64,000 nt of DNA, from positions 1,116,001 to 1,180,000 of the forward strand of contig CP076040.1 of NCBI GenBank assembly GCA_014529675.2, read 5' to 3'. Both the position numbers and the translations under genes were made by a program. Every line of letters starts with the position of its first letter. Position 1 is the first letter of the stretch. Source of the DNA: Opitutia bacterium ISCC 52. Lineage in GTDB: Bacteria; Verrucomicrobiota; Verrucomicrobiia; Opitutales; UBA2995. The notes beneath the pieces were generated by a model that was given only the letters and a program-made list of their open reading frames with translations, had not been told where the DNA came from and did not search any database. Of the stretch, positions 1-64,000 are shown in pieces.

Positions 1-1
1 G

Positions 2-1156
2 AACTGGGATGGACTCAAAATTGGGGATGTCACCTTACCTGGTGTATTGAGCGAGGCAGGTTACCGGAGCATTCACGTGGGCAAGGCGCATTTTGGTCAC
101 CGAGAAGCTGAGGGTGCCGAGCCATTAAATGTAGGGTTTGATGTCAACATCGGCGGTGCCTGTATGGGAGCGCCAGGCAGTTACTATGCCGAAGACAACT
201 TCGGCTGGGGAACGAAACGGGAGACACATGCCGTGCCACATCTTGAAGCTTATCACGGAAGCGATACTCACTTGAGTGAAGCCCTAACTATCGAAGCTAA
301 AAAAGCACTCGATGAGGCGGTGGGAGCCGATCAACCCTTCTATTTATATTTTGCCCACTATGCCGTGCATTCCCCCTTTCAGTCGGATCCGCGCTTTGCT
401 GCAAATTATGTGGATTCTGGAAGAGATGAGCGGGCTCAGGTCTTTGCTACTATGATTGAAGGTATGGATAAGTCATTGGGGGATATGATCGACCACTTGG
501 AAACGCTCGGAGTGGCTGAAGATACCTTGATTCTCTTCTTGGGTGATAATGGATCCGATGCTCCTCTTGGGCATCAGCATGAGGTGGCCTGTGCCGCTCC
601 GCTTAGAGGAAAAAAAGGTGCTCATTACGAAGGGGGCATGCGTGTGCCTTTCATTGCAGCCTGGGCCAAGCCTAATCCGGATAATCCGCTGCAGAAGGAG
701 TGGTCGATTCCGGCGGGGGCCATTCAGCCACAAGTTGCCAATGTCACCGACCTATTTCCCACCATTCTCAGTTTAACTGGAGTGGATACTCCTGATGGAC
801 ACGCAGTAGATGGCAAAGGTCTCGCCAAGTTGATGTCTGGAAGTGCGGACGCATCTCGTGAACAGACATTTCTGATGCATTACCCTCATGCGCCACACCG
901 TAGTGATTACTTTACTGTGTATCGGAATGGAGATTGGAAAGTGATTTACCACTACCTGCCAACAGAGGTGTCAGACGTCTCTCACTATCAGCTCTATAAC
1001 CTGAAGGATGATCCCTTTGAATCGACCAATGTTGCAGATCAGCATCCTGAGAAATTGAGGGCTCTGATGAAAGGGCTGGTGATGGACTTGATCGCTCAAT
1101 CGGCACTTTACCCGGTGGATGAGCAGGGGAATGCGATCAAGCCGGCGATACCGTAA
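2..1156 (+). CDS. Type I sulfatase, 5' end outside the window
   Basis: This is the C-terminal 384 residues of a formylglycine-dependent sulfatase (SulfAtlas S1 type), which hydrolyses sulfate esters. The frame is open from base 2, so the TTG at 47 is internal and the true start with the catalytic C-x-P-x-R motif lies left of the window. Visible landmarks are GKAHFG (the usual GKWHxG site), FAHYAVHSPF, the metal-binding LFLGDNGSD, and LRGKKGAHYEGGMRVPF; the protein ends with the family's LYNLKDDPFE segment. It stops with TAA at 1154-1156, and a palindromic repeat begins a few bases later. Substrate cannot be inferred from this part. Confidence 0.93.
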   Translation, partial: NWDGLKIGDVTLPGVLSEAGYRSIHVGKAHFGHREAEGAEPLNVGFDVNIGGACMGAPGSYYAEDNFGWGTKRETHAVPHLEAYHGSDTHLSEALTIEAKKALDEAVGADQPFYLYFAHYAVHSPFQSDPRFAANYVDSGRDERAQVFATMIEGMDKSLGDMIDHLETLGVAEDTLILFLGDNGSDAPLGHQHEVACAAPLRGKKGAHYEGGMRVPFIAAWAKPNPDNPLQKEWSIPAGAIQPQVANVTDLFPTILSLTGVDTPDGHAVDGKGLAKLMSGSADASREQTFLMHYPHAPHRSDYFTVYRNGDWKVIYHYLPTEVSDVSHYQLYNLKDDPFESTNVADQHPEKLRALMKGLVMDLIAQSALYPVDEQGNAIKPAIP

Positions 1157-1160
1157 ATAG

Positions 1161-1336
1161 AGTAGCACAGGCATCTTGCCTGTGTGTATTTCTAGAACCT
1201 AAACTGGAAGAATGACTTGAGGTTCGGATAAGGATGAGAGTGCCGTCGTACGTATTTTCTCATTTGAGGTGCAATCAAACCAACCGGTGCCTAAAGCTTG
1301 ATCGAGTAAAACACAGGCAAGATGCCTGTGCTACTT
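1161..1336. repeat. Facing pair of GTAGCACAGGC palindromic repeats
   Basis: Two copies of a short hairpin unit face each other. The first (about 1161-1184) reads AGTAGCACAGGCATCTTGCC followed by TGTG; the second (about 1311-1336) is its reverse complement, ending in GCTACTTT. Each copy is a hairpin by itself (CACAGGC/GCCTGTG), and together they make a long inverted repeat around about 125 bp of unique DNA. The same family recurs at 22864-22990 and, degenerate, near 11175-11197. The pair lies between the ends of two converging genes and could act as a bidirectional terminator or be a mobile REP-like element. Confidence 0.8.
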
Positions 1337-1344
1337 TGTGTGCT

Positions 1345-2205
1345 TCACCCTAACTCGAAAGTCGTAATGCCAAAGATCTTGTTCCAGTCGACCTTGGGTG
1401 CCGTTCCATAATACATGCGTGCGCAGCCGAAGACTTCTGTGAGGCCGTGACGCTTGGCAAGGATTATAGCCGAGCTGTTGATTTCCGGGACATCGAGATT
1501 GATTTGCATCCCAACGGCTTGACTGCATAGCGCTTGCAAAAGGGCTTCTGCTGCTTCAGCATGATCGGCAAATAGGGGTCCAATCTTACAGCCTTTTCGG
1601 CATCTCCGAATCAGGCCGTAGCCTTGGATATGGTCCTCTTCGACGTAAGCAAATGCCGTTGAATCGGGTATGTTTACCTAAGCTCTGGTAAACCTTTCGC
1701 GATCAATTCCGAATCGCTTCGAATCATACTCATTGAGGTGATCAAAGGGAATTTCCGAATAGTGAACAACTTGCTCAGCCATGAGGCCTGGTTTGGCAAT
1801 ACCCTGCATTCGCAAATTACGATGAGTGAATTGGAAGCCCCCCTTGGCATACCAGGCCTGCATGTCAAATACGCCATCCATGCCTATGGCCGCTTCGGAC
1901 TGCAGTCGTGATGCTAATAAATCCCTCCGATGAAACCAGAGTTTGGTGCCGATCCCTTGTCCTCTGAGTTCGGGTTTCACAATGAAGAATCCCATGAACC
2001 CATAGTATCCGTTGTACGAAACAATTGATCCGGACGCGATTAGCTCTCCATCCTTTTCTATACCGACAAAGCCATCAGAATCTGTTTCCCAGAATACATC
2101 CGCGTCGTGTTGGCCAGGATTCTACCCTTCAGCAGCAGCCCACTCAACTGCGATATCCAATTCGTCGCGAGTGAGTTGCCGGATGTTGAGGGAGTCGAGG
2201 TTCAT
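1345..2205 (-). pseudogene. GNAT acetyltransferase broken by two in-frame TAG codons
   Basis: Read from ATG at 2205, one frame encodes a full-length two-domain GNAT N-acetyltransferase of about 285 codons, similar to the YitH/Acetyltransf_18 type. TAG codons interrupt it at 2122-2124 (codon 28) and 1678-1680. Around the stops the frame stays clearly homologous: AAAEG-stop-NPGQHDADVFWETD, then the acetyl-CoA loop PELRGQGIG, then RFTRA-stop-VNIPDS, YGLIRRCRKG, CKIGPLFAD, LDVPEINSSA and a final FGITTFELG. In relatives, as I recall them, both stop positions are conserved tryptophans (WAAAEGWNPG and FLxxW), so each is explained by TGG to TAG. It lies 17 bp downstream of the thuA-like gene on the same strand. 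Confidence 0.82.
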
Positions 2206-2222
2206 GGGGTAATCAAGTTTGC

Positions 2223-3068
2223 CTACTTCAAATACCGGTCATTCAGTTTCTTACAGGACCAGAGAAGACCGCGAGTCACGAGGTCGAGGTAACGATCGTC
2301 TTGCACGGTTTCGTCATAGTGGCCCAGCGTGGTACTGAATACACGGCTGTCGTGATAGACGTTGGTCCAAACAACAACGGCTTCCGCGTCTTGGGCTGGA
2401 ATAGTTTCTCCCCGGCGCTTGCGCTCGGGCTGATGTTGGAACCCTTGGGCCAACCCTTTGGCGCCTTTGAATACCTGCACATTATTGTAGAGCTCTTCTG
2501 GGCCTGTTGCCCAGTCTTCCATGCCCTTGGTGATGGCGTGTTTCTTGGCGGTGAAATTTACTACGATCGGTTCTTTGGGGCCATGACCACTGGATTGAAT
2601 GCCCAAGTAGTCAAACCAGAGACTGCCGTCTGTTCCCGCTTCGGTTGGCTCCCTGTGATTGCCAACGCGGTAGCTATGCATGGCACAATGTAAATTAACT
2701 CCGGGGATCCCGTTGCGGTGAGGCGCTAGGACGTCCTTAAGGGTGGCGACATCGTTCATGGCTGCGGCACACTCATCATGTATGATGACATCGTAGCCCT
2801 TCGCATAATCCGGATTTCCGTAGAAAGGAAATGGAGGGGCGGTGGTGGTATCGTCACTGTGGACTTGATCGACCACCAAATGAGCCCGGGCTTCCAAGCC
2901 CTTTTTGAGAATGTTCTTTTGTGTGGCATATGCATGGCAGCAACCACCGGTGATCAAAAGTACCTTCAGAGGTTCGGGGTCTTTTTGTGCATGGCTTCCC
3001 AGTGAACTTGCCAGAAAGAAAATGGCGCTGAGCGTCAGGAAATAGAGAAAACGGATGTTGTGTTTCAT
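2223..3068 (-). CDS. ThuA-like secreted protein
   Basis: This 281-residue protein has a Sec signal peptide (hydrophobic residues about 5-26, ending SLGSHAQ) followed by a ThuA domain, a glutamine-amidotransferase-like Rossmann fold. Landmarks are VLLITGGCCHAYATQ near residue 36, DVIIHDECAAA, GVNLHCAMHSYR and WFDYLGIQSSGHGP. ThuA proteins are linked to trehalose and other disaccharide use, and in PVC bacteria they often accompany DUF1080 and Gfo/Idh/MocA proteins thought to process 3-keto sugars. A DUF1080 gene lies two genes upstream in the same leftward run, which fits that role. The stop is TAG. Exact chemistry is unknown. Confidence 0.85.
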   Translation of the reverse strand: MKHNIRFLYFLTLSAIFFLASSLGSHAQKDPEPLKVLLITGGCCHAYATQKNILKKGLEARAHLVVDQVHSDDTTTAPPFPFYGNPDYAKGYDVIIHDECAAAMNDVATLKDVLAPHRNGIPGVNLHCAMHSYRVGNHREPTEAGTDGSLWFDYLGIQSSGHGPKEPIVVNFTAKKHAITKGMEDWATGPEELYNNVQVFKGAKGLAQGFQHQPERKRRGETIPAQDAEAVVVWTNVYHDSRVFSTTLGHYDETVQDDRYLDLVTRGLLWSCKKLNDRYLK

Positions 3069-3116
3069 GTAATCGGGTAGGGTAGTGTACGAGTTATTTG
3101 ATCGAGGAAGCTGAAA

Positions 3117-3647
3117 TTATTCATCTCTAATCTGCAACGACGATTTTTCCGCTAATTCTTGAAGGGTCATTGAGGGAAGCCCTTCTGACTTAATATTTCC
3201 AATGCCTTTATGAAGCAATACTTGGCGGTTCTCATGTTCGCCGGCTTTTTCTTTGTCGAGGTAGTAGAGATCCATGTGCCAAAAGGTTCCTTCCTTGTTG
3301 GGGAGGGCACTTCGTAATGCCATCGACGGGCGCATACCGGTCAAATGTTTCATATAAGCGATCACGATGGCGTTGGCCTCTTCTGGCTGGATACTGTCGA
3401 ACGTGTTGATGGGAAAACTATCCTCATCGCTGCGTTTGCCGAAATTAGAATCTACGGTTCCAGGTCTGGCGGAGGACCAGTTTTTCTCTCCATCATCTCT
3501 CAAGAGAAAGAAGACGGTGACGATGAAAAACACAGCCACCGATCCCCAGATCACGACCTTTACTTCCATGGAATGGTTGATCTCTTTTTCTTTGTGTCGG
3601 TCGTCGCGTTCTTCGATGACACGTTTTCTTTGGTGAGGGCGTCTCAT
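3117..3647 (-). CDS. Small membrane-anchored protein of unknown function
   Basis: The product is 176 residues with a very basic, charged N-terminus (MRRPHQRKRVIEERDD...), one transmembrane helix at about residues 30-49 (VVIWGSVAVFFIVTVFFLL) and a soluble C-terminal region of about 125 residues. An alternative ATG at 3569 would place the helix at the N-terminus. I recognise no family. The C-terminal part (EEANAIVIAYMKHLTGM..., TFWHMDLYYLDKEKA) has no catalytic motif that I can name. It lies 24 bp after the upstream DUF1080 gene and 48 bp before the ThuA gene, so it is probably co-transcribed with them. Confidence 0.65.
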   Translation of the reverse strand: MRRPHQRKRVIEERDDRHKEKEINHSMEVKVVIWGSVAVFFIVTVFFLLRDDGEKNWSSARPGTVDSNFGKRSDEDSFPINTFDSIQPEEANAIVIAYMKHLTGMRPSMALRSALPNKEGTFWHMDLYYLDKEKAGEHENRQVLLHKGIGNIKSEGLPSMTLQELAEKSSLQIRDE

Positions 3648-3671
3648 GGGATATGGCTGGATTAAGGCGCT

Positions 3672-4469
3672 CTAAAGGGGGCGCACCCAGATGTTTCTAA
3701 ATTCAACTTTGCTGTCGTGCCCTTTTAAGGTGATGGGTAATTCGGATGGGTGAGTCTTGTAGGGCGCAATTCCCCGGTGAAGGGTAGGTCCCCAGATTTT
3801 TTCATGGTTTTGAACCAAAAGGCCATTGTGGTAAACGGTCACATAGGCAGGTGAAACGAGACGCTCACCTTCAAATACAGGGGCCGTAAATGTGATGTCG
3901 AAGCTTTGCCATTCTCCAGGTTTGCGACAGGCATTTACCAAAGGGGGTGTTTGCCCATAGATGGATGCGCATTGGCCATCGGCATAAAGCTTTTCCTTAT
4001 GCATGGGGTGGGAGTCGAATATTTGGATCTCGCAGAACCCCATGAGTCCCACTCCGTTGTTTCCGCGATCGGTAAACTTAATGGATTTTTCGGTAGGCAC
4101 TTTAAACTCCAGGTGGATCTGTGAATCACCAAACGATTCCTTGCTTACGAGCACGCCTTTCTGTGCGACTAGAATTCCGTGTTTAACCGCCCAGGTTTCA
4201 ATCGGGTTCCATCTCTCCATTGAGCTGCCATCGAATAATACAACTGCATCGGTCGGTGGAGGCGTAGTGATCGGCAAACTGTCGACGTGTGTCGGTTTGG
4301 GGCGTGAGTTGTCATGCACCCGGTAATTTATCCAACTTAGATAGGGGGTGTCTTGGTAGCCTTGGACGCCTTGTTTGTTTTCCACCAATTCTGCTGCCGG
4401 TAGGCTCATACAGGACAGAATGGCTAATAACAGAAATTTTGTGCAAAAAGAGGTGTAGTGCATACCCAA
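3672..4469 (-). CDS. DUF1080 (3-keto-disaccharide hydrolase-like) secreted protein
   Basis: This 265-residue protein has a Sec signal (about residues 8-25, FCTKFLLLAILSCMSLPAA). After a linker comes a DUF1080 domain with a concanavalin-like jelly-roll fold, opening with the family signature VVLFDGSSMERW near residue 95. Later landmarks are WAVKHGILVAQKG, SFGDSQIHLEFKVP, NNGVGLMGFCEIQIFDS, GEWQSFDITFTAP and VTVYHNGLLVQ. Some members of this family hydrolyse 3-keto-glycosides; activity here is inferred. The gene belongs to the leftward run from the fucosidase-tail-like module to ThuA, with 28 bp between it and the upstream gene. Confidence 0.85.
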   Translation of the reverse strand: MGMHYTSFCTKFLLLAILSCMSLPAAELVENKQGVQGYQDTPYLSWINYRVHDNSRPKPTHVDSLPITTPPPTDAVVLFDGSSMERWNPIETWAVKHGILVAQKGVLVSKESFGDSQIHLEFKVPTEKSIKFTDRGNNGVGLMGFCEIQIFDSHPMHKEKLYADGQCASIYGQTPPLVNACRKPGEWQSFDITFTAPVFEGERLVSPAYVTVYHNGLLVQNHEKIWGPTLHRGIAPYKTHPSELPITLKGHDSKVEFRNIWVRPL

Positions 4470-4497
4470 TAAGCTAAGTTCGAATTTACCAACTTAG

Positions 4498-5253
4498 TCA
4501 ATTAATTGGAATGAGTTCAACCAAACGGAGGTCCATGGCAGCCGTTTTCCTGAGACGTGTAATATGAATCTTAAGACTCTGCGGTTCCGTAGATGCAATC
4601 TTAATAGTACCAACTCTGTGAGCTTCGAAGTTCTGGAAACTTTTTGTGTCCTTAACTTTGAACCCAATGGATTCTTCGCCAACCCTTACTTCTGCTGAAC
4701 TGCCATCCTGATCCCGCCCACAGGCTTGATGGATTACGACACGATATTTGCCTGGTTTTGCTACCTGAAATAACCACTCAGGATAATCCTTAGGTTGGGT
4801 CCAATAGCCTAGTGTGTTTTTGCTTGGCTGAGGCTCATAGCGAAGTCGTTCTCCCACGGTGATGGCCTGGGATGCATGAAGCGCCACCGTTCCTGTGTCG
4901 TCTGGCATTGCAACCATGGCTTTGCCGGCACGCATGGGTTTGCCCTGTGTTTCAATCATGACGGTGCTGCCCGCAAGGTTTCGATTTTTTCCCAGGTCTA
5001 TTTCCCAATGAGTGGGGTAGGGCTGTATGGCTAAAGCGGTTTCTTGTTCTTCCTGCTTCAGGACGACGCTTTTGATGGGATTATTAAAACGGGCCAGTTT
5101 GAGAGTAGGTCCCTGGGGGGACTTGTGAATGGTAATTTCAATTCCTGATTCCAGGAATTTGAGAGAAGTAGCCAGATCATTTGCGTAGGCCTCGCAAGAG
5201 AGGGCGACTGATAGAAAACTGAGGATGAGGGAGGTATTTAGACCTTGAGTCAT
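4498..5253 (-). CDS. Secreted protein resembling the C-terminal module of GH29 alpha-L-fucosidases
   Basis: I place the start at ATG 5253 (MTQGLNTSLILSFLSVALSCEAYA), which gives a clean signal peptide and 251 residues; the frame stays open upstream to 5331. The body resembles the non-catalytic tail seen in many planctomycete and verrucomicrobial GH29 alpha-L-fucosidases: GKPMRAGKAMVAMPDDTG, ERLRYEPQPSKNTLGYW, WLFQVAKPGKYRV, SSAEVRVG and AAMDLRLVELIP. The catalytic barrel of about 350 residues is absent, so this is either a stand-alone beta-sandwich binding module or a fucosidase remnant that kept its leader. It diverges from the redoxin gene across 113 bp. Confidence 0.65.
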   Translation of the reverse strand: MTQGLNTSLILSFLSVALSCEAYANDLATSLKFLESGIEITIHKSPQGPTLKLARFNNPIKSVVLKQEEQETALAIQPYPTHWEIDLGKNRNLAGSTVMIETQGKPMRAGKAMVAMPDDTGTVALHASQAITVGERLRYEPQPSKNTLGYWTQPKDYPEWLFQVAKPGKYRVVIHQACGRDQDGSSAEVRVGEESIGFKVKDTKSFQNFEAHRVGTIKIASTEPQSLKIHITRLRKTAAMDLRLVELIPIN

Positions 5254-5366
5254 TGTTGGGTATAATAGTCGCATATGTTTGCCCGACAAGCATCGAGCAC
5301 TGCTTTCTTGCTTATGGAGTTGAATATCCAAAAATCCCTTCTAGTCTCAGAATTCCTATTTTTAGC

Positions 5367-6569
5367 ATGAATACTCTGAAGACAATTACCCTAATCGCTC
5401 TTTCATTTGCCGTTTCGTCCTTTTCCGCGTTCGCCGTAACTCCCAAGGACCTTCCTGCCGGATTTACCACGCTGAATATTGGAGATCAGGCACCTGATTT
5501 TTCTCTGCCGGGCACAGACGGCCGACAATACACTTTGGCCGACTTTGGCGGATCGGATATTTTGGTCGTTTATTTTACCGGCACCCACTGTCCTACTTCC
5601 CACGGGGTGATGGGGCGTATGCTCAAATTTGTCGACGACTACAAAGATGAGAGTTTCAGTTTTGTAGCCATTAACCCCAACCACAATTCGGGCCTGCGAC
5701 CGGATGAATTTGGGCATACCGACTACGATGAATCTTTCGGGGACTCCAAACGCTATGCCGAGGACTATGGTTGGACCTTTCCCTTTCTTTATGATGGAGA
5801 GACTCAAAATGCAGCCAAGGCTTACGGATGTTTGGCCACACCTCATGTTTTAATTTTCGATAAAGATCGGAAGCTGCGTTACAACGGTCGTTTCGATGAT
5901 TCTCGATTTCCGGATCCGGAAACAGTAAAGCACCCAGACGCCCGTAACGCAATGGAAGCGCTTTTAGCTGGCAAACCAGTGCCTGCCGAAACCACCCGAC
6001 CGCACGGATGCTCCACAAAATGGAAAGAACGCAATGCGCATGTGGTCGAGGAGGAACAGCAGTGGCAGTCTTTCAAAGTGACCATGGAGGATATCGATGC
6101 AGAGGGGATTGCAGCTCTCCGCAAGAATGGCACTGAGAAACTTCGACTTATAAATGTATGGGCCACCTGGTGTGCTCCCTGCGTCGAAGAATTCCCTGAT
6201 CTGACAGCGATTGCTCGTAAATTCAGTCGCCGTGAATTTGAATTGATTACTATTAGTCTCGATCAACCCAGTATGAAGGGGAGAGCGGAAGCGTTCTTAG
6301 GAAAGTATCGTGCAGTGATGAGTGATAAGTTACGCAAATCAGTTGAGGTCGAGGGGCGTATGACCAATAACTACCTCTACGCGGGTTCTAGCGTCGATGA
6401 CCTCGCTGAGGCTTTGGATCCTGAGTGGCCTGGGCCTATTCCGTATTCGATCCTTGTTAACCAGGAGGGGGAGGTTCTCTACCGCAAGTTGGGGAAGATT
6501 GATCCAGAGCGTGTTCGTAGTGTGATCCTTGATACGCTCACCCGTCACTACATTCCTGCTGAAGGCTGA
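5367..6569 (+). CDS. Secreted peroxiredoxin-like/thioredoxin-like two-domain protein
   Basis: The start at ATG 5367 gives MNTLKTITLIALSFAVSSFSAFA, a good signal peptide; the open frame further upstream to 5253 overlaps the divergent gene and is unlikely. The 400-residue product joins two thioredoxin folds. The first is an AhpC/TSA-type redoxin (GDQAPDFSLPGTDG, FTGTHCPTSHG with one cysteine at the active-site position). The second, beginning around residue 240, carries a true thioredoxin motif in NVWATWCAPCVEEFPDL. It should act in the periplasm as a disulfide reductase or oxidoreductase. It is the first gene of a run with three sulfatases, starting 25 bp before the first, which suggests a redox role linked to them. 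Confidence 0.88.
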   Translation: MNTLKTITLIALSFAVSSFSAFAVTPKDLPAGFTTLNIGDQAPDFSLPGTDGRQYTLADFGGSDILVVYFTGTHCPTSHGVMGRMLKFVDDYKDESFSFVAINPNHNSGLRPDEFGHTDYDESFGDSKRYAEDYGWTFPFLYDGETQNAAKAYGCLATPHVLIFDKDRKLRYNGRFDDSRFPDPETVKHPDARNAMEALLAGKPVPAETTRPHGCSTKWKERNAHVVEEEQQWQSFKVTMEDIDAEGIAALRKNGTEKLRLINVWATWCAPCVEEFPDLTAIARKFSRREFELITISLDQPSMKGRAEAFLGKYRAVMSDKLRKSVEVEGRMTNNYLYAGSSVDDLAEALDPEWPGPIPYSILVNQEGEVLYRKLGKIDPERVRSVILDTLTRHYIPAEG

Positions 6570-6594
6570 ACTTATTCTTAGTTAATAGAAATTT

Positions 6595-8046
6595 ATGTAT
6601 TCTTACCGCTTCTTTTTGTGCCTATTATTGTTCTGCTTTACTCTCTCGAGTAAGCTGTTGGTTACTGCCGCAGTTCCCAATATCGTTCTCATACTAACGG
6701 ACGATCAAGGATGGGGAGCGACTTCCGTCCTCATGGATGAGGATGTTCCTGAGTCGAGGAGTGACTACGTCAGGACGCCTCATCTAGAGAAATTAGCAGA
6801 TCGTGGTGTGATTTTTTCTTCTGCTTACGCTCCACATCCCAATTGTTCACCGACCCGTTATTCGATTCTCACTGGAAAGAGTCCTGCGAAGTTGCAGATG
6901 AGCGATATCGTAGATCGACACAGAGGTCATTTTTTTGAAGGCAATCGAGTGATTCCTCCACCGCATGTGAATGATATTGCGGACGAAGAGATCACAATTG
7001 CTGAGTGGATCAAACAACACCGTTCGGACTACGCGACGGCTCACTTTGGTAAGTGGCATATTAATGGAGGGGGTCCGGAGCGGCATGGATTTGATGTAAG
7101 CACAGGAGCGACTGGTAATAGAGAAGGAGGTAGCGAAGATCCAAATCCTAAACGCATTTTTTCTATAACTGAGCGTGGCAATGAATGGATGGAGGAACAG
7201 GTTAAAGCTGATCGTCCATTTTATATGCAATTGTCTCACTATGCGACTCACTTGGCGATTTACTCTTTGGATTCGACCCTAGAGGTGGTTGAGAGTAGGC
7301 AGCCCGGCGAGCGTCATGCGCTGGCAGGGCATGCTGCCATGTCTGAGGATTTGGATTCCGGAGTTGGTATGACTATTGACAAGATCAAAGAGCTCGGCAT
7401 CGAAGATAATACCTACGTTATCTATATTGCAGACAACGGCAGTTATCCACTGAACAATCCGGGTAATACGAATGGTCCATTGCACGGTTGGAAAGCCACA
7501 ACCTGGGAAGGTGGTATACGTGTTCCATTGATTATTGCGGGCCCTGGTATTAATCACAGCCGAAGTCGAGAACGAGTTATCGGCTGGGATTTATTTCCTA
7601 CCATCTGCGATTGGCTAGGAATTGATTCTCTGCCAAATGGTATTGAAGGCGGCAGTCTAAATGCTGTCCTCAACGGAGAAGGGAATGCATCTGTTGAGCG
7701 AGAATATCCATTTTTGGTTGTTCATTTTCCTCACTACCAGTTAGCAAAGGCAGGGCAGCCATCCACTGCTATGTATCAAGGGAACTACAAGCTACTTAAA
7801 TTTTGGGAGACCGGCGAGTATCATCTTTATGATCTCGATAAAGACTTGGAGGAGACCAATGACCTAGCCGGAAAGGACACTAATCGTGTGGTACGGATGA
7901 GTCGCCAATTGGATAATTATTTGAAGGCGATTGATGCTGGTATCCCAACCGTAAATACGCAATTTGATCCAGGCGAGGATCCGGGGCGAGAATACTTAGG
8001 TATTAAAGCCCGCCTTATGAACGAACCCTATTTCTTACTACCCTAA
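6595..8046 (+). CDS. Exported type I sulfatase
   Basis: The product has 483 residues. A signal peptide of about 26 residues precedes [12 protein letters not shown], whose DD pair (residues 36-37) binds the active-site metal. The cysteine expected to become formylglycine is C84 in [14 protein letters not shown] (C-S-P-T-R). Other landmarks are [12 protein letters not shown], a DNGSYPLN metal site and [15 protein letters not shown]. It contains VVHFPHYQ late in the chain, and its tail [14 protein letters not shown] is typical of the family. It is the second gene of the operon that starts with the redoxin; the next gene follows after 11 bp. Substrate class is not evident. Confidence 0.94.
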
Positions 8047-8057
8047 ATCAAGAACCT

Positions 8058-9599
8058 ATGAAACTACTCAAACTACACTTGGCGTTTATCGCCTTACTCT
8101 GTCTGGCAGGTAATTTGTTTGCCCAAAACCAACCGAACATTCTTTTCATCTTTACTGATGACCACTGCGAACAGGCGCTGAGTGCGTATGACCCGTCTCG
8201 CATGTCGACCCCCCATATGGACCGATTGGCCAATGAGGGTATGAAGTTTACACGTTGTTATGTAACCAATGCGATTTGTGGTCCCAGTCGGGCGGTGATT
8301 CAAACGGGTCTATACAGTCACTTGAATGGCTTCTTCCGCAATGGGATCACTTTTAACGGTGACCAGCAGACGTTTCCAAAGCTTTTGAAAAAGTCTGGGT
8401 ATCAAACCGCTGTGGTAGGTAAGTGGCACTTGGGTTCTACGCCGCAGGGCTACGATCACTATGATGTGCTAGTGGGGCAGGGACCATACTACAATCCTCC
8501 CATGATTACCCAGGACGCAAATGGTGAGCCCGTTACGAAGCAAAACACTGGCTACACCACCGACGTGATTACGGACAAGACTCTCGAATGGTTGGAGAAT
8601 GATCGTAAGCGCGACAAGCCATTCATGTTGATGTATCAGCACAAGGCTCCTCACCGTGATTGGAAGCCTGGCCCCAAGTATCTGAACTGGTTGGATGACG
8701 TGACCATTCCCGAGCCAGAAACGCTATTTGACGATTACTCCGGTCGCACTCAATCAGCAGCTCGCAACGCGATGGAGATCAAAACCCACATGAACGCTCG
8801 TGATTTAAAGCTCGAGCCACGCGGCAACCTCAATGATGAGCAATGGGAAATCTGGAACCGGGCATACAAGGAAAAGAATGAAGCTTACCTGGCTGCATTG
8901 CCTAACATGACCGAGAAGCAAATTATCCAATGGAAGTATCAGCGATATGTGAAAGATTACCTGCGCTGTGTGAAGTCAGTGGATGATGGAATTGGCCGTG
9001 TGCTCGATTACTTGGACGAAAATGGTTTGGCCGATAACACCGTCGTCATCTACTCATCTGACCAGGGTTGGTATTTGGGAGAGCATGGCTGGTTCGACAA
9101 GCGTTGGATGTATGAAGAGTCATTAAAGACTCCGCTCATGGTTCGTTGGCCGGGGGTTGTGAAAGCGGGATCTGTGCGCGATGAGATCGTTTCCAATCTC
9201 GATTTTGCTCAAACTTTCCTTTCGTTAGCCAATGTAGACATCCCGAAGAACATGCAGGGTCGTAGCCTCGAAGATTTATTCCGTGGTCGTGAAATCGACA
9301 ACTGGCGACAGGCATTTTACTATCACTACTACGAAAACCCAGGAGGCCACAACGTCGCTCGCCACTATGGGGTTACCGACGGCCGTTATAAGCTGATACA
9401 TTTCTACCAGCTGGAGAATGAGGAGATTGATGATTGGGAGCTTTTCGATCTTGAGAAGGATCCTGAAGAAATGAATTCTGTGTATGGGAGTTCTGAATAC
9501 GCGAAGATCCAGAAACAGAAAATGAATCAACTCACTCGCTTGCGTGAACGTTATCAGGTTCCCGAAGAAGATCCTGCCTTTGAACGTCGCCGTCGCTAA
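8058..9599 (+). CDS. Exported type I sulfatase of the SDQG/GEHG subtype
   Basis: The 513-residue protein has a signal peptide ending LFAQ (about residue 23), then [11 protein letters not shown]. The catalytic cysteine is C74 in [17 protein letters not shown] (C-G-P-S-R). The second metal site reads [24 protein letters not shown], a subtype found in several polysaccharide sulfatases and in iduronate-sulfatase-like enzymes, unlike the SDNG form of its neighbours. It also contains QHKAPHRDW and [10 protein letters not shown]. Different active-site subtypes within one operon imply different sulfate-ester positions or sugars. It begins 11 bp after the preceding sulfatase and ends 8 bp before the next. 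Confidence 0.94.
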
Positions 9600-9607
9600 T
9601 TTATTTT

Positions 9608-10969
9608 ATGAAACCGATTCTTTTTCTTTGGGCACTGCTGTGCCTTTGTACTATCAGTTTAGCTGCCGAGCGCCCCAATGTGCTAATCATCTTTACCGAT
9701 GATCAAGGGTACTACGATGTGTCCTACTACAACAAGAAGGACATCGAAACTCCGGCAATCGATGCCTTGGCCGATGCTGGAATGCGTTTCGACAACTTCT
9801 ATGCTAATTGCCCTGTGTGTTCTCCTTCTCGGGCCGCTCTGCTTACAGGTCGGCAACAGGACCTAGTCGGAGTTCAAGGCGTTATTCGCGATCTTGAGCT
9901 CAATACCTGGGGTTATTGGGATCCGAACTCAACCTCCATTGCCACGGTGATGAAGCGCAATGGGTATCATACTGCCTTAGTTGGAAAATGGCACCTGGGA
10001 CTAGAATCACCAAATCTGCCTAGCGATCGCGGGTTTACCCACTTCAAAGGTTTTATCGGGGACATGATGGATGACTATTATCATCATCGTCGTCACGGTC
10101 ACAACTTCATGCGGTTAAATTACGGTGAGATTGATCCCGAGGGGCATGCCACGGATCTATTTTCCCAATGGGCTGTCGACTATATTGGCGATGCATCTGA
10201 GGAGGAAGAACCCTTCTTTCTCTACCTTGCATACAATGCGCCTCACAGTCCTATCCAACCACCGGAAGAGTGGGTGAAGAAGGTGATGAAACGTGAGCCA
10301 GGTATTACTGAAAAACGAGCCAAGCTTGTAGCGCTTACCGAACATATGGACTACGGAATCGGACAAGTCATTCAATCGCTCAAGGACAATGATGTATATG
10401 AGAATACTTTGATCATTTTCACTAGCGACAATGGAGGCTCCTTGCGCTATGGTTCCGACAACGGACCCTTGCGTGACCAGAAAGGAACTGTCTACGAAGG
10501 CGGTCTTCGCGTCCCGGCTGTCGTTGTCTGGGATGGCAAAGTGAAGGCGGGCTCTAAGAATTCGCACACCGCCATGACCATGGATGTCTTTCCCACAATT
10601 ATGGATGCATGTGGTATTGATTGGGACGGCCCGATTGATGGAGTTAGTTTTGCACCTGTGCTCGAACGAAAGCGCGTTGATGTCTCTGATCGCGCTATGA
10701 TCTTTTCTCGTCGTGAAGGAGGTGTGACATACAACGGAAAAACCATCGAAGCGATTCGTATAGGCGACTATAAGTTGCTGCACAATTCACCCTACGAATC
10801 ATTCGAGATGTACAACATTGCTAAGGATCCTTACGAGAAGAACAACCTGCTCGAAGGGAAGACGATCAACGAGTACGCAAAGGTGCCACATTTTACGGAG
10901 CTAAGAGCTCGCCTGGCGCTCCATTACCAACTGCGAGGTAGCATTCCCTGGCAGCCTCCGGCAAAGTAG
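9608..10969 (+). CDS. Exported type I sulfatase
   Basis: The 453-residue protein carries a signal peptide of about 20 residues, followed by PNVLIIFTDDQG (DD at residues 31-32). The predicted formylglycine cysteine is C71 in CPVCSPSRAALLTGR. Other family sites are GKWHLGLE, YNAPHSPIQPP, IFTSDNGG, LRDQKGTVYEGGLRVPAVVVWDG, and MYNIAKDPYEKNNL near the end. It is the last gene of the redoxin-sulfatase operon and stops with TAG at 10967-10969. The following DNA to about 11200 is a patchwork of palindromic repeats which may end transcription. Confidence 0.94.
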   Translation: MKPILFLWALLCLCTISLAAERPNVLIIFTDDQGYYDVSYYNKKDIETPAIDALADAGMRFDNFYANCPVCSPSRAALLTGRQQDLVGVQGVIRDLELNTWGYWDPNSTSIATVMKRNGYHTALVGKWHLGLESPNLPSDRGFTHFKGFIGDMMDDYYHHRRHGHNFMRLNYGEIDPEGHATDLFSQWAVDYIGDASEEEEPFFLYLAYNAPHSPIQPPEEWVKKVMKREPGITEKRAKLVALTEHMDYGIGQVIQSLKDNDVYENTLIIFTSDNGGSLRYGSDNGPLRDQKGTVYEGGLRVPAVVVWDGKVKAGSKNSHTAMTMDVFPTIMDACGIDWDGPIDGVSFAPVLERKRVDVSDRAMIFSRREGGVTYNGKTIEAIRIGDYKLLHNSPYESFEMYNIAKDPYEKNNLLEGKTINEYAKVPHFTELRARLALHYQLRGSIPWQPPAK

Positions 10970-10984
10970 TCTAAGTTCTTACTC

Positions 10985-11200
10985 TTCATCCTCCTCTTTC
11001 TCTTCCTTTCGGCGGCGTTACTACCGCCGCTACTTTACGCCCAGAGTTCGGCGCCCTCGGCGAGGTTGCCCTACCTATGAGTCCGATTTCTAAATAGAAG
11101 GGAGGGACGGATCGCCGTTTTGAGGAACGGAGTGACGACACCAAAACCGTCCTAAATAGTTTGATTCCCATCACTGGCAAGATGCCCGTGCTACTTTATC
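10985..11200. repeat. Mosaic of short palindromic repeat remnants
   Basis: The gene-free stretch 10970-11262 holds several repeat-like units in series. One is a GGCGG...CCGCC hairpin followed by GCTACTTT (about 11008-11036). A second is TTCGGCGCCCTCGGCGAGG followed by TTGCCCTACC (about 11047-11077), similar to the TTGCCCTACC unit at 24448-24535. A third has arms GGACGG/CCGTCC (about 11103-11153). The last is a degenerate GGCAAGATGCCCGTGCTACTTT unit (about 11177-11198), matching the family at 1311-1336. The series lies between converging genes. No coding sequence is visible. Confidence 0.6.
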
Positions 11201-11262
11201 TCACATTCCGCTCTTCAAATTACCAAGTAGGACGCCACCCATTGTTGCGATTCAAACGCCGA

Positions 11263-12117
11263 TCAAAGTCCACTTAGCTGTTTTGTTCCGGGGGCTGGTT
11301 CACGCAAGTAGAAGATACCGAGTAGAACGGCTACGGCGACACAGAGCTGGGCGATGGTGAATCCTTTGCCCATGCCGATCTCCTGGACCATCAAGAGCAT
11401 TCCAAAATTGCCGACCTACCAAAGGACGCCGGTTATCATGACTCGGCTGTAATCTGTCAGGCTTTTACATGTAGGCCATTTACGCCCTAGCACGACGAGT
11501 ATGCAACTTTCTACGAATATACCAACCGCTAGAGGAAATGCGGTTATCCATTCGTTCACTTCAGGGTTTTTTCGCGCAAGATAGCTGGTCGGAATAAAAT
11601 AGCTGCCCCATAGAATACCTGTAGCAATAGCGCATGCGAACCCGGCTTTGATGTGTTTCGTTGTGGTGGGCGAGTCCTTGGTTTGCCCGGAGAAAATGAT
11701 TAGAAGTACACCCCCTATTATCATCACGATTGAGGCCGCCGAAAGCGCAAGATTTAGCGGGCCGGTTTTTAGAAACTCACCAAAAAGAATCATTCCCCAG
11801 GCAATGCCTGAAATAATGTTCAAGGGGGCCCAGGTGCCTATCGCCTTGGCCATGCCAATGGTAGATGTGGCTTAAAATGCACACATGCCAGCGATAGCCC
11901 AAATGAGTCCGCCCAAAAAGGGGAAGAGGAATAGCTCTATGCTCAGCTTTTCCACTCCAACAATAAAGAGAGCTATGGTCGCAAGGATCAGGTTGCCCAG
12001 AGCGACATAGAAACTCCGAGTTTGCGGATTAGGCAATGCGACTTTTTCAGAAGGGGTTAGCCATACTCCCCAAGCAATTACAGTGATGAATGCGTAGAGG
12101 AGTCCAAGAGAAGTCAT
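11263..12117 (-). pseudogene. GRP/DMT-type sugar transporter broken by TAA and TAG
   Basis: From ATG 12117 one frame encodes a multi-helix membrane protein of about 284 codons resembling GRP-family (drug/metabolite transporter superfamily) sugar permeases. The frame is interrupted by TAA at 11872-11874 (GMCAF-stop-ATSTIGMAKAIGTW) and TAG at 11416-11418 (MITGVLW-stop-VGNFGMLLMVQEIG). It then runs on through GKGFTIAQLCVAVAVLLG to TGA at 11263-11265. The parts on both sides of each stop continue the family pattern, so these look like point nonsense mutations and not gene ends. It lies 55 bp downstream of the sulfatase in the arabinose region, where a pentose permease would be expected. Confidence 0.75.
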
Positions 12118-12172
12118 TTTGGCAATGTGGGCTGAGGGACCTCTCTCTTCAAATCAATCTGTGTTACCTTTC

Positions 12173-13525
12173 TTACTCTGCGATCTCCTTCTCGAACAAC
12201 TTCCTTTGTCCCACTTGTGTCCGCTCTTTCTGCACAATGGTCGGTGCATCTTCACCCGCCTTGTCCATCTCGCGCAGTAGTTTGTCTCTTAAATGATCAC
12301 AAACCGGACCATGCGATTGGAAGTCTATGAGATTCTGCAGCTCGTAAGGATCCGTATTCAAGTCATATAGATAGTCTTCCTCGTAGCTGTCTGAGCAGGA
12401 TTCGGTTTCTCCGTCCTTATCGTGTGCAACCACTCCATATTTCCATCGTTTGGTTCGAATGGCGCGGCCTACCTGTGATTCGCTAATTTGGATAAATGCA
12501 GCATTGTCCCAGTCATCGGTGCTTCCACGAAGACGCGGCATTAAAGAGCGACCGACCATCACTTCCGGAGGTTCTATGCCGGAAGCATCCAGTAGGGTCG
12601 GAACCAAGTCGATGAGGCTAACCACTTCCTGTCGACGGCCACCCATTTCAAATCCAGGACCCGAAAATGCGGTTGGTACACGAACGGAAGCTTCATGGCC
12701 GGAGCGTTTATACTCGTCGTTCCTGGTCTTAAAATGACAGCCATGATCAGAAGTGTAGAGCATGATGGTGTCGTCCGTTAGATCCAAGCTCTTCAGCGCA
12801 TCTTGGGTACGGCCCAGTGCTTCATCCAATCGCTTGATCATGCCCAAATACCCACCCAGGTGTTGGCCGCTTGTCCCGCCAAGCTGTTGCAGGTCAGGGG
12901 GCGTCCATTTACCGGTGTACGGTTCGCGGTAACCATCCGGAGGAGGGTAGTCATCCACGTGATTCTGGTGATGAGGTTCTAGGTAAGATACAAATAGGAA
13001 AAAGGGTTTGTCGTTATCTTTGTGGTCGTCGATGTAGCGAATGACGGCGTCCGTTTGTGCGTCCACACGGTAGCCTGGTAGCTTTACCCGTTCGTCATTC
13101 TCGTCGAAGAAAATGCAGTCGTAAGCATCGGACACAAATTCGAGAACGTTCGCACCGAGCCAATACTCATAGCCGCCGCGCTCATGTTTAGGGACGGCGC
13201 CTTCAGTTGTGCCGAGGTGCCACTTGCCAATGTAGCCGGTCGTATAGCCTGCCTCTTTGTAGTATTGTGGTAGAGTCTTGAGGTCAGGATTGAGGGGAAT
13301 CCCATTGCGCCAACTGCCGGTCTGCGTGGCGTAAAGCCCGGTTTGCAAGCAAGAGCGTGCGGGACCACACACGGGTTGACAGGTTATGCTGGCATCAATG
13401 TGAGTACCATGATCTGCCATGCGATCGAAGTTGGGTGTCAGGTTGAGTGGGTTGCCATGGGCACCCGTTGTATCCCAGCGTTGCTGATCGGTGAAGAAGA
13501 CGATGACGTTTGGTTGCTTACTCAT
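12173..13525 (-). CDS. Type I sulfatase without a signal peptide
   Basis: The 450-residue protein starts MSKQPNVIVFFTDQQRWDTTG with no leader, so it is predicted to be cytoplasmic, unlike the other sulfatases of the window whose N-termini are visible. The catalytic cysteine is C53 in QPVCGPARSCLQTGLYATQTG (C-G-P-A-R). The first metal site reads TDQQ where most have TDDQ, and the second is TSDHGCHFKTRNDEYKRSGHE, a SDHG subtype. It lies 108 bp after the lacI-type gene on the same strand and ends 55 bp before the broken transporter. That context suggests it acts on an imported sulfated mono- or oligosaccharide under the same regulator. Confidence 0.92.
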   Translation of the reverse strand: MSKQPNVIVFFTDQQRWDTTGAHGNPLNLTPNFDRMADHGTHIDASITCQPVCGPARSCLQTGLYATQTGSWRNGIPLNPDLKTLPQYYKEAGYTTGYIGKWHLGTTEGAVPKHERGGYEYWLGANVLEFVSDAYDCIFFDENDERVKLPGYRVDAQTDAVIRYIDDHKDNDKPFFLFVSYLEPHHQNHVDDYPPPDGYREPYTGKWTPPDLQQLGGTSGQHLGGYLGMIKRLDEALGRTQDALKSLDLTDDTIMLYTSDHGCHFKTRNDEYKRSGHEASVRVPTAFSGPGFEMGGRRQEVVSLIDLVPTLLDASGIEPPEVMVGRSLMPRLRGSTDDWDNAAFIQISESQVGRAIRTKRWKYGVVAHDKDGETESCSDSYEEDYLYDLNTDPYELQNLIDFQSHGPVCDHLRDKLLREMDKAGEDAPTIVQKERTQVGQRKLFEKEIAE

Positions 13526-13633
13526 GTAGGTGTCTCAAAGAGGTAAGTATTTTAGTAAATGTGTAAATGGTGGTTAGTAAGTGCCGAGAGGATGGAGTAT
13601 CATGTCTGACTTACAATCTTATCAGTCCTTTTT

Positions 13634-14698
13634 TTATGTTACCGTTACAGGCGAATCAGGTTGTTGTTTGCGAACAGATTCCCCTTCAATCCACGACGAT
13701 CCAACCAGTGTAGAAAGTGGAAACTGAGGAATGCCTCGTTCGTTATTGTGAATTTGATTGATGACCATATCTACGACTGCTTCGCCGGTTAAGTTGCTGT
13801 GCTGATCCATCCCGGCGATGTTCGGCCGTGACTCACGCCATTCCAATTGGGCAACACCGACATCTTCTGGTATACGAACTCCCATGTCTTCCAGCCAGTG
13901 GAGAACAGTATTATAGAGAATAAAAAGGATATCGGGATTGTTTTTCTCAAACCAAACCTGGAACGCTTTTTTGTCCTCCTCTAAAGATCCCCAATTCATG
14001 AATGGTTCGATGTGTTGATCTTCCGGCAGCGTTTGTTGGCCACTTAGAAAGCCTGAGGTGAAACGTTTCTCTACCAATTGATCTATGACGTCATCCAAGA
14101 CCAAGGCTGGTCGCTTATATCCGAGACCGATGCCTCGGTTGACAGCGCGACGAGCCAGGTCGTAGTGGTCAACACAACAGAAACTCAAAGTAGGGTTGCG
14201 GGTCTGCACACCGGTGATCGCCACTGGGAATTCCTTCCAGACTTTGGTAAATGCTTTTGGCAGTCGATTGGTCGACATGAGGCCGACAATGACGAGTCCC
14301 TGAATGTTTCGAGTCTTGAGGATGCGAATGAATCCGTCAGGGGTAAGCTTTGGGTCATGGAGCCAGAAACGATCGAAACTATAGCCCCGTTGCTTGGCTC
14401 GGCTCTCGCAGCCCTTTACGTAATTGGGAATCGTCGGGTGAGAGCGGAGCGCGTCCTGGTCCTGGTGTGCGTTGATCAATGCCAGTTTGGCTTGAAATCG
14501 AGGGGTTTGACTGGCCCTCAATTGAGCCATCAGGTGGGAAACAACCGCATTCGATTGATAGCCCATTTCTTCCGCTGTCTTTTTTATCTTATTGCGGGTT
14601 CTTTCCGGAATCTGCGGGTTATTGCGCAGGGCCAGAGAAATGGTGTTTTTAGAGTAGCCTAACCGTTCGGCGATGGCTTTAAGCGTAACTCGCGCCAT
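13634..14698 (-). CDS. LacI-family transcriptional regulator, probable arabinose-cluster repressor
   Basis: The 354-residue protein begins with a LacI helix-turn-helix (VTLKAIAERLGYSKNTISLALRNNPQIPERTRNKI, residues 4-38) and a hinge-like segment. A periplasmic-binding-protein-like effector domain follows (NIQGLVIVGLMST, ALVLDDVIDQLVEKRFTSGFLSGQ, IPEDVGVAQLEW, PNIAGMDQHSNLTGEAVVDMVI). It is divergent from araB across 98 bp that contain a 16-bp palindrome, and it precedes a sulfatase and a broken transporter on its own strand. It most likely controls both directions in response to L-arabinose or a related sugar; the ligand is inferred from position only. Confidence 0.92.
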   Translation of the reverse strand: MARVTLKAIAERLGYSKNTISLALRNNPQIPERTRNKIKKTAEEMGYQSNAVVSHLMAQLRASQTPRFQAKLALINAHQDQDALRSHPTIPNYVKGCESRAKQRGYSFDRFWLHDPKLTPDGFIRILKTRNIQGLVIVGLMSTNRLPKAFTKVWKEFPVAITGVQTRNPTLSFCCVDHYDLARRAVNRGIGLGYKRPALVLDDVIDQLVEKRFTSGFLSGQQTLPEDQHIEPFMNWGSLEEDKKAFQVWFEKNNPDILFILYNTVLHWLEDMGVRIPEDVGVAQLEWRESRPNIAGMDQHSNLTGEAVVDMVINQIHNNERGIPQFPLSTLVGSSWIEGESVRKQQPDSPVTVT

Positions 14699-14722
14699 GG
14701 TTCTGAGTATCAGCTTTAAGAC

Positions 14723-14738
14723 ATTACTGTCAAGTAAT
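14723..14738. promoter_or_regulatory. Palindrome in the lacI-araB intergenic region, candidate operator
   Basis: ATTACTGTCAAGTAAT has perfect 6-bp arms (ATTACT/AGTAAT) around a 4-bp centre. It lies 25 bp upstream of the regulator's ATG and 58 bp upstream of araB. LacI-type repressors bind near-palindromes of this size, often next to their own gene, so this is the best operator candidate in the gap. No binding evidence is available and no second copy was found nearby. Confidence 0.45.
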
Positions 14739-14796
14739 CTGGAGCTTTAGTCAGAGCCAGCCCAACCCTACTTTTAAAATCAGCAAATTACACTTT

Positions 14797-16476
14797 ATGG
14801 CCTACACAATTGGAATCGATTACGGCACCAACTCGGTGCGAAGCATTTTTGTTCGCTGCTCGGACGGAGCAGAATTAGGAACATCTGTATTTAATTACCC
14901 GAGTGGTGAGCTTGGCATCCTTCTGGATTCCTCCGATCACAACCTCGCTCGTCAACATCCAGGTGATTACGTTGCCGGTGTAGAGGCCAGTATCATTGAA
15001 GCTTTAGCAGAAGCGAAGGAAGCCGATGCGGAATTCTCCGCCGACATGGTGATTGGCCTCGGTGTCGATTCCACTGGGTCTAGCCCAATCCCGGTAGATG
15101 AAAACAATCAGGCGCTTGCGGTCCAGGAGCCCTGGAAAGGAAACTTGAATGCGGAATGTTGGCTTTGGAAGGACCACACCAGCGTAAAGGAAGCAGCTAC
15201 GATCACTGAGCTGGCTCGTGAGCACCGCCCACAATACGTGGCTAAGTGTGGAAATACTTATTCTTCGGAGTGGTTTTGGTCGAAGCTCTGGCATTGCTTG
15301 AATGTGGATCCTGATCTTTTTGATGCGGCTTACAGTTGGGTCGAATTGTGTGACTGGATTCCTGCGATTCTTGGTGGAGTAACTGACCCGAAAGCGGTCA
15401 AGCGAGGTGTCTGTGCCGCAGGTCACAAAGCCTTCTATGCCGAAGATTGGGGTGGGCTTCCGGACAAGGAATTTTTATCGATGCTCGACCCGAAGTTGGC
15501 CGACTTGAAAGACCGTCTTTATGAGAAGGCTCATGATGCCTCTGAGATCGCAGGCCATCTTTGTGATGAGTGGGCTGCTAAGCTCGGGCTTCCAGCTGGT
15601 ATCCCAATTGCTATGGGTGAGTTTGACGTCCATTACGGTGCCATCGGTGCCGGTGTAGATGAAGGCACCTTGGTAAAGGTGATCGGTACTTCCACTTGTG
15701 ATTGCGGAGTGGTTCGCGCGGACAAAGAGATCGCGGACGTTCCAGGAATCTGTGGTATCGTAAAAGGTGCAATCCTTCCCGGTTACTTTGGTGTCGAAGC
15801 TGGTCAATCAGCCGTTGGCGACATCTTCGCCTGGTATGTAGAACGTGTTTTAAAAGGCGGGGGTGAAACGCATGCTCGCCTGACCGAGGAAGCGTCTGAG
15901 TTGAAGCCAGGTGAAAGTGGTCTCTTGGCTCTCGATTGGAATAATGGGAACCGCACCATTCTGGTTGATCCACTTTTGTCGGGTCTCCTTCTCGGGCAAA
16001 CCCTACACACCTCCCAGGCTGAAATTTATCGTGCCTTGATTGAGGCGACTGCATTCGGTGCTCGTGCCATTCTTGAGCGCCTCGACGAATACGGCGTGCC
16101 CGTTAATCGAGTGGTTTGTGCCGGTGGTATTGCCGAAAAGAATCCCATGCTGATGCAGATCTACGCCGACATAACCGGGCGCGAAATGCTCATCTCAAGT
16201 TCCTCGCAGACGTGTGCCCTTGGATCCGCTGTGGGTGCTGCCGTAGTCGCAGGTTCTGAAAAGGGTGGGTATGATGATTTCCAATCTGCTCAAGCTGCGA
16301 TGACGAGCCTGAAGGATGAATCTTATAAACCCAACCCTGAGGCCCAGGCAGTATACAATGATTTATTCGCCGAGTATAAAAAACTCCATGACGCATTCGG
16401 TGGAGTGGGGGGCTCTAACTTAGGTGGAGTCATGAAGCGTCTTCTCGAAATCAAGGATGCGGCTAGGAAGGGGTAG
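14797..16476 (+). CDS. araB: Ribulokinase
   Basis: The 559-residue FGGY-family kinase phosphorylates L-ribulose to L-ribulose 5-phosphate in the cytoplasm, the second step of bacterial L-arabinose use. It opens with the ATP-site signature YTIGIDYGTNSVRSIFVRC. Ribulokinase-type features follow: LLDSSDHNLARQHPGDY, IGLGVDSTGSSPIPVD, GEFDVHYGAIGAGV, VIGTSTCDCGV, ALDWNNGNRTILVDPLLSG, ATAFGARAILERL and CAGGIAEKNPMLMQIYADI. Length matches the family. It is the first gene of araB-araA-araD and stops with TAG 19 bp before araA. Confidence 0.96.
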   Translation: MAYTIGIDYGTNSVRSIFVRCSDGAELGTSVFNYPSGELGILLDSSDHNLARQHPGDYVAGVEASIIEALAEAKEADAEFSADMVIGLGVDSTGSSPIPVDENNQALAVQEPWKGNLNAECWLWKDHTSVKEAATITELAREHRPQYVAKCGNTYSSEWFWSKLWHCLNVDPDLFDAAYSWVELCDWIPAILGGVTDPKAVKRGVCAAGHKAFYAEDWGGLPDKEFLSMLDPKLADLKDRLYEKAHDASEIAGHLCDEWAAKLGLPAGIPIAMGEFDVHYGAIGAGVDEGTLVKVIGTSTCDCGVVRADKEIADVPGICGIVKGAILPGYFGVEAGQSAVGDIFAWYVERVLKGGGETHARLTEEASELKPGESGLLALDWNNGNRTILVDPLLSGLLLGQTLHTSQAEIYRALIEATAFGARAILERLDEYGVPVNRVVCAGGIAEKNPMLMQIYADITGREMLISSSSQTCALGSAVGAAVVAGSEKGGYDDFQSAQAAMTSLKDESYKPNPEAQAVYNDLFAEYKKLHDAFGGVGGSNLGGVMKRLLEIKDAARKG

Positions 16477-16495
16477 TTGTTAACTCGATACGTGT

Positions 16496-18019
16496 ATGAA
16501 CTTATTCGATTTTAGTCACCAGAAGATATGGTTTGTAACCGGAAGTCAGCACCTGTACGGCCCTGAAGCTTTGAAGCAGGTAGGAATGAACTCCCAAGAG
16601 GTGGCTGAAACGCTGAATGCAGCACCGTCTATTCCCGTTGCTATCACTTACAAAACGATCGGGGAGACACCGGCGGAGATTCGCGGAATCATAAATGATG
16701 CCAATCACGATGCGAACTGCATTGGCCTTATCTTTTGGTGCCACACCTTTTCTCCAGCCAAGATGTGGATCCTGGGGTTAAAGAATCTCAACAAACCTTT
16801 TCTCCATCTTCATACTCAGTTCAATCGAGATCTCCCCTGGGGTGAAATCGACATGGATTACATGAACCTCCATCAGGCAGCCCATGGAGATCGGGAGTTT
16901 GGTTTTATCAATGCCCGCATGCGCAATCGTCGCAAAGTGGTTGTTGGGCATTGGCAGGATTCAATCGTTCAGGAAGAGATCGGTGTATGGTCGCGTGCTG
17001 CTCGTGGATGGGCTGATTGGCAGGGAGCTCGCTTTGCCCGTTTCGGCGACAATATGCGTTATGTGTCTGTAACCGACGGTGATAAAGTTTCGGCGGAAGC
17101 GCGCTTTGGCTATGAAGTCAATGGATACGGTGTGGGTGATTTAGTTGAACATGTGAATGCCGCTTCCGATGCGGACATCGATGCCCTTTGTGCTGTCTAT
17201 GATGATCAGTACCAAGTGGTGGAATCTCTCTGCAAAGGTGGCGACCGCCACGATTCGTTGCGTGAAGGTGCTCGTATCGAAGTAGGACTGCGGTCCTTTC
17301 TCGAGGCAGGAGATTTCAAAGGATTTACCACCACCTTCGAGGATTTGCACGGTTTACGTCAGCTTCCAGGGCTGGCTGTGCAACGGCTTATGGCCGATGG
17401 CTATGGATTCGGTGCTGAAGGAGATTGGAAGGCTTGTGCATTGCTTCGTTTGATGAAGGTGATGGGGTATGGTCAGAAAGGTGGTACTTCTTTTATGGAG
17501 GATTACACCTACCATTTGGATCCTGCTGGAAACAAGGTACTCGGCTCGCATATGCTTGAGATCTGCGAAACGATTGCGGATGGCACACCTTCCTTGGAAA
17601 TCCATCCGCTTGGTATTGGTGGTAAGGAGGATCCCGTTCGTTTAGTCTTCAATACACCTGCAGGTCCTGCAGTGAATGCGACCATCGTGGATCTTGGAAA
17701 CCGTTTTCGTCTGGTAGCGAATGAGGTGGATGTTGTTGCTCCTGACGAAGACCTTCCAAAGCTTCCGGTTGCTCGAACAGTTTGGGAGCCCAAACCGAAT
17801 TTCAAAACTTCAGCCACTGCTTGGATTCTTGCAGGTGGATCTCATCATCCGATCTTCAGCCAAGCCCTGGGTTCAGAAGAACTTGAAGACCTTGCCGAAA
17901 TGGCAGGTATAGAGTACCTATTGATTGATGGAGATTCTTCAATTCGTGGAATCAAAAAAGAACTTCGGACGAACGAAGTGTATTACCATAGCGCGGAGGG
18001 AATTAATCACGCTGGTTAG
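16496..18019 (+). CDS. araA: L-arabinose isomerase
   Basis: The 507-residue enzyme converts L-arabinose to L-ribulose, the first step of the pathway, using a divalent metal. Family landmarks are [18 protein letters not shown] at the N-terminus, [58 protein letters not shown] with the active-site glutamate, [28 protein letters not shown] and [12 protein letters not shown]. The length is normal. It stops with TAG at 18017-18019 and is followed by a perfect inverted repeat before araD. Confidence 0.97.
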
Positions 18020-18049
18020 GCGGATATCTTTTATAACTTGATAGTATAA

Positions 18050-18119
18050 TGTAGGAGCAAATTTATTCGCGACTCGGAACTCCAAGGGCAATTGGGTCGC
18101 GAATAAATTTGCTCCTACA
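18050..18119. repeat. Perfect REP-like inverted repeat inside the ara operon
   Basis: TGTAGGAGCAAATTTATTCG plus CGAC (18050-18073) is exactly mirrored at 18096-18119, giving 24-bp arms around a 22-bp loop. Each arm is itself an imperfect hairpin around the central TTTAT. The TGTAGGAGC start and CGCGA-type end closely resemble REP elements of gammaproteobacteria such as Pseudomonas, which are moved by RAYT transposases. A related divergent pair lies at 21642-21711. Placed between araA and araD, the stem could stabilise the upstream message or reduce read-through into araD. Confidence 0.85.
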
Positions 18120-18147
18120 GAAAAGTCTCTGAATGTAGATAGAAATT

Positions 18148-18882
18148 ATGAGCGATAACTTTTTAGCCCTTCGCGAGGAATGTTGTGAAGCAAACAAGCA
18201 ACTTCCGAAACTCGGAATCGTAGACCTCACTTTTGGTAACGTAAGTGTCGGTGATCCAGAACAAGGTGCTGTGGCGATTAAGCCCAGTGGTGTTCCTTAT
18301 GACTCTCTGACTCCGGATGATATTTGTGTAATGGATTTCAATGCGCAGCCAGATGAGGACTTCGAGATGGATCTTGATGAGGCTAAGCTCTATGGATCTA
18401 TGAGACCTAGCTCAGATACACCGACCCACTTACGATTGTTTCAAGCCTTTCCTCACGTACGTGCCGTCGTGCACACGCACTCCAGGAATGCGACAGCATT
18501 TTCGCAAGCGGGACGTGGTATCCCATGCATGGGTACGACACATGCCGATTATTTCTATGGTGAAGTTCCAGTTACTCGGCGCATGACGCCTGAAGAAATC
18601 AGCCGTCACTATGAGTGGGAGACAGGCAATTTGATCGTGGAGACTTTTGAGGATTTAAACCCTGAGCAGATCAATGCGGTGTTATTGAATGGGCATGCCC
18701 CTTTTGTTTGGGGAACCTCAGGCGCCAAGGCCGTGGAAACGGCTTATGCATTGGAGATCATTGCAGAAATGACCTGGAAGAACCTAATTCTGGACCCCCA
18801 TTCGAATTCACTTCTTCAAGCGCAGCTCGATAAACACTACTTGCGCAAGCATGGTGAAGGTGCATACTACGGGCAAAAATAA
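18148..18882 (+). CDS. araD: L-ribulose-5-phosphate 4-epimerase
   Basis: The 244-residue class II aldolase/epimerase converts L-ribulose 5-phosphate to D-xylulose 5-phosphate, linking arabinose to the pentose phosphate pathway. Visible features are NKQLPKLGIVDLTFGNVSVGD, the phosphate-binding AIKPSGVPYD, SDTPTHLRLFQAFP, the metal-binding histidines in VVHTHSRNATAFSQAG, CMGTTHADYFYGEVPVTR, and VLLNGHAPFVWG. It is slightly longer than the E. coli enzyme. It is separated from araA by 128 bp holding the REP-like repeat and is followed by a terminator. Confidence 0.96.
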   Translation: MSDNFLALREECCEANKQLPKLGIVDLTFGNVSVGDPEQGAVAIKPSGVPYDSLTPDDICVMDFNAQPDEDFEMDLDEAKLYGSMRPSSDTPTHLRLFQAFPHVRAVVHTHSRNATAFSQAGRGIPCMGTTHADYFYGEVPVTRRMTPEEISRHYEWETGNLIVETFEDLNPEQINAVLLNGHAPFVWGTSGAKAVETAYALEIIAEMTWKNLILDPHSNSLLQAQLDKHYLRKHGEGAYYGQK

Positions 18883-18921
18883 ATTTCAGGGCTAGAACTC
18901 ATTAACCATTCTTCAAGAAAA

Positions 18922-18947
18922 GCTGACCATTTCGGTCGGCTTTTTTT
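18922..18947 (+). terminator. Rho-independent terminator after araD
   Basis: GCTGACC and GGTCGGC form a 7-bp stem (one G-T pair) around a 5-base loop, followed at once by a run of seven T. It is 39 bp after the araD stop, fitting the end of the araBAD transcript. Confidence 0.85.
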
Positions 18948-19008
18948 GTGTAGATTGGTAGATGTATTCATTGGACGATTACAGAGGCCTAACTGATCGA
19001 TTGTGAGT

Positions 19009-19932
19009 TTATTGATTCCTTATCCAAGAAAATGGATTTGTGGGATCGTTGCGCAACTCGACCAGTAAAGGGGCTTCCAAGCCACCTTGAGTGAGTTGGA
19101 TGCGTCCTATTCTATTTCCAGCATTGGGGAATGGAAGATCAGCTATCCACTTATGGCCGTCGCCATGAATGAATAGAATGGGTTTCGTAAAATCGGTGCT
19201 CGTTGTTTGGTCCAGGTATTCAATGAGCGGACGGAAGGCCTGTTTCTTATAGACAAATTCATTATTGAGCCGTGACCCTGGGTTGGCATGAGCGAAAATC
19301 ACCGCGGCGAAGGCCTCATCTGAGTGCTCCTTGAATTGGATCTCCAACCAACGGCGGTCGTCTTCAATTCTGGATTCCCATTCCTCCCAGTCGTGGACTT
19401 TTCCATTCACCAGATTTATGCCGAGGAACAGAACGCCATCTCGGATAAATGCGAAATTCTCGTCTCGTTCGGGTTGATGTGCCGCGTCCAAGTCATGAGT
19501 CCAGTTTTCCTCGAAACGCATGAAGTTGGATTCCCAGAGCTTCCATGCTTCTGTAGGATTCGTACAGTCATTCCATTCATTGTCGCCAGGAATGATGAAG
19601 ACAGGGTGGGTGCTGGTTTTTAAAATCTCGGCCACGGACTCATAAACCTCAGGTTCACAAGGTGGTGCCCCTTTTTTAATGTCCCCCACATGGGCAACAA
19701 ATTCGATAGCCGTGTTCTCATTTAAGCGGCTGATTTGCTCTCGTAGGATTACCTTTTCACCCTCTATCTCTTCTGGGGTAAGTCCGTAAGGCACGTCTCC
19801 CATTACCGCGAAGGTGAAGAGGGGAGGCGTTGTGGGTCTACTGGGTTGGAGGCTATCAGTTTGATTGCTGCAACTGGACGAGAGTAGTAGAACAGTTGGG
19901 AGGATGAACCAGTGGATAATTTTGCTACTCAT
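19009..19932 (-). CDS. Lipoprotein metallophosphoesterase
   Basis: I start it at ATG 19932 because MSSKIIHWFILPTVLLLSSSC gives a lipoprotein signal with the lipobox cysteine at residue 21; the frame extends upstream to 19977. The 307-residue product has calcineurin-like phosphoesterase metal motifs in order: FAVMGDVPYG, EFVAHVGDIKKG, VFIIPGDNEWNDC, FAHANPGS and FIHGDGHKW. It should be anchored in a membrane facing the periplasm and hydrolyse phosphoesters; the substrate is unknown. It converges with araD and diverges from the broken enolase gene. Confidence 0.87.
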   Translation of the reverse strand: MSSKIIHWFILPTVLLLSSSCSNQTDSLQPSRPTTPPLFTFAVMGDVPYGLTPEEIEGEKVILREQISRLNENTAIEFVAHVGDIKKGAPPCEPEVYESVAEILKTSTHPVFIIPGDNEWNDCTNPTEAWKLWESNFMRFEENWTHDLDAAHQPERDENFAFIRDGVLFLGINLVNGKVHDWEEWESRIEDDRRWLEIQFKEHSDEAFAAVIFAHANPGSRLNNEFVYKKQAFRPLIEYLDQTTSTDFTKPILFIHGDGHKWIADLPFPNAGNRIGRIQLTQGGLEAPLLVELRNDPTNPFSWIRNQ

Positions 19933-20175
19933 ATATTCTTTTTCTAAGGCATAGGAGCATTCATCTATTTTATCCAAGTCTCCAGCTTGTTTTGTAGTTC
20001 TTCGCGAATTTCAGCTTCTTTCAAGCAGCGTTGGATACAGGTCGACATGGACGATGGACCGGAGCAAACGCTGGCAGCTTCCTTTGAGATTGATTTATTG
20101 GTGATTGCGACAACAATTCACGGTGGCCGTTCTCAAACCCCGAGCGGCGACTTCACCTCTATCACAAAATACCCC

Positions 20176-21462
20176 ATGAATCGTCGAAAATTTATCAAAC
20201 AACTAGGACTTGGCCTTGGTGGCCTCGGCTTCTGGAGTTCCTTTCTTCCTCATCACCTCGCGGCCAAGCTTCCCAAGAATATTAAGATCATTGATCTGAA
20301 GGCTTGGGCGGTCGGTATCGAGGCCAACCAGGTGTTCGTGAAGATCTACACCAATGAAGGTGTGACCGGCTTGGGCGAGGCTTCGGTGCATCGTAAAACG
20401 GGCACAACCTTGGCTGCTTGTTTGGAGTTGAAAGATGTCTTGATGGGGCACGATCCGACACGGATCGAATTTCTCTGGCAGGGTATGTTTCGTTGGCCAC
20501 GCTGGCGGGGCGGTCCCGTGCTGAACACGGCTATTAGTGCGGTGGAGATCGCTCTCTGGGATATTCTGGGTAAACTGCTCGATGTTCCGATTTACAATTT
20601 GCTTGGTGGAGCGGCGCGGGATAAAATCCGCCTCTATATTCATGGTCATACTCGAGAAGACGTTCAGTTTGCTAAGTAGAAAGGATACTCAGCAATCAAG
20701 ACTGGCCCCCCGCTGAATATGGTGAATGATCGCTTGCAGTTCCTGTGGGATTTGACGGCTGCAGTCGATAAATTTGCCGAATTGCGCGATGAGGCCGGTC
20801 CCCATTTTGATATTGCGACGGATGCCCATACCAAACTGACGCCCATTCAATCCCTGCAATATGCAAAGGGCATTGAAGAGTTTCGTCCACTTTGGCTAGA
20901 AGAACCGATCAATATTGAGTTTAATGATTCCCTTCAATGGTTGTCAGAACGGACGACCGTTCCGCTTGCAACGGTGGAACGTCATTTTACTAAGTTCGAC
21001 TTTGAAGATCTCATCAGTCGTCATCTGGTATCGTATGTTCAGCCTGATGTGATTCAGGCCGGTGGTATTTCGGAAACACGAAAAATCTGTGCCATGGCCG
21101 AAGCCCAAGGCATCCAGGCAGCCTGTCACAACCCATCGAGTTTACCTTGCACCTTGGCATCATTGCACGTCGACGCGTGCACACCCAATTGTGTGATCCA
21201 GGAGTCAAAATGGAAATTCGTCGAAGGCCGAACGGGTTGGGAAGATGACATCTTTATGGGCACCAAGCTGAAGTTTAAAGATGGATACGCGATGTTGCCG
21301 GACAAGCCGGGTTTGGGCTGTGACTTGGATGAAAAGATCGCGGAAGAGCATCCGTTCGAGCTGGTCAACCCGCAGACGGTTCTGTCCGCGACTATTGATC
21401 TGAGCGCTTTGATCGGATGTGTGCAAAGATGTGGTGAAGTTAGGATGATAATGGATCCGTGA
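20176..21462 (+). pseudogene. Tat-exported enolase-superfamily dehydratase broken by TAG
   Basis: ATG 20176 gives a Tat-type leader (MNRRKFIKQLGLGLGGLGFW) followed by a mandelate-racemase/galactonate-dehydratase-like protein of about 428 codons. TAG at 20677-20679 interrupts it: EDVQFAK-stop-KGYSAIKTGPP. The second half keeps family landmarks: FDIATDAHTKLTP, RPLWLEEPI, LATVERHFTKFDFEDL, YVQPDVIQAGGISETRKI and AACHNPSS. The frame is unchanged across the stop. The missing residue lies just before the catalytic-lysine strand, and I cannot say what it was. The last 30 residues after HPFEL fit the family poorly, so the 3' end may also be altered. Confidence 0.8.
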
Positions 21463-21641
21463 AGAATATGCTGTAGTCGTTGGTTTTCGATTGCCCACAG
21501 CCTGAAGCCTACATGCCGAGTGTTCCTTCTTCCTGGCTTGGTCACGCACCGACGTGCGCTCCCGCGCCAATCATTCGTTAAGCTCGACATCTAGATCTTC
21601 TCAAGCTGCTCAGATGATACGTCGGAGCTCGTAGGGTGCGT

Positions 21642-21711
21642 TTGTAGGAGCTGCTTTAGCTGCGGTATGTTACTCATATACCTGTCGATCGGCAGCAAGC
21701 TACCTCCTACG
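21642..21711. repeat. Divergent REP-like inverted pair
   Basis: TGTAGGAGCTGCTTTAGCTG plus CGGT (21642-21665) faces TCGGCAGCAAGCTACCTCCT plus ACG (21689-21711), whose reverse complement is CGTAGGAGGTAGCTTGCTGC plus CGA. Both share the GTAGGAG head and GCTGC hairpin arms with the perfect pair at 18050-18119, so they are one family at different stages of drift. The pair occupies part of the 325-bp gap 21463-21787, where nothing else is recognised. Confidence 0.7.
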
Positions 21712-21787
21712 TCTATCTATTGGTCAGGGATAATCGAAGGCGATTGAACGCTTGAACTAGGAGGAGGTCGGGGCATAGCCTTTATAA

Positions 21788-22282
21788 ATGCTTAGTGCTT
21801 CCAAGATTATCGATGCGATTAAAGCCCAGGGGGTGACCCATGTGGTTGGATTGGCGGATAACTTGTGCCGGGTGTTGTTTGAGGGGTTACAGGATGAGGA
21901 ATCGCTTGAGATCGTGCATGTGAGCCGGGAAGGCGAGGCCTTCGCAATTGCTTCTGGATTGTACTTGGGGGGAAAGAAACCTCTGATACTTATTCAGAAT
22001 ACGGGCTTCCTGGAGTCGGGGGATGCGTTTCGCGGAACGAGTTGGATTATGGAAATTCCTCAAGTCATGCTGATTGCCTATCGAGGATTTAAGACGCTGG
22101 ATCCGGATTCGGAGAGAAGGGACACGGTTGCAGAATTTACGGAGCCGACACTCAAGGCTTGGAATATCCCTTATAAAACAATGGTGGGCGATGAAGATAT
22201 GCCCATGATTGAGCGCGCATTTAAAATTGCTGAAGTTACCTCTAGACCCGCTGCGGTATTGATTGCGGAAACGACAAGCTGA
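21788..22282 (+). CDS. Sulfopyruvate/phosphonopyruvate decarboxylase-like, alpha subunit (PYR domain)
   Basis: The 164-residue protein matches the N-terminal pyrimidine-binding domain of thiamine-diphosphate enzymes as found alone in ComD-type sulfopyruvate decarboxylase. Features are SASKIIDAIKAQGVTHVVGLADN, IVHVSREGEAFAIASGLYLGGKKPLILIQNTGF, and the glutamate in SREGEA, which activates the cofactor. It has no leader and is cytoplasmic. The partner cofactor domain follows after 2 bp, so the two form an alpha/beta enzyme. The true substrate may be sulfopyruvate or another 2-keto acid; no other coenzyme M or taurine-type gene is nearby. Confidence 0.8.
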   Translation: MLSASKIIDAIKAQGVTHVVGLADNLCRVLFEGLQDEESLEIVHVSREGEAFAIASGLYLGGKKPLILIQNTGFLESGDAFRGTSWIMEIPQVMLIAYRGFKTLDPDSERRDTVAEFTEPTLKAWNIPYKTMVGDEDMPMIERAFKIAEVTSRPAAVLIAETTS

Positions 22283-22284
22283 CT

Positions 22285-22848
22285 ATGTTGAATAAATATA
22301 CCTGTTTGGAAAAGCTGGCGGCCCTTCGGAAAGACGAAGTGGTGGTTACCTGTATGGGATCGGCAAAGCCTTGGGAGAAGTTATCTGATACCGCACTCGA
22401 TTTTGCTTCGGTGGATAGTGCGATGGGGCATGCCGCAGATTTTGCACTTGGACTGGCCATTGCCCAGCCGGAGCGACGGATCATCACTATCAATGGGGAT
22501 GGGAGTATGTTGATGTGTCTGGGAACGTTCGTAACGCTGGCTCAGCGTCCCTGTGAAAACTATTCCATGATCATCATTGAAAACGGTACTTACGAAGTGA
22601 CTGGCAATCAGACCCTGCCGGGCGCAGGCAAGATGGACTTTGAAGCGATCGCCCGGGGATCAGGTATCGAAAATGTGGTTACAGTTGAAACTGAAGAGGC
22701 CTTTGAAGACTGTCTGCCTCGGGTGTTTACTGAAACAGGTCCAGCGGTATTTATTTGGAAAGTGGAACGCGGTCAGGAAGGTGTGCCTAAGTTTGAAATG
22801 AGCATAGCCAATCGAGCAGCACGCTTGAAGAAGGCGTTGGAGAAGTGA
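22285..22848 (+). CDS. Sulfopyruvate/phosphonopyruvate decarboxylase-like, beta subunit (PP domain)
   Basis: The 187-residue protein is the diphosphate-binding half of a split thiamine-diphosphate decarboxylase (ComE type). It shows GHAADFALGLAIAQPERRIITINGDGSMLMCLGTF and, about 30 residues later, IIENGTYEVTGNQ, matching the GDG-x(25-30)-N magnesium/TPP motif. The start is 2 bp after the alpha-subunit stop, which implies translational coupling. The gene stops with TGA, and a palindromic repeat pair follows. Decarboxylation of a 2-keto acid to an aldehyde is the expected reaction. Confidence 0.82.
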   Translation: MLNKYTCLEKLAALRKDEVVVTCMGSAKPWEKLSDTALDFASVDSAMGHAADFALGLAIAQPERRIITINGDGSMLMCLGTFVTLAQRPCENYSMIIIENGTYEVTGNQTLPGAGKMDFEAIARGSGIENVVTVETEEAFEDCLPRVFTETGPAVFIWKVERGQEGVPKFEMSIANRAARLKKALEK

Positions 22849-22863
22849 TTCTGTGGATGATAA

Positions 22864-22990
22864 ACTAGAGTAGCACAGGCTTCCAGCCTGTGTTTTTTCG
22901 AAAACGCACGATTTTGGATTAAAGGTGATCCGTTCTGGTTACTTGACCCCAAGGAAACTTACACAGGCTGGGAAGCCTGTGCTACTCTAC
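22864..22990. repeat. Second facing pair of GTAGCACAGGC repeats
   Basis: AGAGTAGCACAGGCTTCCAG followed by CCTGTG (about 22866-22891) faces ACACAGGCTGGGAAGCCTGT followed by GCTACTCT (about 22961-22988). The organisation equals that of the pair at 1161-1336, with about 70 bp of other sequence between the copies. The right copy supplies the TAG stop codon of the leftward FG-GAP gene (22982-22984). The pair lies between converging genes, again consistent with a terminator-like or REP-like element. Confidence 0.82.
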
Positions 22991-24439
22991 AACCGTCGGC
23001 AATCCCACCTCACGGCTTTCGCTTTCCCTCGCTGGTTTAAACCGTTCTGTTGGGTGGGCTGTCCTCACCTGCTCCAGCCAGAACACACCATCGTAGGGAT
23101 AGCTGTTTCCGCGCGTGGATACAAAATCGATGTCTCCGTCTTTATCGAGGTCCATGGGGATGAACTTATCGAACATGCCGCGAATACGGCGTGAGATGTC
23201 GTGCCTGATCCATTGCCCTTTTGGATCACTCGGATGTTCAAACCACGCCAGTCTTCCTATGTTATCATCAGCGGTTTTGTCAGTACCGTCGTGATCCCTG
23301 GGAGAGCCACTATAAGTACCAGTCAGTACGTCGGGTTTTCCATCATCATTGATGTCGGCAATAACGATTCCAATCAACATGTCGGGATAGGTGGTTCCTA
23401 TGGGATATGCTTTCCAGGGATCTGAGAAATTTTCTGGTTGTTCAATCCATGCAAACTTCCGTTTCGCAGGACTGTGATAGACCACGATATCCAGGCGACC
23501 ATCCTTGTTGAAATCGTGAAAGTCCACATTCACTCCGGTAATTGGGTAGGGTTCATCTCCCTCAAAGGCGTTGATCTCATGTTCCTTGAATGAAATGGGC
23601 GTTGTCCCAAGGTTCTCAAACCAGAAGATCCGTTCTTCCCACCGGGATGCCCCAAAAATGTCCAGGTCACCATCTCCATCGAGATCTACTGGTCGCGAAT
23701 TTTCCGGTACCAGTACCCGGCTGAGCTCATGCTCCTCCCAAGAATCACCATCGAGGAAATCCCCTTTTATCTCAAACCATGAAATAGGCCACTTCTTGTC
23801 CCTGCTGGCATTCTGGGTGCCTTTGTTAGGCGCTACGATTTCGTATTTCCCGTCCTGATTGAAATCGGCAAAAAACGCGCGAATAAAGGATCCTCGGTTT
23901 TCAGTGATTTTTGGGATCACGCGTTCCCACTTTCCGGAACGAATATTCTTACCTGGGTTTTGGAAATAGATGAGGTGTTCAATTTCACACGCAGCGATGA
24001 TGTCGGGCCAACCGTCTCCATTGACGTCTGCAATATCAACGTCTTCCGCTGCGCCCGCTTCCGGTCCCTCGGCCAATGTTGCCAATTCCCACTCATTGGG
24101 ATCGCTGCTTCCGAAAGCTAATCGAATGTGCCCCTTGGCAATCCCATCGTATTCGATGTCTGATTCGTGAACAGAAACGATGTCCGGAAAACCATCCTGA
24201 TCTAGGTCTCCCATTGTCAGACCATCGCTTCCACTTAGCTTTACGCCATGGATATCGGCCGTGTCGATCAGATGTTCTTTCCAAGAGATGAACTGACCAT
24301 CGTCGGCTTTAGCTTCAGATAGGCGGGAAGCAACAGGTGGATTGTCATCGGCGGAATTTAAGGAATCACGACATGAAGAGAAGATGAGAGCTGTGAATCC
24401 CAGGGATAGGATGTGAATGCTTCGTTTTTGTATGATCAT
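22982..24439 (-). CDS. Lipoprotein with FG-GAP/VCBS beta-propeller repeats
   Basis: The start at ATG 24439 gives MIIQKRSIHILSLGFTALIFSSC, a lipoprotein leader; the longer frame to 24484 lacks this placement. The 485-residue product carries at least seven calcium-binding FG-GAP repeats, for example DLDQDGFPDIVSVHESD, DVNGDGWPDIIAACEIE, DFNQDGKYEIVAPNKG, DLDGDGDLDIFGAS, DFNKDGRLDIVVYHS, DINDDGKPDVLTGTYSG and DLDKDGDIDFVSTRG. These fold into a propeller, usually for surface binding. Its stop codon lies inside a palindromic repeat. No enzymatic motif is seen. Confidence 0.88.
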   Translation of the reverse strand: MIIQKRSIHILSLGFTALIFSSCRDSLNSADDNPPVASRLSEAKADDGQFISWKEHLIDTADIHGVKLSGSDGLTMGDLDQDGFPDIVSVHESDIEYDGIAKGHIRLAFGSSDPNEWELATLAEGPEAGAAEDVDIADVNGDGWPDIIAACEIEHLIYFQNPGKNIRSGKWERVIPKITENRGSFIRAFFADFNQDGKYEIVAPNKGTQNASRDKKWPISWFEIKGDFLDGDSWEEHELSRVLVPENSRPVDLDGDGDLDIFGASRWEERIFWFENLGTTPISFKEHEINAFEGDEPYPITGVNVDFHDFNKDGRLDIVVYHSPAKRKFAWIEQPENFSDPWKAYPIGTTYPDMLIGIVIADINDDGKPDVLTGTYSGSPRDHDGTDKTADDNIGRLAWFEHPSDPKGQWIRHDISRRIRGMFDKFIPMDLDKDGDIDFVSTRGNSYPYDGVFWLEQVRTAHPTERFKPARESESREVGLPTVVE

Positions 24440-24447
24440 CGGATTCC

Positions 24448-24535
24448 GTATAACGGCAGAGCGAGGACGCTCTTGCCCTACCAAATTAAGAGAGAGATGG
24501 TAGGGCTACTGCATCCCTGCATTGCCGTACGTTAT
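24448..24535. repeat. Palindromic intergenic element of about 90 bp
   Basis: The gap between the FG-GAP gene and the RraA-like remnant is filled by one nested palindrome. The outer arms are TATAACGGCA near 24449 and TGCCGTACGTTAT near 24523. Middle arms are TTGCCCTACCA (about 24473-24483) and TGGTAGGGC (about 24498-24506). Two inner hairpins, AGAGCGAGGACGCTCT and TGCATCCCTGCA, sit inside. The TTGCCCTACC unit also occurs near 11067. It has the shape of a small non-autonomous repeat; no coding sequence is present. Confidence 0.65.
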
Positions 24536-24542
24536 GTTAGGT

Positions 24543-25293
24543 TTACCAAGTTCGTTCCTTCAATAACTCCTCGATTCTCTCCAGAGACATGGGGAGGTCA
24601 TCCTTTGTTTTTAACCAACCTTCAAAATCTTTTTCAATGTTCTCAGCCCAACGGGTGTCGATTTGGCCTGGGGTGTAGACTCCCGCCTTGAGTCGAGCAA
24701 AGCCAAACTCATCGCGAAGTTGAACGATTTCCGCTGTTTCTACAATTCTCTGAGCCAGGTGAGGAGGGATGACTATAACGCCTTCGCGTTTTCCCAGGAT
24801 AACATCGCCGGGCATCACCACAGTATTGCCAATGTTGGTTGGGATGTTGATACCAGCAATGGTGGATGCCCAGTAATAGCCAGGATTCCAATTGCGGACG
24901 AATCCATTAAATCCTTCGATGGCTTCGAGCTGTTCCAGGTCGCGGATTTCACCATTAAACAACACACCGTTTCCGGATTTGGCGTAAATGGCATTGGCAA
25001 GATTTCCACCGATGATGGACCTCCCCCGGATGCACATGCTTCCAGCCGCGTTCGAACTGGTAATCATATCCTTCGTTTCGAAGGACCGACCACGCCTCCT
25101 CGATATTTACCTTCTTCATTCGCTCTATGATATCGTCTGGCACTTTGGGGCGACCGTCATCAAAGCGTTCGCCTGTCCAATCAGGTGTGTAAGCGATGAG
25201 TCGCTCCTTCGTCATTTTTAGCGGCATAGCCAAAGCTGCCTGACAGAGGAGGATAATAGGAATCAAGAGAAGTGTTAGTTTTTTTAGGGTCAT
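24543..25293 (-). pseudogene. Secreted RraA-like/HMG-aldolase family protein, frameshifted with an apparent deletion
   Basis: ATG 25293 gives a signal peptide (MTLKKLTLLLIPIILLCQAALA) and the family's N-terminal part (DDIIERMKKVNIEEAWSVLRNEGYDYQFERGWKHVHPGEV). The frame is lost near 25030, and the C-terminal part continues in another frame: RGRSIIGGNLANAIYAKSGNGVLFNGEIRDL, VVMPGDVILGKREGVIVIPPHLAQRIVE and a last stop at 24543. Relatives have roughly 40 residues between these blocks (the ALTA...DVFGK region), so the lesion is probably a deletion plus frameshift. The family comprises aldolases/decarboxylases acting on oxaloacetate-like or sugar-acid products. Confidence 0.75.
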
Positions 25294-25322
25294 GATTTTG
25301 GTTTTAAAAATTGGATATTGAG

Positions 25323-26444
25323 TTATGCCGACGCTTCAGCCTCTGCGTTTACGGCTTTGATGAGTGCTCCAAGATAACCGTAGCAAAAGGCAAAACCTTG
25401 GCTGCCATCCGGATCGTCCGGGTGCTTAGGTACATGGTCTGGCATGATCATGTGTTCGTATTGGACATCACGCAGGGATCGCATGACCTCGAGGAAGTCC
25501 ATGTCACCATTATCCGGGTACACTTCCTGAAAGTTTCCCCAGCCGCCTTTGATGTTGCGCATGTGCACATTGAAGATTTGGTTTCGATTACCTGCGTAAC
25601 GGATGAGTTCGTGGATTTCGGTATTCGGATCTACCATGCCTTCTGCGCAGGATCCCAGACAGAGATTGAAGCCGTGCATGGGGCTGTCTGACAAATTGGC
25701 AAAGCGCTTGATGCCGTGCATGATGTCGGGGCTGTTCCAGCGTGTGATTCCCTTGAAACCTTCTGGAAGCGGAGGATCGGCGATGTGGTTGCCGAGTTGG
25801 ACGTTGTATTCTTCCGCTACTGGAAGTAGTCGATCGAGTAAGTAGACAATACGCTCGAATACGGTATCCGCATCGACCAAGCCAGCGTCTGTAAGGATCT
25901 TTGCTTGCTTCATGCCGATGGATTCGTCCCAGCTCGAGTAAGTGGCGTTCCCTCTCCCTACGGTGCGTTCGGTGCGGACGACGGGAAGGATGGTTGTGTT
26001 GTAAAGAAGCGCTCTGACACCTGTCTGTCCGGCGACGGAGATCATCTGTTGGATGAGCTCGATCTCACGATCCCGTTCCGGGCTTTTACCCAGCATAATA
26101 TTCGGAACGCTCACTCGTTCGATACCTGCGGAACTGAGGGGTAGGTGATAGGCATCGATAGAAATGTCGTATTTGGCAGCCATCTCTACTCGCCGCTTGG
26201 CGTCGTCGATATCCCAGCCGACACCTTCGATGAACGTGGGTGCTTTACCATCGATGTTTTTGATGCCGTGGCGGGCTTTGAATTCCAACTCCTTGATGGT
26301 GACATCACCACGTTGGCAGCCGATGTGCATCTTGGCAGCTTTGATCTTGGTTTTGGCTGAAGACTGTGTGCAGGAGACAGCGGCTCCGCTAGCTGCGGCC
26401 GCTGCACCAGCGGTGAGTAATTTGGCAAACGTTCTACGTTTCAT
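25323..26444 (-). CDS. Tat-exported mannonate dehydratase-like protein
   Basis: The 373-residue protein begins with a Tat/lipoprotein-like leader (MKRRTFAKLLTAGAAAAASGAAVSC) and continues with a TIM barrel like UxuA, which dehydrates D-mannonate to 2-keto-3-deoxygluconate. Landmarks are IHIGCQRGD-type sequence near residue 41, WNSPDIMHGIKRFANL, HGFNLCLGSCAEGM, the metal-site IFNVHMRNIKGG and MIMPDHVPKHPDD. An exported UxuA homologue is unusual because the classical enzyme is cytoplasmic, so it may have another substrate. It lies 29 bp before the RraA-like remnant in the same direction. Confidence 0.82.
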   Translation of the reverse strand: MKRRTFAKLLTAGAAAAASGAAVSCTQSSAKTKIKAAKMHIGCQRGDVTIKELEFKARHGIKNIDGKAPTFIEGVGWDIDDAKRRVEMAAKYDISIDAYHLPLSSAGIERVSVPNIMLGKSPERDREIELIQQMISVAGQTGVRALLYNTTILPVVRTERTVGRGNATYSSWDESIGMKQAKILTDAGLVDADTVFERIVYLLDRLLPVAEEYNVQLGNHIADPPLPEGFKGITRWNSPDIMHGIKRFANLSDSPMHGFNLCLGSCAEGMVDPNTEIHELIRYAGNRNQIFNVHMRNIKGGWGNFQEVYPDNGDMDFLEVMRSLRDVQYEHMIMPDHVPKHPDDPDGSQGFAFCYGYLGALIKAVNAEAEASA

Positions 26445-26478
26445 GTGTTTGGGGTATGATGTGTTGAAAGGTTTGGGG

Positions 26479-26679
26479 TTATGAGCCTGCTTGAGCTTCG
26501 GAGGCTTCCATGTCCTGTTTCCAGTTTCTGTAAATCGTTTTCAGCTCGTTAAATGTTTCGGGGTGGAAGTAGCGGAGGTCACGATGTTCGCCGGGGTCTT
26601 CATCCAGATTGAATAAGAATTCACCATACTCAATCTCGAAAAACTGTCTTCGGGAGAGGCGCTTTAAAGTGGGTGTCAT
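26479..26679 (-). pseudogene. C-terminal remnant of a sulfatase
   Basis: Only 66 codons remain. The segment IEYGEFLFNLDEDPGEHRDLRYFHPETFNELKTIYRNW matches the C-terminal end of type I sulfatases, where xLFNLxxDPxExxNL is followed by a helical tail. No upstream part of a sulfatase, no catalytic motif and no leader are present in any frame between 26680 and 26874. It lies 34 bp upstream of the mannonate-dehydratase-like gene on the same strand, so a sulfatase probably once stood here. Confidence 0.65.
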
Positions 26680-26874
26680 AATAGGGTAGTGTGGGTTTCT
26701 GATTGAGAATTCAGGGGTAGAGGTACGGGATCACCGATATGGTCATTTCAGCGGTTGAGGTCTTGTAGGGCAACACTTTCCCATGGATAAACGTTGTTTA
26801 GTAAACCTGTAGTGGAGTCGGTTCTTGATGTTGGAGATGGCCGCCCTTAGATTTTCTCACCATTGTTCGATCTC

Positions 26875-28008
26875 ATGAAACGCTTCTTTCCTCTACTCCT
26901 TTCTTTCCTCTGTCTTCTTTTTCTCAGCCAAGGGCTCTTTGCCACCGATGCTCACTACAAAATTGCACGACCGGATATGGAGTTCAAAATCTTTCAGTTC
27001 CCTCACGATGCCATGCCACGCATTGATGGAGATGCTTCAGACTGGGCCATCGTGCCGGATTCGTATGTCTACGATACAAGCTTGCTCAATGATACGGAAG
27101 ATGGACATGGGACAGACATCGATCCAGAGGACCTAGACGTGAAGGTTACTGTTGGTTGGGTGAAAGGATTGAACCGACTCTATTTCCTTTATGAAGCCCA
27201 CGATGACTATTGGGATTTCGGACGCTTTAATCCCAATGGTTACCTGAATGACATCTTTGAAATTGTCGTGGATGGAGATATGTCGGGTGGTGAGTTTATC
27301 AATAATCAGAACTTAATGGCTGGTCGACCATGGTCTGACGGTGGTCCTGAGGCGATTGAAAATTACACGCGCTTTGCCGGCAATCATGCCCAGAATTATC
27401 ACATCTATACACCGATGGTAAATAATGCCTGGGTTTTGGTTTGGGGAGGTCAATCATGGATCTCAGAGTTTCCACATTCGAACTATGCCTTTGACTACGA
27501 TTTTAAACACGGGGAAAGCGGGAAACTCGTATTAGAATGTTGGATCACTCCCTATGATTACGCGCCTTCATCGGGTCCTGAGAATGCCGTGGAATCTCAG
27601 CTCAAGGAGAACGAATTAATTGGCGTGTCCTGGTCGATCCTGGATTTCGACGGAGATAAGCGAGATGGTCATTACAATTTGGCCCACAATGTGTTGATGG
27701 TTAAAAATGCTGATTATGTATGTGGTTTTCGATTAATGCCTATCGAGCCTGAACTACAGCCTGATTTATATGCAGAATGGAACTATCAGTATGTAGACCA
27801 GGATCGCCGAGTGGTGGCTTTTCAGGATGAGTCGATCGGTGAGATTGATTCCTGGTATTGGGATTTTGGAGATGGTACGAGTTCCCAGGAACAACACCCT
27901 ATTCACACCTTCAAGGAATCGAATATGCGGACAGTGATCACCTTAACGGTGAAAGGTGCAAAGGGGGAATCCAATCGAACACGCTATTGGGAAGTGTTGT
28001 TGAAGTAG
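26875..28008 (+). CDS. Secreted CBM9-like/PKD-domain protein
   Basis: I start at ATG 26875 (MKRFFPLLLSFLCLLFLSQGLFA), a typical leader; ATG 26863 in the same frame adds four residues. The 377-residue protein has an N-terminal region like CBM9/DOMON-like sugar-binding domains (PRIDGDASDWAIVPD, NRLYFLYEAHDDYWDF, NDIFEIVVDGD). It ends with a PKD domain (SWYWDFGDGTSSQEQHPIHTF, VITLTVKGAKG). It is probably extracellular and binds polysaccharide; no catalytic motif is recognised. The stop is TAG, and an inverted repeat follows directly. Confidence 0.8.
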   Translation: MKRFFPLLLSFLCLLFLSQGLFATDAHYKIARPDMEFKIFQFPHDAMPRIDGDASDWAIVPDSYVYDTSLLNDTEDGHGTDIDPEDLDVKVTVGWVKGLNRLYFLYEAHDDYWDFGRFNPNGYLNDIFEIVVDGDMSGGEFINNQNLMAGRPWSDGGPEAIENYTRFAGNHAQNYHIYTPMVNNAWVLVWGGQSWISEFPHSNYAFDYDFKHGESGKLVLECWITPYDYAPSSGPENAVESQLKENELIGVSWSILDFDGDKRDGHYNLAHNVLMVKNADYVCGFRLMPIEPELQPDLYAEWNYQYVDQDRRVVAFQDESIGEIDSWYWDFGDGTSSQEQHPIHTFKESNMRTVITLTVKGAKGESNRTRYWEVLLK

Positions 28009-28012
28009 AAGG

Positions 28013-28114
28013 TAACCACGAATGGACAAAAATGAACACGAATATCAATCAGACTAAACCTTAGATTTTTTTTTCATACAAATTCGTGTCAATTCGTGTG
28101 CATTCGTGGTTAAT
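28013..28114. repeat. Inverted repeat of the AACCACGAATGGAC type
   Basis: TAACCACGAATGGACAAAAA followed by TGAACACGAAT (about 28013-28043) faces TTCGTGTCAATTCGTGTGCA followed by TTCGTGGTTA (about 28083-28112). Each arm contains tandem CGAAT steps. The motif is familiar from intergenic DNA of many PVC and other environmental genomes. It lies between converging genes. Confidence 0.75.
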
Positions 28115-28134
28115 TTTTAACTAATGCTCTTTTC

Positions 28135-29472
28135 TCACCTCAACCAACTAGGATAGTTTTCCAGCCAGTGCTTCTTGGGATCGTAAGGGAACTTTTTGTC
28201 CGCGTCATAGATAATTTCCAAACCGAGTCCGGGGCCTTTGGGGACGTTGGCGTAACTGTTCTTTACGACGATGGGTTCCTTAAAGAGCCCGTTGCGGAAG
28301 GGGTTGTAGTGGCGGCAGGATTCGAGCGCTTGATAGTTGGGAATCGCTGCTACTAGATGGATATTGGACATCCAGGTTAATCCACCGTGCCAGTTGTGGG
28401 GAACGCAGGGTTTGCCATGGAGATGGGCATGTTGTGAGATGTAACAACCTTCACTGAGTCCAGTGGTGTCGCAATCGGGTTGAACGATGTCATAGGCACC
28501 GGATTCGATCCAGTCTTTGAATTCAAATCGATCGGTCATGGTCTCTCTTCCGGATATGGGCACACCATTGGCGGCCTCGCGCACTTGCTGATGCCAACGA
28601 ATGGCACGATCGATGTCTTCCGGTTGGCCACTGCGGCCACCGCGTACACGACCCCAGCGATCGACGGGTTCTTCGATCCAATGAAATTTTAATTCTGCTA
28701 GTTTGGGAACCAACTCCAGTGCTTGGTCGATACGAACCCGCATATTAAATTCGTGTATGAGTTCAAAATCATCACCCAGCGCATCGCGTAATTTTTCGAG
28801 AAAGGGCAAATACTTCTGAATCGTCATGTTTCGCTCGAAATGTTCGGCGAAACGAAACTTCATGGCATAGAAACCTTCTTCTTTGTAACCAAGAGCTTCG
28901 TCGATGAGATCTTCCGGACGCTTGTCAAAATCCCAAATGGTGCCGCAACTTGCGTAGTGCTTGATACGGGTTCTTGGTTTGGTATTGGTTGCCAGTAATT
29001 CGTAGACCGGCTTGTTCTTTGCCTTACCGATTATGTCCCAGCAAGCGACATTGACGCCGGCCCAGGCCATGGCTTTGTTGCGTTCGCGGTGACTGGGTGC
29101 GATCACCTCCACATCGAATGGGTTCTTGCCCACCAGTTGTGGTTTGATGTGTGTCTCGGTATACTCTTTGACAAATTCCGGGCCACCGTAAGGGCTGGGG
29201 CCGCCAATGCCGATGATTCCCTGGTCGGTTTCAATTTCGGTCAGGATGGTGACGCCTACGCCGTACTACCATTTTTTAAGTGGGTAGTCGCAGGAGAACA
29301 AGCGGACGCGGACATCGGTTATTTTAATATTTTCCCGTTCAATGCCATCGAGGGGATTATTGCGTTCGTGATTGCTGTGAGAGGCAGCAAAGGATGAGGA
29401 TTTGGATCCGGCCAAAAGACCGGCAGTGCCAAGGGCTGTTGACCCAAGGAAGGAACGTCTTGAGAGACTCAT
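28135..29472 (-). pseudogene. Tat-exported enolase-superfamily protein broken by TAG
   Basis: ATG 29472 gives a Tat leader (MSLSRRSFLGSTALGTAGLLAG) and the start of the capping domain (NIKITDVRVRLFSCDYPLKKW). TAG at 29266-29268 then interrupts the frame, which continues as YGVGVTILTEIETDQGIIGIGG, SPYGGPEFVKEYTE, KPQLVGKNPFDVEV and the barrel. Barrel landmarks are YAMKFRFAEHFE, FELIHEFNMRV, HWIEEPVDRWG, PISGRETMTD, DIVQPDCDTTG and VPHNWHGG. The region around the stop is shorter than I expect from relatives, so a small deletion may accompany it. Internal starts such as the ATG at 29133 would omit the capping domain. Confidence 0.8.
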
Positions 29473-29641
29473 ATTCGGGGTGGGGTAGGAGTTTATGAAT
29501 GCTCAAAAAGGAATGAGATTTTTGGACCTCATCTACCTCGAAGCAGTCAATTAATGTGTGTATTCTTTTTAGCCTCCTTAGCTAAAACGGTCAACGGCAA
29601 AGAGGAATACTAGTGGAATATCTCTATTCGTAATTGCTTTC

Positions 29642-30925
29642 TCAAATATATCCGATGATGGCTTTGATCGAATTATAAGAAGCCCAGATCGAGAGGCAGA
29701 AGAGGAAGGCCATGACTGCGTGCTCCCACCAACGGTTTTTGAAATTGGTTCCGATGAAGGACTTTTTCGAAGTCATCAGCCAGATACCACCTGACAGCAC
29801 CGGAAGAACAATGACCCCTGCAGCGTTGACGATTATCGTCAGGGCAACAAAGCCGGGTGTGCCGGGAAGCATCCAGACCAACGGCGAAAAAATGGTCCAC
29901 AGAGCAACGATTTTGAAGATGCGTGTAGTTTCAGGTTTAATTTGTTCACGATCTTTCTTCCTAAGAGATGATGCATCTTGAACCAAGTAGCCAAAGCCCA
30001 AGGCATCTCCAAGCACGGAGCTGAATAGAGCTCCAAATACACCGAGGTAAAAAATAATCTCTCCCCATCGACCGAGTGTGGTCTTTAATAAGTTGGCTAA
30101 ATCTTCAATCGAGCCGACCGTTTGACCGGTAGGGTGAAGGATCTCGGCACCAATCGTCCATACAGCCAGGTCGAGAACGATTAGGACACAGACTCCAAAC
30201 GCCAGGTCGTAGAGTTGCAATTTACGATACTTGGGACCATTCCACTTTTTCTTTTTGATGAAGTAGGGGTAAAACAAGTTGGTGATGGATCCTCCCACCG
30301 CCCCGATAAGAGAAGTGACAACCAACAAGACTCCGAAGGAACCTTTGTCCTCAGGTAGTGAAAAAAGGAATACACCTTTTGCCGCTTCGACTGGATTCGG
30401 ACCACTCCAGAGGGCGACGCCCATGAGAGAGAGGCTGAGCAACGCTAGGATAATATAGAAAACAAATTCGATGCGGTCGAATGCACCTTTGAACATCAGA
30501 AGAGCTGCGACGCACATCCACAAGGTCGCCCAAACCCAAGGAGGACCTCCACCGAAGATCTGGTTACTGGCTTCGCCAATCCCTTTTACGAAATAGGCGC
30601 CGTAGAAGTGACCGAGGATGATGGCAACCGCAGCGATGAAGATGGGCATCACTGGGTGGATGCGATTGAAGCCTTCCATCACTGATTCGTTGTGCTGATT
30701 GCAAAGCTGGTACTTCGCCAAGATGGATACAAAAATGAAGCGAACGCTCAAGGCGAGCGCCATGGCCCACATCAAGGCGTAACCATAGTTGCCTCCAGCG
30801 ACGGCTGCGTCTACCAGATCACCGCCTCCCAACCAAGTGAGAGCAATGACGATGCCTGGCCCCATGGAGCGCAAGTACTGCCAGAATGTTTTAGGTACAG
30901 GAGGCGCGTCGTTGGTATCAGTCAT
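29642..30925 (-). CDS. Nramp-related divalent cation transporter lacking canonical metal motifs
   Basis: I prefer ATG 30925 (MTDTNDAPPVPKTFW); the frame also allows 30952. The 427-residue protein has about eleven hydrophobic helices and the overall pattern of Nramp/SLC11 transporters. Where classical members have DPGN in helix 1 it reads GPGIVIALTWLGGGDLVDA, and where MPH occurs in helix 6 it reads GAVGGSITNLFYPYF. It is therefore likely a divergent clade with different ion preference, possibly magnesium or a non-metal solute. It ends about 170 bp downstream of the broken enolase gene's start. Confidence 0.8.
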   Translation of the reverse strand: MTDTNDAPPVPKTFWQYLRSMGPGIVIALTWLGGGDLVDAAVAGGNYGYALMWAMALALSVRFIFVSILAKYQLCNQHNESVMEGFNRIHPVMPIFIAAVAIILGHFYGAYFVKGIGEASNQIFGGGPPWVWATLWMCVAALLMFKGAFDRIEFVFYIILALLSLSLMGVALWSGPNPVEAAKGVFLFSLPEDKGSFGVLLVVTSLIGAVGGSITNLFYPYFIKKKKWNGPKYRKLQLYDLAFGVCVLIVLDLAVWTIGAEILHPTGQTVGSIEDLANLLKTTLGRWGEIIFYLGVFGALFSSVLGDALGFGYLVQDASSLRKKDREQIKPETTRIFKIVALWTIFSPLVWMLPGTPGFVALTIIVNAAGVIVLPVLSGGIWLMTSKKSFIGTNFKNRWWEHAVMAFLFCLSIWASYNSIKAIIGYI

Positions 30926-30979
30926 TTGGGGTATTCGAGGAAGAATACCCAATGTGGCAGCTATGTCAGCGGGTTGCCA

Positions 30980-33397
30980 CTACTTTTTCCTTTTGAATTC
31001 CGTGGAAGCAGTTGCCTGCTTTGTTACCAGCACTACCCAATCTTCGTCTGTATGGGACGGTGGTTTCCCAAGGGAAACCTTTTTGCCGGCCGTTACAGAT
31101 TTGACGGATTCATTCAATAGCTTTCCACCTTCGCGTGGGTTGTACCACTTGACCGAATACTTGCCTTGGGCTTCGCGTAAATCGATATCGGTGGTGCCGC
31201 CTTCGAGCAAGTAAACCACATAGACTTCGTCTTCACGACCGAGGCAGAAACGGGTGTTCTCGTTGGCTGAATTACCGACCAGCTCGTTGCGGTTGCGCAT
31301 GCGCCAGAAGGGGATGTCGTTATCATAGAAAAAGTTGATGGCGTAACCACAGTAAGTCCAACTCAAGTCGCGACTGCGGAAGTCTTCAGCGAGAAGATCA
31401 TTTTGCGGTAATTGATATCCGAAATAGTATTCTACTCCGGCACCGCCCGCCATGAGATTACCCCATAGTGTGTATTTACGGATGTGATGAACATTGTATT
31501 TTCCGAATCCGTCATCGGTGCCCCATCCATCAAATCCATTGTATCCGGGATCAGGTGGGACGCCTTGATTGGCAGGATTTTGCTCATCGTTGGCTACGAC
31601 CCATGGTTTACCAGCAGCCTTGGAAGCTTCCACCCAGCGCAGGGTTTGTTGATGAACTTTGTGCCAGGGGTTCTGCAAGGATGTGCCCGTTAAAACAGAT
31701 TTGTGTCCAATGAGAGAACGGTAGACTTGTTCCTGCTGGCTGGGGAAGGAGTGAATGACGATGTTGTGGTCGTAGGGATCCATGTTGAGGATATACTCGG
31801 ACATCGCATTTTGTTCTTCGTAACTCTGAGTATTCTCTTCTCCCAGGTTCCAGTTAAGAGCGAGGTTGTGGCTGTAGCGAGCAATGAGCTCACGTAGATA
31901 CAGTTTTCTTTCCGGACCCATCGCACCGCCGTCCAAGGATTCGGGGATAATGACTGCATCTTTCTTTGAGCCGCGACGGTTGTCATCGAGTTCGTTCTCC
32001 TGAAGTTTGAAGTGAAGATAAATGCCTTTGGCCTGAGCGTGTGAGAATACGATGCCCCACTGATCGAGCTTGGAAACGTCGTAGTGGAACTTGGTGTCAC
32101 GTTGTACAAACGGCCAGATGTTGTCTCCGTCGCCACCCGCATTGTAGGTGAGGAAGGAGAACGCGTTAACTCCTTTCGAAGAGAGGTAGTTCATGGCGCC
32201 GATGATGTTCTTACCTTTGCCATTCTGCCAGGTTGGGTCGCCCTTTTCGTAATCCTGTGCATGAGGTGCCCAGGTCTTTAAGGGGACCTTAGATTTAAGG
32301 GCTACGGTGTCATCGAAATCCGTATAGGCGAGAATGGTCTCCGGAGCATCGGGTCCGGCCTTGAGATAAAAGTCCCCTGACCCAGCAAAGCGGAGGTAGT
32401 GTCCACCCACATATTCGAGCCGACCCTTGGCACGGAAGTCGATGCCTTCTTTGTCGGTTTCCTCGATATCGAAATAGCCGTGGGCGCCGTGGTAGGGCTT
32501 CAGGTAGGAATCCACGGATGGATCGAGGGCTGCGTTGTCGCCTTTTACAAAGGATACGCGGTAGCTCCAAGTCCCAGCCTTGTCGGGGGATAGATGAGCT
32601 CGCCAGTGGTAACCGGCCTCAGCAGAGGTTTCGGCGGCCATACCGTCTCCAGCGAAGTAGCCAGGGACGGTGTAGACGGGCACGCCCGACTCATGGGCGA
32701 ACGTGACATACATGCTGTAGTCGATAAAAGGATTGGGCTTGTTGTCTCGTTCGTGCACCCAGGGACCGCGTTGAGTGAGCATAACATTGTGCCAGGTTTT
32801 GAGTTCACCCGAAATAGTTACCTTGCCGTCACCATCTTTGCCTCGGGGTTGAACGAGGTCGGGGCCGGTTTGTTCGAAGGTTTGCTTGGAAGCAGCCACA
32901 GTTTGAGCGCGGCCTGGATCCACCTCGCGAGTGGAAAGGACCACCTTTGCCCAACGTCCGCGCGTGCTAGTGGTTGGAGTGGTATAATGGACACGAGACT
33001 TCACTTCGATGATCTCGCCCTCGTTGATGTTCACTCCGCCCCAGACGGCTGTGTAGCGTGGACCCGTTTCAGTGGTTTGCTGTGAAACGGGTGCGGTAAA
33101 AATGCCGACAGAACGACCGCCGATAAGCACCTCGTAATTTGAGGAACCATCGTTTTCGCCCACCGTGTGTAGCTCGACAGTGAATCTGGCATTGCCAGCC
33201 GGAACCGTGGTCTTGGCGGAGGCGTTGCGATGACCCTTACTTGGATCGATGGCCAGCCATTTGTCTTGGTCGACGTAGTAATTGCTACCTTCGATATCGA
33301 AGTCGGTAGCGTTGAGTAAGTGCTCTGTTTGGCCTGAGAGTCCTAGATTCGTCAGGATGCCCAGAACCATGAGTGAGAAGAGTAGTTTGATCTTCAT
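30980..33397 (-). CDS. Secreted DUF5060-domain glycosidase-like protein
   Basis: The 805-residue protein has a leader (MKIKLLFSLMVLGILTNLGLSG), then a beta-sandwich region like a carbohydrate-binding module (residues about 25-165). A DUF5060 domain follows (about 190-300: GELKTWHNVMLTQRGPWVHE, HWRAHLSPDKAGTWSYRVSF). Next is a TIM-barrel-like catalytic region (MNYLSSKGVNAFSFLTYNAGGDGDNIWPF, HFKLQENELDD, ALNWNLGEENTQSYEE), with the E-N pair in GEEN a plausible catalytic site. The C-terminal module is like those annotated as collagen-binding in this family. It probably attacks a plant or algal polysaccharide; substrate unknown. Confidence 0.82.
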   Translation of the reverse strand: MKIKLLFSLMVLGILTNLGLSGQTEHLLNATDFDIEGSNYYVDQDKWLAIDPSKGHRNASAKTTVPAGNARFTVELHTVGENDGSSNYEVLIGGRSVGIFTAPVSQQTTETGPRYTAVWGGVNINEGEIIEVKSRVHYTTPTTSTRGRWAKVVLSTREVDPGRAQTVAASKQTFEQTGPDLVQPRGKDGDGKVTISGELKTWHNVMLTQRGPWVHERDNKPNPFIDYSMYVTFAHESGVPVYTVPGYFAGDGMAAETSAEAGYHWRAHLSPDKAGTWSYRVSFVKGDNAALDPSVDSYLKPYHGAHGYFDIEETDKEGIDFRAKGRLEYVGGHYLRFAGSGDFYLKAGPDAPETILAYTDFDDTVALKSKVPLKTWAPHAQDYEKGDPTWQNGKGKNIIGAMNYLSSKGVNAFSFLTYNAGGDGDNIWPFVQRDTKFHYDVSKLDQWGIVFSHAQAKGIYLHFKLQENELDDNRRGSKKDAVIIPESLDGGAMGPERKLYLRELIARYSHNLALNWNLGEENTQSYEEQNAMSEYILNMDPYDHNIVIHSFPSQQEQVYRSLIGHKSVLTGTSLQNPWHKVHQQTLRWVEASKAAGKPWVVANDEQNPANQGVPPDPGYNGFDGWGTDDGFGKYNVHHIRKYTLWGNLMAGGAGVEYYFGYQLPQNDLLAEDFRSRDLSWTYCGYAINFFYDNDIPFWRMRNRNELVGNSANENTRFCLGREDEVYVVYLLEGGTTDIDLREAQGKYSVKWYNPREGGKLLNESVKSVTAGKKVSLGKPPSHTDEDWVVLVTKQATASTEFKRKK

Positions 33398-33454
33398 AGT
33401 AAAAACTTAAGGGTATAGTGTTAATCTCAACTGGTCAGACCATTTGGAGGTTGG

Positions 33455-33850
33455 TCAAAAAATCAAGCTTTGGTTGGCATTTTCTGCAAAAATAGTGGGG
33501 TAGATGTCTTCCAGACCTTTGATGGCAGCCGGAAGAATGAATTTGTCTTTCTGCCATTTATTGGAAGTGACGCCGTGATGTTCAGTGTCGGAACCAGAGA
33601 TCATGGATTTCCAGTTGGGCGAGCTGGATGTAGGAAGCACGCCTCTGGCGGTCAATGTGTAGGCACCGCTTTTCATGATACTGTCCATGATTGGTGTAGG
33701 GGAATTCTTAATACCGTCAGGGCTCATGCCATCGATGCCGATGACGATTACACGTTTGGCGGAGAGGGGATTATCCTGAGGTTTTTGGCTACAAGCGGTG
33801 AAGCATAAGGCGGCCACAGATGAAAAGGTAAGAATGGTTCGGAGCTTCAT
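33455..33850 (-). pseudogene. C-terminally truncated alkaline-phosphatase-superfamily phosphodiesterase
   Basis: The frame opens with a lipoprotein leader (MKLRTILTFSSVAALCFTAC) and the N-terminal part of a type I phosphodiesterase/nucleotide pyrophosphatase: KRVIVIGIDGMSPDGI, PIMDSIMKSGAYTLTARGVLPTSSSPNW (with the nucleophile threonine region) and MISGSDTEHHGVTSNKW. It ends after 131 codons at YPTIFAENANQSLIF with TGA, whereas relatives are 400 residues or more. No continuation was found before the next gene at 33397. A 3' deletion is the likely cause. Confidence 0.75.
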
Positions 33851-33954
33851 AGTGGGAGTAATAGAGTTTCTGGGGTGAAACTTGGAGACGTTATCGCGGG
33901 AAGGTCAAAGGCGCTTCTATGGTCGCGTTACAAGGATCGCTCAAAGAAAACTTC

Positions 33955-35394
33955 TCAGTTGCCTATGGGAGGGGGGCCGTCTGGAACTATCCCTTCATAG
34001 ACGTAATCACCTTTGCGTTCCTTAAACTCGGCTTTGATCTCTTTGACCTTCTCTGGGTTTTCATAGAGATCGACCATGGTCATCGACATGGTCTTGGCTG
34101 CGTGAAGCATTCCTTTGTGCCCGATAGACATGCCTCCACAGGCGGCGACTGCCCAGGAGTGCCAGGGGGTGTCTTTGGGGGCCACGGTTGCTGTCATTCT
34201 TAGTACGGGTAAAATAAAACTAACATCTCCCACATCGGTCGATCCACCACTGGGATGTTTTTGGGTTTCTTCCAAGGGAGTTATGCTGGCATCCAGTCCT
34301 ACCTCTGGTTTTCCCGTCGCTTTTTGGATGGCCTTGGCAAAAGCGATTTCTTCGTCGGTGTATTGGATAGGGCCGAGGAACTCCAGATTGGCTTGCGTGA
34401 GCGCTCCACCGGTTCGATTGGGGAGCACTTCGTGGATTCCTGAAACGAGTGAGACCTTGTGTTCTACATTGGCCAGAATGGCTGCACCTTCGGCCATTTC
34501 CGCTACTCGATTCCATACTTCGACCATGCCGTCTCGTTTGGAATCCCGAACTCGAACCCAGATGCGAGCATAGTCGGGAACCACATTCACAACCTCACCG
34601 GCAACTTTGATATCATAATGAATACGAACCGTTGGTTTCACGTGTTCGCGGTAGTAGTTAATTCCGGAGGCATAGAGCTCGAGTGCGTCGGAGGCATCCC
34701 GTCCGTTCCAGGGGTCAGCAGCTGCATGAGCCGCTTGTCCGAAAAATTCCACTTCGAAATCGACCATGGCAAGGGAGCTTTGTACGTGAGCTTTCGTTTC
34801 CGCGTTTGGATGCCAATCCATGACCACATCCACGTCGTTAAATAATCCCGCCCGAATCATCCAGAGCTTTCCGAAGAATTGTTCTTCTGCCGGTGTTCCG
34901 TAAAAGCGAATAGTTCCTTCGAGCTCGCCGGCCTCTATGAGCTCCTTGATGGCGACGGCGGCACCCAGGGATGCCGTTCCAAACATGTTATGCCCACATC
35001 CATGACCTGCACCTCCTTCTTCGAGGACGCTTTTAAACGGAACGGCTTTTTGAGACAAGCCGGGCAGGGCATCGAACTCTCCGAGGATTCCAATGATGGG
35101 TTTGCCTGATCCATATTCGGCCACAAACGCGGTCGGTGTCTCAGCTACCCCTCGGGTGACTCGAAAATCATTTTGCTCTGCGTAGGTAGCGAGAGCTTCC
35201 GAAGATCGATTCTCCTTAAAAGCAGTTTCTGCGTAGGCCCAAATACGGTCACTGATATCAATCAGGTTTTCCGTATTGGTATCAATGGAATCGATGACCG
35301 CTTGTTTGTGCGGGTGATCGTGTGTCCTCGCAAATCCGACTGAATCGGTAAAGATGATTGAGAGAGTAAGAATTGAACGAATAGAGAAGAGCAT
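33955..35394 (-). CDS. Secreted M20-family amidohydrolase, AbgB-like
   Basis: The 479-residue protein has a leader (residues about 1-22, ending SVGFA) and resembles the aminobenzoyl-glutamate hydrolase subunit AbgB and other M20 zinc peptidases/amidohydrolases. Landmarks are IIGILGEFDALPGL, AGHGCGHNMFG with metal ligands, GTIRFYGTPAEEQFFGK (catalytic glutamates), VVMDWHPNAET, GQAAHAAADPWNGRDA and STDVGDVSFILP. It likely cleaves an amide bond in the periplasm. It is not tightly linked to its neighbours. Confidence 0.88.
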   Translation of the reverse strand: MLFSIRSILTLSIIFTDSVGFARTHDHPHKQAVIDSIDTNTENLIDISDRIWAYAETAFKENRSSEALATYAEQNDFRVTRGVAETPTAFVAEYGSGKPIIGILGEFDALPGLSQKAVPFKSVLEEGGAGHGCGHNMFGTASLGAAVAIKELIEAGELEGTIRFYGTPAEEQFFGKLWMIRAGLFNDVDVVMDWHPNAETKAHVQSSLAMVDFEVEFFGQAAHAAADPWNGRDASDALELYASGINYYREHVKPTVRIHYDIKVAGEVVNVVPDYARIWVRVRDSKRDGMVEVWNRVAEMAEGAAILANVEHKVSLVSGIHEVLPNRTGGALTQANLEFLGPIQYTDEEIAFAKAIQKATGKPEVGLDASITPLEETQKHPSGGSTDVGDVSFILPVLRMTATVAPKDTPWHSWAVAACGGMSIGHKGMLHAAKTMSMTMVDLYENPEKVKEIKAEFKERKGDYVYEGIVPDGPPPIGN

Positions 35395-35472
35395 CCGTGC
35401 ATTATCAGGCAGAGTACTTGCTCTGTCAATTTTCCTAGAGACAAGGGCAGTGACACCCTATGACGAAACTTT

Positions 35473-36189
35473 CTAGAGCTCTTTGATCTTCAAGTTGCGG
35501 AACCATACACGGTGGCCGTGATCCTGAAGAGCGATATGGCCTTCTCCAAGTGTTGCGAAGTCTTCCCACTTACTGAACTTGGCGTTGGCGATCTGTTCGT
35601 TCCATTTTACGCTGTGCATTTCGTATTCCGTGGTTTTCACACCATTGAGCCAATACTCGACGTGGTTGCCTTGAACGACAATGCGGCTTTCATTCCACTC
35701 GCCAATGGGTTTGGTTTCGTCGCTTGCGGCAGCTTCAATCGCATAATTCGAAGCCGTGTGCTCTTTCGGGCCCACGGGCTCTCCTTTGCCGGATCGAAAA
35801 CCAAAGTTGTCTAATACCTGGTACTCAGGGCCGGTGAGGTAAGGCTGTTTGGGACCTTCTCCAACATGAAACATCACTCCTGAGTTGGTACCTTCTTCGA
35901 CCTTCCACTCGAAGTGTAGGTCGAAGTCATCGTATCGGGCTTCAGTAATTATATTTACGTGGGGGCTTTTCTTTGGACGTCCGACCAAGTGTAGTACGCC
36001 ACCTTCTTCGGCAACCCAAACTCCTTCGATAGAGACACCATTATAGCCACGCCAGCCATTGAGCGTTTTGCCGTCAAAAAGGGAGGTCCATTCATCGTTG
36101 TTGCTCGATGCCTGGTTTTCAGGTGCTTTCGTGCAAGCGCTTAAGGAGAGGAACAAACAGGCAACGGATAATAGGTAGTATTTATACAT
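35473..36189 (-). CDS. DUF1080 lipoprotein (3-keto-disaccharide hydrolase-like)
   Basis: The 238-residue protein begins MYKYYLLSVACLFLSLSAC, a lipoprotein leader with the lipobox cysteine at residue 19. The DUF1080 jelly-roll follows directly: EWTSLFDGKTLNGWRGYNG, HLVGRPKKSPHVNIITEARYDDFDLHFEWKVEEGTNSGVMFHVGEG, YLTGPEYQVLDN, EWNESRIVVQGNHVEYWLNG and GHIALQDHGHRVWFRNLKIKEL. This is the compact classic form, unlike the longer member at 3672-4469. The family includes 3-keto-glycoside hydrolases; the substrate here is unknown. Confidence 0.92.
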   Translation of the reverse strand: MYKYYLLSVACLFLSLSACTKAPENQASSNNDEWTSLFDGKTLNGWRGYNGVSIEGVWVAEEGGVLHLVGRPKKSPHVNIITEARYDDFDLHFEWKVEEGTNSGVMFHVGEGPKQPYLTGPEYQVLDNFGFRSGKGEPVGPKEHTASNYAIEAAASDETKPIGEWNESRIVVQGNHVEYWLNGVKTTEYEMHSVKWNEQIANAKFSKWEDFATLGEGHIALQDHGHRVWFRNLKIKEL

Positions 36190-36339
36190 GTGACTTAGGG
36201 GGGATAATGTTAGGATCCAAAATGTGAGGAGATTATGAGCTCATAGCAATTTTGAAATCAGTTCCTGAAAACTTGGTAAAAATATGTAAATGTCAGGCAC
36301 ACAATTGTGTCGAAGAGACTCTGGCATAGCTTATTCGTT

Positions 36340-36828
36340 ATGTTTCTAAATTCGATAAACAGTAAGACTACGCAGGCTCAACGGGGCTTTACCCTCGTCG
36401 AGATCATGATCGTGGTGACCATAATCGGTTTATTGGCAGCCATGTCTATTCCGGCGTTCAAGCGTGTACGAGATCGCGCGCAGGCGAGTCGAGTTGCAAA
36501 TGACTTTCGAATTTTTACGGACGCATTTCAAATGTATGCGTTGGACAATGGCACATACCCACCAGACAACACCAAAGGTGTGGTTCCTGATGGAATGGAC
36601 GATTATTTGGACACAAACGTTTGGACTGAAGAAACTCCCATCGGTGGAAACTATAATTGGGAGATGGGCGTCCAGGGCGTTCAGGCCGCTGTGTCAGTTC
36701 AGAGCGTGACTGTTGATAATGATGTCCTAATTCTCATAGACAACATGATGGACGATGGAGATTTATCGAACGGCATTGTTAGATCGCGCGGTGGCGAAGG
36801 TGTCATGTTGGTCATTGAGGGAAACTGA
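36340..36828 (+). CDS. Pseudopilin-like protein with prepilin methylation motif
   Basis: I start at ATG 36340 (MFLNSINSKTTQAQRGFTLVE); the frame is open to 36307. The 162-residue protein has a type IV prepilin signal, cleaved between G and F in RGFTLVEIMIVVTIIGLLAAM, with glutamate at +5 and a long N-terminal helix. The body (ASRVANDFRIFTDAFQMYALDNGTYPPD) is like type II secretion GspG-type pseudopilins, which are highly multiplied in Verrucomicrobiota and Lentisphaerota. It is solitary here, with no secretion genes nearby, and may form a surface or secretion filament subunit. Confidence 0.87.
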   Translation: MFLNSINSKTTQAQRGFTLVEIMIVVTIIGLLAAMSIPAFKRVRDRAQASRVANDFRIFTDAFQMYALDNGTYPPDNTKGVVPDGMDDYLDTNVWTEETPIGGNYNWEMGVQGVQAAVSVQSVTVDNDVLILIDNMMDDGDLSNGIVRSRGGEGVMLVIEGN

Positions 36829-36962
36829 AGATCTAAACGCCAAGTCCTAGTCGTAACGACTTAACCGCCACTCAGCCTCTTAACGGCTCTGGCAGCTTTA
36901 CCCCATATGTTCTTACCATGCAGGAAAGTATTGGCATTATCCATCTTCAGGGCCCGATCCTC

Positions 36963-37874
36963 TTAAATCTTGCCCCAAAAGTGAAGGTTTCTCCTAACAG
37001 CCTGTTCTTTGTCTACAGAAAATATGTAGTGGGACTGTTGTAGAATTCGATTTTCAGAAAGCTCCTCCAAGTCTTTGTCATCAGGGAAGAACGGTTCCTG
37101 TAATATTTTAGAAATCTGTGAGGGATCATTCTCCAGGGACATTATATGATCCACGATTTCATCAAGCGATTGGTAATTGTGGCAATTGATAAAGCGTTTC
37201 GAATTGAACTCTCTTCCTATATCGGGATTGCACCAGTAAATAGGTATAGTATCTGCAGCTAATGCGTGGATGAGTTTTTCGGTTGTATAACTTTTGGTTG
37301 AAGCATTTTCGCAAGCGATTGAAAATCGGTATTCTTTTTGAAATTCGATTTTGGGTTTGGTCCAATCGCCCCTATATGCATCACCAATCTGTTCATCGAT
37401 ATTTCTTAAGTGCGCACCTGCCGAATCAACTTTTTTAGTTGTATGAAGTTTTTCAAAGAGGTGATCCCTGAATGGATGCCCAATTTTATTTGAGTAAATG
37501 AAATTGCCGAACCTAGGTGGGAGATCTTCCACATTTGATTCGCTGGTTCTAGATCGCCTTCGTTTTAGTAAATCTTTGTATTGATCGTAGAGGAGGTATT
37601 TGGGAAGTCGTTGATAGCGATCCTCGAAATCTAACCAATGGTAGCCAAATGAAAAATCGCATAGATTGAAATCGGGGATTTCGTTTTCTCCGGGTAAATA
37701 GATTCGTATGCAGTCCTCATAGTTTAAGAAATCAAATCCGAAGGTTCCATAGATCACATAGTCCGGTTTGTCCTGATCGATCTCGATGTCGAATCGTTTT
37801 CTAAGCAGTGCCTATATCCTAACCGGATTGAATGGTCCTGGGTAATCAGTAAATGCTATTCGTACGGGATTCAT
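36963..37874 (-). pseudogene. GT10 alpha-1,3-fucosyltransferase broken by TAG
   Basis: ATG 37874 starts MNPVRIAFTDYPGPFNPVRI, then TAG at 37812-37814, then ALLRKRFDIEIDQDKPDYVIYG and on through a complete family-10 glycosyltransferase of about 303 codons. GT10 landmarks are LPGENEIPDFNLCDFSFGYHWLDF, DRYQRLPKYLLYDQ, the GDP-fucose-binding FSIACENASTKSYTTEKLIHALAADTIPIYW, and NCHNYQSLDEIVDHI. The frame is the same on both sides of the stop. An internal start at 37757 would give 264 residues lacking the first acceptor-domain strands. Intact, it would transfer L-fucose to a surface glycan. Confidence 0.75.
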
Positions 37875-38405
37875 AGTATGAGTGGCAGGTCGAATTTGCA
37901 GTTATTTCAACCCGATTTTGGTATCGAATTTTGCTTGGGATTGATTTGGTTAAGGAAAGGCTATCGGAAGCACAGCTGATACGACACCATGATAGTTTAG
38001 ATTAGCTGGTTGTGTCACCAGGGTTGTGTGAACACAGTCATTTATTTATCTGGGCTCTCACATTTATATTTTATTCAACGTTTTAATTATACCCATGGCT
38101 AGTGTTGCAACCTAGCCTGAATCGTTCGAACTTCCAGTATCCATGTAGGCTCCGTGGTAGATGGGCTGTGATCAGATTCAGAAGTGAATCTGTTAAGAAA
38201 TCCAGGAAAGCCATTAGATTCAGAGCCTGAACGAGTTTATGGCTAAAACGTATCCATAATTTTATGAATGCTCCTTTATTGCGGAAAACGATTTTTTAGT
38301 CAATGCTTCCCCGGGGTTGTTTGTTTGTTTGTTTGTGATCCGTGGGGCTCCGCTGCTTGGTATAAAGATCCTGTAATGGATCATGGGTACAGAAGATTGG
38401 CCTTC
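37875..38405. other. Gene-free 531-bp AT-rich stretch
   Basis: No reading frame with recognisable content is present on either strand. The only structure noticed is a short tandem run of TTTG/GTTT tetranucleotides near 38318-38336. The stretch lies upstream of the broken GT10 gene and downstream of a beta-propeller gene. It could hold the promoter of the GT10 gene. Confidence 0.5.
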
Positions 38406-39758
38406 TTATTCGTCTCTTAAGTCGTAGCAAATGAGACGTGAACCCATGGTTGTTTGGTTCACGAATAGCAGGCCTTTACTTACGGTGGGTATGCCCCAGG
38501 TTTCCGGTGCATGGAATAGTTGAGTTTCAGATAAGATCTTTGCTCCTTTTGGTGACAGGTCTAACCAAAGCAGCGTACCTTGAGCGCCAATACATAAGAA
38601 AGCGCCATCGACCCAAATTAAACCGGCACGTCCTAGCCGTGCATCTTTGAGTTGGATGCCGTCTCGCCAGAGCTCTTTCCCCGATTCAATTTCGTAGCAG
38701 ACAATTTCGGTTCCGCCGGATCCACTTACTCCGTATAAATAACCTTCGTGGGCCACGGGAGTTGTAAATTGACTTTTGAATCTAGGCGCCTTCCAGCGCA
38801 AAGTTCCTTCGCCATCCGGCTTGAGTTCTATTAGGGCTCCGCCTTCTGTATAGCTTTCCGAAATGAATACCGCATTGTCGACCACGACCGGAGAAGCGGC
38901 ATTGACGGAAGCAAATGCTCTTGCCCTCCAGGGGAATGCGGATTCGAGATTTCCATTGCCTGGATTTATACTAAGCAAGCCTCCGGTAGGTGGCCTTACC
39001 ATTCCACCTGCAAAGACAAGTATGCGTTTTTCTCCATGAATAGTAGCAGGTACGGGAGAGGCATAGCCTGCATGCCAGTCGTATTCTGTGCTCCAGATTA
39101 ACTTTCCTGTACGTTTGTTGAGGCTGACGACCGAGTAATCGCCGCCCGCATTTATTATTAATTGGTCTTCGAATATTAAAGGGCAACTACCGCGGCCAAA
39201 GAAAAGAGGAGCCGTGCCAAATTCCTGATCGAGCTTCATATTCCATTTGATTTCCCCTGATTTAAGGTCGAAACAAAATAGGTCTCCTCGTACCCCAACT
39301 GTGAATACGAGGTCTTCATCTATCAATGGGCCAACTCTTGGCGCATCGCCTACGCCATAGTTTGAGCCTAACTCGACAGGATAATCATATTTCCAATATC
39401 GTTTCCCTGTTTCGGGGTGAAGGCACTCAATTGTCTCTTTGCCTTTCAATTCATGGATCATGACCAAGTAGTCGCCAGAGACTGCAATGGGGGCGTGGCC
39501 GTTTCCTTTTTCGACTTCCCATACCTTTTGTGGGCCCGTGGGTGGAAACGACTTTAGCAGCTTGGTTTCCTTCGAGTGTAAATCGTGATTCGGTCCCAGG
39601 AATCGTGGCCACGTGTCTGTTGCGGCCTCCGAGGAAATGGCTTTAGGAGGAGCAAAATAGCTAAGTCGGTCGAACGATTCAGGCGTTGCCGAGGCGATGT
39701 GGACAACGATGATTAGTATGAAAACGGTTGCTGCTTTGAAAGATATGAACTGCGCCAT
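38406..39758 (-). CDS. Secreted PQQ-like beta-propeller protein
   Basis: The 450-residue protein has a leader (residues about 5-24, ending ASA) and repeated PQQ-like blades: APIAVSGDYLVMIHELKGKETIECLHPETGKRYWKYDY, GPLIDEDLVFTVGVRGDLFCFDLKSGEIKW, NAGGDYSVVSLNKRTGKLIWSTEY, YGVSGSGGTEIVCYEIESGKELW. It resembles the propellers often annotated as BamB-like or quinoprotein-like in PVC genomes. There are no clear PQQ-binding catalytic residues, so a scaffolding or ligand-binding role is more likely than dehydrogenase activity. A second such protein is encoded at 41975-43249. Confidence 0.82.
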   Translation of the reverse strand: MAQFISFKAATVFILIIVVHIASATPESFDRLSYFAPPKAISSEAATDTWPRFLGPNHDLHSKETKLLKSFPPTGPQKVWEVEKGNGHAPIAVSGDYLVMIHELKGKETIECLHPETGKRYWKYDYPVELGSNYGVGDAPRVGPLIDEDLVFTVGVRGDLFCFDLKSGEIKWNMKLDQEFGTAPLFFGRGSCPLIFEDQLIINAGGDYSVVSLNKRTGKLIWSTEYDWHAGYASPVPATIHGEKRILVFAGGMVRPPTGGLLSINPGNGNLESAFPWRARAFASVNAASPVVVDNAVFISESYTEGGALIELKPDGEGTLRWKAPRFKSQFTTPVAHEGYLYGVSGSGGTEIVCYEIESGKELWRDGIQLKDARLGRAGLIWVDGAFLCIGAQGTLLWLDLSPKGAKILSETQLFHAPETWGIPTVSKGLLFVNQTTMGSRLICYDLRDE

Positions 39759-39923
39759 GAATCAGGAAATGATTTCAGGATGAGACTGTAGCTTGCGTTG
39801 GATTAAAACGAGATTAAGTATGGCTGCGTTTGGTGTACACAGACTATAAAATATACGGACCAAACATACTTCGGTCAAGAAATAAGCCCAGTGTATCCAA
39901 AATATCTGACGGATGCTGTTTCT

Positions 39924-40874
39924 CTATAACTTGATAAATGCAACCGCGTTATTGGTATTCATCGGAATGACGAGCTGATGCTGTATCGAGTCGTAACACA
40001 TCGATGCCGCACTAGGGATTCCGGTTGCAATGACCTCAGCCTCATGACCAGGACGAATACGTGAGACGCTACCGAATTTTACGCTGCTTACGTATTTCGT
40101 ACCGTCTTCCAGGACTACGACTCCATCGCTTCCACCTTCTGCTGAATGTTCAACACGAACGACATCTCCACCAGGATTGTAGGTGATGACTGAATTGTCG
40201 TTCACATTGACCACCACTATGTTTCCGTCCATGTCCATAGCTACTCCGTTTGGAACGTTGATAGGATTCCCTTCTGCAAATACAGATGAACTGCCATCTG
40301 TATTCACTTTAAAAATTTTTTCTGGGTTGCGCGTATTCGAAGCATAGACCGTTCCGTCATCGGCGACAGCAACACCATTCAAAAACGTGGCACCGGGAAC
40401 GTGGACTGATTTGATGGGGGTTCCGGATTTTAAGTCAAAGGAACGAACATGGTCCACGTCGACCGTGTAAAGGATACCATCTCCAATGGCACTGCCAAGT
40501 GGGTTGTTAAGAACTAAGCCATTTCTGGATGCGCCTATCCATTTCGTGGTGTGAACACTGCCATCTGGATTGAGGAGCGAGACATAGCCATCGTTCTTTG
40601 CTGGATCGCTGCGATCACCCGAATTCATGGCGAGAATGAGATTTCTTGCTGGGTCGAAAGTGGTACTCTCGCAAAATTGAAAGCTGCCGAATACTTTGAC
40701 ATTGTCCGACATGGGACCACGCAGTCCCGCCTCATTTACGGTGCCTATAGGTTTCCCCGCCGCGAACTCCCGGGCTTGGACTTGGCTACTTACTCCCAAG
40801 CCGATCATCAGGGGTAGCGAGGCTGTTAGGATTTTGGTTTTATCTGAAAAAGAAGAAATGAAGTTCGTGCGCAT
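39924..40874 (-). CDS. Secreted SMP-30/NHL-type beta-propeller protein
   Basis: The 316-residue protein has a leader (LTASLPLMIGLGVSSQVQA, about residues 16-34) and NHL/SMP-30-like repeats: ARNLILAMNSGDRSD, YVSLLNPDGSVHTTKWIG, LNGVAVADDGTVYASNTRNPEKIFKVNTDGSS, NVPNGVAMDMDGNIVVVNVNDNSVITYNPGG. It is probably periplasmic. Members range from lactonases to non-enzymatic propellers; I see no clear lactonase metal site. It is not closely spaced to either neighbour. Confidence 0.78.
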   Translation of the reverse strand: MRTNFISSFSDKTKILTASLPLMIGLGVSSQVQAREFAAGKPIGTVNEAGLRGPMSDNVKVFGSFQFCESTTFDPARNLILAMNSGDRSDPAKNDGYVSLLNPDGSVHTTKWIGASRNGLVLNNPLGSAIGDGILYTVDVDHVRSFDLKSGTPIKSVHVPGATFLNGVAVADDGTVYASNTRNPEKIFKVNTDGSSSVFAEGNPINVPNGVAMDMDGNIVVVNVNDNSVITYNPGGDVVRVEHSAEGGSDGVVVLEDGTKYVSSVKFGSVSRIRPGHEAEVIATGIPSAASMCYDSIQHQLVIPMNTNNAVAFIKL

Positions 40875-41145
40875 TTACTTTGGGTTGAGTTGTTTGTGAG
40901 TTGGGAATCGCGATTCCGAAAGACTATTTTAAATCCTTCCAGGGGATCATGATCAACTAGAAATAGGAAATGGTTCCTATAATATAGTTATGGTTACTCC
41001 ACTGTCCCTCTCGTTGAGTAGTAGGTCAGAATTCAAATTGGGTTGCCATTGTCCATTTCTAAGGGTATGAACAATCTTCGAGACTTCTAAATATTCCTGG
41101 GGATTTACACCATCCTTATTGTTAATTCGGAAACCCTATCATGCT

Positions 41146-41872
41146 ATGAAATTACCCCGCTTCCGTCCTCTGTTTGCTGTAGGCCTCGTTTCGTCGGTCA
41201 TCGTGTTAATGGCTCAATCTGCAGTTGGAGTTGAGAACTTCGAGTCTGCTCAAGTGGTCGATACTTCCGTCCCGGAATATCCGGTTCGATTGGCCTATGA
41301 AGGCATCTATAATGGAGGAGCTCGCTTAATTGTGGGTATCGATGAAACCGGAGAGCTGACCGATGTGTTTGTTGAGTCATACTCACATTCAGAATTTGGT
41401 CGCCTGGCCGTGAGGTATATTATTCCTTCCAGCTAAATTGAATGGAGAGCCCATCACCTCCATTAAGACGATTGATTTTCACTTTGATGATAAACGAGGC
41501 GTTTATTCGGTCGGCGGTCCCGAATCCTTGACCGCGCTTCTATACACCGGAAACAACCAAGATGCCAAGCGGACATACAGTCCTGGCGACCTGGACAAGG
41601 AACTGGAGCCTATTGAAATGCCTGCACCACTTTATCCTGAAGATCCTAAACACTCGGGGGTGGATGGCTCTGCGACCCTCATGTTTTATGTGGACGAGCG
41701 GGGCCGCGTAAGAATGCCTCACGTGACAGAATATTCGCAGAGCATCTTTGGCGAGTCGGCTTTGCAATCAGTTAAGCAATGGCGATTCGAATCACCTGTT
41801 ATAGATGGGAAAAAGGTTTCTGTCCTAGTGAAACAACGGTTCGATTTTAAAGGGGCGTCTGGGGAAAGTTGA
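41146..41872 (+). pseudogene. Exported protein with two TonB C-terminal-like domains, frameshifted
   Basis: ATG 41146 starts a membrane-anchor-like leader (MKLPRFRPLFAVGLVSSVIVLMAQ) and a first TonB C-terminal-like domain (VPEYPVRLAYEGIYNGGARLIVGIDETGELTDVFVESYSHSEFGRLAV). The frame then ends at 41436, while the +2-shifted frame reads FLPAKLNGEPITSIKTIDFHFD and continues into a second domain (MPAPLYPEDPKHSGVDGSATLMFYVDERGRVRMPHVTEYSQSIFGESALQSVKQWRFESP). The first domain's expected W-x-F-x-P-A end is split, so a small indel near 41410-41425 broke one gene. It resembles energy-transducer TonB-like proteins. Confidence 0.75.
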
Positions 41873-41974
41873 GCGTCCTGAGTTTTTAATGATTCCGATG
41901 CGAGTTCGATTTCTCATTCATATGTTAGTGACAATTATGGAACTGTTCAGATGATCTTGGGAACTATAACGCTT

Positions 41975-43249
41975 ATGAAACGTTTCTTCTATCCCGTACT
42001 TCTTGGTTTTACTGTTATTACATTTCTTGTGTCCGCGCCCGTAATCGCTGTGATGGAGAATGATTGGCTTACTTGGCGTGGTCCCTATGGAAATGGAACT
42101 GCCAAATCAGGTCAGGTACTACCTACTGAATTTTCGGAGGCCCAACACGTAAAATGGAAAACATCAGTGCCAGGACGGGGCCATTCATCACCGGTTGTGG
42201 TGGGGGATCAAATCTTTCTCACAACCGCAAGAGAAGATGAAGGTCGCCAATCGGTTCTCAGTTATTCGTTCTCGAGTGGAAAGTTGCTTTGGGAGAACGT
42301 GCTAATTGAGGGGCAATTACCGTCGAAGATTCATCGAAAGAATACCCATGCCTCGCCCAGTGTTGTCAGTGATGGAGAGCAGCTCTATATTGTTTTCTTT
42401 GTGAAGGGCGATCGCCTGCATCTCTTCTCTTTGGATTTGGATGGAAAAAAATTGTGGCGCAAAGATGTGGGCCGTTTCTATCCCGAGCGTGATTTTGGCT
42501 ATGGTACTTCACCCGTGCTAGCGGCAGGGAATGTGATCGTTGCAGCGGAGAGCCAAGGCGATGGATATATTGCTGCGTTTAATTGCGATACGGGAAAGGA
42601 AGTTTGGCGTAGCGGCCGTAAAGCTTCCCGTTCATCGCATGGAACGCCAGTCGTAGCCACGATCAACGGCACTGAACAGATGGTGCTCAACGGTGCAGAT
42701 CGAGTGGCCAGCTACGATCCTAAGAACGGCTCTGAATTGTGGGCTGTTGAGGGTGGAGATCCACTGATAGCCAATACAGTCCTATGGAAGGATGGTGTGG
42801 TTTTCGCATCCGGTGGATATCCTGGTCAGCAGACTTGGGCGATCGACGTGGCCAAACAGAGTGTCATGTGGAGCCAACCCGTTAAGTGTTATGAACAGTC
42901 CATGGTTCTTGTGGACGATTATTTATACGGTATCGCCGAGGGTGGGGTCGTTCATTGTTGGGACATTTCCGACGGAAACTTGCGGTGGAGAGAGCGATTA
43001 ACCAAGGGGCCGGAAAGCGCATCACCCATTTTGGCTGGAGGACACATTTACCACGCCAATGAGAATGGAAAAGTGTTCGTGATTAAGCCTGATCCTGATG
43101 AAATGAATTTGGTTGCTGAAAACCAATTGGGTGACGAAATATTTGCCACCCCCACCATACTACGGGATCGCATTTTAATCCGTGCTGCTCACTACGAAGG
43201 TGACCAGCGAGCTGAGCGTCAGGAAATTCTTTACGCAATCGGATTATAG
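41975..43249 (+). CDS. Secreted PQQ-like beta-propeller protein
   Basis: Start ATG 41975 gives MKRFFYPVLLGFTVITFLVSAPVIA, a clean leader; the frame is open to 41951. The 424-residue product has PQQ-like blades: DWLTWRGPYGNGTAKSGQVLP, SSPVVVGDQIFLTTARED, GYIAAFNCDTGKEVWRSGRK, RVASYDPKNGSELWAVEGGDP, GVVHCWDISDGNLRWRERLT and HIYHANENGKVFVIKP. The DWxxWRGPxxNG opening is typical of PVC-group outer membrane BamB-like proteins. It lies about 100 bp downstream of the broken TonB-like gene. Confidence 0.85.
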   Translation: MKRFFYPVLLGFTVITFLVSAPVIAVMENDWLTWRGPYGNGTAKSGQVLPTEFSEAQHVKWKTSVPGRGHSSPVVVGDQIFLTTAREDEGRQSVLSYSFSSGKLLWENVLIEGQLPSKIHRKNTHASPSVVSDGEQLYIVFFVKGDRLHLFSLDLDGKKLWRKDVGRFYPERDFGYGTSPVLAAGNVIVAAESQGDGYIAAFNCDTGKEVWRSGRKASRSSHGTPVVATINGTEQMVLNGADRVASYDPKNGSELWAVEGGDPLIANTVLWKDGVVFASGGYPGQQTWAIDVAKQSVMWSQPVKCYEQSMVLVDDYLYGIAEGGVVHCWDISDGNLRWRERLTKGPESASPILAGGHIYHANENGKVFVIKPDPDEMNLVAENQLGDEIFATPTILRDRILIRAAHYEGDQRAERQEILYAIGL

Positions 43250-43473
43250 GTCCTCTTGTTTGTTAGCAGAAAAAACTGCGGAGGGGTTTTGAGTCCTGCG
43301 TATCGTATGTATCGTGATTTTATTCAAAACCTGGATAATTACTTTTTAGGCCTTTACACTTGGGCCCCTTTCCCAAGAAATACATCCACGATTCATCTGT
43401 AGGAAAAACAGTTGATAAATTTGAAGCCAATTCAATTACCCTACACATTCAAAACATCTATTAAGGAATTACC

Positions 43474-44349
43474 ATGGCAGATCTAGACGACATTAGAGAC
43501 GGCGATAACTTCGGGCTCAATACCCCGGCTGACACCAGCTCTTTCTATCTTAAGGGCATCAATAGCACCGATTGGGGAATTAAGAATCGCATGTCCCGCA
43601 TTTTTAACCGCAAGTCTGGACGCACAGTCATGCTGGCTTTTGATCATGGTTTCCTCATGGGCCCCACCTCGGGACTCGAGCGCATTGATCTCTCCATCGC
43701 TCCTCTTGCAGAGCATGCCGACTGCCTGATGGCGACGCGCGGAATGATTCGCTCTTGTATTCCTGCCGACAACACGAAGCCCATTTGTCTCCGTACCGAT
43801 ACAGGAACAACCATTCTGACCGAGATGAATCACAACATTCTGATCGATGAAGCTGAAGCCATCAGTATGAATGCCTCGGCTATGGCTGCAATGATCGCTG
43901 TGGGTGACCCAGCAACCGAAGCCAGTACGATCGCTAACATCAGCCGCTTGGTCGATATCGGGCAGAAATACAGCATCCCAGTCATGGGTGTGACTGCTGT
44001 GGGTAAAGACATGGCTCGTGATTCCCGATACTTTGGGATGGCTGCCCGCGTGTGCGCTGAAAACGGTGCCAGCATTGTGAAAACTTATTATACCGAAGGT
44101 TTTGAAAACGTGGTGGCCTGCACACCGGTTCCTGTCGTCATTGCTGGTGGCAAGAAACTACCGGAAATCGAAGCACTCGAGCTTGCCTACAACGCAATCC
44201 AATGTGGAGCCGCGGGGGTAGACATGGGGCGTAACGTATTTCAGTCCGAAGCTCCTCTCGCCATGATCAAAGCTGTTGGCGGGGTCGTGCACGATGATCT
44301 CAAGCCAGCAGAAGCGCTCGAACTTTTCAATGATTTGAAGAACGCCTAG
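43474..44349 (+). CDS. lsrF: LsrF-type class I aldolase/thiolase
   Basis: The 291-residue protein closely resembles E. coli LsrF along its whole length: MADLDDIRDGDNFG, TDWGIKNRMSRIFNRKSGRTVMLAFDHGFLMGPTSGLERIDLSIAPLAEHAD, TRGMIRS, VMGVTAVGKDMARDSRYF, IVKTYYTEGFENVVACTPVPVVIAGGKKLPE and GVDMGRNVFQS. LsrF transfers an acetyl group from the 3-hydroxy-5-phosphonooxypentane-2,4-dione product of phospho-AI-2 to coenzyme A; the Schiff-base lysine is probably in VKTYY. No other lsr gene is visible, so it may serve another sugar-phosphate aldol reaction. It stands alone with its own terminator. Confidence 0.85.
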   Translation: MADLDDIRDGDNFGLNTPADTSSFYLKGINSTDWGIKNRMSRIFNRKSGRTVMLAFDHGFLMGPTSGLERIDLSIAPLAEHADCLMATRGMIRSCIPADNTKPICLRTDTGTTILTEMNHNILIDEAEAISMNASAMAAMIAVGDPATEASTIANISRLVDIGQKYSIPVMGVTAVGKDMARDSRYFGMAARVCAENGASIVKTYYTEGFENVVACTPVPVVIAGGKKLPEIEALELAYNAIQCGAAGVDMGRNVFQSEAPLAMIKAVGGVVHDDLKPAEALELFNDLKNA

Positions 44350-44377
44350 TCAGAGCGATACATCTAACATTTTTAAA

Positions 44378-44405
44378 GGTCGGATCTCAGGATCCGGCCT
44401 TTTTA
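44378..44405 (+). terminator. Rho-independent terminator after lsrF
   Basis: GGTCGGATC and GATCCGGCC form a 9-bp stem (with one G-T pair) and a TCAG loop, followed by TTTTT. It begins 29 bp after the lsrF stop. The rightward T-run fits the strand of lsrF. Confidence 0.88.
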
Positions 44406-44490
44406 GTTTAAGTTCGAGGCAGGCCGCTAACAGGGATTTCTCGATTGGGATGGGGGAAGGTCTATGGCGACGTTTTAGAAGCCTAGATAA

Positions 44491-45438
44491 TTAATTAAAC
44501 AGGTTTCTGCCTTTTCGGTAGACCCTCTCTCGTAAGAAATTTTCGAAGTAAGGATAGCCTTTCGCTTCAACGAGATTCCAAGTGGTACTATGTTCTGTGG
44601 AACTTGTTTGAGGCATTTGTATCACCTGCTCAATTTGAGCTTTGCGCAAGGGATTCATGGCCGAAGTAAAATGGAGTGCGCATGGCAAAGAACCGTTTGA
44701 AGGAGTCCAATTGAGTTCCGGAACGAATAATTGAGCCGGTTTTACATATTTGGTGTTTTTGCCATAGGCATGCATGGACTGTAGGCTTTGCTCTATCCAT
44801 ATTTTGGATTGGAAAATGGGGCCTTCAAACTCTTTTATTAACTCTTCGATGAGCGCATAATCATAGCGTTCAGGGTTTGTGCCTATGATTCCACTATTCA
44901 ATCGGTCATGGATTTTTCGTCCCTTCCTGAATCTGGAAAAGAATAAGGTTGTTTGAGACATGAAATAGGCATGTCGGATACAATCCTGCATAAAGATGGA
45001 GGTATCTGTTTCTTCCCATAATACATTCAAATTGCTTGGCCGCATGAGAAGGACGTCCACATCGAAAAATACTAGACGTTCCTCTGGACTGTTGATTGGA
45101 ACCTGGAACAGTTTCTTAATTTGAGGATAGTGCCTCAACAGCTTTAAGCAGTTCGGGTAATCGGACAAGCGGTCTAGCGTGTTCTGTTCGACCTGAGCCT
45201 TGTCTGTGAACTCAATGTTACTGGAAATTTTCTCGAGAGCAGAACGGTCAGAATCACTCAGACTTCCATCGCTGAACATCCTGATGCCATCGATTGTCGT
45301 TTGTGAGTGTTTTAGAAATTGTCTGAGAAACAATTCTGTGAGCTCAACATACTCATGGCTGGTTAAAAGTGTGAGTACCCTGTTCAAGATAATGTGCCGG
45401 AATATTCGGTTAAATAAATGGAGATGCTCATGCTCCAA
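44491..45438 (-). CDS. Glycosyltransferase-like protein with a DVD motif
   Basis: The 315-residue protein has no leader. The segment EERLVFFDVDVLLMRPSNLNVLWEE (around residue 118) has the metal/nucleotide-sugar DxD arrangement of GT-A glycosyltransferases. RLNSGIIGTNPERYD and a late conserved-looking CALHFTSAMNP block also fit. The beginning (HIILNRVLTLLTSHEYVELTELFLRQFLKHS) resembles enzymes that modify surface sugars. I cannot assign a GT family. It lies 12 bp after the YheU-like gene and is probably in one transcript with it and the SDR gene. Confidence 0.6.
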   Translation of the reverse strand: MEHEHLHLFNRIFRHIILNRVLTLLTSHEYVELTELFLRQFLKHSQTTIDGIRMFSDGSLSDSDRSALEKISSNIEFTDKAQVEQNTLDRLSDYPNCLKLLRHYPQIKKLFQVPINSPEERLVFFDVDVLLMRPSNLNVLWEETDTSIFMQDCIRHAYFMSQTTLFFSRFRKGRKIHDRLNSGIIGTNPERYDYALIEELIKEFEGPIFQSKIWIEQSLQSMHAYGKNTKYVKPAQLFVPELNWTPSNGSLPCALHFTSAMNPLRKAQIEQVIQMPQTSSTEHSTTWNLVEAKGYPYFENFLRERVYRKGRNLFN

Positions 45439-45450
45439 AATGGCAATGAT

Positions 45451-45708
45451 CTAGGAAACGGTGACCACGTTACAGGTTTCATCATCAGGATTAAAAATGA
45501 TCTTGGCGGTACCTTGTTTCAACTGAAGCTGTACCTCGGAAATCTTTTCTTCAAGCGAGTACACCTTGTCGCCATAATCGGTTCCTTCGCGAGTTACGTA
45601 TTCGGCAAGTAACGCACGCAGTGTTTCGGGGGGAAGTTTCTGATACGGAATGTCCAATGGGTGAGTCCCTTCGTCGATGGTCTGATTGTTTTCCTTACCC
45701 TCGGCCAA
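45451..45708 (-). CDS. yheU: YheU-family (UPF0270) small protein
   Basis: The 85-residue protein carries the UPF0270/YheU pattern: [30 protein letters not shown], then [33 protein letters not shown]. The function of the family is unknown. Its ATG (45708) lies inside the end of the upstream SDR gene, overlapping it by 14 bp, so translation is probably coupled. As I know it, UPF0270 is mainly gammaproteobacterial, and the N-terminal extension of about 17 residues is unusual. Confidence 0.82.
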
Positions 45709-46453
45709 TGTAAGGCATTTGGGTCGCCATGACGGTCATGAATTGGACGTTGGCATCAAGGGGAAGGCTAGCCATATAAACTACGGCTCGTGCGACTTCT
45801 TTGGGGTCTATGGTGGGTTCGGGTACCGTTTCACCGTTTGGCTGGAGTTTGCCTTCCTGCATACTCGTCGTTCTCTCCACCAATGCATTTCCAATGTCGA
45901 GCTGACCACAGGCGATATTGTATTTACGCCCATCGAGTGAGCTGGATCGGGTAAGACCGGTAATGGCATGTTTAGTAGCTGTGTAGGGAGCAGAGTTCGT
46001 TCTAGGGACATGGGCCGAGACGGAACCGTTGTTGATGATTCTTCCGCCTCGGGGGTCCTGGTCCTTCATGATCTTGAAGGCTTCCTGTGTGCAGAGAAAC
46101 GAGCCGGTCAGGTTGATATCAACGACAGCTTGCCACTCATCGTAGCTCAGGTCTTCCAGGAGACCCGACGGGGCTCCGATGCCAGCGTTGTTAAAAAGTA
46201 AGTCCAAACGTGCGTAGCTTTCCGATGTCTTAATAAACAAGGCTTTAACTGAATCCGGTTGGCTCACGTCCGAGCTTATCGCCAGCGCACTTCCGCCCTG
46301 TTTCTCTACTTCAGTAACCGTTTCATGTAAGGGTTCCAAACGCCTTCCTGCGGCGACCACGACATAGCCTTCTTTAGCTAAGGCTAGAGCTGTGGATTTT
46401 CCTATGCCACTTCCTGCACCTGTTATGATGGCTACTTTCTTGGATTCAGTCAT
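45695..46453 (-). CDS. SDR-family oxidoreductase
   Basis: The 252-residue short-chain dehydrogenase has the N-terminal cofactor motif [22 protein letters not shown], with R37-R38 in AAGRR suggesting NADP preference. It also has [40 protein letters not shown] with the S-Y-x-x-x-K catalytic residues, and a C-terminal dimer region. It is cytoplasmic and should reduce a carbonyl or oxidise an alcohol; the substrate is unknown. It overlaps the start of yheU by 14 bp. Confidence 0.92.
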
Positions 46454-46768
46454 TTGCTTTTGTCTTTTCTTCTATCGGTGTTTTCTAACGAAGCGGCTCG
46501 TGCATACTACAAGTGAATGTATTGCTTTCGAAATTCAACAAAGTCCTCAGTGTCACATTGAGTATGAATGGTCATGCGTTTGCGATAAGGAATGTAATTT
46601 CCAATGTACCAAGCGTCATTGCGATAGTAGCAGAAGTTACTGGGATTCAGCATCAACTAAACGGTACCCATTTGTATACTTAAATTAAAAACGGGGTTAC
46701 GGTCGAATAATTCGGTTTGCATCCCCCTTGTCCAAGAATCTGGTAGTCGTTTTCTTAGTTCACGCTAC
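46454..46768. other. Gene-free 315-bp stretch
   Basis: No supported gene is present on either strand. Short open frames here have no recognisable content. It separates the start of the SDR gene from the end of the Gfo/Idh/MocA gene and should contain the promoter of the SDR-yheU transcript. I see no clear terminator or repeat. Confidence 0.5.
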
Positions 46769-48085
46769 TTACACTTTTGCTAGCTTCCAAGCTCCACGGA
46801 ATTCCCTTTGTTTCAATAGGTCGTTGGCTCCTTTATCGTTCTTGAATCGCTCTCGCTCAGAATCCCACTTCAGTGTTCGGCTCGTCTTAACCGCGATATG
46901 GGCAATCTGACAAAGGGTGTCTGATTGCATGGCAGTATCGATATCGCAGATGGCTCGTTTGTTTTCCTTGATGGCCCTTATGAAATTCCCCTCATGATGG
47001 GTACTCATAGGTAGCCGGATGGGCATGGTACCGGCCTTGTTTAAAGGATCTCTCTGTAAGTTCAAATCCGCTTCCAAACTACCGCGAGTTACAAAAAGTG
47101 AGTCGTCCTCTCCCACAAATCGAAGTCCATGTTTTTTGTCGGATGGGGGACCTACAAATTTTATGGGCGGTGCCTGGTCGTATTTGAACTCAACATTCCA
47201 GTTTAAGATCGCGTCGCAGCTTCCTGTTTTTGGAAAACTACCGGTTCCTCGAATTTCAGTCGGTCCCTTTGAGTAATGACCCGTTAACCATTGCGCGATA
47301 TCCATATGGTGGATACCCCAACATGATATCATACCCAGCGAGAAATTTGTCATGTTCTCATGATACGCGCGTTTCAATTTGGTTTCGTTAAAATCCGTTA
47401 CAGGAGCCGGACCTATCCATTGGTCGTAGTCCACATAGTCGGGAACGGCTTGCTTAGGCAGATCTTCTGCGACCATACCGCCCGGCACCGCAACCTGAAT
47501 CTCTTTCAGCTTTCCTAATCTGCCGTTCAGTGCCAATTCACAAGCCCAACGGAATTTGAGTTCTGAGCGCTGTTGTGTTCCAAACTGAAATACGACGCCC
47601 TTCTTCTTAACGGCCTTCTGCACGCGTTTGGCTTCTTCGAATGACATCGCCATCGGCTTTTCGTGGAAAATATGTTTCCCATTCAATATGGCGTCCAAGG
47701 AAGGAATACTGTGCCAGTGCACTGGTAAGGCCATCAACACCGCGTCAATGGAAGGATCTGCGTTAAACGCTTTGAAGTCGGAATAGACCTTTACGTCTGA
47801 AGTGCCATAGGTCTCAGCAATTTTGTCTTTAGCGGTTGAGATATTTCGCTGGTTGACGTCACAAAGGGTAGTTACACGAACATCATCCAATCCAAGGAAA
47901 TTGACCAAATCAGCTCTGCCTCGAGCACCCGCACCCAAAACGCCCAAAGTGATTTTATTGGAGGGTGATACCTGTCCGTTCAATCCCAGCACATGGCCAG
48001 GAATGATTTGAGGCGCTATGCCGGCAGCCAAGGTGGCCTTGAGGAACTTGCGCCTGTTCACGCAACTTGGTTTAAATTTTTTCAT
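46769..48085 (-). CDS. Tat-exported Gfo/Idh/MocA oxidoreductase
   Basis: Start ATG 48085 places a Tat leader at the N-terminus (MKKFKPSCVNRRKFLKATLAAG); the frame is open to 48130. The 438-residue product has a Rossmann motif (ITLGVLGAGARGRADLVNF), VLMALPVHWHSIPSLDAILNGKHIFHEKPMAMSFEEA with the catalytic lysine in EKP, and the PVC-typical SCWGIHHMDIAQWLTGHY. Such enzymes oxidise or reduce sugars with tightly bound NAD(P), including at carbon 3, and are often linked to DUF1080/ThuA proteins. It is not directly adjacent to either DUF1080 gene here. Confidence 0.92.
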   Translation of the reverse strand: MKKFKPSCVNRRKFLKATLAAGIAPQIIPGHVLGLNGQVSPSNKITLGVLGAGARGRADLVNFLGLDDVRVTTLCDVNQRNISTAKDKIAETYGTSDVKVYSDFKAFNADPSIDAVLMALPVHWHSIPSLDAILNGKHIFHEKPMAMSFEEAKRVQKAVKKKGVVFQFGTQQRSELKFRWACELALNGRLGKLKEIQVAVPGGMVAEDLPKQAVPDYVDYDQWIGPAPVTDFNETKLKRAYHENMTNFSLGMISCWGIHHMDIAQWLTGHYSKGPTEIRGTGSFPKTGSCDAILNWNVEFKYDQAPPIKFVGPPSDKKHGLRFVGEDDSLFVTRGSLEADLNLQRDPLNKAGTMPIRLPMSTHHEGNFIRAIKENKRAICDIDTAMQSDTLCQIAHIAVKTSRTLKWDSERERFKNDKGANDLLKQREFRGAWKLAKV

Positions 48086-48227
48086 GACCCAAATACTATC
48101 GAATTCAGTAGGAGGAGTCAACCTCGCCATCGATGAGTGTTTGGATAAGAGATTCGGCTCCGTTCATTGCGTTCTAGGATGATTAATTTAACAATCCAGG
48201 GCTACTCCTGAGACGCTCTTCTGCAGG

Positions 48228-50177
48228 TCATGTCCCATTCGGGTACTTGAAGTTGATATTAGAAATACTTCCCTGATATCGGTTTGGTACTTCGTAATCC
48301 CCAATCGGATCACCCGTATCTGCCCCAATTTGGATGGTGTCAGATGGTTCATTTGAAATTATTCCGGTTTTGGTTCGACCCACCAAATCTTTGTTTATCT
48401 TAAAGAACACTTCTCCATTTGCATTCCACTTAACTTCTATATCTGAATTTTGTTCCAAAGGCGTTTCGGCCACCATAATCTCGCGATCGCCATTCGCACA
48501 AACCGCAAGGGTAGGCTTCCCATTCTTGAGATAAATACTAAATCCATTGTCGCGATCACCGTGGGCAAAGATAACTCCGCTATCAGTATCTGCAGTCACG
48601 GTTCCATTAAACTGAAGGTTGCGGCCATGAGCGATTTTGGGTGCACGAAACGCCGGAAGATCAAGCCATGATTTTCCCTTAAACCACAAATGGTTTTGAT
48701 CACTATTCACACCATGGTTCTTGAAGCGTAATAGTTGATTACCAGCCATGATGGCGACTGTAGGTCCAGGGGCCGTGAGTGCTTCGTCTGCATCGTAATC
48801 AAATCCGATCTCGTGGGCCCATTTTGCAACTTGGGACGACATAGCTGTGGCGCGCTCCGGTTGCTTCTGGAACAGGTTCATAGTTTCACCTTCATCCGCT
48901 TCAAGGTCGTAGAGCTGAGCTTCGCTCCCATCCGGATTAACCATGAATTTCCACCGACCATCTCGCATGGAGAAGGTCGGGCTTTGGTACTCGCTCCTCC
49001 CACCTTTCAGTAGTGCATGAGGGTGACCATACTGCCAGAAAACGGGCTCGGGTCGCCTGGATGGTTTTCCCAGCAATACATCGCTGCGATCGACACCATC
49101 CAAGTTTTCCTCAATTGGCACTCCCACGAAGCGACACAAAGTTGGAGACATATCAATCGCACTCACGACACTTGTCGTGTCTTCAATCCCCGCAGGTATC
49201 GTACCTTTCCACCGTGCAATAAAAGGCATACGGACACCCCCTTCAAATAAGGACCATTTTCGTCCATGATAAGGGCCAGTGAATCCGGCAGGGTATCCAC
49301 CATACTGATACTTATTTGGCCAATCGGTTGGGCCATTGTCGCTGGTAAAGATAATAAGGGTCTCTTCCGTGAGTCCGAGCCTTTCGATGGCTTCGACGAC
49401 GCGCCCAATTTGACGATCCAATTCTTCCAACACGGCAAGAAAATCTCGTTCCGGAGGGTGATTCGATACAGGTTCATATTTATCGGCAGTACCGGGGAAG
49501 GGTTCGTGCTTGTCGTGAACATCATTGGGAAACAGGCGTACATAAAACGGCTGATTCTTGTGTCGTTTTATGAAATCAATCGTGCGATCTACCTGTATCT
49601 GAATTCGCTCCCAGCGAGTGCAAGGTATTATTTCTCCATGGCCCAGTTCACGCGCTCGAGCAACACCGTTGGGATTAGAAATAAGCCGATCTCCTAAACC
49701 CTCAAAGGAAACCAATGATTCATCAAAGCCATATGCTTGAGGCAGTGGAGCATCGTCCACATCTCGACCACCTCCCATATGCCACTTTCCAAAATGGGCT
49801 GTGGCATAGCCGGCTGCCTTTAATTTCTTAGCGGTCGTCGGGGCGGAAGGATCGAGGTAGTTGGCCATCCCGCGGTTAGCATTCCCCGCACGCGAGTTGA
49901 GGAAGGAATGGATTTTCCAGCGTCCTTGATACTGTCCGGTCGTGAGAGCCACCCGTGAGGCTGAACAGATCGGAGAGTTTACATAAAAATTGGTCAGTTT
50001 GATTCCTTCTTCTGCCAATTGATCTATATGCGGCGTTTTCATTAGAGGATTTCCAAAACAGCTCGGATCCGCGAAACCCATATCATCGATAAATATAAAG
50101 AGTATGTTGGGCTTTGCGTATGCCGGCGCAAATAGCGTGATTGAATAGGCTATCAAGAATAGGGCTTTAATTTTCAT
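48228..50177 (-). CDS. Exported type I sulfatase with C-terminal lectin-like domain
   Basis: The 649-residue protein has a leader ending PAYA (about residue 21) and PNILFIFIDDMGFAD. The predicted formylglycine cysteine is C71 in SPICSASRVALTTGQ (C-S-A-S-R). Further sites are HFGKWHMGGGRDVDDAPLP, DVHDKHEPFP, IFTSDNGPTDWP and WSLFEGGVRMPFIARW. After the sulfatase tail (YDLEADEGETMNLF) an extra domain of about 150 residues (from NQLLRFKNHGVNSD to the end; NLQFNGTVTADTDSGVIFAHG) resembles a concanavalin/LamG-like sandwich, suggesting glycan binding. It lies 23 bp after the next sulfatase on the same strand. Confidence 0.93.
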   Translation of the reverse strand: MKIKALFLIAYSITLFAPAYAKPNILFIFIDDMGFADPSCFGNPLMKTPHIDQLAEEGIKLTNFYVNSPICSASRVALTTGQYQGRWKIHSFLNSRAGNANRGMANYLDPSAPTTAKKLKAAGYATAHFGKWHMGGGRDVDDAPLPQAYGFDESLVSFEGLGDRLISNPNGVARARELGHGEIIPCTRWERIQIQVDRTIDFIKRHKNQPFYVRLFPNDVHDKHEPFPGTADKYEPVSNHPPERDFLAVLEELDRQIGRVVEAIERLGLTEETLIIFTSDNGPTDWPNKYQYGGYPAGFTGPYHGRKWSLFEGGVRMPFIARWKGTIPAGIEDTTSVVSAIDMSPTLCRFVGVPIEENLDGVDRSDVLLGKPSRRPEPVFWQYGHPHALLKGGRSEYQSPTFSMRDGRWKFMVNPDGSEAQLYDLEADEGETMNLFQKQPERATAMSSQVAKWAHEIGFDYDADEALTAPGPTVAIMAGNQLLRFKNHGVNSDQNHLWFKGKSWLDLPAFRAPKIAHGRNLQFNGTVTADTDSGVIFAHGDRDNGFSIYLKNGKPTLAVCANGDREIMVAETPLEQNSDIEVKWNANGEVFFKINKDLVGRTKTGIISNEPSDTIQIGADTGDPIGDYEVPNRYQGSISNINFKYPNGT

Positions 50178-50200
50178 TCTCTGTGGTATGGTACTTGTAT

Positions 50201-52417
50201 CTAGTCAAACTTGAGAGTCGGACCTACCGGAAGTCGATACTTCAAGTAATCTTCATGCATGTCGGAAAATGATGGCAGGGGTTGTCGGCTATTTACTTTG
50301 TCACGAACTAAAACGCTTCGCACTATTTCTACCGAATTCGACAGTAGAGGAGAGAGGCCATCAAATGAAACTGGATCATGAAACTGATCTCCATCCCCAG
50401 CCTCCGTCGACTGGGTAAGTAGGTAAGTGGAGTTCTTTTTCAGTTGGACCCGATCCATCAGTTTCAAATAACGAAACTCACCTTCGAGAAAGCCAGGATT
50501 GCCAGCCTCAAGTTGTACCGAGGCAATTTCCTTAACTCTCGCTTCGTTTAGTTCGAAGAGCTTAATAATATGCGGAGCCGCCAACGTGCTCTTTTTCCCG
50601 CCGGGAATGGATGGTGAATCCCGATCGAGCTCGGTTGGAACATTTCGGGCAGGACGCACAGGAATATCTTTATCGTGGTCGTCCCACATGCCGAGGTGAG
50701 ATACATTCCTCGTTTTAAGCATCCGGAATTCGTACCCTATGTGACCGCTGATATCGTTTCGCAAGTTATGCCAACCATCATCTTTAATCAGCTCGTTGTC
50801 ATCTTTAATGACCAGGTCTCGAGCATATCCGCGATTATGAATTTTTAATAGGCGTTCACCCATCGCTATGGCTTCCTTGCTCGGCGGCTCGTCCTTGAAA
50901 TCACCCTCTTCATACGGATTAGTCGCCAGATCATATAGGATGGCGTAATCCAGACCACCAAGACTTCCACCTTTAATAGACGGATTTGCCAGCCCTCCAT
51001 TGAGCACCAGTTTTTTCGAGCCCACACGAATCGCTAGAGCATCATTCAGATAGGGTGTCCCTAAATTGCAGAAGAATACTCTCGGGCGTAGATCCTCAAT
51101 CTTTGCCTCACCACTCCAGTAAGCGAGGGAATCATGGCTGTCCCGCGCTTCATTGGGGCCAAGTTCGTGGCCCACTACTGATGCAATGGTTGCATAGAGG
51201 TCTGTATGGGAAAAAAGAGTACGGTTCAGTCCACTTTCTAACTTGTCTTTCCAGTAGACCATAAACGGAACGCGGTGTCCTCCTTCCCAGATCTTCGCTT
51301 TCTTTCCTCGTAAGCCACCACTTTGTTGTACTCTGACATTATTCTCCACGCCCGTTAGATTGGGGCCGTTGTCACTTGTAAATATGATCAAGGTATTTTC
51401 GATCAGCTTGTGACCCACCCAGCGAGGATCATCCGTGCTACGCAACGCAGCTAATAATTTGCCAAAGATCACATCGTTTTCCCACACCATGTCATCGCGA
51501 TCCGAACCCTGAGTCCCATCAGAATAGCGACTCTCTCCCTTAATTTTTGTGCCACCAACTATTTCAGGAACAGCAAATTGACCCCCTACGTTTCGTTGGT
51601 TGTGATTCGCGTTGGGGACGAAATAGAGGAAGAACGGTTTTTCTCCCTCCTGCGCACGCTGATCAATATAGCTCTCAATTGCCTTCAGGTAACGAGGGCC
51701 CAGATCCCGTAGGTCCCAACCCGGTTCGGCCAGAATCTTAGCTTCACGTTTCTTCATGCCGATGAGCTTCATCGTACTGCGGTCGCTATGCGAATAACCG
51801 TCGTTAACGAGTATTACCCGAGGTTCATTGTCGAGGGGATCCTCGGTATTACCTGCGACTCCATAATATTCGTCAAAACCATGATGGGTTGGACCGTCCA
51901 GCATCGGTTTTGTGAAATCCACATCGTGAAAATAAAAATTTGTAGCTGGTTCTCCGTCTCCATTGTCAAAGTCGATTCCGACATGATACTTGCCGATCCC
52001 CATGGTATGATAGCCTCGCTCCTTTAACATCCCGGGTAGGGTGGGCATCTCCTTGTGAATCATCGGCGGGTTTGGTCCGTGCGGCAACCAGCCTTGGTGT
52101 TTCAGGTAGGCACGGTGAGCAAAGCGTCCAGTAAGCAAGGAATATCGGGTTGAGCTACACATGGATGCAGGTGCGTGTGCATCAGTAAAAACCATCGCCT
52201 GCTTGGAAAATGCTTCAAGCTGAGGGGTCTTCAGCGTTTTACTGATAGGAGCCGTATGCTTCATTAGCCGCACTCCCAAGTAGGCACTGGTATCGCCGAT
52301 TCCCATGTCGTCAGCCATTACCAGAACGATATTCGGCTTCTCCGGGCGCTCCATCGACTCTGCTGACAACGGATGCAATATTAACGCAAACATCAGCAAA
52401 CTCTTCAAACGATTCAT
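50201..52417 (-). CDS. Large exported type I sulfatase with atypical CSSTR motif
   Basis: Start ATG 52417 (MNRLKSLLMFALILHPLSAES) gives a good leader; ATG 52429 adds four residues. The product has 738 residues. It shows PNIVLVMADDMGIGD and the active-site cysteine C87 in ASMCSSTRYSLLTGRF. The motif is C-S-S-T-R, with serine at the +2 position where proline or alanine is usual. Further sites are GIGKYHVGIDFDNGDGE, FVPNANHNQRN, IFTSDNGPNLTG and LRGKKAKIWEGGHRVPFMVYW. About 180 extra C-terminal residues follow the usual end. It is co-directional with the next sulfatase, 23 bp apart. Confidence 0.91.
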   Translation of the reverse strand: MNRLKSLLMFALILHPLSAESMERPEKPNIVLVMADDMGIGDTSAYLGVRLMKHTAPISKTLKTPQLEAFSKQAMVFTDAHAPASMCSSTRYSLLTGRFAHRAYLKHQGWLPHGPNPPMIHKEMPTLPGMLKERGYHTMGIGKYHVGIDFDNGDGEPATNFYFHDVDFTKPMLDGPTHHGFDEYYGVAGNTEDPLDNEPRVILVNDGYSHSDRSTMKLIGMKKREAKILAEPGWDLRDLGPRYLKAIESYIDQRAQEGEKPFFLYFVPNANHNQRNVGGQFAVPEIVGGTKIKGESRYSDGTQGSDRDDMVWENDVIFGKLLAALRSTDDPRWVGHKLIENTLIIFTSDNGPNLTGVENNVRVQQSGGLRGKKAKIWEGGHRVPFMVYWKDKLESGLNRTLFSHTDLYATIASVVGHELGPNEARDSHDSLAYWSGEAKIEDLRPRVFFCNLGTPYLNDALAIRVGSKKLVLNGGLANPSIKGGSLGGLDYAILYDLATNPYEEGDFKDEPPSKEAIAMGERLLKIHNRGYARDLVIKDDNELIKDDGWHNLRNDISGHIGYEFRMLKTRNVSHLGMWDDHDKDIPVRPARNVPTELDRDSPSIPGGKKSTLAAPHIIKLFELNEARVKEIASVQLEAGNPGFLEGEFRYLKLMDRVQLKKNSTYLLTQSTEAGDGDQFHDPVSFDGLSPLLSNSVEIVRSVLVRDKVNSRQPLPSFSDMHEDYLKYRLPVGPTLKFD

Positions 52418-52572
52418 TCCGCTAATCATTTAGGCGATGCTATAACTTCTCAATAAGAACTATTCCCAAAGTCAAAATAGTTTGAACCGTCGTATCAATA
52501 GCCTCGTTGCGGGCAAGGGCCGAGTGGGTGTCCGTCAATTTCGATCTTACTTGGGTACGCTATGACTTATAA

Positions 52573-53691
52573 TTAGTGGCTTGAAGCTGTACGCTTTATC
52601 TTTCCTATGCAGGCTGCCATTTCATCCGTCTGCTCTTCAATTGAGGACACTAGCTTCAACTGCGTACGGCATCGGTCCAAGTTGTGACTTTCTCGATGCG
52701 TTTTGAAATACAGGTCACCCTCAAGGTAGTCGGTTAGGAAACGGATACCAATCTCCAGGGTGATCAGTTTCCCAGAAAAAGGTAGGAGTTCTAATTCTCG
52801 AGGAGTCAGAAAGTCGCCTGCAGATTCAAGATATCCTTGAGCCAGCGCTTGGAACATCTCCGGGCGCACAACGACTTTTGAGAGATCCTGTTCATCTTCC
52901 AGGGCGGGACTGGTGGATGTGCGGATCAGGTCTCCGAAATCATAGAGCGCCGAGCCGGGCATCACGGTATCAAGATCGATCACGCAGATGCCTTCCTGGG
53001 TTTCGTCGTCGATCATGACATTGTTGAGCTTCGTATCATTGTGTGTGATACGCTCTGGGATGTTGCCATCGTTGATGCCGTCGATGATGATGCGTGTCTC
53101 GGATTCCCTTTGAGTGATAAACTCAATTTCGGCCTGCACGTCGTTGGCACGGTTCTGAGTATCCGCTTCAATGGCGGCGACCAAGGTCTGATAGCGCTGT
53201 ACCGTGTTATGAAAGTCAGGGATCGTTTCTTTCAATCGTTCGCCGGGAATATCGACTAAGAGCTTTTGGAAATTTCCGAAGGCTCGCGCCGCTTCAAAGG
53301 CTTGCTTCTCATTCTCCACAACGTCGTAGGTCTTGGCTTTCTCAATGAAGATATACACCCTCCAGTAAGCGCCTTCATCGTCGACTACGTAAGCCTGGTT
53401 ACTTGCGGATGGAATCAAAGTCAGGGCACGTCGAGATGCATCATCGATATCGGCCAGGCGGTCATGCGAGTGCGAGAGGACCCGAGAGACATTATCCATC
53501 AACAATGCTGGATCTTTAAAAATGTTATGGTTTATGCGCTGAAAAATGTAACGCATGGGAGTGCCGCCCTGATTATACTCTGCTGCAAAGGTATCATTGA
53601 TATGGCCTCCTCCGTAAGGAATTGCATTCATGAATTCTCCGTGAATGCGGAACTGTTTCCCTACCGTTTTGATGTGTTCTTTGCTTACCAT
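52573..53691 (-). CDS. nahK: N-acetylhexosamine 1-kinase-like phosphotransferase
   Basis: The 372-residue protein follows bifidobacterial NahK along its length: PYGGGHINDTFAAEY, YIFQRINHNIFKDPALLMDNVSRV, WRVYIFIEKAKTYDVV, AFGNFQKLLVDIPGERLKETIPDFH, the catalytic RITHNDTKLNNVMIDD, IDLDTVMPGSALYDFGDLIRTSTSPALEDEQDLSKV and ELLPFSGKLITLEIGIRFLTDYLEGDLYF. NahK phosphorylates the anomeric hydroxyl of GlcNAc/GalNAc (and some other hexoses) using ATP. It is cytoplasmic. A sugar-nucleotide-like epimerase/dehydrogenase lies 89 bp upstream, which supports a role in amino-sugar salvage. Confidence 0.85.
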   Translation of the reverse strand: MVSKEHIKTVGKQFRIHGEFMNAIPYGGGHINDTFAAEYNQGGTPMRYIFQRINHNIFKDPALLMDNVSRVLSHSHDRLADIDDASRRALTLIPSASNQAYVVDDEGAYWRVYIFIEKAKTYDVVENEKQAFEAARAFGNFQKLLVDIPGERLKETIPDFHNTVQRYQTLVAAIEADTQNRANDVQAEIEFITQRESETRIIIDGINDGNIPERITHNDTKLNNVMIDDETQEGICVIDLDTVMPGSALYDFGDLIRTSTSPALEDEQDLSKVVVRPEMFQALAQGYLESAGDFLTPRELELLPFSGKLITLEIGIRFLTDYLEGDLYFKTHRESHNLDRCRTQLKLVSSIEEQTDEMAACIGKIKRTASSH

Positions 53692-53780
53692 CTTCTTGTT
53701 TTGCTATTTGGCTCTAAAACCACTCTGAAAGTCAATAGTGTCAGGTAGTAATGTTGTTGAGGTTACTGAGTGAAGCACAA

Positions 53781-54551
53781 CTAACTTCTATTAAATTGAT
53801 CCAGAAACCGATGCCGCTCCTTGGCGATTTGATCCTGGGGTTGGTAGCCAAGCTCTCGAATCGCTGGGGAGATGTCCAGGAAGCCACGGAAGTCACCGTC
53901 GATGTTGTTGGAGGCGCCGTAGGTAATGAAGAATCTCTTTGGGCCTTCGTAATCAACAGCTAGTCCAAACAGTTGAACCGCATCGCGAGGTGTCAGGAGA
54001 GTGCTGCAATAACGTAGGCAATCGACTTCGGAATTCCCAGTAAAGGAACCAATGCGAAGGCTGATGAAGCGCATGCCTGCAGTATTCACTAAATTACGGC
54101 CAGCCACTTCCGCCATGCTCTTCATAGCGGCGTACCAACCGTCAGGGTTTATCTGGTCGACTGTGGAGAAAATTGGAGGGTCATTTGCATGCTCGTTCCA
54201 GCCAGTGATATGATTGGTACTGGCGAATACGATTTTTCGGATACCTGCTTCCTGTGCGAGTTGAAAGAGGCGCATATTGATACCGATGTCGGTAAGCTCG
54301 AGAGTGTCCTGTCCAACATTATTTGAGGGAATGTAAGCTAAGTGTACGAGCACATCCTGGTCCCCGCACAATGCCTTCGCAAAGTCGTAATCTTTGATGT
54401 CACCCATTTCGCAGCGCGAGCTTGCGCCTTCTATGGGTCTGCAATCGGTGAGAGTCAGTTCGTAGCAGACTTCTAATTCCCAGGCTTTCCACAGGGTGGT
54501 GCCGACTAGACCGGCCGCTCCGGTGACTAAGACGCGAGATTTGTTTTTCAT
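53781..54551 (-). CDS. NAD-dependent epimerase/dehydratase, uronate-dehydrogenase-like
   Basis: The 256-residue protein is an extended SDR: RVLVTGAAGLVGTTLWKAW (cofactor loop), MGDIKDYDFAKALCGDQDVLVHLAYIPS, VFASTNHITGWNE, and the catalytic Y-x-x-x-K in WYAAMKSMAEVAGR, then FISLRIGSFTG. The short size and the SxNHxxG and RIGS motifs recall uronate dehydrogenases (Udh), which oxidise galacturonate/glucuronate to aldarolactones, though epimerase activity is also possible. It precedes the nahK-like gene by 89 bp on the same strand. Confidence 0.82.
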   Translation of the reverse strand: MKNKSRVLVTGAAGLVGTTLWKAWELEVCYELTLTDCRPIEGASSRCEMGDIKDYDFAKALCGDQDVLVHLAYIPSNNVGQDTLELTDIGINMRLFQLAQEAGIRKIVFASTNHITGWNEHANDPPIFSTVDQINPDGWYAAMKSMAEVAGRNLVNTAGMRFISLRIGSFTGNSEVDCLRYCSTLLTPRDAVQLFGLAVDYEGPKRFFITYGASNNIDGDFRGFLDISPAIRELGYQPQDQIAKERHRFLDQFNRS

Positions 54552-54624
54552 CAGCTTAGTTGGATGTAGTTCGGATAGGTTCTTTTTGCCCCTCGTATTG
54601 AACTTCTTCTATGGTATCGAATCG

Positions 54625-55524
54625 CTACTCGGCCGACTGGGGTGGTATTGATCGAAGATATGCGATCAGTGCTTCCAGGTCCTCGTCGGCTATTTGTTGA
54701 TACCAATAGAAGGGCATGGCGGGTTGCAGCTGCCGTCCATCGCGGCTGCTTGCTTGTGTGATCGCCTTTTTGATTTCCTCATCCGTCCAGGCGCCGATTC
54801 CGTGCTCGGGATGTGGTGAGATATTCGCAGCCATAGCGACGATTTCTATACCATGCGGCTTCACAAATACATTTCCACCCGCGCCGAGTCGGCTTAGATC
54901 GGGACTCCCTTTGACTAGCGGAGTATGGCACTCCATGCAGTGACCTAATTGGTTGGCCACATAAGCACCGTAGGCGACGGTGTCTTTCCGAGAGACGTCG
55001 GGGACACTTTCAACAGGTGGGCCATAGGAGTCGGGTAGGGGGATGTTATAGCTAGATTTTGGCAGCTTATTATGCACCGGAGGGACCGTTCGCAGATACG
55101 CGACGATGGATCTAACGTCGGTGTCTGACATGTCGCGATAGACCCTTATGGGCATGGGTGGTCCGATGACCGTGCCGTCGGGTCGCACACCTTCGCGGAT
55201 GGCTTTAATGATCTCTTCATCGCTCCACGCACCAATTCCGGTTTCGTGGTCCGGCGTGATATTTGGTGAGTAGGCCGTGAACTCAGCTCGGTCGACCTGG
55301 AATGCGCCCGCCAGGTGCATGTCACTGATTGGATGATGGTCGTCCCCCCTCGGCGTGTGGCAGTTGCCACAGGCCACCATGCTATTCACGAGGTAATCCC
55401 CTCGGGCGACCAGTTCCTCTTGCTCATTTGCTTCCGCGCTACTGGAAGAAAGACAAATTACTAGAAGGAGCGTTGGGAGATGCGACTTTGGCTTTGTTGA
55501 TGATTGAGATTTCAATTGTAACAA
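54625..55524 (-). CDS. Exported dihaem cytochrome c
   Basis: The 299-residue protein has a hydrophobic leader (about residues 17-33, LPTLLLVICLSSSSAEA) and two class I cytochrome c domains. Haem-binding motifs are CGNCH (about residue 52) and CMECH (about residue 196). Each is followed by a block such as GAWSDEEIIKAIREGVRPDG or GIGAWTDEEIKKAITQ, and methionine-bearing PPMPIRVYRDMSDTD or PAMPFYWYQQIADED. It probably transfers electrons in the periplasm from a sugar or alcohol dehydrogenase. No dehydrogenase is adjacent except the SDR 73 bp downstream, which is cytoplasmic. Confidence 0.92.
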   Translation of the reverse strand: MLQLKSQSSTKPKSHLPTLLLVICLSSSSAEANEQEELVARGDYLVNSMVACGNCHTPRGDDHHPISDMHLAGAFQVDRAEFTAYSPNITPDHETGIGAWSDEEIIKAIREGVRPDGTVIGPPMPIRVYRDMSDTDVRSIVAYLRTVPPVHNKLPKSSYNIPLPDSYGPPVESVPDVSRKDTVAYGAYVANQLGHCMECHTPLVKGSPDLSRLGAGGNVFVKPHGIEIVAMAANISPHPEHGIGAWTDEEIKKAITQASSRDGRQLQPAMPFYWYQQIADEDLEALIAYLRSIPPQSAE

Positions 55525-55721
55525 TTTTTGTGGGATAAACGTTGAGAGATTAAACGGGGAAATCTCGTTCGAATGATTTGGAGCTGGATGGATAGTTATT
55601 GGATCTTAGTGATGTCATTTTAGCCATTGCAAAAGCTAAGGACCACCAGATTGGATTCCTTCTGTTCTTACAGCTGATCCAGTACTTGCATTTAACTTCT
55701 TAGAAAACATAGCTCATTCCA

Positions 55722-56699
55722 ATGCTGATAAAAACCACAAAATGGCTCGCCATAAGCGTTACCTTACTCGCATCCATCCTGTTAGGAGGTCTTAACGCCT
55801 ACGCCAGTGAAGAAGCGGATTTTGAAGTTATCATGTTGGGGGTGGGGTCACCGCCACCGCTTATGCATCGCTTTGGTGCTGGAACGCTCATCAAGGCTGG
55901 AGATAAATACCTGTTGGTAGATTGTGGCCGCGGCGTTACCCAACGTTTGTGGCAATTGGGCGTTCCTTTGGGGCGTGTGGATGGTTTATTTGTTACGCAT
56001 TTGCATTCAGACCATGTCATCGGGATTCCAGACCTTTTACTGACGGGTTGGTTGAGCTCTCCTTTCGGTGGCCGAAAAGGCAATTTCAACGTCTGGGGCC
56101 CTGAAGGGACCCAATCGATGATGGATCATATCCGTCTCGCTTATCAGGGTGACGTGGATATTCGAGTTAAAGATCAAGGATTCACTTTAGAGGGTGTGAC
56201 ACCCAATACCGTCGAAATCGAAGCTGGTCTTATTTATAATCAAGACGGCGTCAAAGTCACCGCCATTGTGGTGAACCACGGTGAATTGATCAAACCTGCC
56301 TATGGCTATCGAGTGGATTACGATGGCAGGTCCGTTGTGATATCTGGGGATACCAAGTACTATCCGCCGTTGGCAGAAGCGGCCAAAGGCACGGATCTTT
56401 TCATCCATGCGGTGGGCGCGGCCAAGCCTGAGCTATTGGCGTCCAAAGATTCTTGGAGAGTCATTCTCGACCATCATACTGAACCCGAAGATGTTGGTCG
56501 CATATTTGGTCAAGCTCAGCCAAAAATGGCCGCTCTGTATCACTACGTGACACTTACGAATGGTGAGATTAAGCCTCCGAGTTTGGGCGAGATTTCGGCT
56601 CGCCTGAAAACGACCTACACGGGTCCGTTGACGATGGGTGCTGATTTAACCCGCTTCATAATTGGAAAAGATAAGGTAACCGTTATTCCACCGCAATAA
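55722..56699 (+). CDS. Secreted metallo-beta-lactamase-fold hydrolase
   Basis: The 325-residue protein has a leader (about residues 8-29, ending LNAYA) and a metallo-beta-lactamase fold of the RNase Z/arylsulfatase-like type: FEVIMLGVGSPPP, YLLVDCGRGVTQRLW, the zinc site FVTHLHSDHVIGIPDLLLTG, VVISGDTKYYPPLAEAAKGTDLFIHAV and LYHYVT. Export argues against RNA processing, so it may be a periplasmic esterase or sulfatase-like hydrolase. It diverges from the cytochrome gene and stands alone. Confidence 0.88.
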   Translation: MLIKTTKWLAISVTLLASILLGGLNAYASEEADFEVIMLGVGSPPPLMHRFGAGTLIKAGDKYLLVDCGRGVTQRLWQLGVPLGRVDGLFVTHLHSDHVIGIPDLLLTGWLSSPFGGRKGNFNVWGPEGTQSMMDHIRLAYQGDVDIRVKDQGFTLEGVTPNTVEIEAGLIYNQDGVKVTAIVVNHGELIKPAYGYRVDYDGRSVVISGDTKYYPPLAEAAKGTDLFIHAVGAAKPELLASKDSWRVILDHHTEPEDVGRIFGQAQPKMAALYHYVTLTNGEIKPPSLGEISARLKTTYTGPLTMGADLTRFIIGKDKVTVIPPQ

Positions 56700-56835
56700 A
56701 CGGTTAATTGATAGCCTCACCAAGGCCGCATCGATTTAAGATGCCGTGTTTGTGAGTATGCAATTGCGGTTCTGTCCTCCGTTTCGCCGGTCTTCAGGAT
56801 TACCACCTCGGCCTCCTCGTGCTGCCCGGATTAAG

Positions 56836-57639
56836 CTAAGCTCCGTTCTTCCATTCGAAATCGCACTCAGCGACAAACATGTCTTGTTTTAGCGCTGCCT
56901 TCAGAGCGGAGGTGTCTTTGGATTCCATCAAAGGCATCAGTGACTTAAACCTTTCATGCCATTGTCCCTCATACTGTTTCCTGAAGCTAGAACCGCTTCC
57001 CATGTCCGGGCGCCTGGTCAGGGATTCTGCATGATACTTTCTTGAGTAGAGGACTTCTTGCGAGTTGCCGAAGTCATGCAAGCTTAGCAGCCTCAAAAAG
57101 AATTCATAGTCAGCCCCGATGGGTGTTCTTCCATCGAATCCACCCAGGCTTTTTATGACCTCTGTTCTGACTACGATGGAGCCGTTCATCGCGATAATGG
57201 GGAGATGCGAACTTTCTACGTAATCTGCCACGAAATCGTTTCGTTTGAGTAAAGGCTGATAGAGAACCTTTCGGTGATACTCCTGGGCCTTATCATCGAA
57301 TTGGATGGGGAATTCGCTTTCGATGGTCGGGGTTATGGACGGGTCCACAAAGAACTCGTCTATTCCGGTGCCACAACCCGCCATCTGAGGATGGTCTTTC
57401 AATAGTTCCAACTGTTTCTCAAATCGAGTATCCCAGCTATAATCATCTGCATCTTGGTGCGCGTAAAATTCTCCATGGCAATAATCCCTGAGGATTCTGT
57501 TTTTCGCTGAATAAGTTCCGCCGTTTTCCTTCAGGGTAATCAGGTGAAGACGCGAATCTTCGGAGAGCATTTCTTTAACGATATCCGAAGTATGATCGGT
57601 GCTTGCATCGTCTACCACGTAAAGGGTGCATATTCCCAA
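56836..57639 (-). pseudogene. GT2-family glycosyltransferase lacking its N-terminus
   Basis: The frame corresponds to a family-2 glycosyltransferase beginning only at the VVDDASTDHTSDIVKEML strand. It continues with LKENGGTYSAKNRILRDYCHGEFYAHQDADDYSWDTRFEKQ (DxDD metal site), GSIVVRTEVIKSLGGFDGRTPIGADYEFFLRL and a tail. The usual start (about 30-90 residues with ISVIxPxYN and SLxxQTxxxxE) is missing: only a TTG at 57639 is available and TGA lies two codons upstream of it. The missing piece is not found nearby, so this is a 5'-truncated remnant. Confidence 0.72.
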
Positions 57640-57714
57640 GCATCAATCTAGTCTCAGAAGAAGCACCCGGAGGAATACTCAGTCTTGAAACGAAAAACGA
57701 ATTAGAGGAAACCT

Positions 57715-58110
57715 ATGATACGTTTAACTATTGTACCTATAACTATCCTATCCCTTGTGCTTACTGCCTTGTCCGCGATGGGAAACAGTAATGTTGATCC
57801 GGTCGGCACCTGGAACATCGAAATTGCGGCTCCTGATGGCTCAACAAAGAAGCGGGTAGCCACGTTTACAAAACAAGAAGATGCTTTAAAAGGATCCCTC
57901 TATAATCCGGATAGGGACATGAACTTGGACTTAGTCGTCGAGCGCGATGGATCCGAAAACAAGATCCGGTTCACCATAAAATTTGACGGATCATCGGTTG
58001 CCTATGCAGGGAATATAGACGGAGACAGTATGAGTGGTATCGTGTATTATGATATCAATGGTCGAAAATTCGACGCCAGCTTCTCAGCCACCCGTAAAGT
58101 AAAAAACTAA
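57715..58110 (+). CDS. Small secreted beta-rich protein of unknown function
   Basis: The 131-residue protein has a leader (MIRLTIVPITILSLVLTALSAMG). The mature part starts DPVGTWNIEIAAPDG and alternates short strands (KRVATFTKQEDALKGSLYN, NKIRFTIKFDGSSVAYAGNID, MSGIVYYDINGRKFDASFSATR), which suggests a lipocalin-like or META-like beta barrel. I recognise no named family. It is a single gene between the GT2 remnant and a sulfatase. Confidence 0.7.
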   Translation: MIRLTIVPITILSLVLTALSAMGNSNVDPVGTWNIEIAAPDGSTKKRVATFTKQEDALKGSLYNPDRDMNLDLVVERDGSENKIRFTIKFDGSSVAYAGNIDGDSMSGIVYYDINGRKFDASFSATRKVKN

Positions 58111-58361
58111 AGCCTGGGTGGAACCTGGGAATCGACGCTGGCAAGCAATTAAAGAGCTCGAAACAACCAGTTAACGATTACCCAGGGAAACTATTTAACC
58201 CTCTTCGGCACAAGCGGAGGCATTTTTCTGAATTGTTAAAAGGCTAAGTAGGGTCACTGGAAAACCCACCCTTCTATCCCACGAGGTTTCACTACGCTTC
58301 TGACCGTACCATAAACCTTATCGTTTGCCATGTCGCACCTTGATGGGGTTTAGTCATCCCC

Positions 58362-59726
58362 ATGCATCGTTTCTCAATCCTCTTTCTGGCTCTCTTTTCT
58401 TATTCTTTGGCCCATGCGGAACAACCGAATGTTGTCATTCTGCTAGCCGACGATCTGGGCTACAAGGATATCGGTAGCTACGAAGGGCCGGTAAAGACTC
58501 CGGCGTTGGACAAGCTGGCGTCGAATGGCACCAGGTTCCAAACCTTCTATTCGGGATGTGCGGTGTGTTCTCCCTCGCGTGCGACCTTGCTCACCGGTAG
58601 GCATCACATACGTGCAGGCGTGTATAGTTGGATCAATGATAACAGTCAGTATTCTCACTTGCTGGAACGAGAGCTAACGATTGCCGAGTTGTTGAAAGAC
58701 CAGGGTTACGGCACGGCTCATGTAGGCAAGTGGCATCTGGGCTTGCCCACGGATACCTACGATAAACCGACACCGGCCGAGCATGGTTTTGATTACTGGT
58801 TTGCTACCTGGAACAATGCCAATCCGAGTCACCGGAATCCAGATAACTTTATTCGCAACGGGGAGCCAGTCGGAGAAATCAAAGGCTACGCCTGCCAGAT
58901 TGTGGTGGACGAGGCGATTGCCTGGCTGGATGAACAGCACGATTCTAGTAAACCTTTTTTCTTAAACGTCTGGTTTCATGAGCCGCATCAGCGTATCGCT
59001 GCCCCGGATACGATTGTTTCTGAATATGGAGAGCTCAAAGACCAGGCAGCCATTTACTCGGGCACGATTGACAACACCGACCGGGCGATTGCACGACTCG
59101 TTGCCAAGCTGGAAGCGATGGGTGTGTTTGAGGACACACTGATTATCTATATGTCCGACAACGGCAGTTACCGTGAAGAGCGCACGGGGAATTTGCGTGG
59201 AAAAAAGGGTGCTAACTGGGAGGGCGGCATTCGCGTGCCAGGTATATTTCATTGGCCGGGTAAAATTAAGAAAGGGCAAGTTCAGCAGGAACCGGGTGGT
59301 ATTGTAGATATATTACCGACCCTATGTGGTTTGCTCGATATTGAAGCGCCTGCGGACCGGCACATAGATGGTTCCAATCTTACTCCCCTGCTCACGGGGA
59401 AGAAGACATTCAATCGTCACCAACCGTTCTTCTGGCATCTGCAACGATCCAATCCCATTGTGGCTATGCGCAGCGGCAACTATTCACTGGTAGCGGAACG
59501 TGATTATGAGTTGTCCTTGGACAATATGTTCCAGGAAGCATGGATCCCGGTCATCAAGTCCGGGGAGTATAAAAACTTTCAGCTGTTTGACCTGAGCAAG
59601 GATCCGAGCCAGGAGAACAATATTGCTGCGAGTGAACCGGCGCGAACCGAGCAGTTAAAGCAGCAACTCTACAAAATCAATGCCAGCATCATGGCCGACG
59701 GCCCGGACTGGCACCTGCGGAATTGA
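58362..59726 (+). CDS. Exported type I sulfatase
   Basis: The 454-residue protein has a leader of about 19 residues (ending AHA), then PNVVILLADDLGYKDIG (DD at residues 30-31). The catalytic cysteine is C69 in CAVCSPSRATLLTGRHHIRAGVYSWI, a context common in N-acetylglucosamine- or galactose-type sulfatases, although I do not assign a substrate. Other sites are [58 protein letters not shown], and LFDLSKDPSQENNI. It has its own leader region and converges with the broken alpha/beta hydrolase. Confidence 0.94.
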   Translation: MHRFSILFLALFSYSLAHAEQPNVVILLADDLGYKDIGSYEGPVKTPALDKLASNGTRFQTFYSGCAVCSPSRATLLTGRHHIRAGVYSWINDNSQYSHLLERELTIAELLKDQGYGTAHVGKWHLGLPTDTYDKPTPAEHGFDYWFATWNNANPSHRNPDNFIRNGEPVGEIKGYACQIVVDEAIAWLDEQHDSSKPFFLNVWFHEPHQRIAAPDTIVSEYGELKDQAAIYSGTIDNTDRAIARLVAKLEAMGVFEDTLIIYMSDNGSYREERTGNLRGKKGANWEGGIRVPGIFHWPGKIKKGQVQQEPGGIVDILPTLCGLLDIEAPADRHIDGSNLTPLLTGKKTFNRHQPFFWHLQRSNPIVAMRSGNYSLVAERDYELSLDNMFQEAWIPVIKSGEYKNFQLFDLSKDPSQENNIAASEPARTEQLKQQLYKINASIMADGPDWHLRN

Positions 59727-59803
59727 GGCCCTCCAGCGCGTCGTTACTTTAGGTTGGATATCCCCCTTACCGCCACTCAGTTAAACAGGAGTAACCGTTT
59801 TCC

Positions 59804-61208
59804 TTAGCGCCCGATAGTTGAATGCTTTGCTTCGCGAATCGTGCGTTCTGCGGCAATGCCCAGAATGTAGCCTTCATCCAGGTTCTGTTGCACGACCTCT
59901 TTTACTTTTTCGACGTAGGCTTCATGGCTGGGATAGAGTTGATTAAGGGTTTCTTCATCAAATGGTTCATGGCTGCCGTATAGCCTGCAAAACCTATAGG
60001 TCCCCGGATTCATGCCGCTGTTTTTCGCAGTGTTTACTTCGTGGGCTGCAAGTCGAATACCACCCAAAGCGTTGCCGTATTCGTCCCGGCCTAACACCAA
60101 ATTGGGTTTTATCTGAAGGATGACCAAAGGCTCTGCTGCGGGAGGGGGTGTATGATCCCGAACCCAGTGGTGCAGGTGTTCGTAGGCCGAATTGAGCGTA
60201 TCGCTAAAAGGAACTCTGCTGAAAGCGGGAAAATCGCAATCCGGCGTTCGTGGAGTCACCTTTTCATCCGGCTTGCCCAAGAGTGAATTGCGAACTTTTC
60301 CATATTCCATTTCAAAGTGAATATCCACGTGTGAGGTTCCTGCGACCTCCCAGTAATGAAAGGTATCGGTGTTTGGCTGACGAATGGCTGCCTGCCAGAT
60401 CATATCCGATTCCGCCATAATTTTGAACACCTGCACCTTTAAATCATCGCGAATTCTAGCACCCCCTCCATGGATCATGAAACCATCGTAGATCGGATCT
60501 AACGGATGCATATGATTCAAGTAGGCCACCAGACGGTTGGCCGACTGAGAATGCCCAGTGGCAAGGATGAGCTCCGCCCGCAATCCGCCTAGAATGTCTA
60601 ACTGACCTGACTTCGTAGGCTCGCCCTTGCGATGGATCGCCCGGCCTACCGCAGAGAAAATATCGAAGGAGAGGTCATCTTTATCCACCTTGCCACCGTT
60701 CGTAACATCCAGGCTCCCGTAGCGTTCCGGACTCCAGTCTTTCATCGATTGGACCCCCCATTTGCTGAACCGAAGCTGATACATAAGCATAGCCTTCACG
60801 GATAAAATGATCTCCAGACATCCACCAGTCGATGTCCTTGTCCGGTCCCGCTGTCACATTGTTCCACTCGACGATGACCATGCGGTTAAAGTTGGATGCA
60901 CTTTTCGGGCGCCTTACGATGAGTCGGGTCCGGTAAGGATGCCCCGAATCAATGATTTCTCCGGTTTGGTTTGCCGGTCGAGTATATCGATTGGCCAAAC
61001 CTTCGATAAAGTGTTCTTCTGCCAGGTATCCATTCGCTTCCAGTTCTATGGCCGAGGCACTATAGATAGCATTGTGTGAGGTTCAGGGCTCTTCGGCTGC
61101 GATGGGTCCGGAAATCGTAAACTCAGAAGTGGATTGCGAATAGGCCAGGGATAACTGAAAGGTCAGAATAGCGACCATCCACAAAACATAGCTTTTCGAT
61201 TCATTCAT
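59804..61208 (-). pseudogene. Exported alpha/beta hydrolase broken by TGA and a homopolymer frameshift
   Basis: ATG 61208 gives a leader (MNESKSYVLWMVAILTFQLS) and TSEFTISGPIAAEEP, then TGA at 61083-61085 (codon 42). The frame continues TSHNAIYSASAIELEANGYLAEEHFIEGLANRYTR and VIVEWNNVTAGPDKDIDWWMSGD. A run of six C (60754-60759) then shifts the frame inside VQQMG; with five, it reads on as QQMGVQSMKDWSPERYG. The second part holds the nucleophile motif ATGHSQSANRLVAYLNH and MIHGGGARIRDD. It matches the large alpha/beta hydrolase domain family of planctomycetes and actinobacteria. Both lesions are single-base explainable. Confidence 0.82.
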
Positions 61209-61262
61209 AGTTCTTTGGGTAATTAGCTTTCATGGTGTCTAACGCTCCTGTCCTCCTATAGA

Positions 61263-63080
61263 TTATTTCCGGGTGACATATACGAAGAATGCTCCTGACA
61301 ATGGATCCCGGTAGGCCCTTTCCAGCCAAGTGTAAAGTCGTATGGGACCTTCCTCGAGTTGGAATGTGAAGGTGGCATGTTTGTCGTCCGGACTCACTGA
61401 CTTTCTCTGCACCTCTTTTCCCAGCTGTATCCGAACTTCCCCGACAGGCAGGGCGACACCGGGTACACCCCAGCGGGCCTTGTCTCCCGGCATGGCTGGA
61501 AGGCCTTGTGTAAATGAGGCGTTTGCTTCTCGAGGCCAGCGGCGAAGTTCAAACTCGTAGTTGCCTGTCTCGGCGACCTCCAGCATCCAATAGCTGTTCT
61601 TGCCCACACCGCTGCGAACCTGCACCTGCTGGTCGACAAATACATCCAGCCACTCACAGGCGGATAGCATCATGGGGTTTTCGCGATCGCTTCCTATTAT
61701 AACTGCTTGTGGTTCATTGGCCACTTCCTTCACATCCTCCCACCACGCATCCAGGTGAGCACGCATTCTGGCCGCCACCTCAGGGTTTTGATCTATCACA
61801 TTGTTCTGCTGCAGAGGATCCGTATCCAGATGGTAAAGCTCGCGGTCCTGCAACATGCGCCAACGTTTCCACAATACGACGCCGCCTTCCCGGTATATCC
61901 GGGAGGGCGCGTCGGGCGAGGGATACTCAAAGCCAAATGGTAAGCGACTGTAATTAATCACCACCATGCGGTCCTCGGGTGGTGACTGGTGCTTCCCTCG
62001 AAAAACAGGAGTTAGATTCACGCCATCAAAACGGGGCGTTTGCCGCAGTTGGATTTCACATAGATCAAGTAAGGAGGGCAAAATATCCTGGATCGTGGTC
62101 AGGCCGCCAATATCGCGCGGCTTTCCCAGATCGCCGCCAGGCCAACGCAGGAAAAAAGGCACCCGGTGACCGCCCTCCCAGAGCTGGGCTTTTCTGCCAC
62201 GCATGCCAGCCGGATAATACCGGTCTCCAAAGGTAGTTCCATTATCTGTTTGAAATATAAGTATGGTATCTTCCTCTAGTCCCTCGTCCTCGAGAAAGCT
62301 CATCAAGCGTCCAAGGTTGTTGTCGATATTCAGGATCATACCAAAATAGCCGGCCAGGTCATCCCGACGAACTCCGGGAAAGTTAGAGAGTTCGTGACCT
62401 TCCATTGCAGCATAAGCTTCCTTCAGTTCCATCTCTGGGGCCCAGAAAGGACTGTGTGGCGCATTGGTCGGGATGTAAGCGAAGAAGGGTTTATCAGCAT
62501 CCGCCTGGCGTTTGATCCAGCTCATCGCTTCCCTGAAAAAGGCATCGGTAACATAACCCGGTACCTGCTCCCGTTTTCCATTCACCATGAAAGTGTCGTC
62601 AAAGTAGTCGTTGTCCCACCAATCGCCAGCAGAGTTGATGTGTGATGAAGGAAACCAGAGTGTTTCATCGAATCCACGATCTTCGGGTCGGAAGGGGTAG
62701 TTATCTCCCTGATGCCATTTGCCGAATATCCCGGTACTGTAACCGGCGTCCTGAAAAAAGTTGGCCATGGTCGGCAACTCGGCACGAAGCAAGGTGCGTC
62801 CGGAACTGACATTGATCGCGCCGTTTCGGGCCGCGTCTAATCCGGTGAGCAACTGACCTCGACTTGGCGTGCACATGGGAGCGGCATGAAAATCGGAAAG
62901 CCGGATGCTTTGCCCATGCAGACGATCCATATGGGGTGTATTCAAAATGGGATTACCATGCACCGAAATCTCTCCGTAGCCCTGATCGTCGGTCATCACG
63001 TAAACGACATTGGGACGGGCATAGACCGAAACCTGGAAGAGGATGAGGGTAAGCAAAGAATGGACTGAGAATTTACTCAT
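61263..63080 (-). CDS. Exported type I sulfatase with C-terminal sandwich domain
   Basis: Start ATG 63080 (MSKFSVHSLLTLILFQVSVYA) gives a clean leader; the frame is open to 63317 but would overlap the divergent gene. The 605-residue product has PNVVYVMTDDQGYGEIS, cysteine C70 in APMCTPSRGQLLTGLDAARNGA (C-T-P-S-R), FGKWHQGDNYPFRPEDRGF, TNAPHSPFWAP, FQTDNGTTFGDRYYPAGMRGRKAQLWEGGHRVPF and LYHLDTDPLQQNNV. After this an accessory domain (SYWMLEVAETGNYEFELRRWP) like that of many PVC sulfatases completes the protein. It diverges from the DUF2264 gene over 130 bp. Confidence 0.94.
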   Translation of the reverse strand: MSKFSVHSLLTLILFQVSVYARPNVVYVMTDDQGYGEISVHGNPILNTPHMDRLHGQSIRLSDFHAAPMCTPSRGQLLTGLDAARNGAINVSSGRTLLRAELPTMANFFQDAGYSTGIFGKWHQGDNYPFRPEDRGFDETLWFPSSHINSAGDWWDNDYFDDTFMVNGKREQVPGYVTDAFFREAMSWIKRQADADKPFFAYIPTNAPHSPFWAPEMELKEAYAAMEGHELSNFPGVRRDDLAGYFGMILNIDNNLGRLMSFLEDEGLEEDTILIFQTDNGTTFGDRYYPAGMRGRKAQLWEGGHRVPFFLRWPGGDLGKPRDIGGLTTIQDILPSLLDLCEIQLRQTPRFDGVNLTPVFRGKHQSPPEDRMVVINYSRLPFGFEYPSPDAPSRIYREGGVVLWKRWRMLQDRELYHLDTDPLQQNNVIDQNPEVAARMRAHLDAWWEDVKEVANEPQAVIIGSDRENPMMLSACEWLDVFVDQQVQVRSGVGKNSYWMLEVAETGNYEFELRRWPREANASFTQGLPAMPGDKARWGVPGVALPVGEVRIQLGKEVQRKSVSPDDKHATFTFQLEEGPIRLYTWLERAYRDPLSGAFFVYVTRK

Positions 63081-63210
63081 AAGGTAGTTAGCTTCATAAA
63101 TCGGCTCCGTGTTCTCCAGCAAAAAGAGAAACAGAAGCGTATTGTTAATTGATCCATAAACGCCAATTGAACTTGTAACACGAGGGCAGCCTGAAATAGT
63201 TATTCGAGTT

Positions 63211-64000
63211 ATGCCTCGAGTCCGTTTTTCTAAACTGGTTTCACCCCGGCCTTGTATCTTCAATCCGTTCGCCCCCCTACTGGTGAGCTTTATATGCCTA
63301 TTCGCAGTTCCGGTCATCGGCGACGATAGCCAGAAAACCGGTGAATGGGACCGTATCTACACCATTCATGTCCTGCGCCAACTGGCAGATCCGGTCCTCG
63401 TTCCGCTCAGCATGAATGAATTACATCAATCCGTACCGAAGCGAGACTGGGAACTTGAACAAAACAATTATCAGACCTCACCGTTACAGGCATTTGTTCG
63501 GGTCCTTTCCGGAATCGGTCCTTGGTTATCCTTAGGGGCTGACGAATCGGAAGAAGGTCAATTGCGGGCGGGCTACATCGAGCTGGCCCGAACCGGCATC
63601 ATTCATGCCACCGATCCGGATGCAGCCGATTTCATGTTTGGGGAAGCGGCACGGGACCGCATTGTTCACGCCCACAATCTGGCCTATCCACTCGTGGTGG
63701 CCCGCGATCAATTATGGGAGCCACTGAGCGACAAACAAAAAGACAATGTAGTCGCAGCCTTAAAATCCCATCGACCCTTCGAAGCCTTTCCCGGAACCTG
63801 GCTTTGGTTTTCTGCCATCATTGAAGCGGCCCTTTGGGAATTAACGGGCGAGTGCGAGATGAAGCACATCGAACGAGCCGTGGAAAGCTATATGGGCTGG
63901 TACGTCGGTGACGGCTATTACACGAACGGGGACAGCTTCAATTGGGACAATTACAACAGTTATGTAGCCCAACCGCTCATGCTGGAAGTCCTTCGCATTT
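63211..64000 (+). CDS. Secreted DUF2264-family protein, 3' end outside the window
   Basis: The frame opens at ATG 63211 and runs off the right edge after 263 codons. A hydrophobic leader (about residues 22-36, FAPLLVSFICLFAVPVIG) is followed by a (alpha/alpha)-barrel-type DUF2264 region: YQTSPLQAFVRVLSGIGPWLSLG, GYIELARTGIIHATDPDAADFM, NLAYPLVVARDQLWEPLSDKQ, FPGTWLWFSAIIEAALWELTGEC and GWYVGDGYYTNGDSFNWDNYNSYVAQPLML. This family includes glucuronidase-like glycoside hydrolases (now GH154), so action on uronic-acid-bearing oligosaccharides next to a sulfatase is plausible. Confidence 0.87.
   Translation, partial: MPRVRFSKLVSPRPCIFNPFAPLLVSFICLFAVPVIGDDSQKTGEWDRIYTIHVLRQLADPVLVPLSMNELHQSVPKRDWELEQNNYQTSPLQAFVRVLSGIGPWLSLGADESEEGQLRAGYIELARTGIIHATDPDAADFMFGEAARDRIVHAHNLAYPLVVARDQLWEPLSDKQKDNVVAALKSHRPFEAFPGTWLWFSAIIEAALWELTGECEMKHIERAVESYMGWYVGDGYYTNGDSFNWDNYNSYVAQPLMLEVLRI

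What the first reader, a model, noticed from the sequence alone, without database searches (positions are those of the whole stretch)
18050..21711. REP-like TGTAGGAGC repeats resembling gammaproteobacterial REP elements
A perfect 24-bp-armed pair inside the ara operon and a diverged pair 3.5 kb away share the head and hairpin layout of Pseudomonas-type REP/BIME sequences. Such elements depend on RAYT (TnpA-REP) transposases; none is in the window. Their presence in a PVC-type genome suggests either convergent sequence or spread of the RAYT/REP system.
Basis: partly seen in the sequence, partly recalled or inferred. Interest (0 to 1): 0.5.

Follow-up and report, generated by a model that had tools for sequence, protein, structure and literature searches.

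The report
REP repeats and transposases in Opitutales
The two hairpin pairs are genuine copies of a small repeat of the kind that RAYT transposases are thought to copy around genomes, here in an uncultured verrucomicrobial bacterium; this kind of system was already known, but right beside one pair lies a second, apparently undescribed, strongly structured repeat.

Summary
Confirmed. The perfect pair 18050-18119 lies between araA and araD; the pair 21643-21711 is a mixed dimer of two other REP families. In the 4.82-Mb genome TGTAGGAG-N5-TT-N5-CGA occurs 61 times exactly (reversed control 0); I kept 79 units at 49 mostly intergenic sites, many as inverted pairs of about 70 bp. Two RAYT genes carry such REPs beside them; one has Cys for the catalytic Tyr. 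All six genomes held of the genus carry the repeats (7-150 exact copies), two of a sister genus none. This is a REP/REPIN-RAYT system of Pseudomonas layout (GTAG-1). GTAG REPs in Verrucomicrobia were reported for Opitutus terrae in 2013: new member of a known kind. The genus RAYTs are not nested among the gammaproteobacterial ones sampled, so recent transfer is unsupported; deeper relationships stay unresolved. Families A and B have no intact cognate RAYT seen in this genome. By-product: 21398-21615 is a copy of an unrelated repeat of about 218 nt with three stems, at least 37 copies in this genome, usually starting at a gene's stop codon; its stems differ between copies yet stay complementary. 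No Rfam family matches it.

The parts
18050..18119 (.). REPIN of family A: two inverted REPs, GTAG heads outside, 70 bp, between araA and araD
18050..18072 (+). REP unit family A, TGTAGGAGCAAATTTATTCGCGA
18097..18119 (-). REP unit family A, identical to its partner
21643..21665 (+). REP unit family B (1 mismatch to the layout), left half of a mixed dimer
21689..21711 (-). REP unit family C (1 mismatch to the layout), right half of the mixed dimer
1162..1334 (.). inverted pair of family D palindromes GTAG[CACAGGCA..TGCCTGTG], a second GTAG-tagged family
22870..22985 (.). inverted pair of family D palindromes GTAG[CACAGGCT..AGCCTGTG]
21398..21615 (+). unrelated structured repeat (family E): P1 21398-21412/21601-21615, P2 21415-21426/21491-21502, P3 21505-21596 (the P3 model matches on the - strand)
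   Evidence: stems, P3 model; stem coordinates read off the sequence
16496..18019 (+). araA, L-arabinose isomerase (context)
18148..18882 (+). araD, L-ribulose-5-phosphate 4-epimerase (context)

Best explanation
The pairs are members of a within-genome population of REP/REPIN elements in an uncultured Opitutales genome: non-autonomous, single-strand-folding repeats of GTAG-1 layout (GTAG, GA, 6-bp stem, TT loop, GA tail) copied in trans by RAYT (TnpA-REP, HUH-Y1) transposases. Shown: layout, copy number, stem covariation, dimer organisation, intergenic placement, RAYT genes with REPs of the same layout beside them, presence in all six genomes of the genus held, a dimer spacer shared by two loci of one sister genome, and different occupancy of corresponding intergenic sites in sister species. 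Inferred from the E. coli, Stenotrophomonas and Marinomonas enzymes: the RAYT recognises GTAG plus the hairpin in single-stranded DNA, cuts and rejoins it, and so inserts new copies. In this genome only the RAYT at C1:3698477-3698953 keeps all catalytic residues, and its REPs are of family C or close to it; families A and B look like orphans, so the perfect pair at 18050 is probably a recent relic or is served by a non-cognate RAYT. In the ara operon the transcript would form a very stable hairpin (-44 kcal/mol) between araA and araD; an effect on araD expression is possible and untested.
For: 61 exact copies vs 0 control; 79 units at 49 sites; 18 head-to-head dimers with spacers of at most 40 nt and 9 tail-to-tail; partners in the 18 match in 21.6 of 23 positions against 17.2 shuffled, 7 of 18 identical, 0 of 5000 shuffles reach 7. 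Stem positions pair in 89% of cells against 65% shuffled, maximum 70% of 1000 shuffles (35 distinct units: 86% vs 62%, maximum 73%). 45 of 49 sites have their midpoint outside called ORFs, while 398 of 490 random window positions lie inside one; of 29 sites with both neighbours called, 18 codirectional, 11 convergent, 0 divergent. RAYT L032 passes the NCBIfam REP_Tyr_transpos cut-off (82.4 vs 80), L034 matches below it (63.7); L032 aligns to E. coli TnpA-REP 4ER8 (E 2e-4) with HUH, WQ, R and Y in register. REPs beside RAYTs. Among 545 spacer pairs compared, two loci of one sister genome (L250, L259) share a spacer at 96% (one read in reverse complement); the best of 999 null values is 62.5%. 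Upstream of araD: REPIN in own and G007, single REP in G003, no REP in G004 and G005; at site 2 G004 holds a family-A REPIN between the same two genes. Transcript hairpin.
Against: No movement observed. No exact empty site found: the intergenic DNA is too diverged. No intact RAYT beside a family-A unit was seen in the genus; the only one (G004, L227) is split over two frames at a contig end. RAYT L034 lacks the catalytic Tyr. Tail-to-tail dimers show no significant partner matching (378 of 5000 shuffles reach the observed 3 identical pairs of 9). Both window pairs could be old.
Confidence: 0.9

Rival explanations
1. Ordinary 3'-end hairpins (terminators or mRNA stabilisers) that happen to look REP-like.
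For: Mostly intergenic, no divergent site among the 29 classified; very stable RNA hairpin.
Against: The same 23-mers recur at unrelated sites with a nearly invariant GTAGGAG head, stand beside RAYT genes and are absent from 2 of 2 sister-genus genomes. No systematic T-run test was made.
Confidence: 0.03
2. Recent horizontal transfer of a Pseudomonas/Xanthomonas-type RAYT-REP system into this genus.
For: GTAG-GA-hairpin-GA REPs lie beside 20 of 37 gammaproteobacterial RAYT rows by my script's rule, at least one of them doubtful; subclass 2.5-type motifs DHxH, WQ, D; AU test does not reject grouping with gamma (p 0.52).
Against: Six genus RAYTs group together outside the gamma clade (98 and 97; 56 and 94 in the reduced tree); 30-40% identity to Lysobacteraceae RAYTs; some other Opitutales RAYTs carry the same layout; exact motif in 0 of 4 Lysobacteraceae genomes. 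The tree rows are only the best-scoring loci of capped searches, so a closer gamma relative could be missing.
Confidence: 0.1
3. The repeats are now kept by host selection (for example on mRNA stability between araA and araD) rather than by RAYT copying.
For: Own and G007 share the REPIN upstream of araD with identical 23-nt units although the spacer differs; no intact cognate RAYT for family A seen.
Against: No REP at that place in G004 and G005; identical units also fit recent copying or conversion.
Confidence: 0.15

Closest known systems
Pseudomonas/Xanthomonas REPs (GTAG-1 of Di Nocera et al. 2013, PMC3733652) and the P. fluorescens SBW25 GI REPIN (PMC3116915)
   Same: GTAG, 2 unpaired bases, short stem, short loop, 3-base tail (section 5 and Table 1 passages); head-to-head doublets of about 70 bp (GI doublet 71 bp)
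   Different: Verrucomicrobial host; several stem families coexist, two without an intact cognate RAYT seen here
Opitutus terrae GTAG repeats (PMC3733652)
   Same: GTAG-type REPs, several families, Verrucomicrobia (same order by name)
   Different: The O. terrae GTAG-20 family mostly has GTGG; the figure with the sequences is not held, so a base-by-base comparison was not possible
TnpA-REP subclass 2.5 / Bertels group 3 (PMC6006769)
   Same: About 151 residues, DHxH, WQ, D for E100, short REPs with the foot 1-2 nt from the stem (passages)
   Different: Y-M-W-x-N-P instead of YI[VI]ANP; described there as mostly Xanthomonad and Pseudomonad

Membership tests
GTAG REP | Unpaired GTAG (or GTGG) foot at one end | tested here: met
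   Of 79 units G 79, T 73 (C 6), A 79, G 78 at the four positions
GTAG REP | Imperfect palindrome with covarying stem | tested here: met
   89% paired vs 65% shuffled
GTAG REP | Many dispersed, extragenic copies | tested here: met
   61 exact copies; 45 of 49 sites outside called ORFs
GTAG-1 sub-layout | Two unpaired bases after GTAG and conserved 3-base tail | tested here: met
   GTAG-GA-stem-TT-stem-GA in families A, B and C; the search pattern itself fixed most of these bases, so only one-mismatch departures could show
RAYT / TnpA-REP | HUH plus Y---NP core | tested here: met
   L032: DHIH and YMWKNP, 4ER8 match E 2e-4. Not met in L034, where Y is C
RAYT / TnpA-REP | Gene flanked by REPs in inverted orientation | tested here: met
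   L032: unit on + at 1302 and on - at 1894 around gene 1336-1812; L034: units on both sides
RAYT / TnpA-REP | Specific binding and cleavage of single-stranded REP | not testable with these tools
   needs purified protein
REPIN | Head-to-head REP doublets, partners alike, copied as a unit | tested here: met
   18 short-spaced head-to-head dimers with partner matching; one spacer shared between two loci of a sister genome
Gammaproteobacterial RAYT clade | Genus RAYTs nested within it | tested here: not met
   outside it in both trees; sister grouping not resolved
Rfam family for element E | Match to any of 4227 models | tested here: not met
   gathering, whole window; E up to 5, 21400-21760

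The most novel reading that the evidence does not exclude
The interval's real novelty is family E (21398-21615): an undescribed class of dispersed, roughly 218-nt three-way-junction element, dozens per genome in this Opitutales genus with relatives elsewhere in the order, usually starting at a gene's stop codon. Its stems differ in sequence from copy to copy but stay complementary, and it is present or absent at corresponding sites of sister species; it would be either a mobile element that enters or builds hairpins at gene ends, or a 3'-UTR RNA family kept by selection on structure.
Probability: 0.65. Interest if true: 0.7.

Novelty: new member of a known kind. Interest (0 to 1): 0.45.

Why it matters
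For the REPs: eight related genomes with none to three RAYTs of this type seen (some broken), REP stems that differ from RAYT to RAYT, and 0 to 150 exact REP copies give a natural test of whether REP number follows an intact RAYT, outside the Proteobacteria. For family E: a high-copy structured element at gene ends with copy-specific stems would be a new kind of bacterial repeat or RNA, testable by RNA-seq on a cultured relative.

Tried and rejected
Rejected: chance (reversed-pattern control 0 vs 61); simple terminators (RAYT association); recent gammaproteobacterial transfer as the leading reading. AU tests could not place the genus clade with gamma (p 0.52) or with the other verrucomicrobial clade (p 0.51); two further AU tests did not finish. 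No match for the family-A 24-mer in viral contigs, nor for the E core pattern there, nor for window 21400-21640 in plasmids or phages. Literature: 'repetitive extragenic palindrom' together with 'opitut' gave 0 papers, although O. terrae is treated in PMC3733652; structured-RNA and interspersed-repeat searches showed nothing recognisable for E in the 15 of 128 and 12 of 60 papers listed (titles and starts of abstracts only).

Limits and dropped rows. Of the 85 hits, 6 were dropped before counting units because no stem was evident by eye (39384, 115202, 934602, 974584, 1964727, 4654550). The family labels A/B/C come from a crude script rule (31/13/35); one C-like unit (101435) is labelled A. 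The gene calls are codon-bias calls of mine, not an annotation, and its random control uses the window only; 16 of 49 sites lacked a called neighbour on at least one side. The RAYT tree uses only the best-scoring loci returned (at most 30 per genome search, 33); near-duplicate rows (L077, L085, L089, L106, L197), fragments, L033 and L067 were left out; supports are SH-aLRT from a quick search, without bootstrap. In some searches the genomes were samples (387 and 369). A further RAYT fragment of G005 (L232, 44 bits) was not assigned.
Full report
What was checked. The window is C1:1116001-1180000 of a single-contig genome of 4,815,747 bases. The closest named matches of its RAYT are uncultured Opitutales MAGs (94% and 55% identity), so the host is very probably Opitutales, Verrucomicrobiota; sister genome G007 appears to be CALJGU01 and G006 CALGUT01, by contig number and length. 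The first pair is exactly as described: 24-nt arms at 18050-18073 and 18096-18119, 30 bases after araA and 28 bases before araD (coordinates). The second pair, 21643-21711, joins units of two other families.

Copy number. TGTAGGAG-N5-TT-N5-CGA has 61 exact matches, with 0 for the pattern read backwards, and 85 against 15 with up to one mismatch. I kept 79 of the 85 (6 without an evident stem dropped), at 49 sites: 20 head-to-head groups, 18 of them with spacers of at most 40 nt, 9 tail-to-tail groups (one with a third unit) and 20 single units. Eight of the head-to-head pairs are exactly 70 bp. In P. fluorescens SBW25 the GI doublet measures 71 bp between the first residues of its invariant 16-mers (PMC3116915, passages).

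Structure. Over 79 units the six stem positions pair in 89% of cells, against 65% when the 3' letters are shuffled (maximum 70% of 1000 shuffles); the third pair is the weakest, A-C in 8 and T-T in 8 of 35 distinct units. In head-to-head dimers the partners are far more alike than shuffled partners; in tail-to-tail dimers they are not significantly so. In one sister genome (G005) two loci share a spacer at 96%, one read in reverse complement, above all 999 null values; this points to copying of the whole pair.

Placement. 45 of 49 sites have their midpoint outside ORFs called by a codon-bias script, against 92 of 490 random window positions. Of the 29 sites with both neighbours called, 18 are codirectional, 11 convergent, 0 divergent. 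PMC3733652 describes REPs as lying mainly between unidirectional and convergent ORFs (abstract).

RAYTs. Y1 searches gave 5 hits (PF01797, one below its cut-off) and 6 hits (NF047646, one over its cut-off) in the genome, none in the window. Two belong with the repeats: L032 (158 aa, C1:3698477-3698953) and L034 (177 aa, C1:3665271-3665804), 52% identical. L032 has REP units on both sides in inverted orientation, and L034 has units on both sides. L034 reads FCMWNNP where L032 reads YMWKNP; that position aligns with the Tyr of the Y-x-x-x-N-P motif of E. coli TnpA-REP, and the Y115F enzyme is the catalytic-mutant control in PMC8266576 (passages). L034 is therefore probably inactive.

Genus. Exact copies: own 61, G003 7, G004 74, G005 150, G006 10, G007 70; sister genus 0 and 0. 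RAYTs of this type seen: own 2; G005 3 (L054, L065, L073) and perhaps a fragment (L232); G007 1 (L049); G006 1, interrupted by a stop (L047); G004 2, each split over two frames (L227, L229); none recognised in G003, G001, G002. The REP beside a RAYT differs from RAYT to RAYT: family C or close to it beside L032, L049 and L047; GGGACC/GGTCCC, with a family-C-like unit, beside L073; GGGGCC/GGTCCC, again with a family-C-like unit, beside L034; a family-B-like unit beside L054; a family-A unit (AGTAGGAGCAAACTTGTTCGCGA) beside the broken L227. No intact RAYT beside a family-A unit was seen.

Same place, different content. Upstream of araD, own and G007 carry a family-A REPIN with identical 23-nt units and different spacers, G003 a single REP, G004 and G005 none. 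In G007 araD is on another contig; in G003 and G005 what precedes araD looks, by eye, like remnants of araA. At site 2, G004 has a family-A REPIN between the same two genes (L269; gene order by tblastn). The flanks are too diverged to read exact empty sites.

Origin. In 387 sampled genomes of the phylum 26 have at least one exact match; 12 have two or more: own and 11 genomes of one other family of the order. The other 14 have one each, and most of those single matches show no stem by eye. In the RAYT tree (96 rows) six genus RAYTs form one clade (98), 37 gammaproteobacterial rows and one alphaproteobacterial row another (97), and 22 verrucomicrobial rows, most of them from the order and including L065 of this genus, a third (99). 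In a reduced tree of 74 rows the supports are 56, 94 and 97. REPs of GTAG-GA-hairpin-GA layout occur beside RAYTs of all three: 7 of 7 genus rows (L034), 6 of 47 other verrucomicrobial rows, and 20 of 37 gammaproteobacterial rows, of which only part have the TT loop. AU tests reject neither grouping with gamma nor with the other verrucomicrobial clade. So the layout is old in the family or has arisen more than once; recent transfer is not supported.

Known or new. REPs of GTAG type in PVC bacteria, with O. terrae highly enriched, are in PMC3733652 (outline, section 5 and passages seen). TnpA-REP subclass 2.5, with short REPs and the foot 1-2 nt from the stem, is in PMC6006769 (passages), there mostly Xanthomonad and Pseudomonad. 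P. putida, X. campestris and X. axonopodis REPs of the same shape are tabulated in PMC2817692 (passages). This is a new member of a known kind.

Other families in the window. Family D, GTAG[CACAGGCN..NGCCTGTG], forms pairs at 1162/1334 and 22870/22985. A family-D palindrome stands beside Y1 gene L057 of G007 and beside L031 of the own genome, which has one TAA inside.

Family E. A DNA search with the second site brought up a repeat at about 21508-21592, unrelated to the REPs, in five of the six genus genomes, with a 62-base partial hit in G006. Aligned (21 copies) it shows compensatory changes. A covariance model finds 37 copies in the own genome (54 candidates scored), 32 in G003, 28 in G007 and 9 in G005, and matches, mostly weaker, in six other Opitutales genomes (37, 7, 4, 4, 1, 1); 10 of 79 genomes in all. 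On 28 distinct matches 18 of 24 pairs have two-sided changes, and the covariation score is 0.625 against 0.191 shuffled and at most 0.131 when slid (this alignment was fitted to the model, so the counts lean towards it). Around this 92-nt part two more stems appear: in 38 copies the best P1 helix scores 26.5 on average within a copy and 14.0 across copies, and P2 26.4 against 16.4 (304 cross pairs each); the P2 loop is 60-66 nt in 26 of 38; some copies (for example L320, L290, L303) show no good P1. P1 positions take three or four, P2 positions two to four Watson-Crick pair types, counted on copies with a good helix. Eleven of 15 long-flanked copies follow a frame open for at least 195 codons whose stop lies 95-113 nt before the 92-nt part, that is at the foot of P1; for the 20 own copies with short flanks a frame of 34-45 codons runs open to the locus edge in 18, a weaker test. 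The window copy is 21398-21615; its P1 foot lies inside the 3' end of the interrupted dehydratase-like ORF. E is absent at this site in G004, and present in G004 but not in the own genome, G003, G005 or G007 upstream of araD (G007 only partly covered there), so it comes and goes. In G783 and G785 a P2 is present; in the copies read from G773, G775 and G768 the same tip sits on a longer, locus-specific stem without an evident P2. Rfam has no match. Mobile element and 3'-UTR RNA remain open.

Noticed in passing
window 21398-21615; L290-L319, L320-L339: Family E, a structured dispersed repeat with a three-stem fold and copy-specific complementary stems, usually starting at a stop codon; at least 37 copies in this genome, no Rfam match.
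   Followed up: partly
window 1162-1334 and 22870-22985; L031, L057: Family D, a second GTAG-tagged palindrome family in inverted pairs, also found beside Y1 genes of another clade (L057 in G007; L031 in the own genome, with one stop inside).
   Followed up: partly
genome C1:3665271-3665804 (L034:1324-1857 -): RAYT with Cys in place of the catalytic Tyr but HUH kept; possibly inactive or repurposed.
   Followed up: partly
window 19987-21462: Dehydratase of the mandelate racemase/enolase superfamily interrupted by one in-frame TAG at 20677-20679; N- and C-terminal halves match the same families.
   Followed up: no
L056 (sister-genus genome G002:C47): A Y1-transposase-like domain lies in frame inside a 1253-residue open frame that otherwise reads like HsdR (name recalled, not tested), with repeated GGGGLESPPSV-coding sequence near it.
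   Followed up: no
L304, L312 (G783:C51): Two family-E copies in tandem with a period of about 223 bp.
   Followed up: no
window 21505-21596 with 21643; C1:2704376/2704451; C1:2199711/2199882; G007:C177; G005:C2: In the five cases I noticed, a REP unit or pair sits 47-103 bp from a family-E copy, each time on its gene-downstream side (coordinates); not counted systematically or tested against chance.
   Followed up: no
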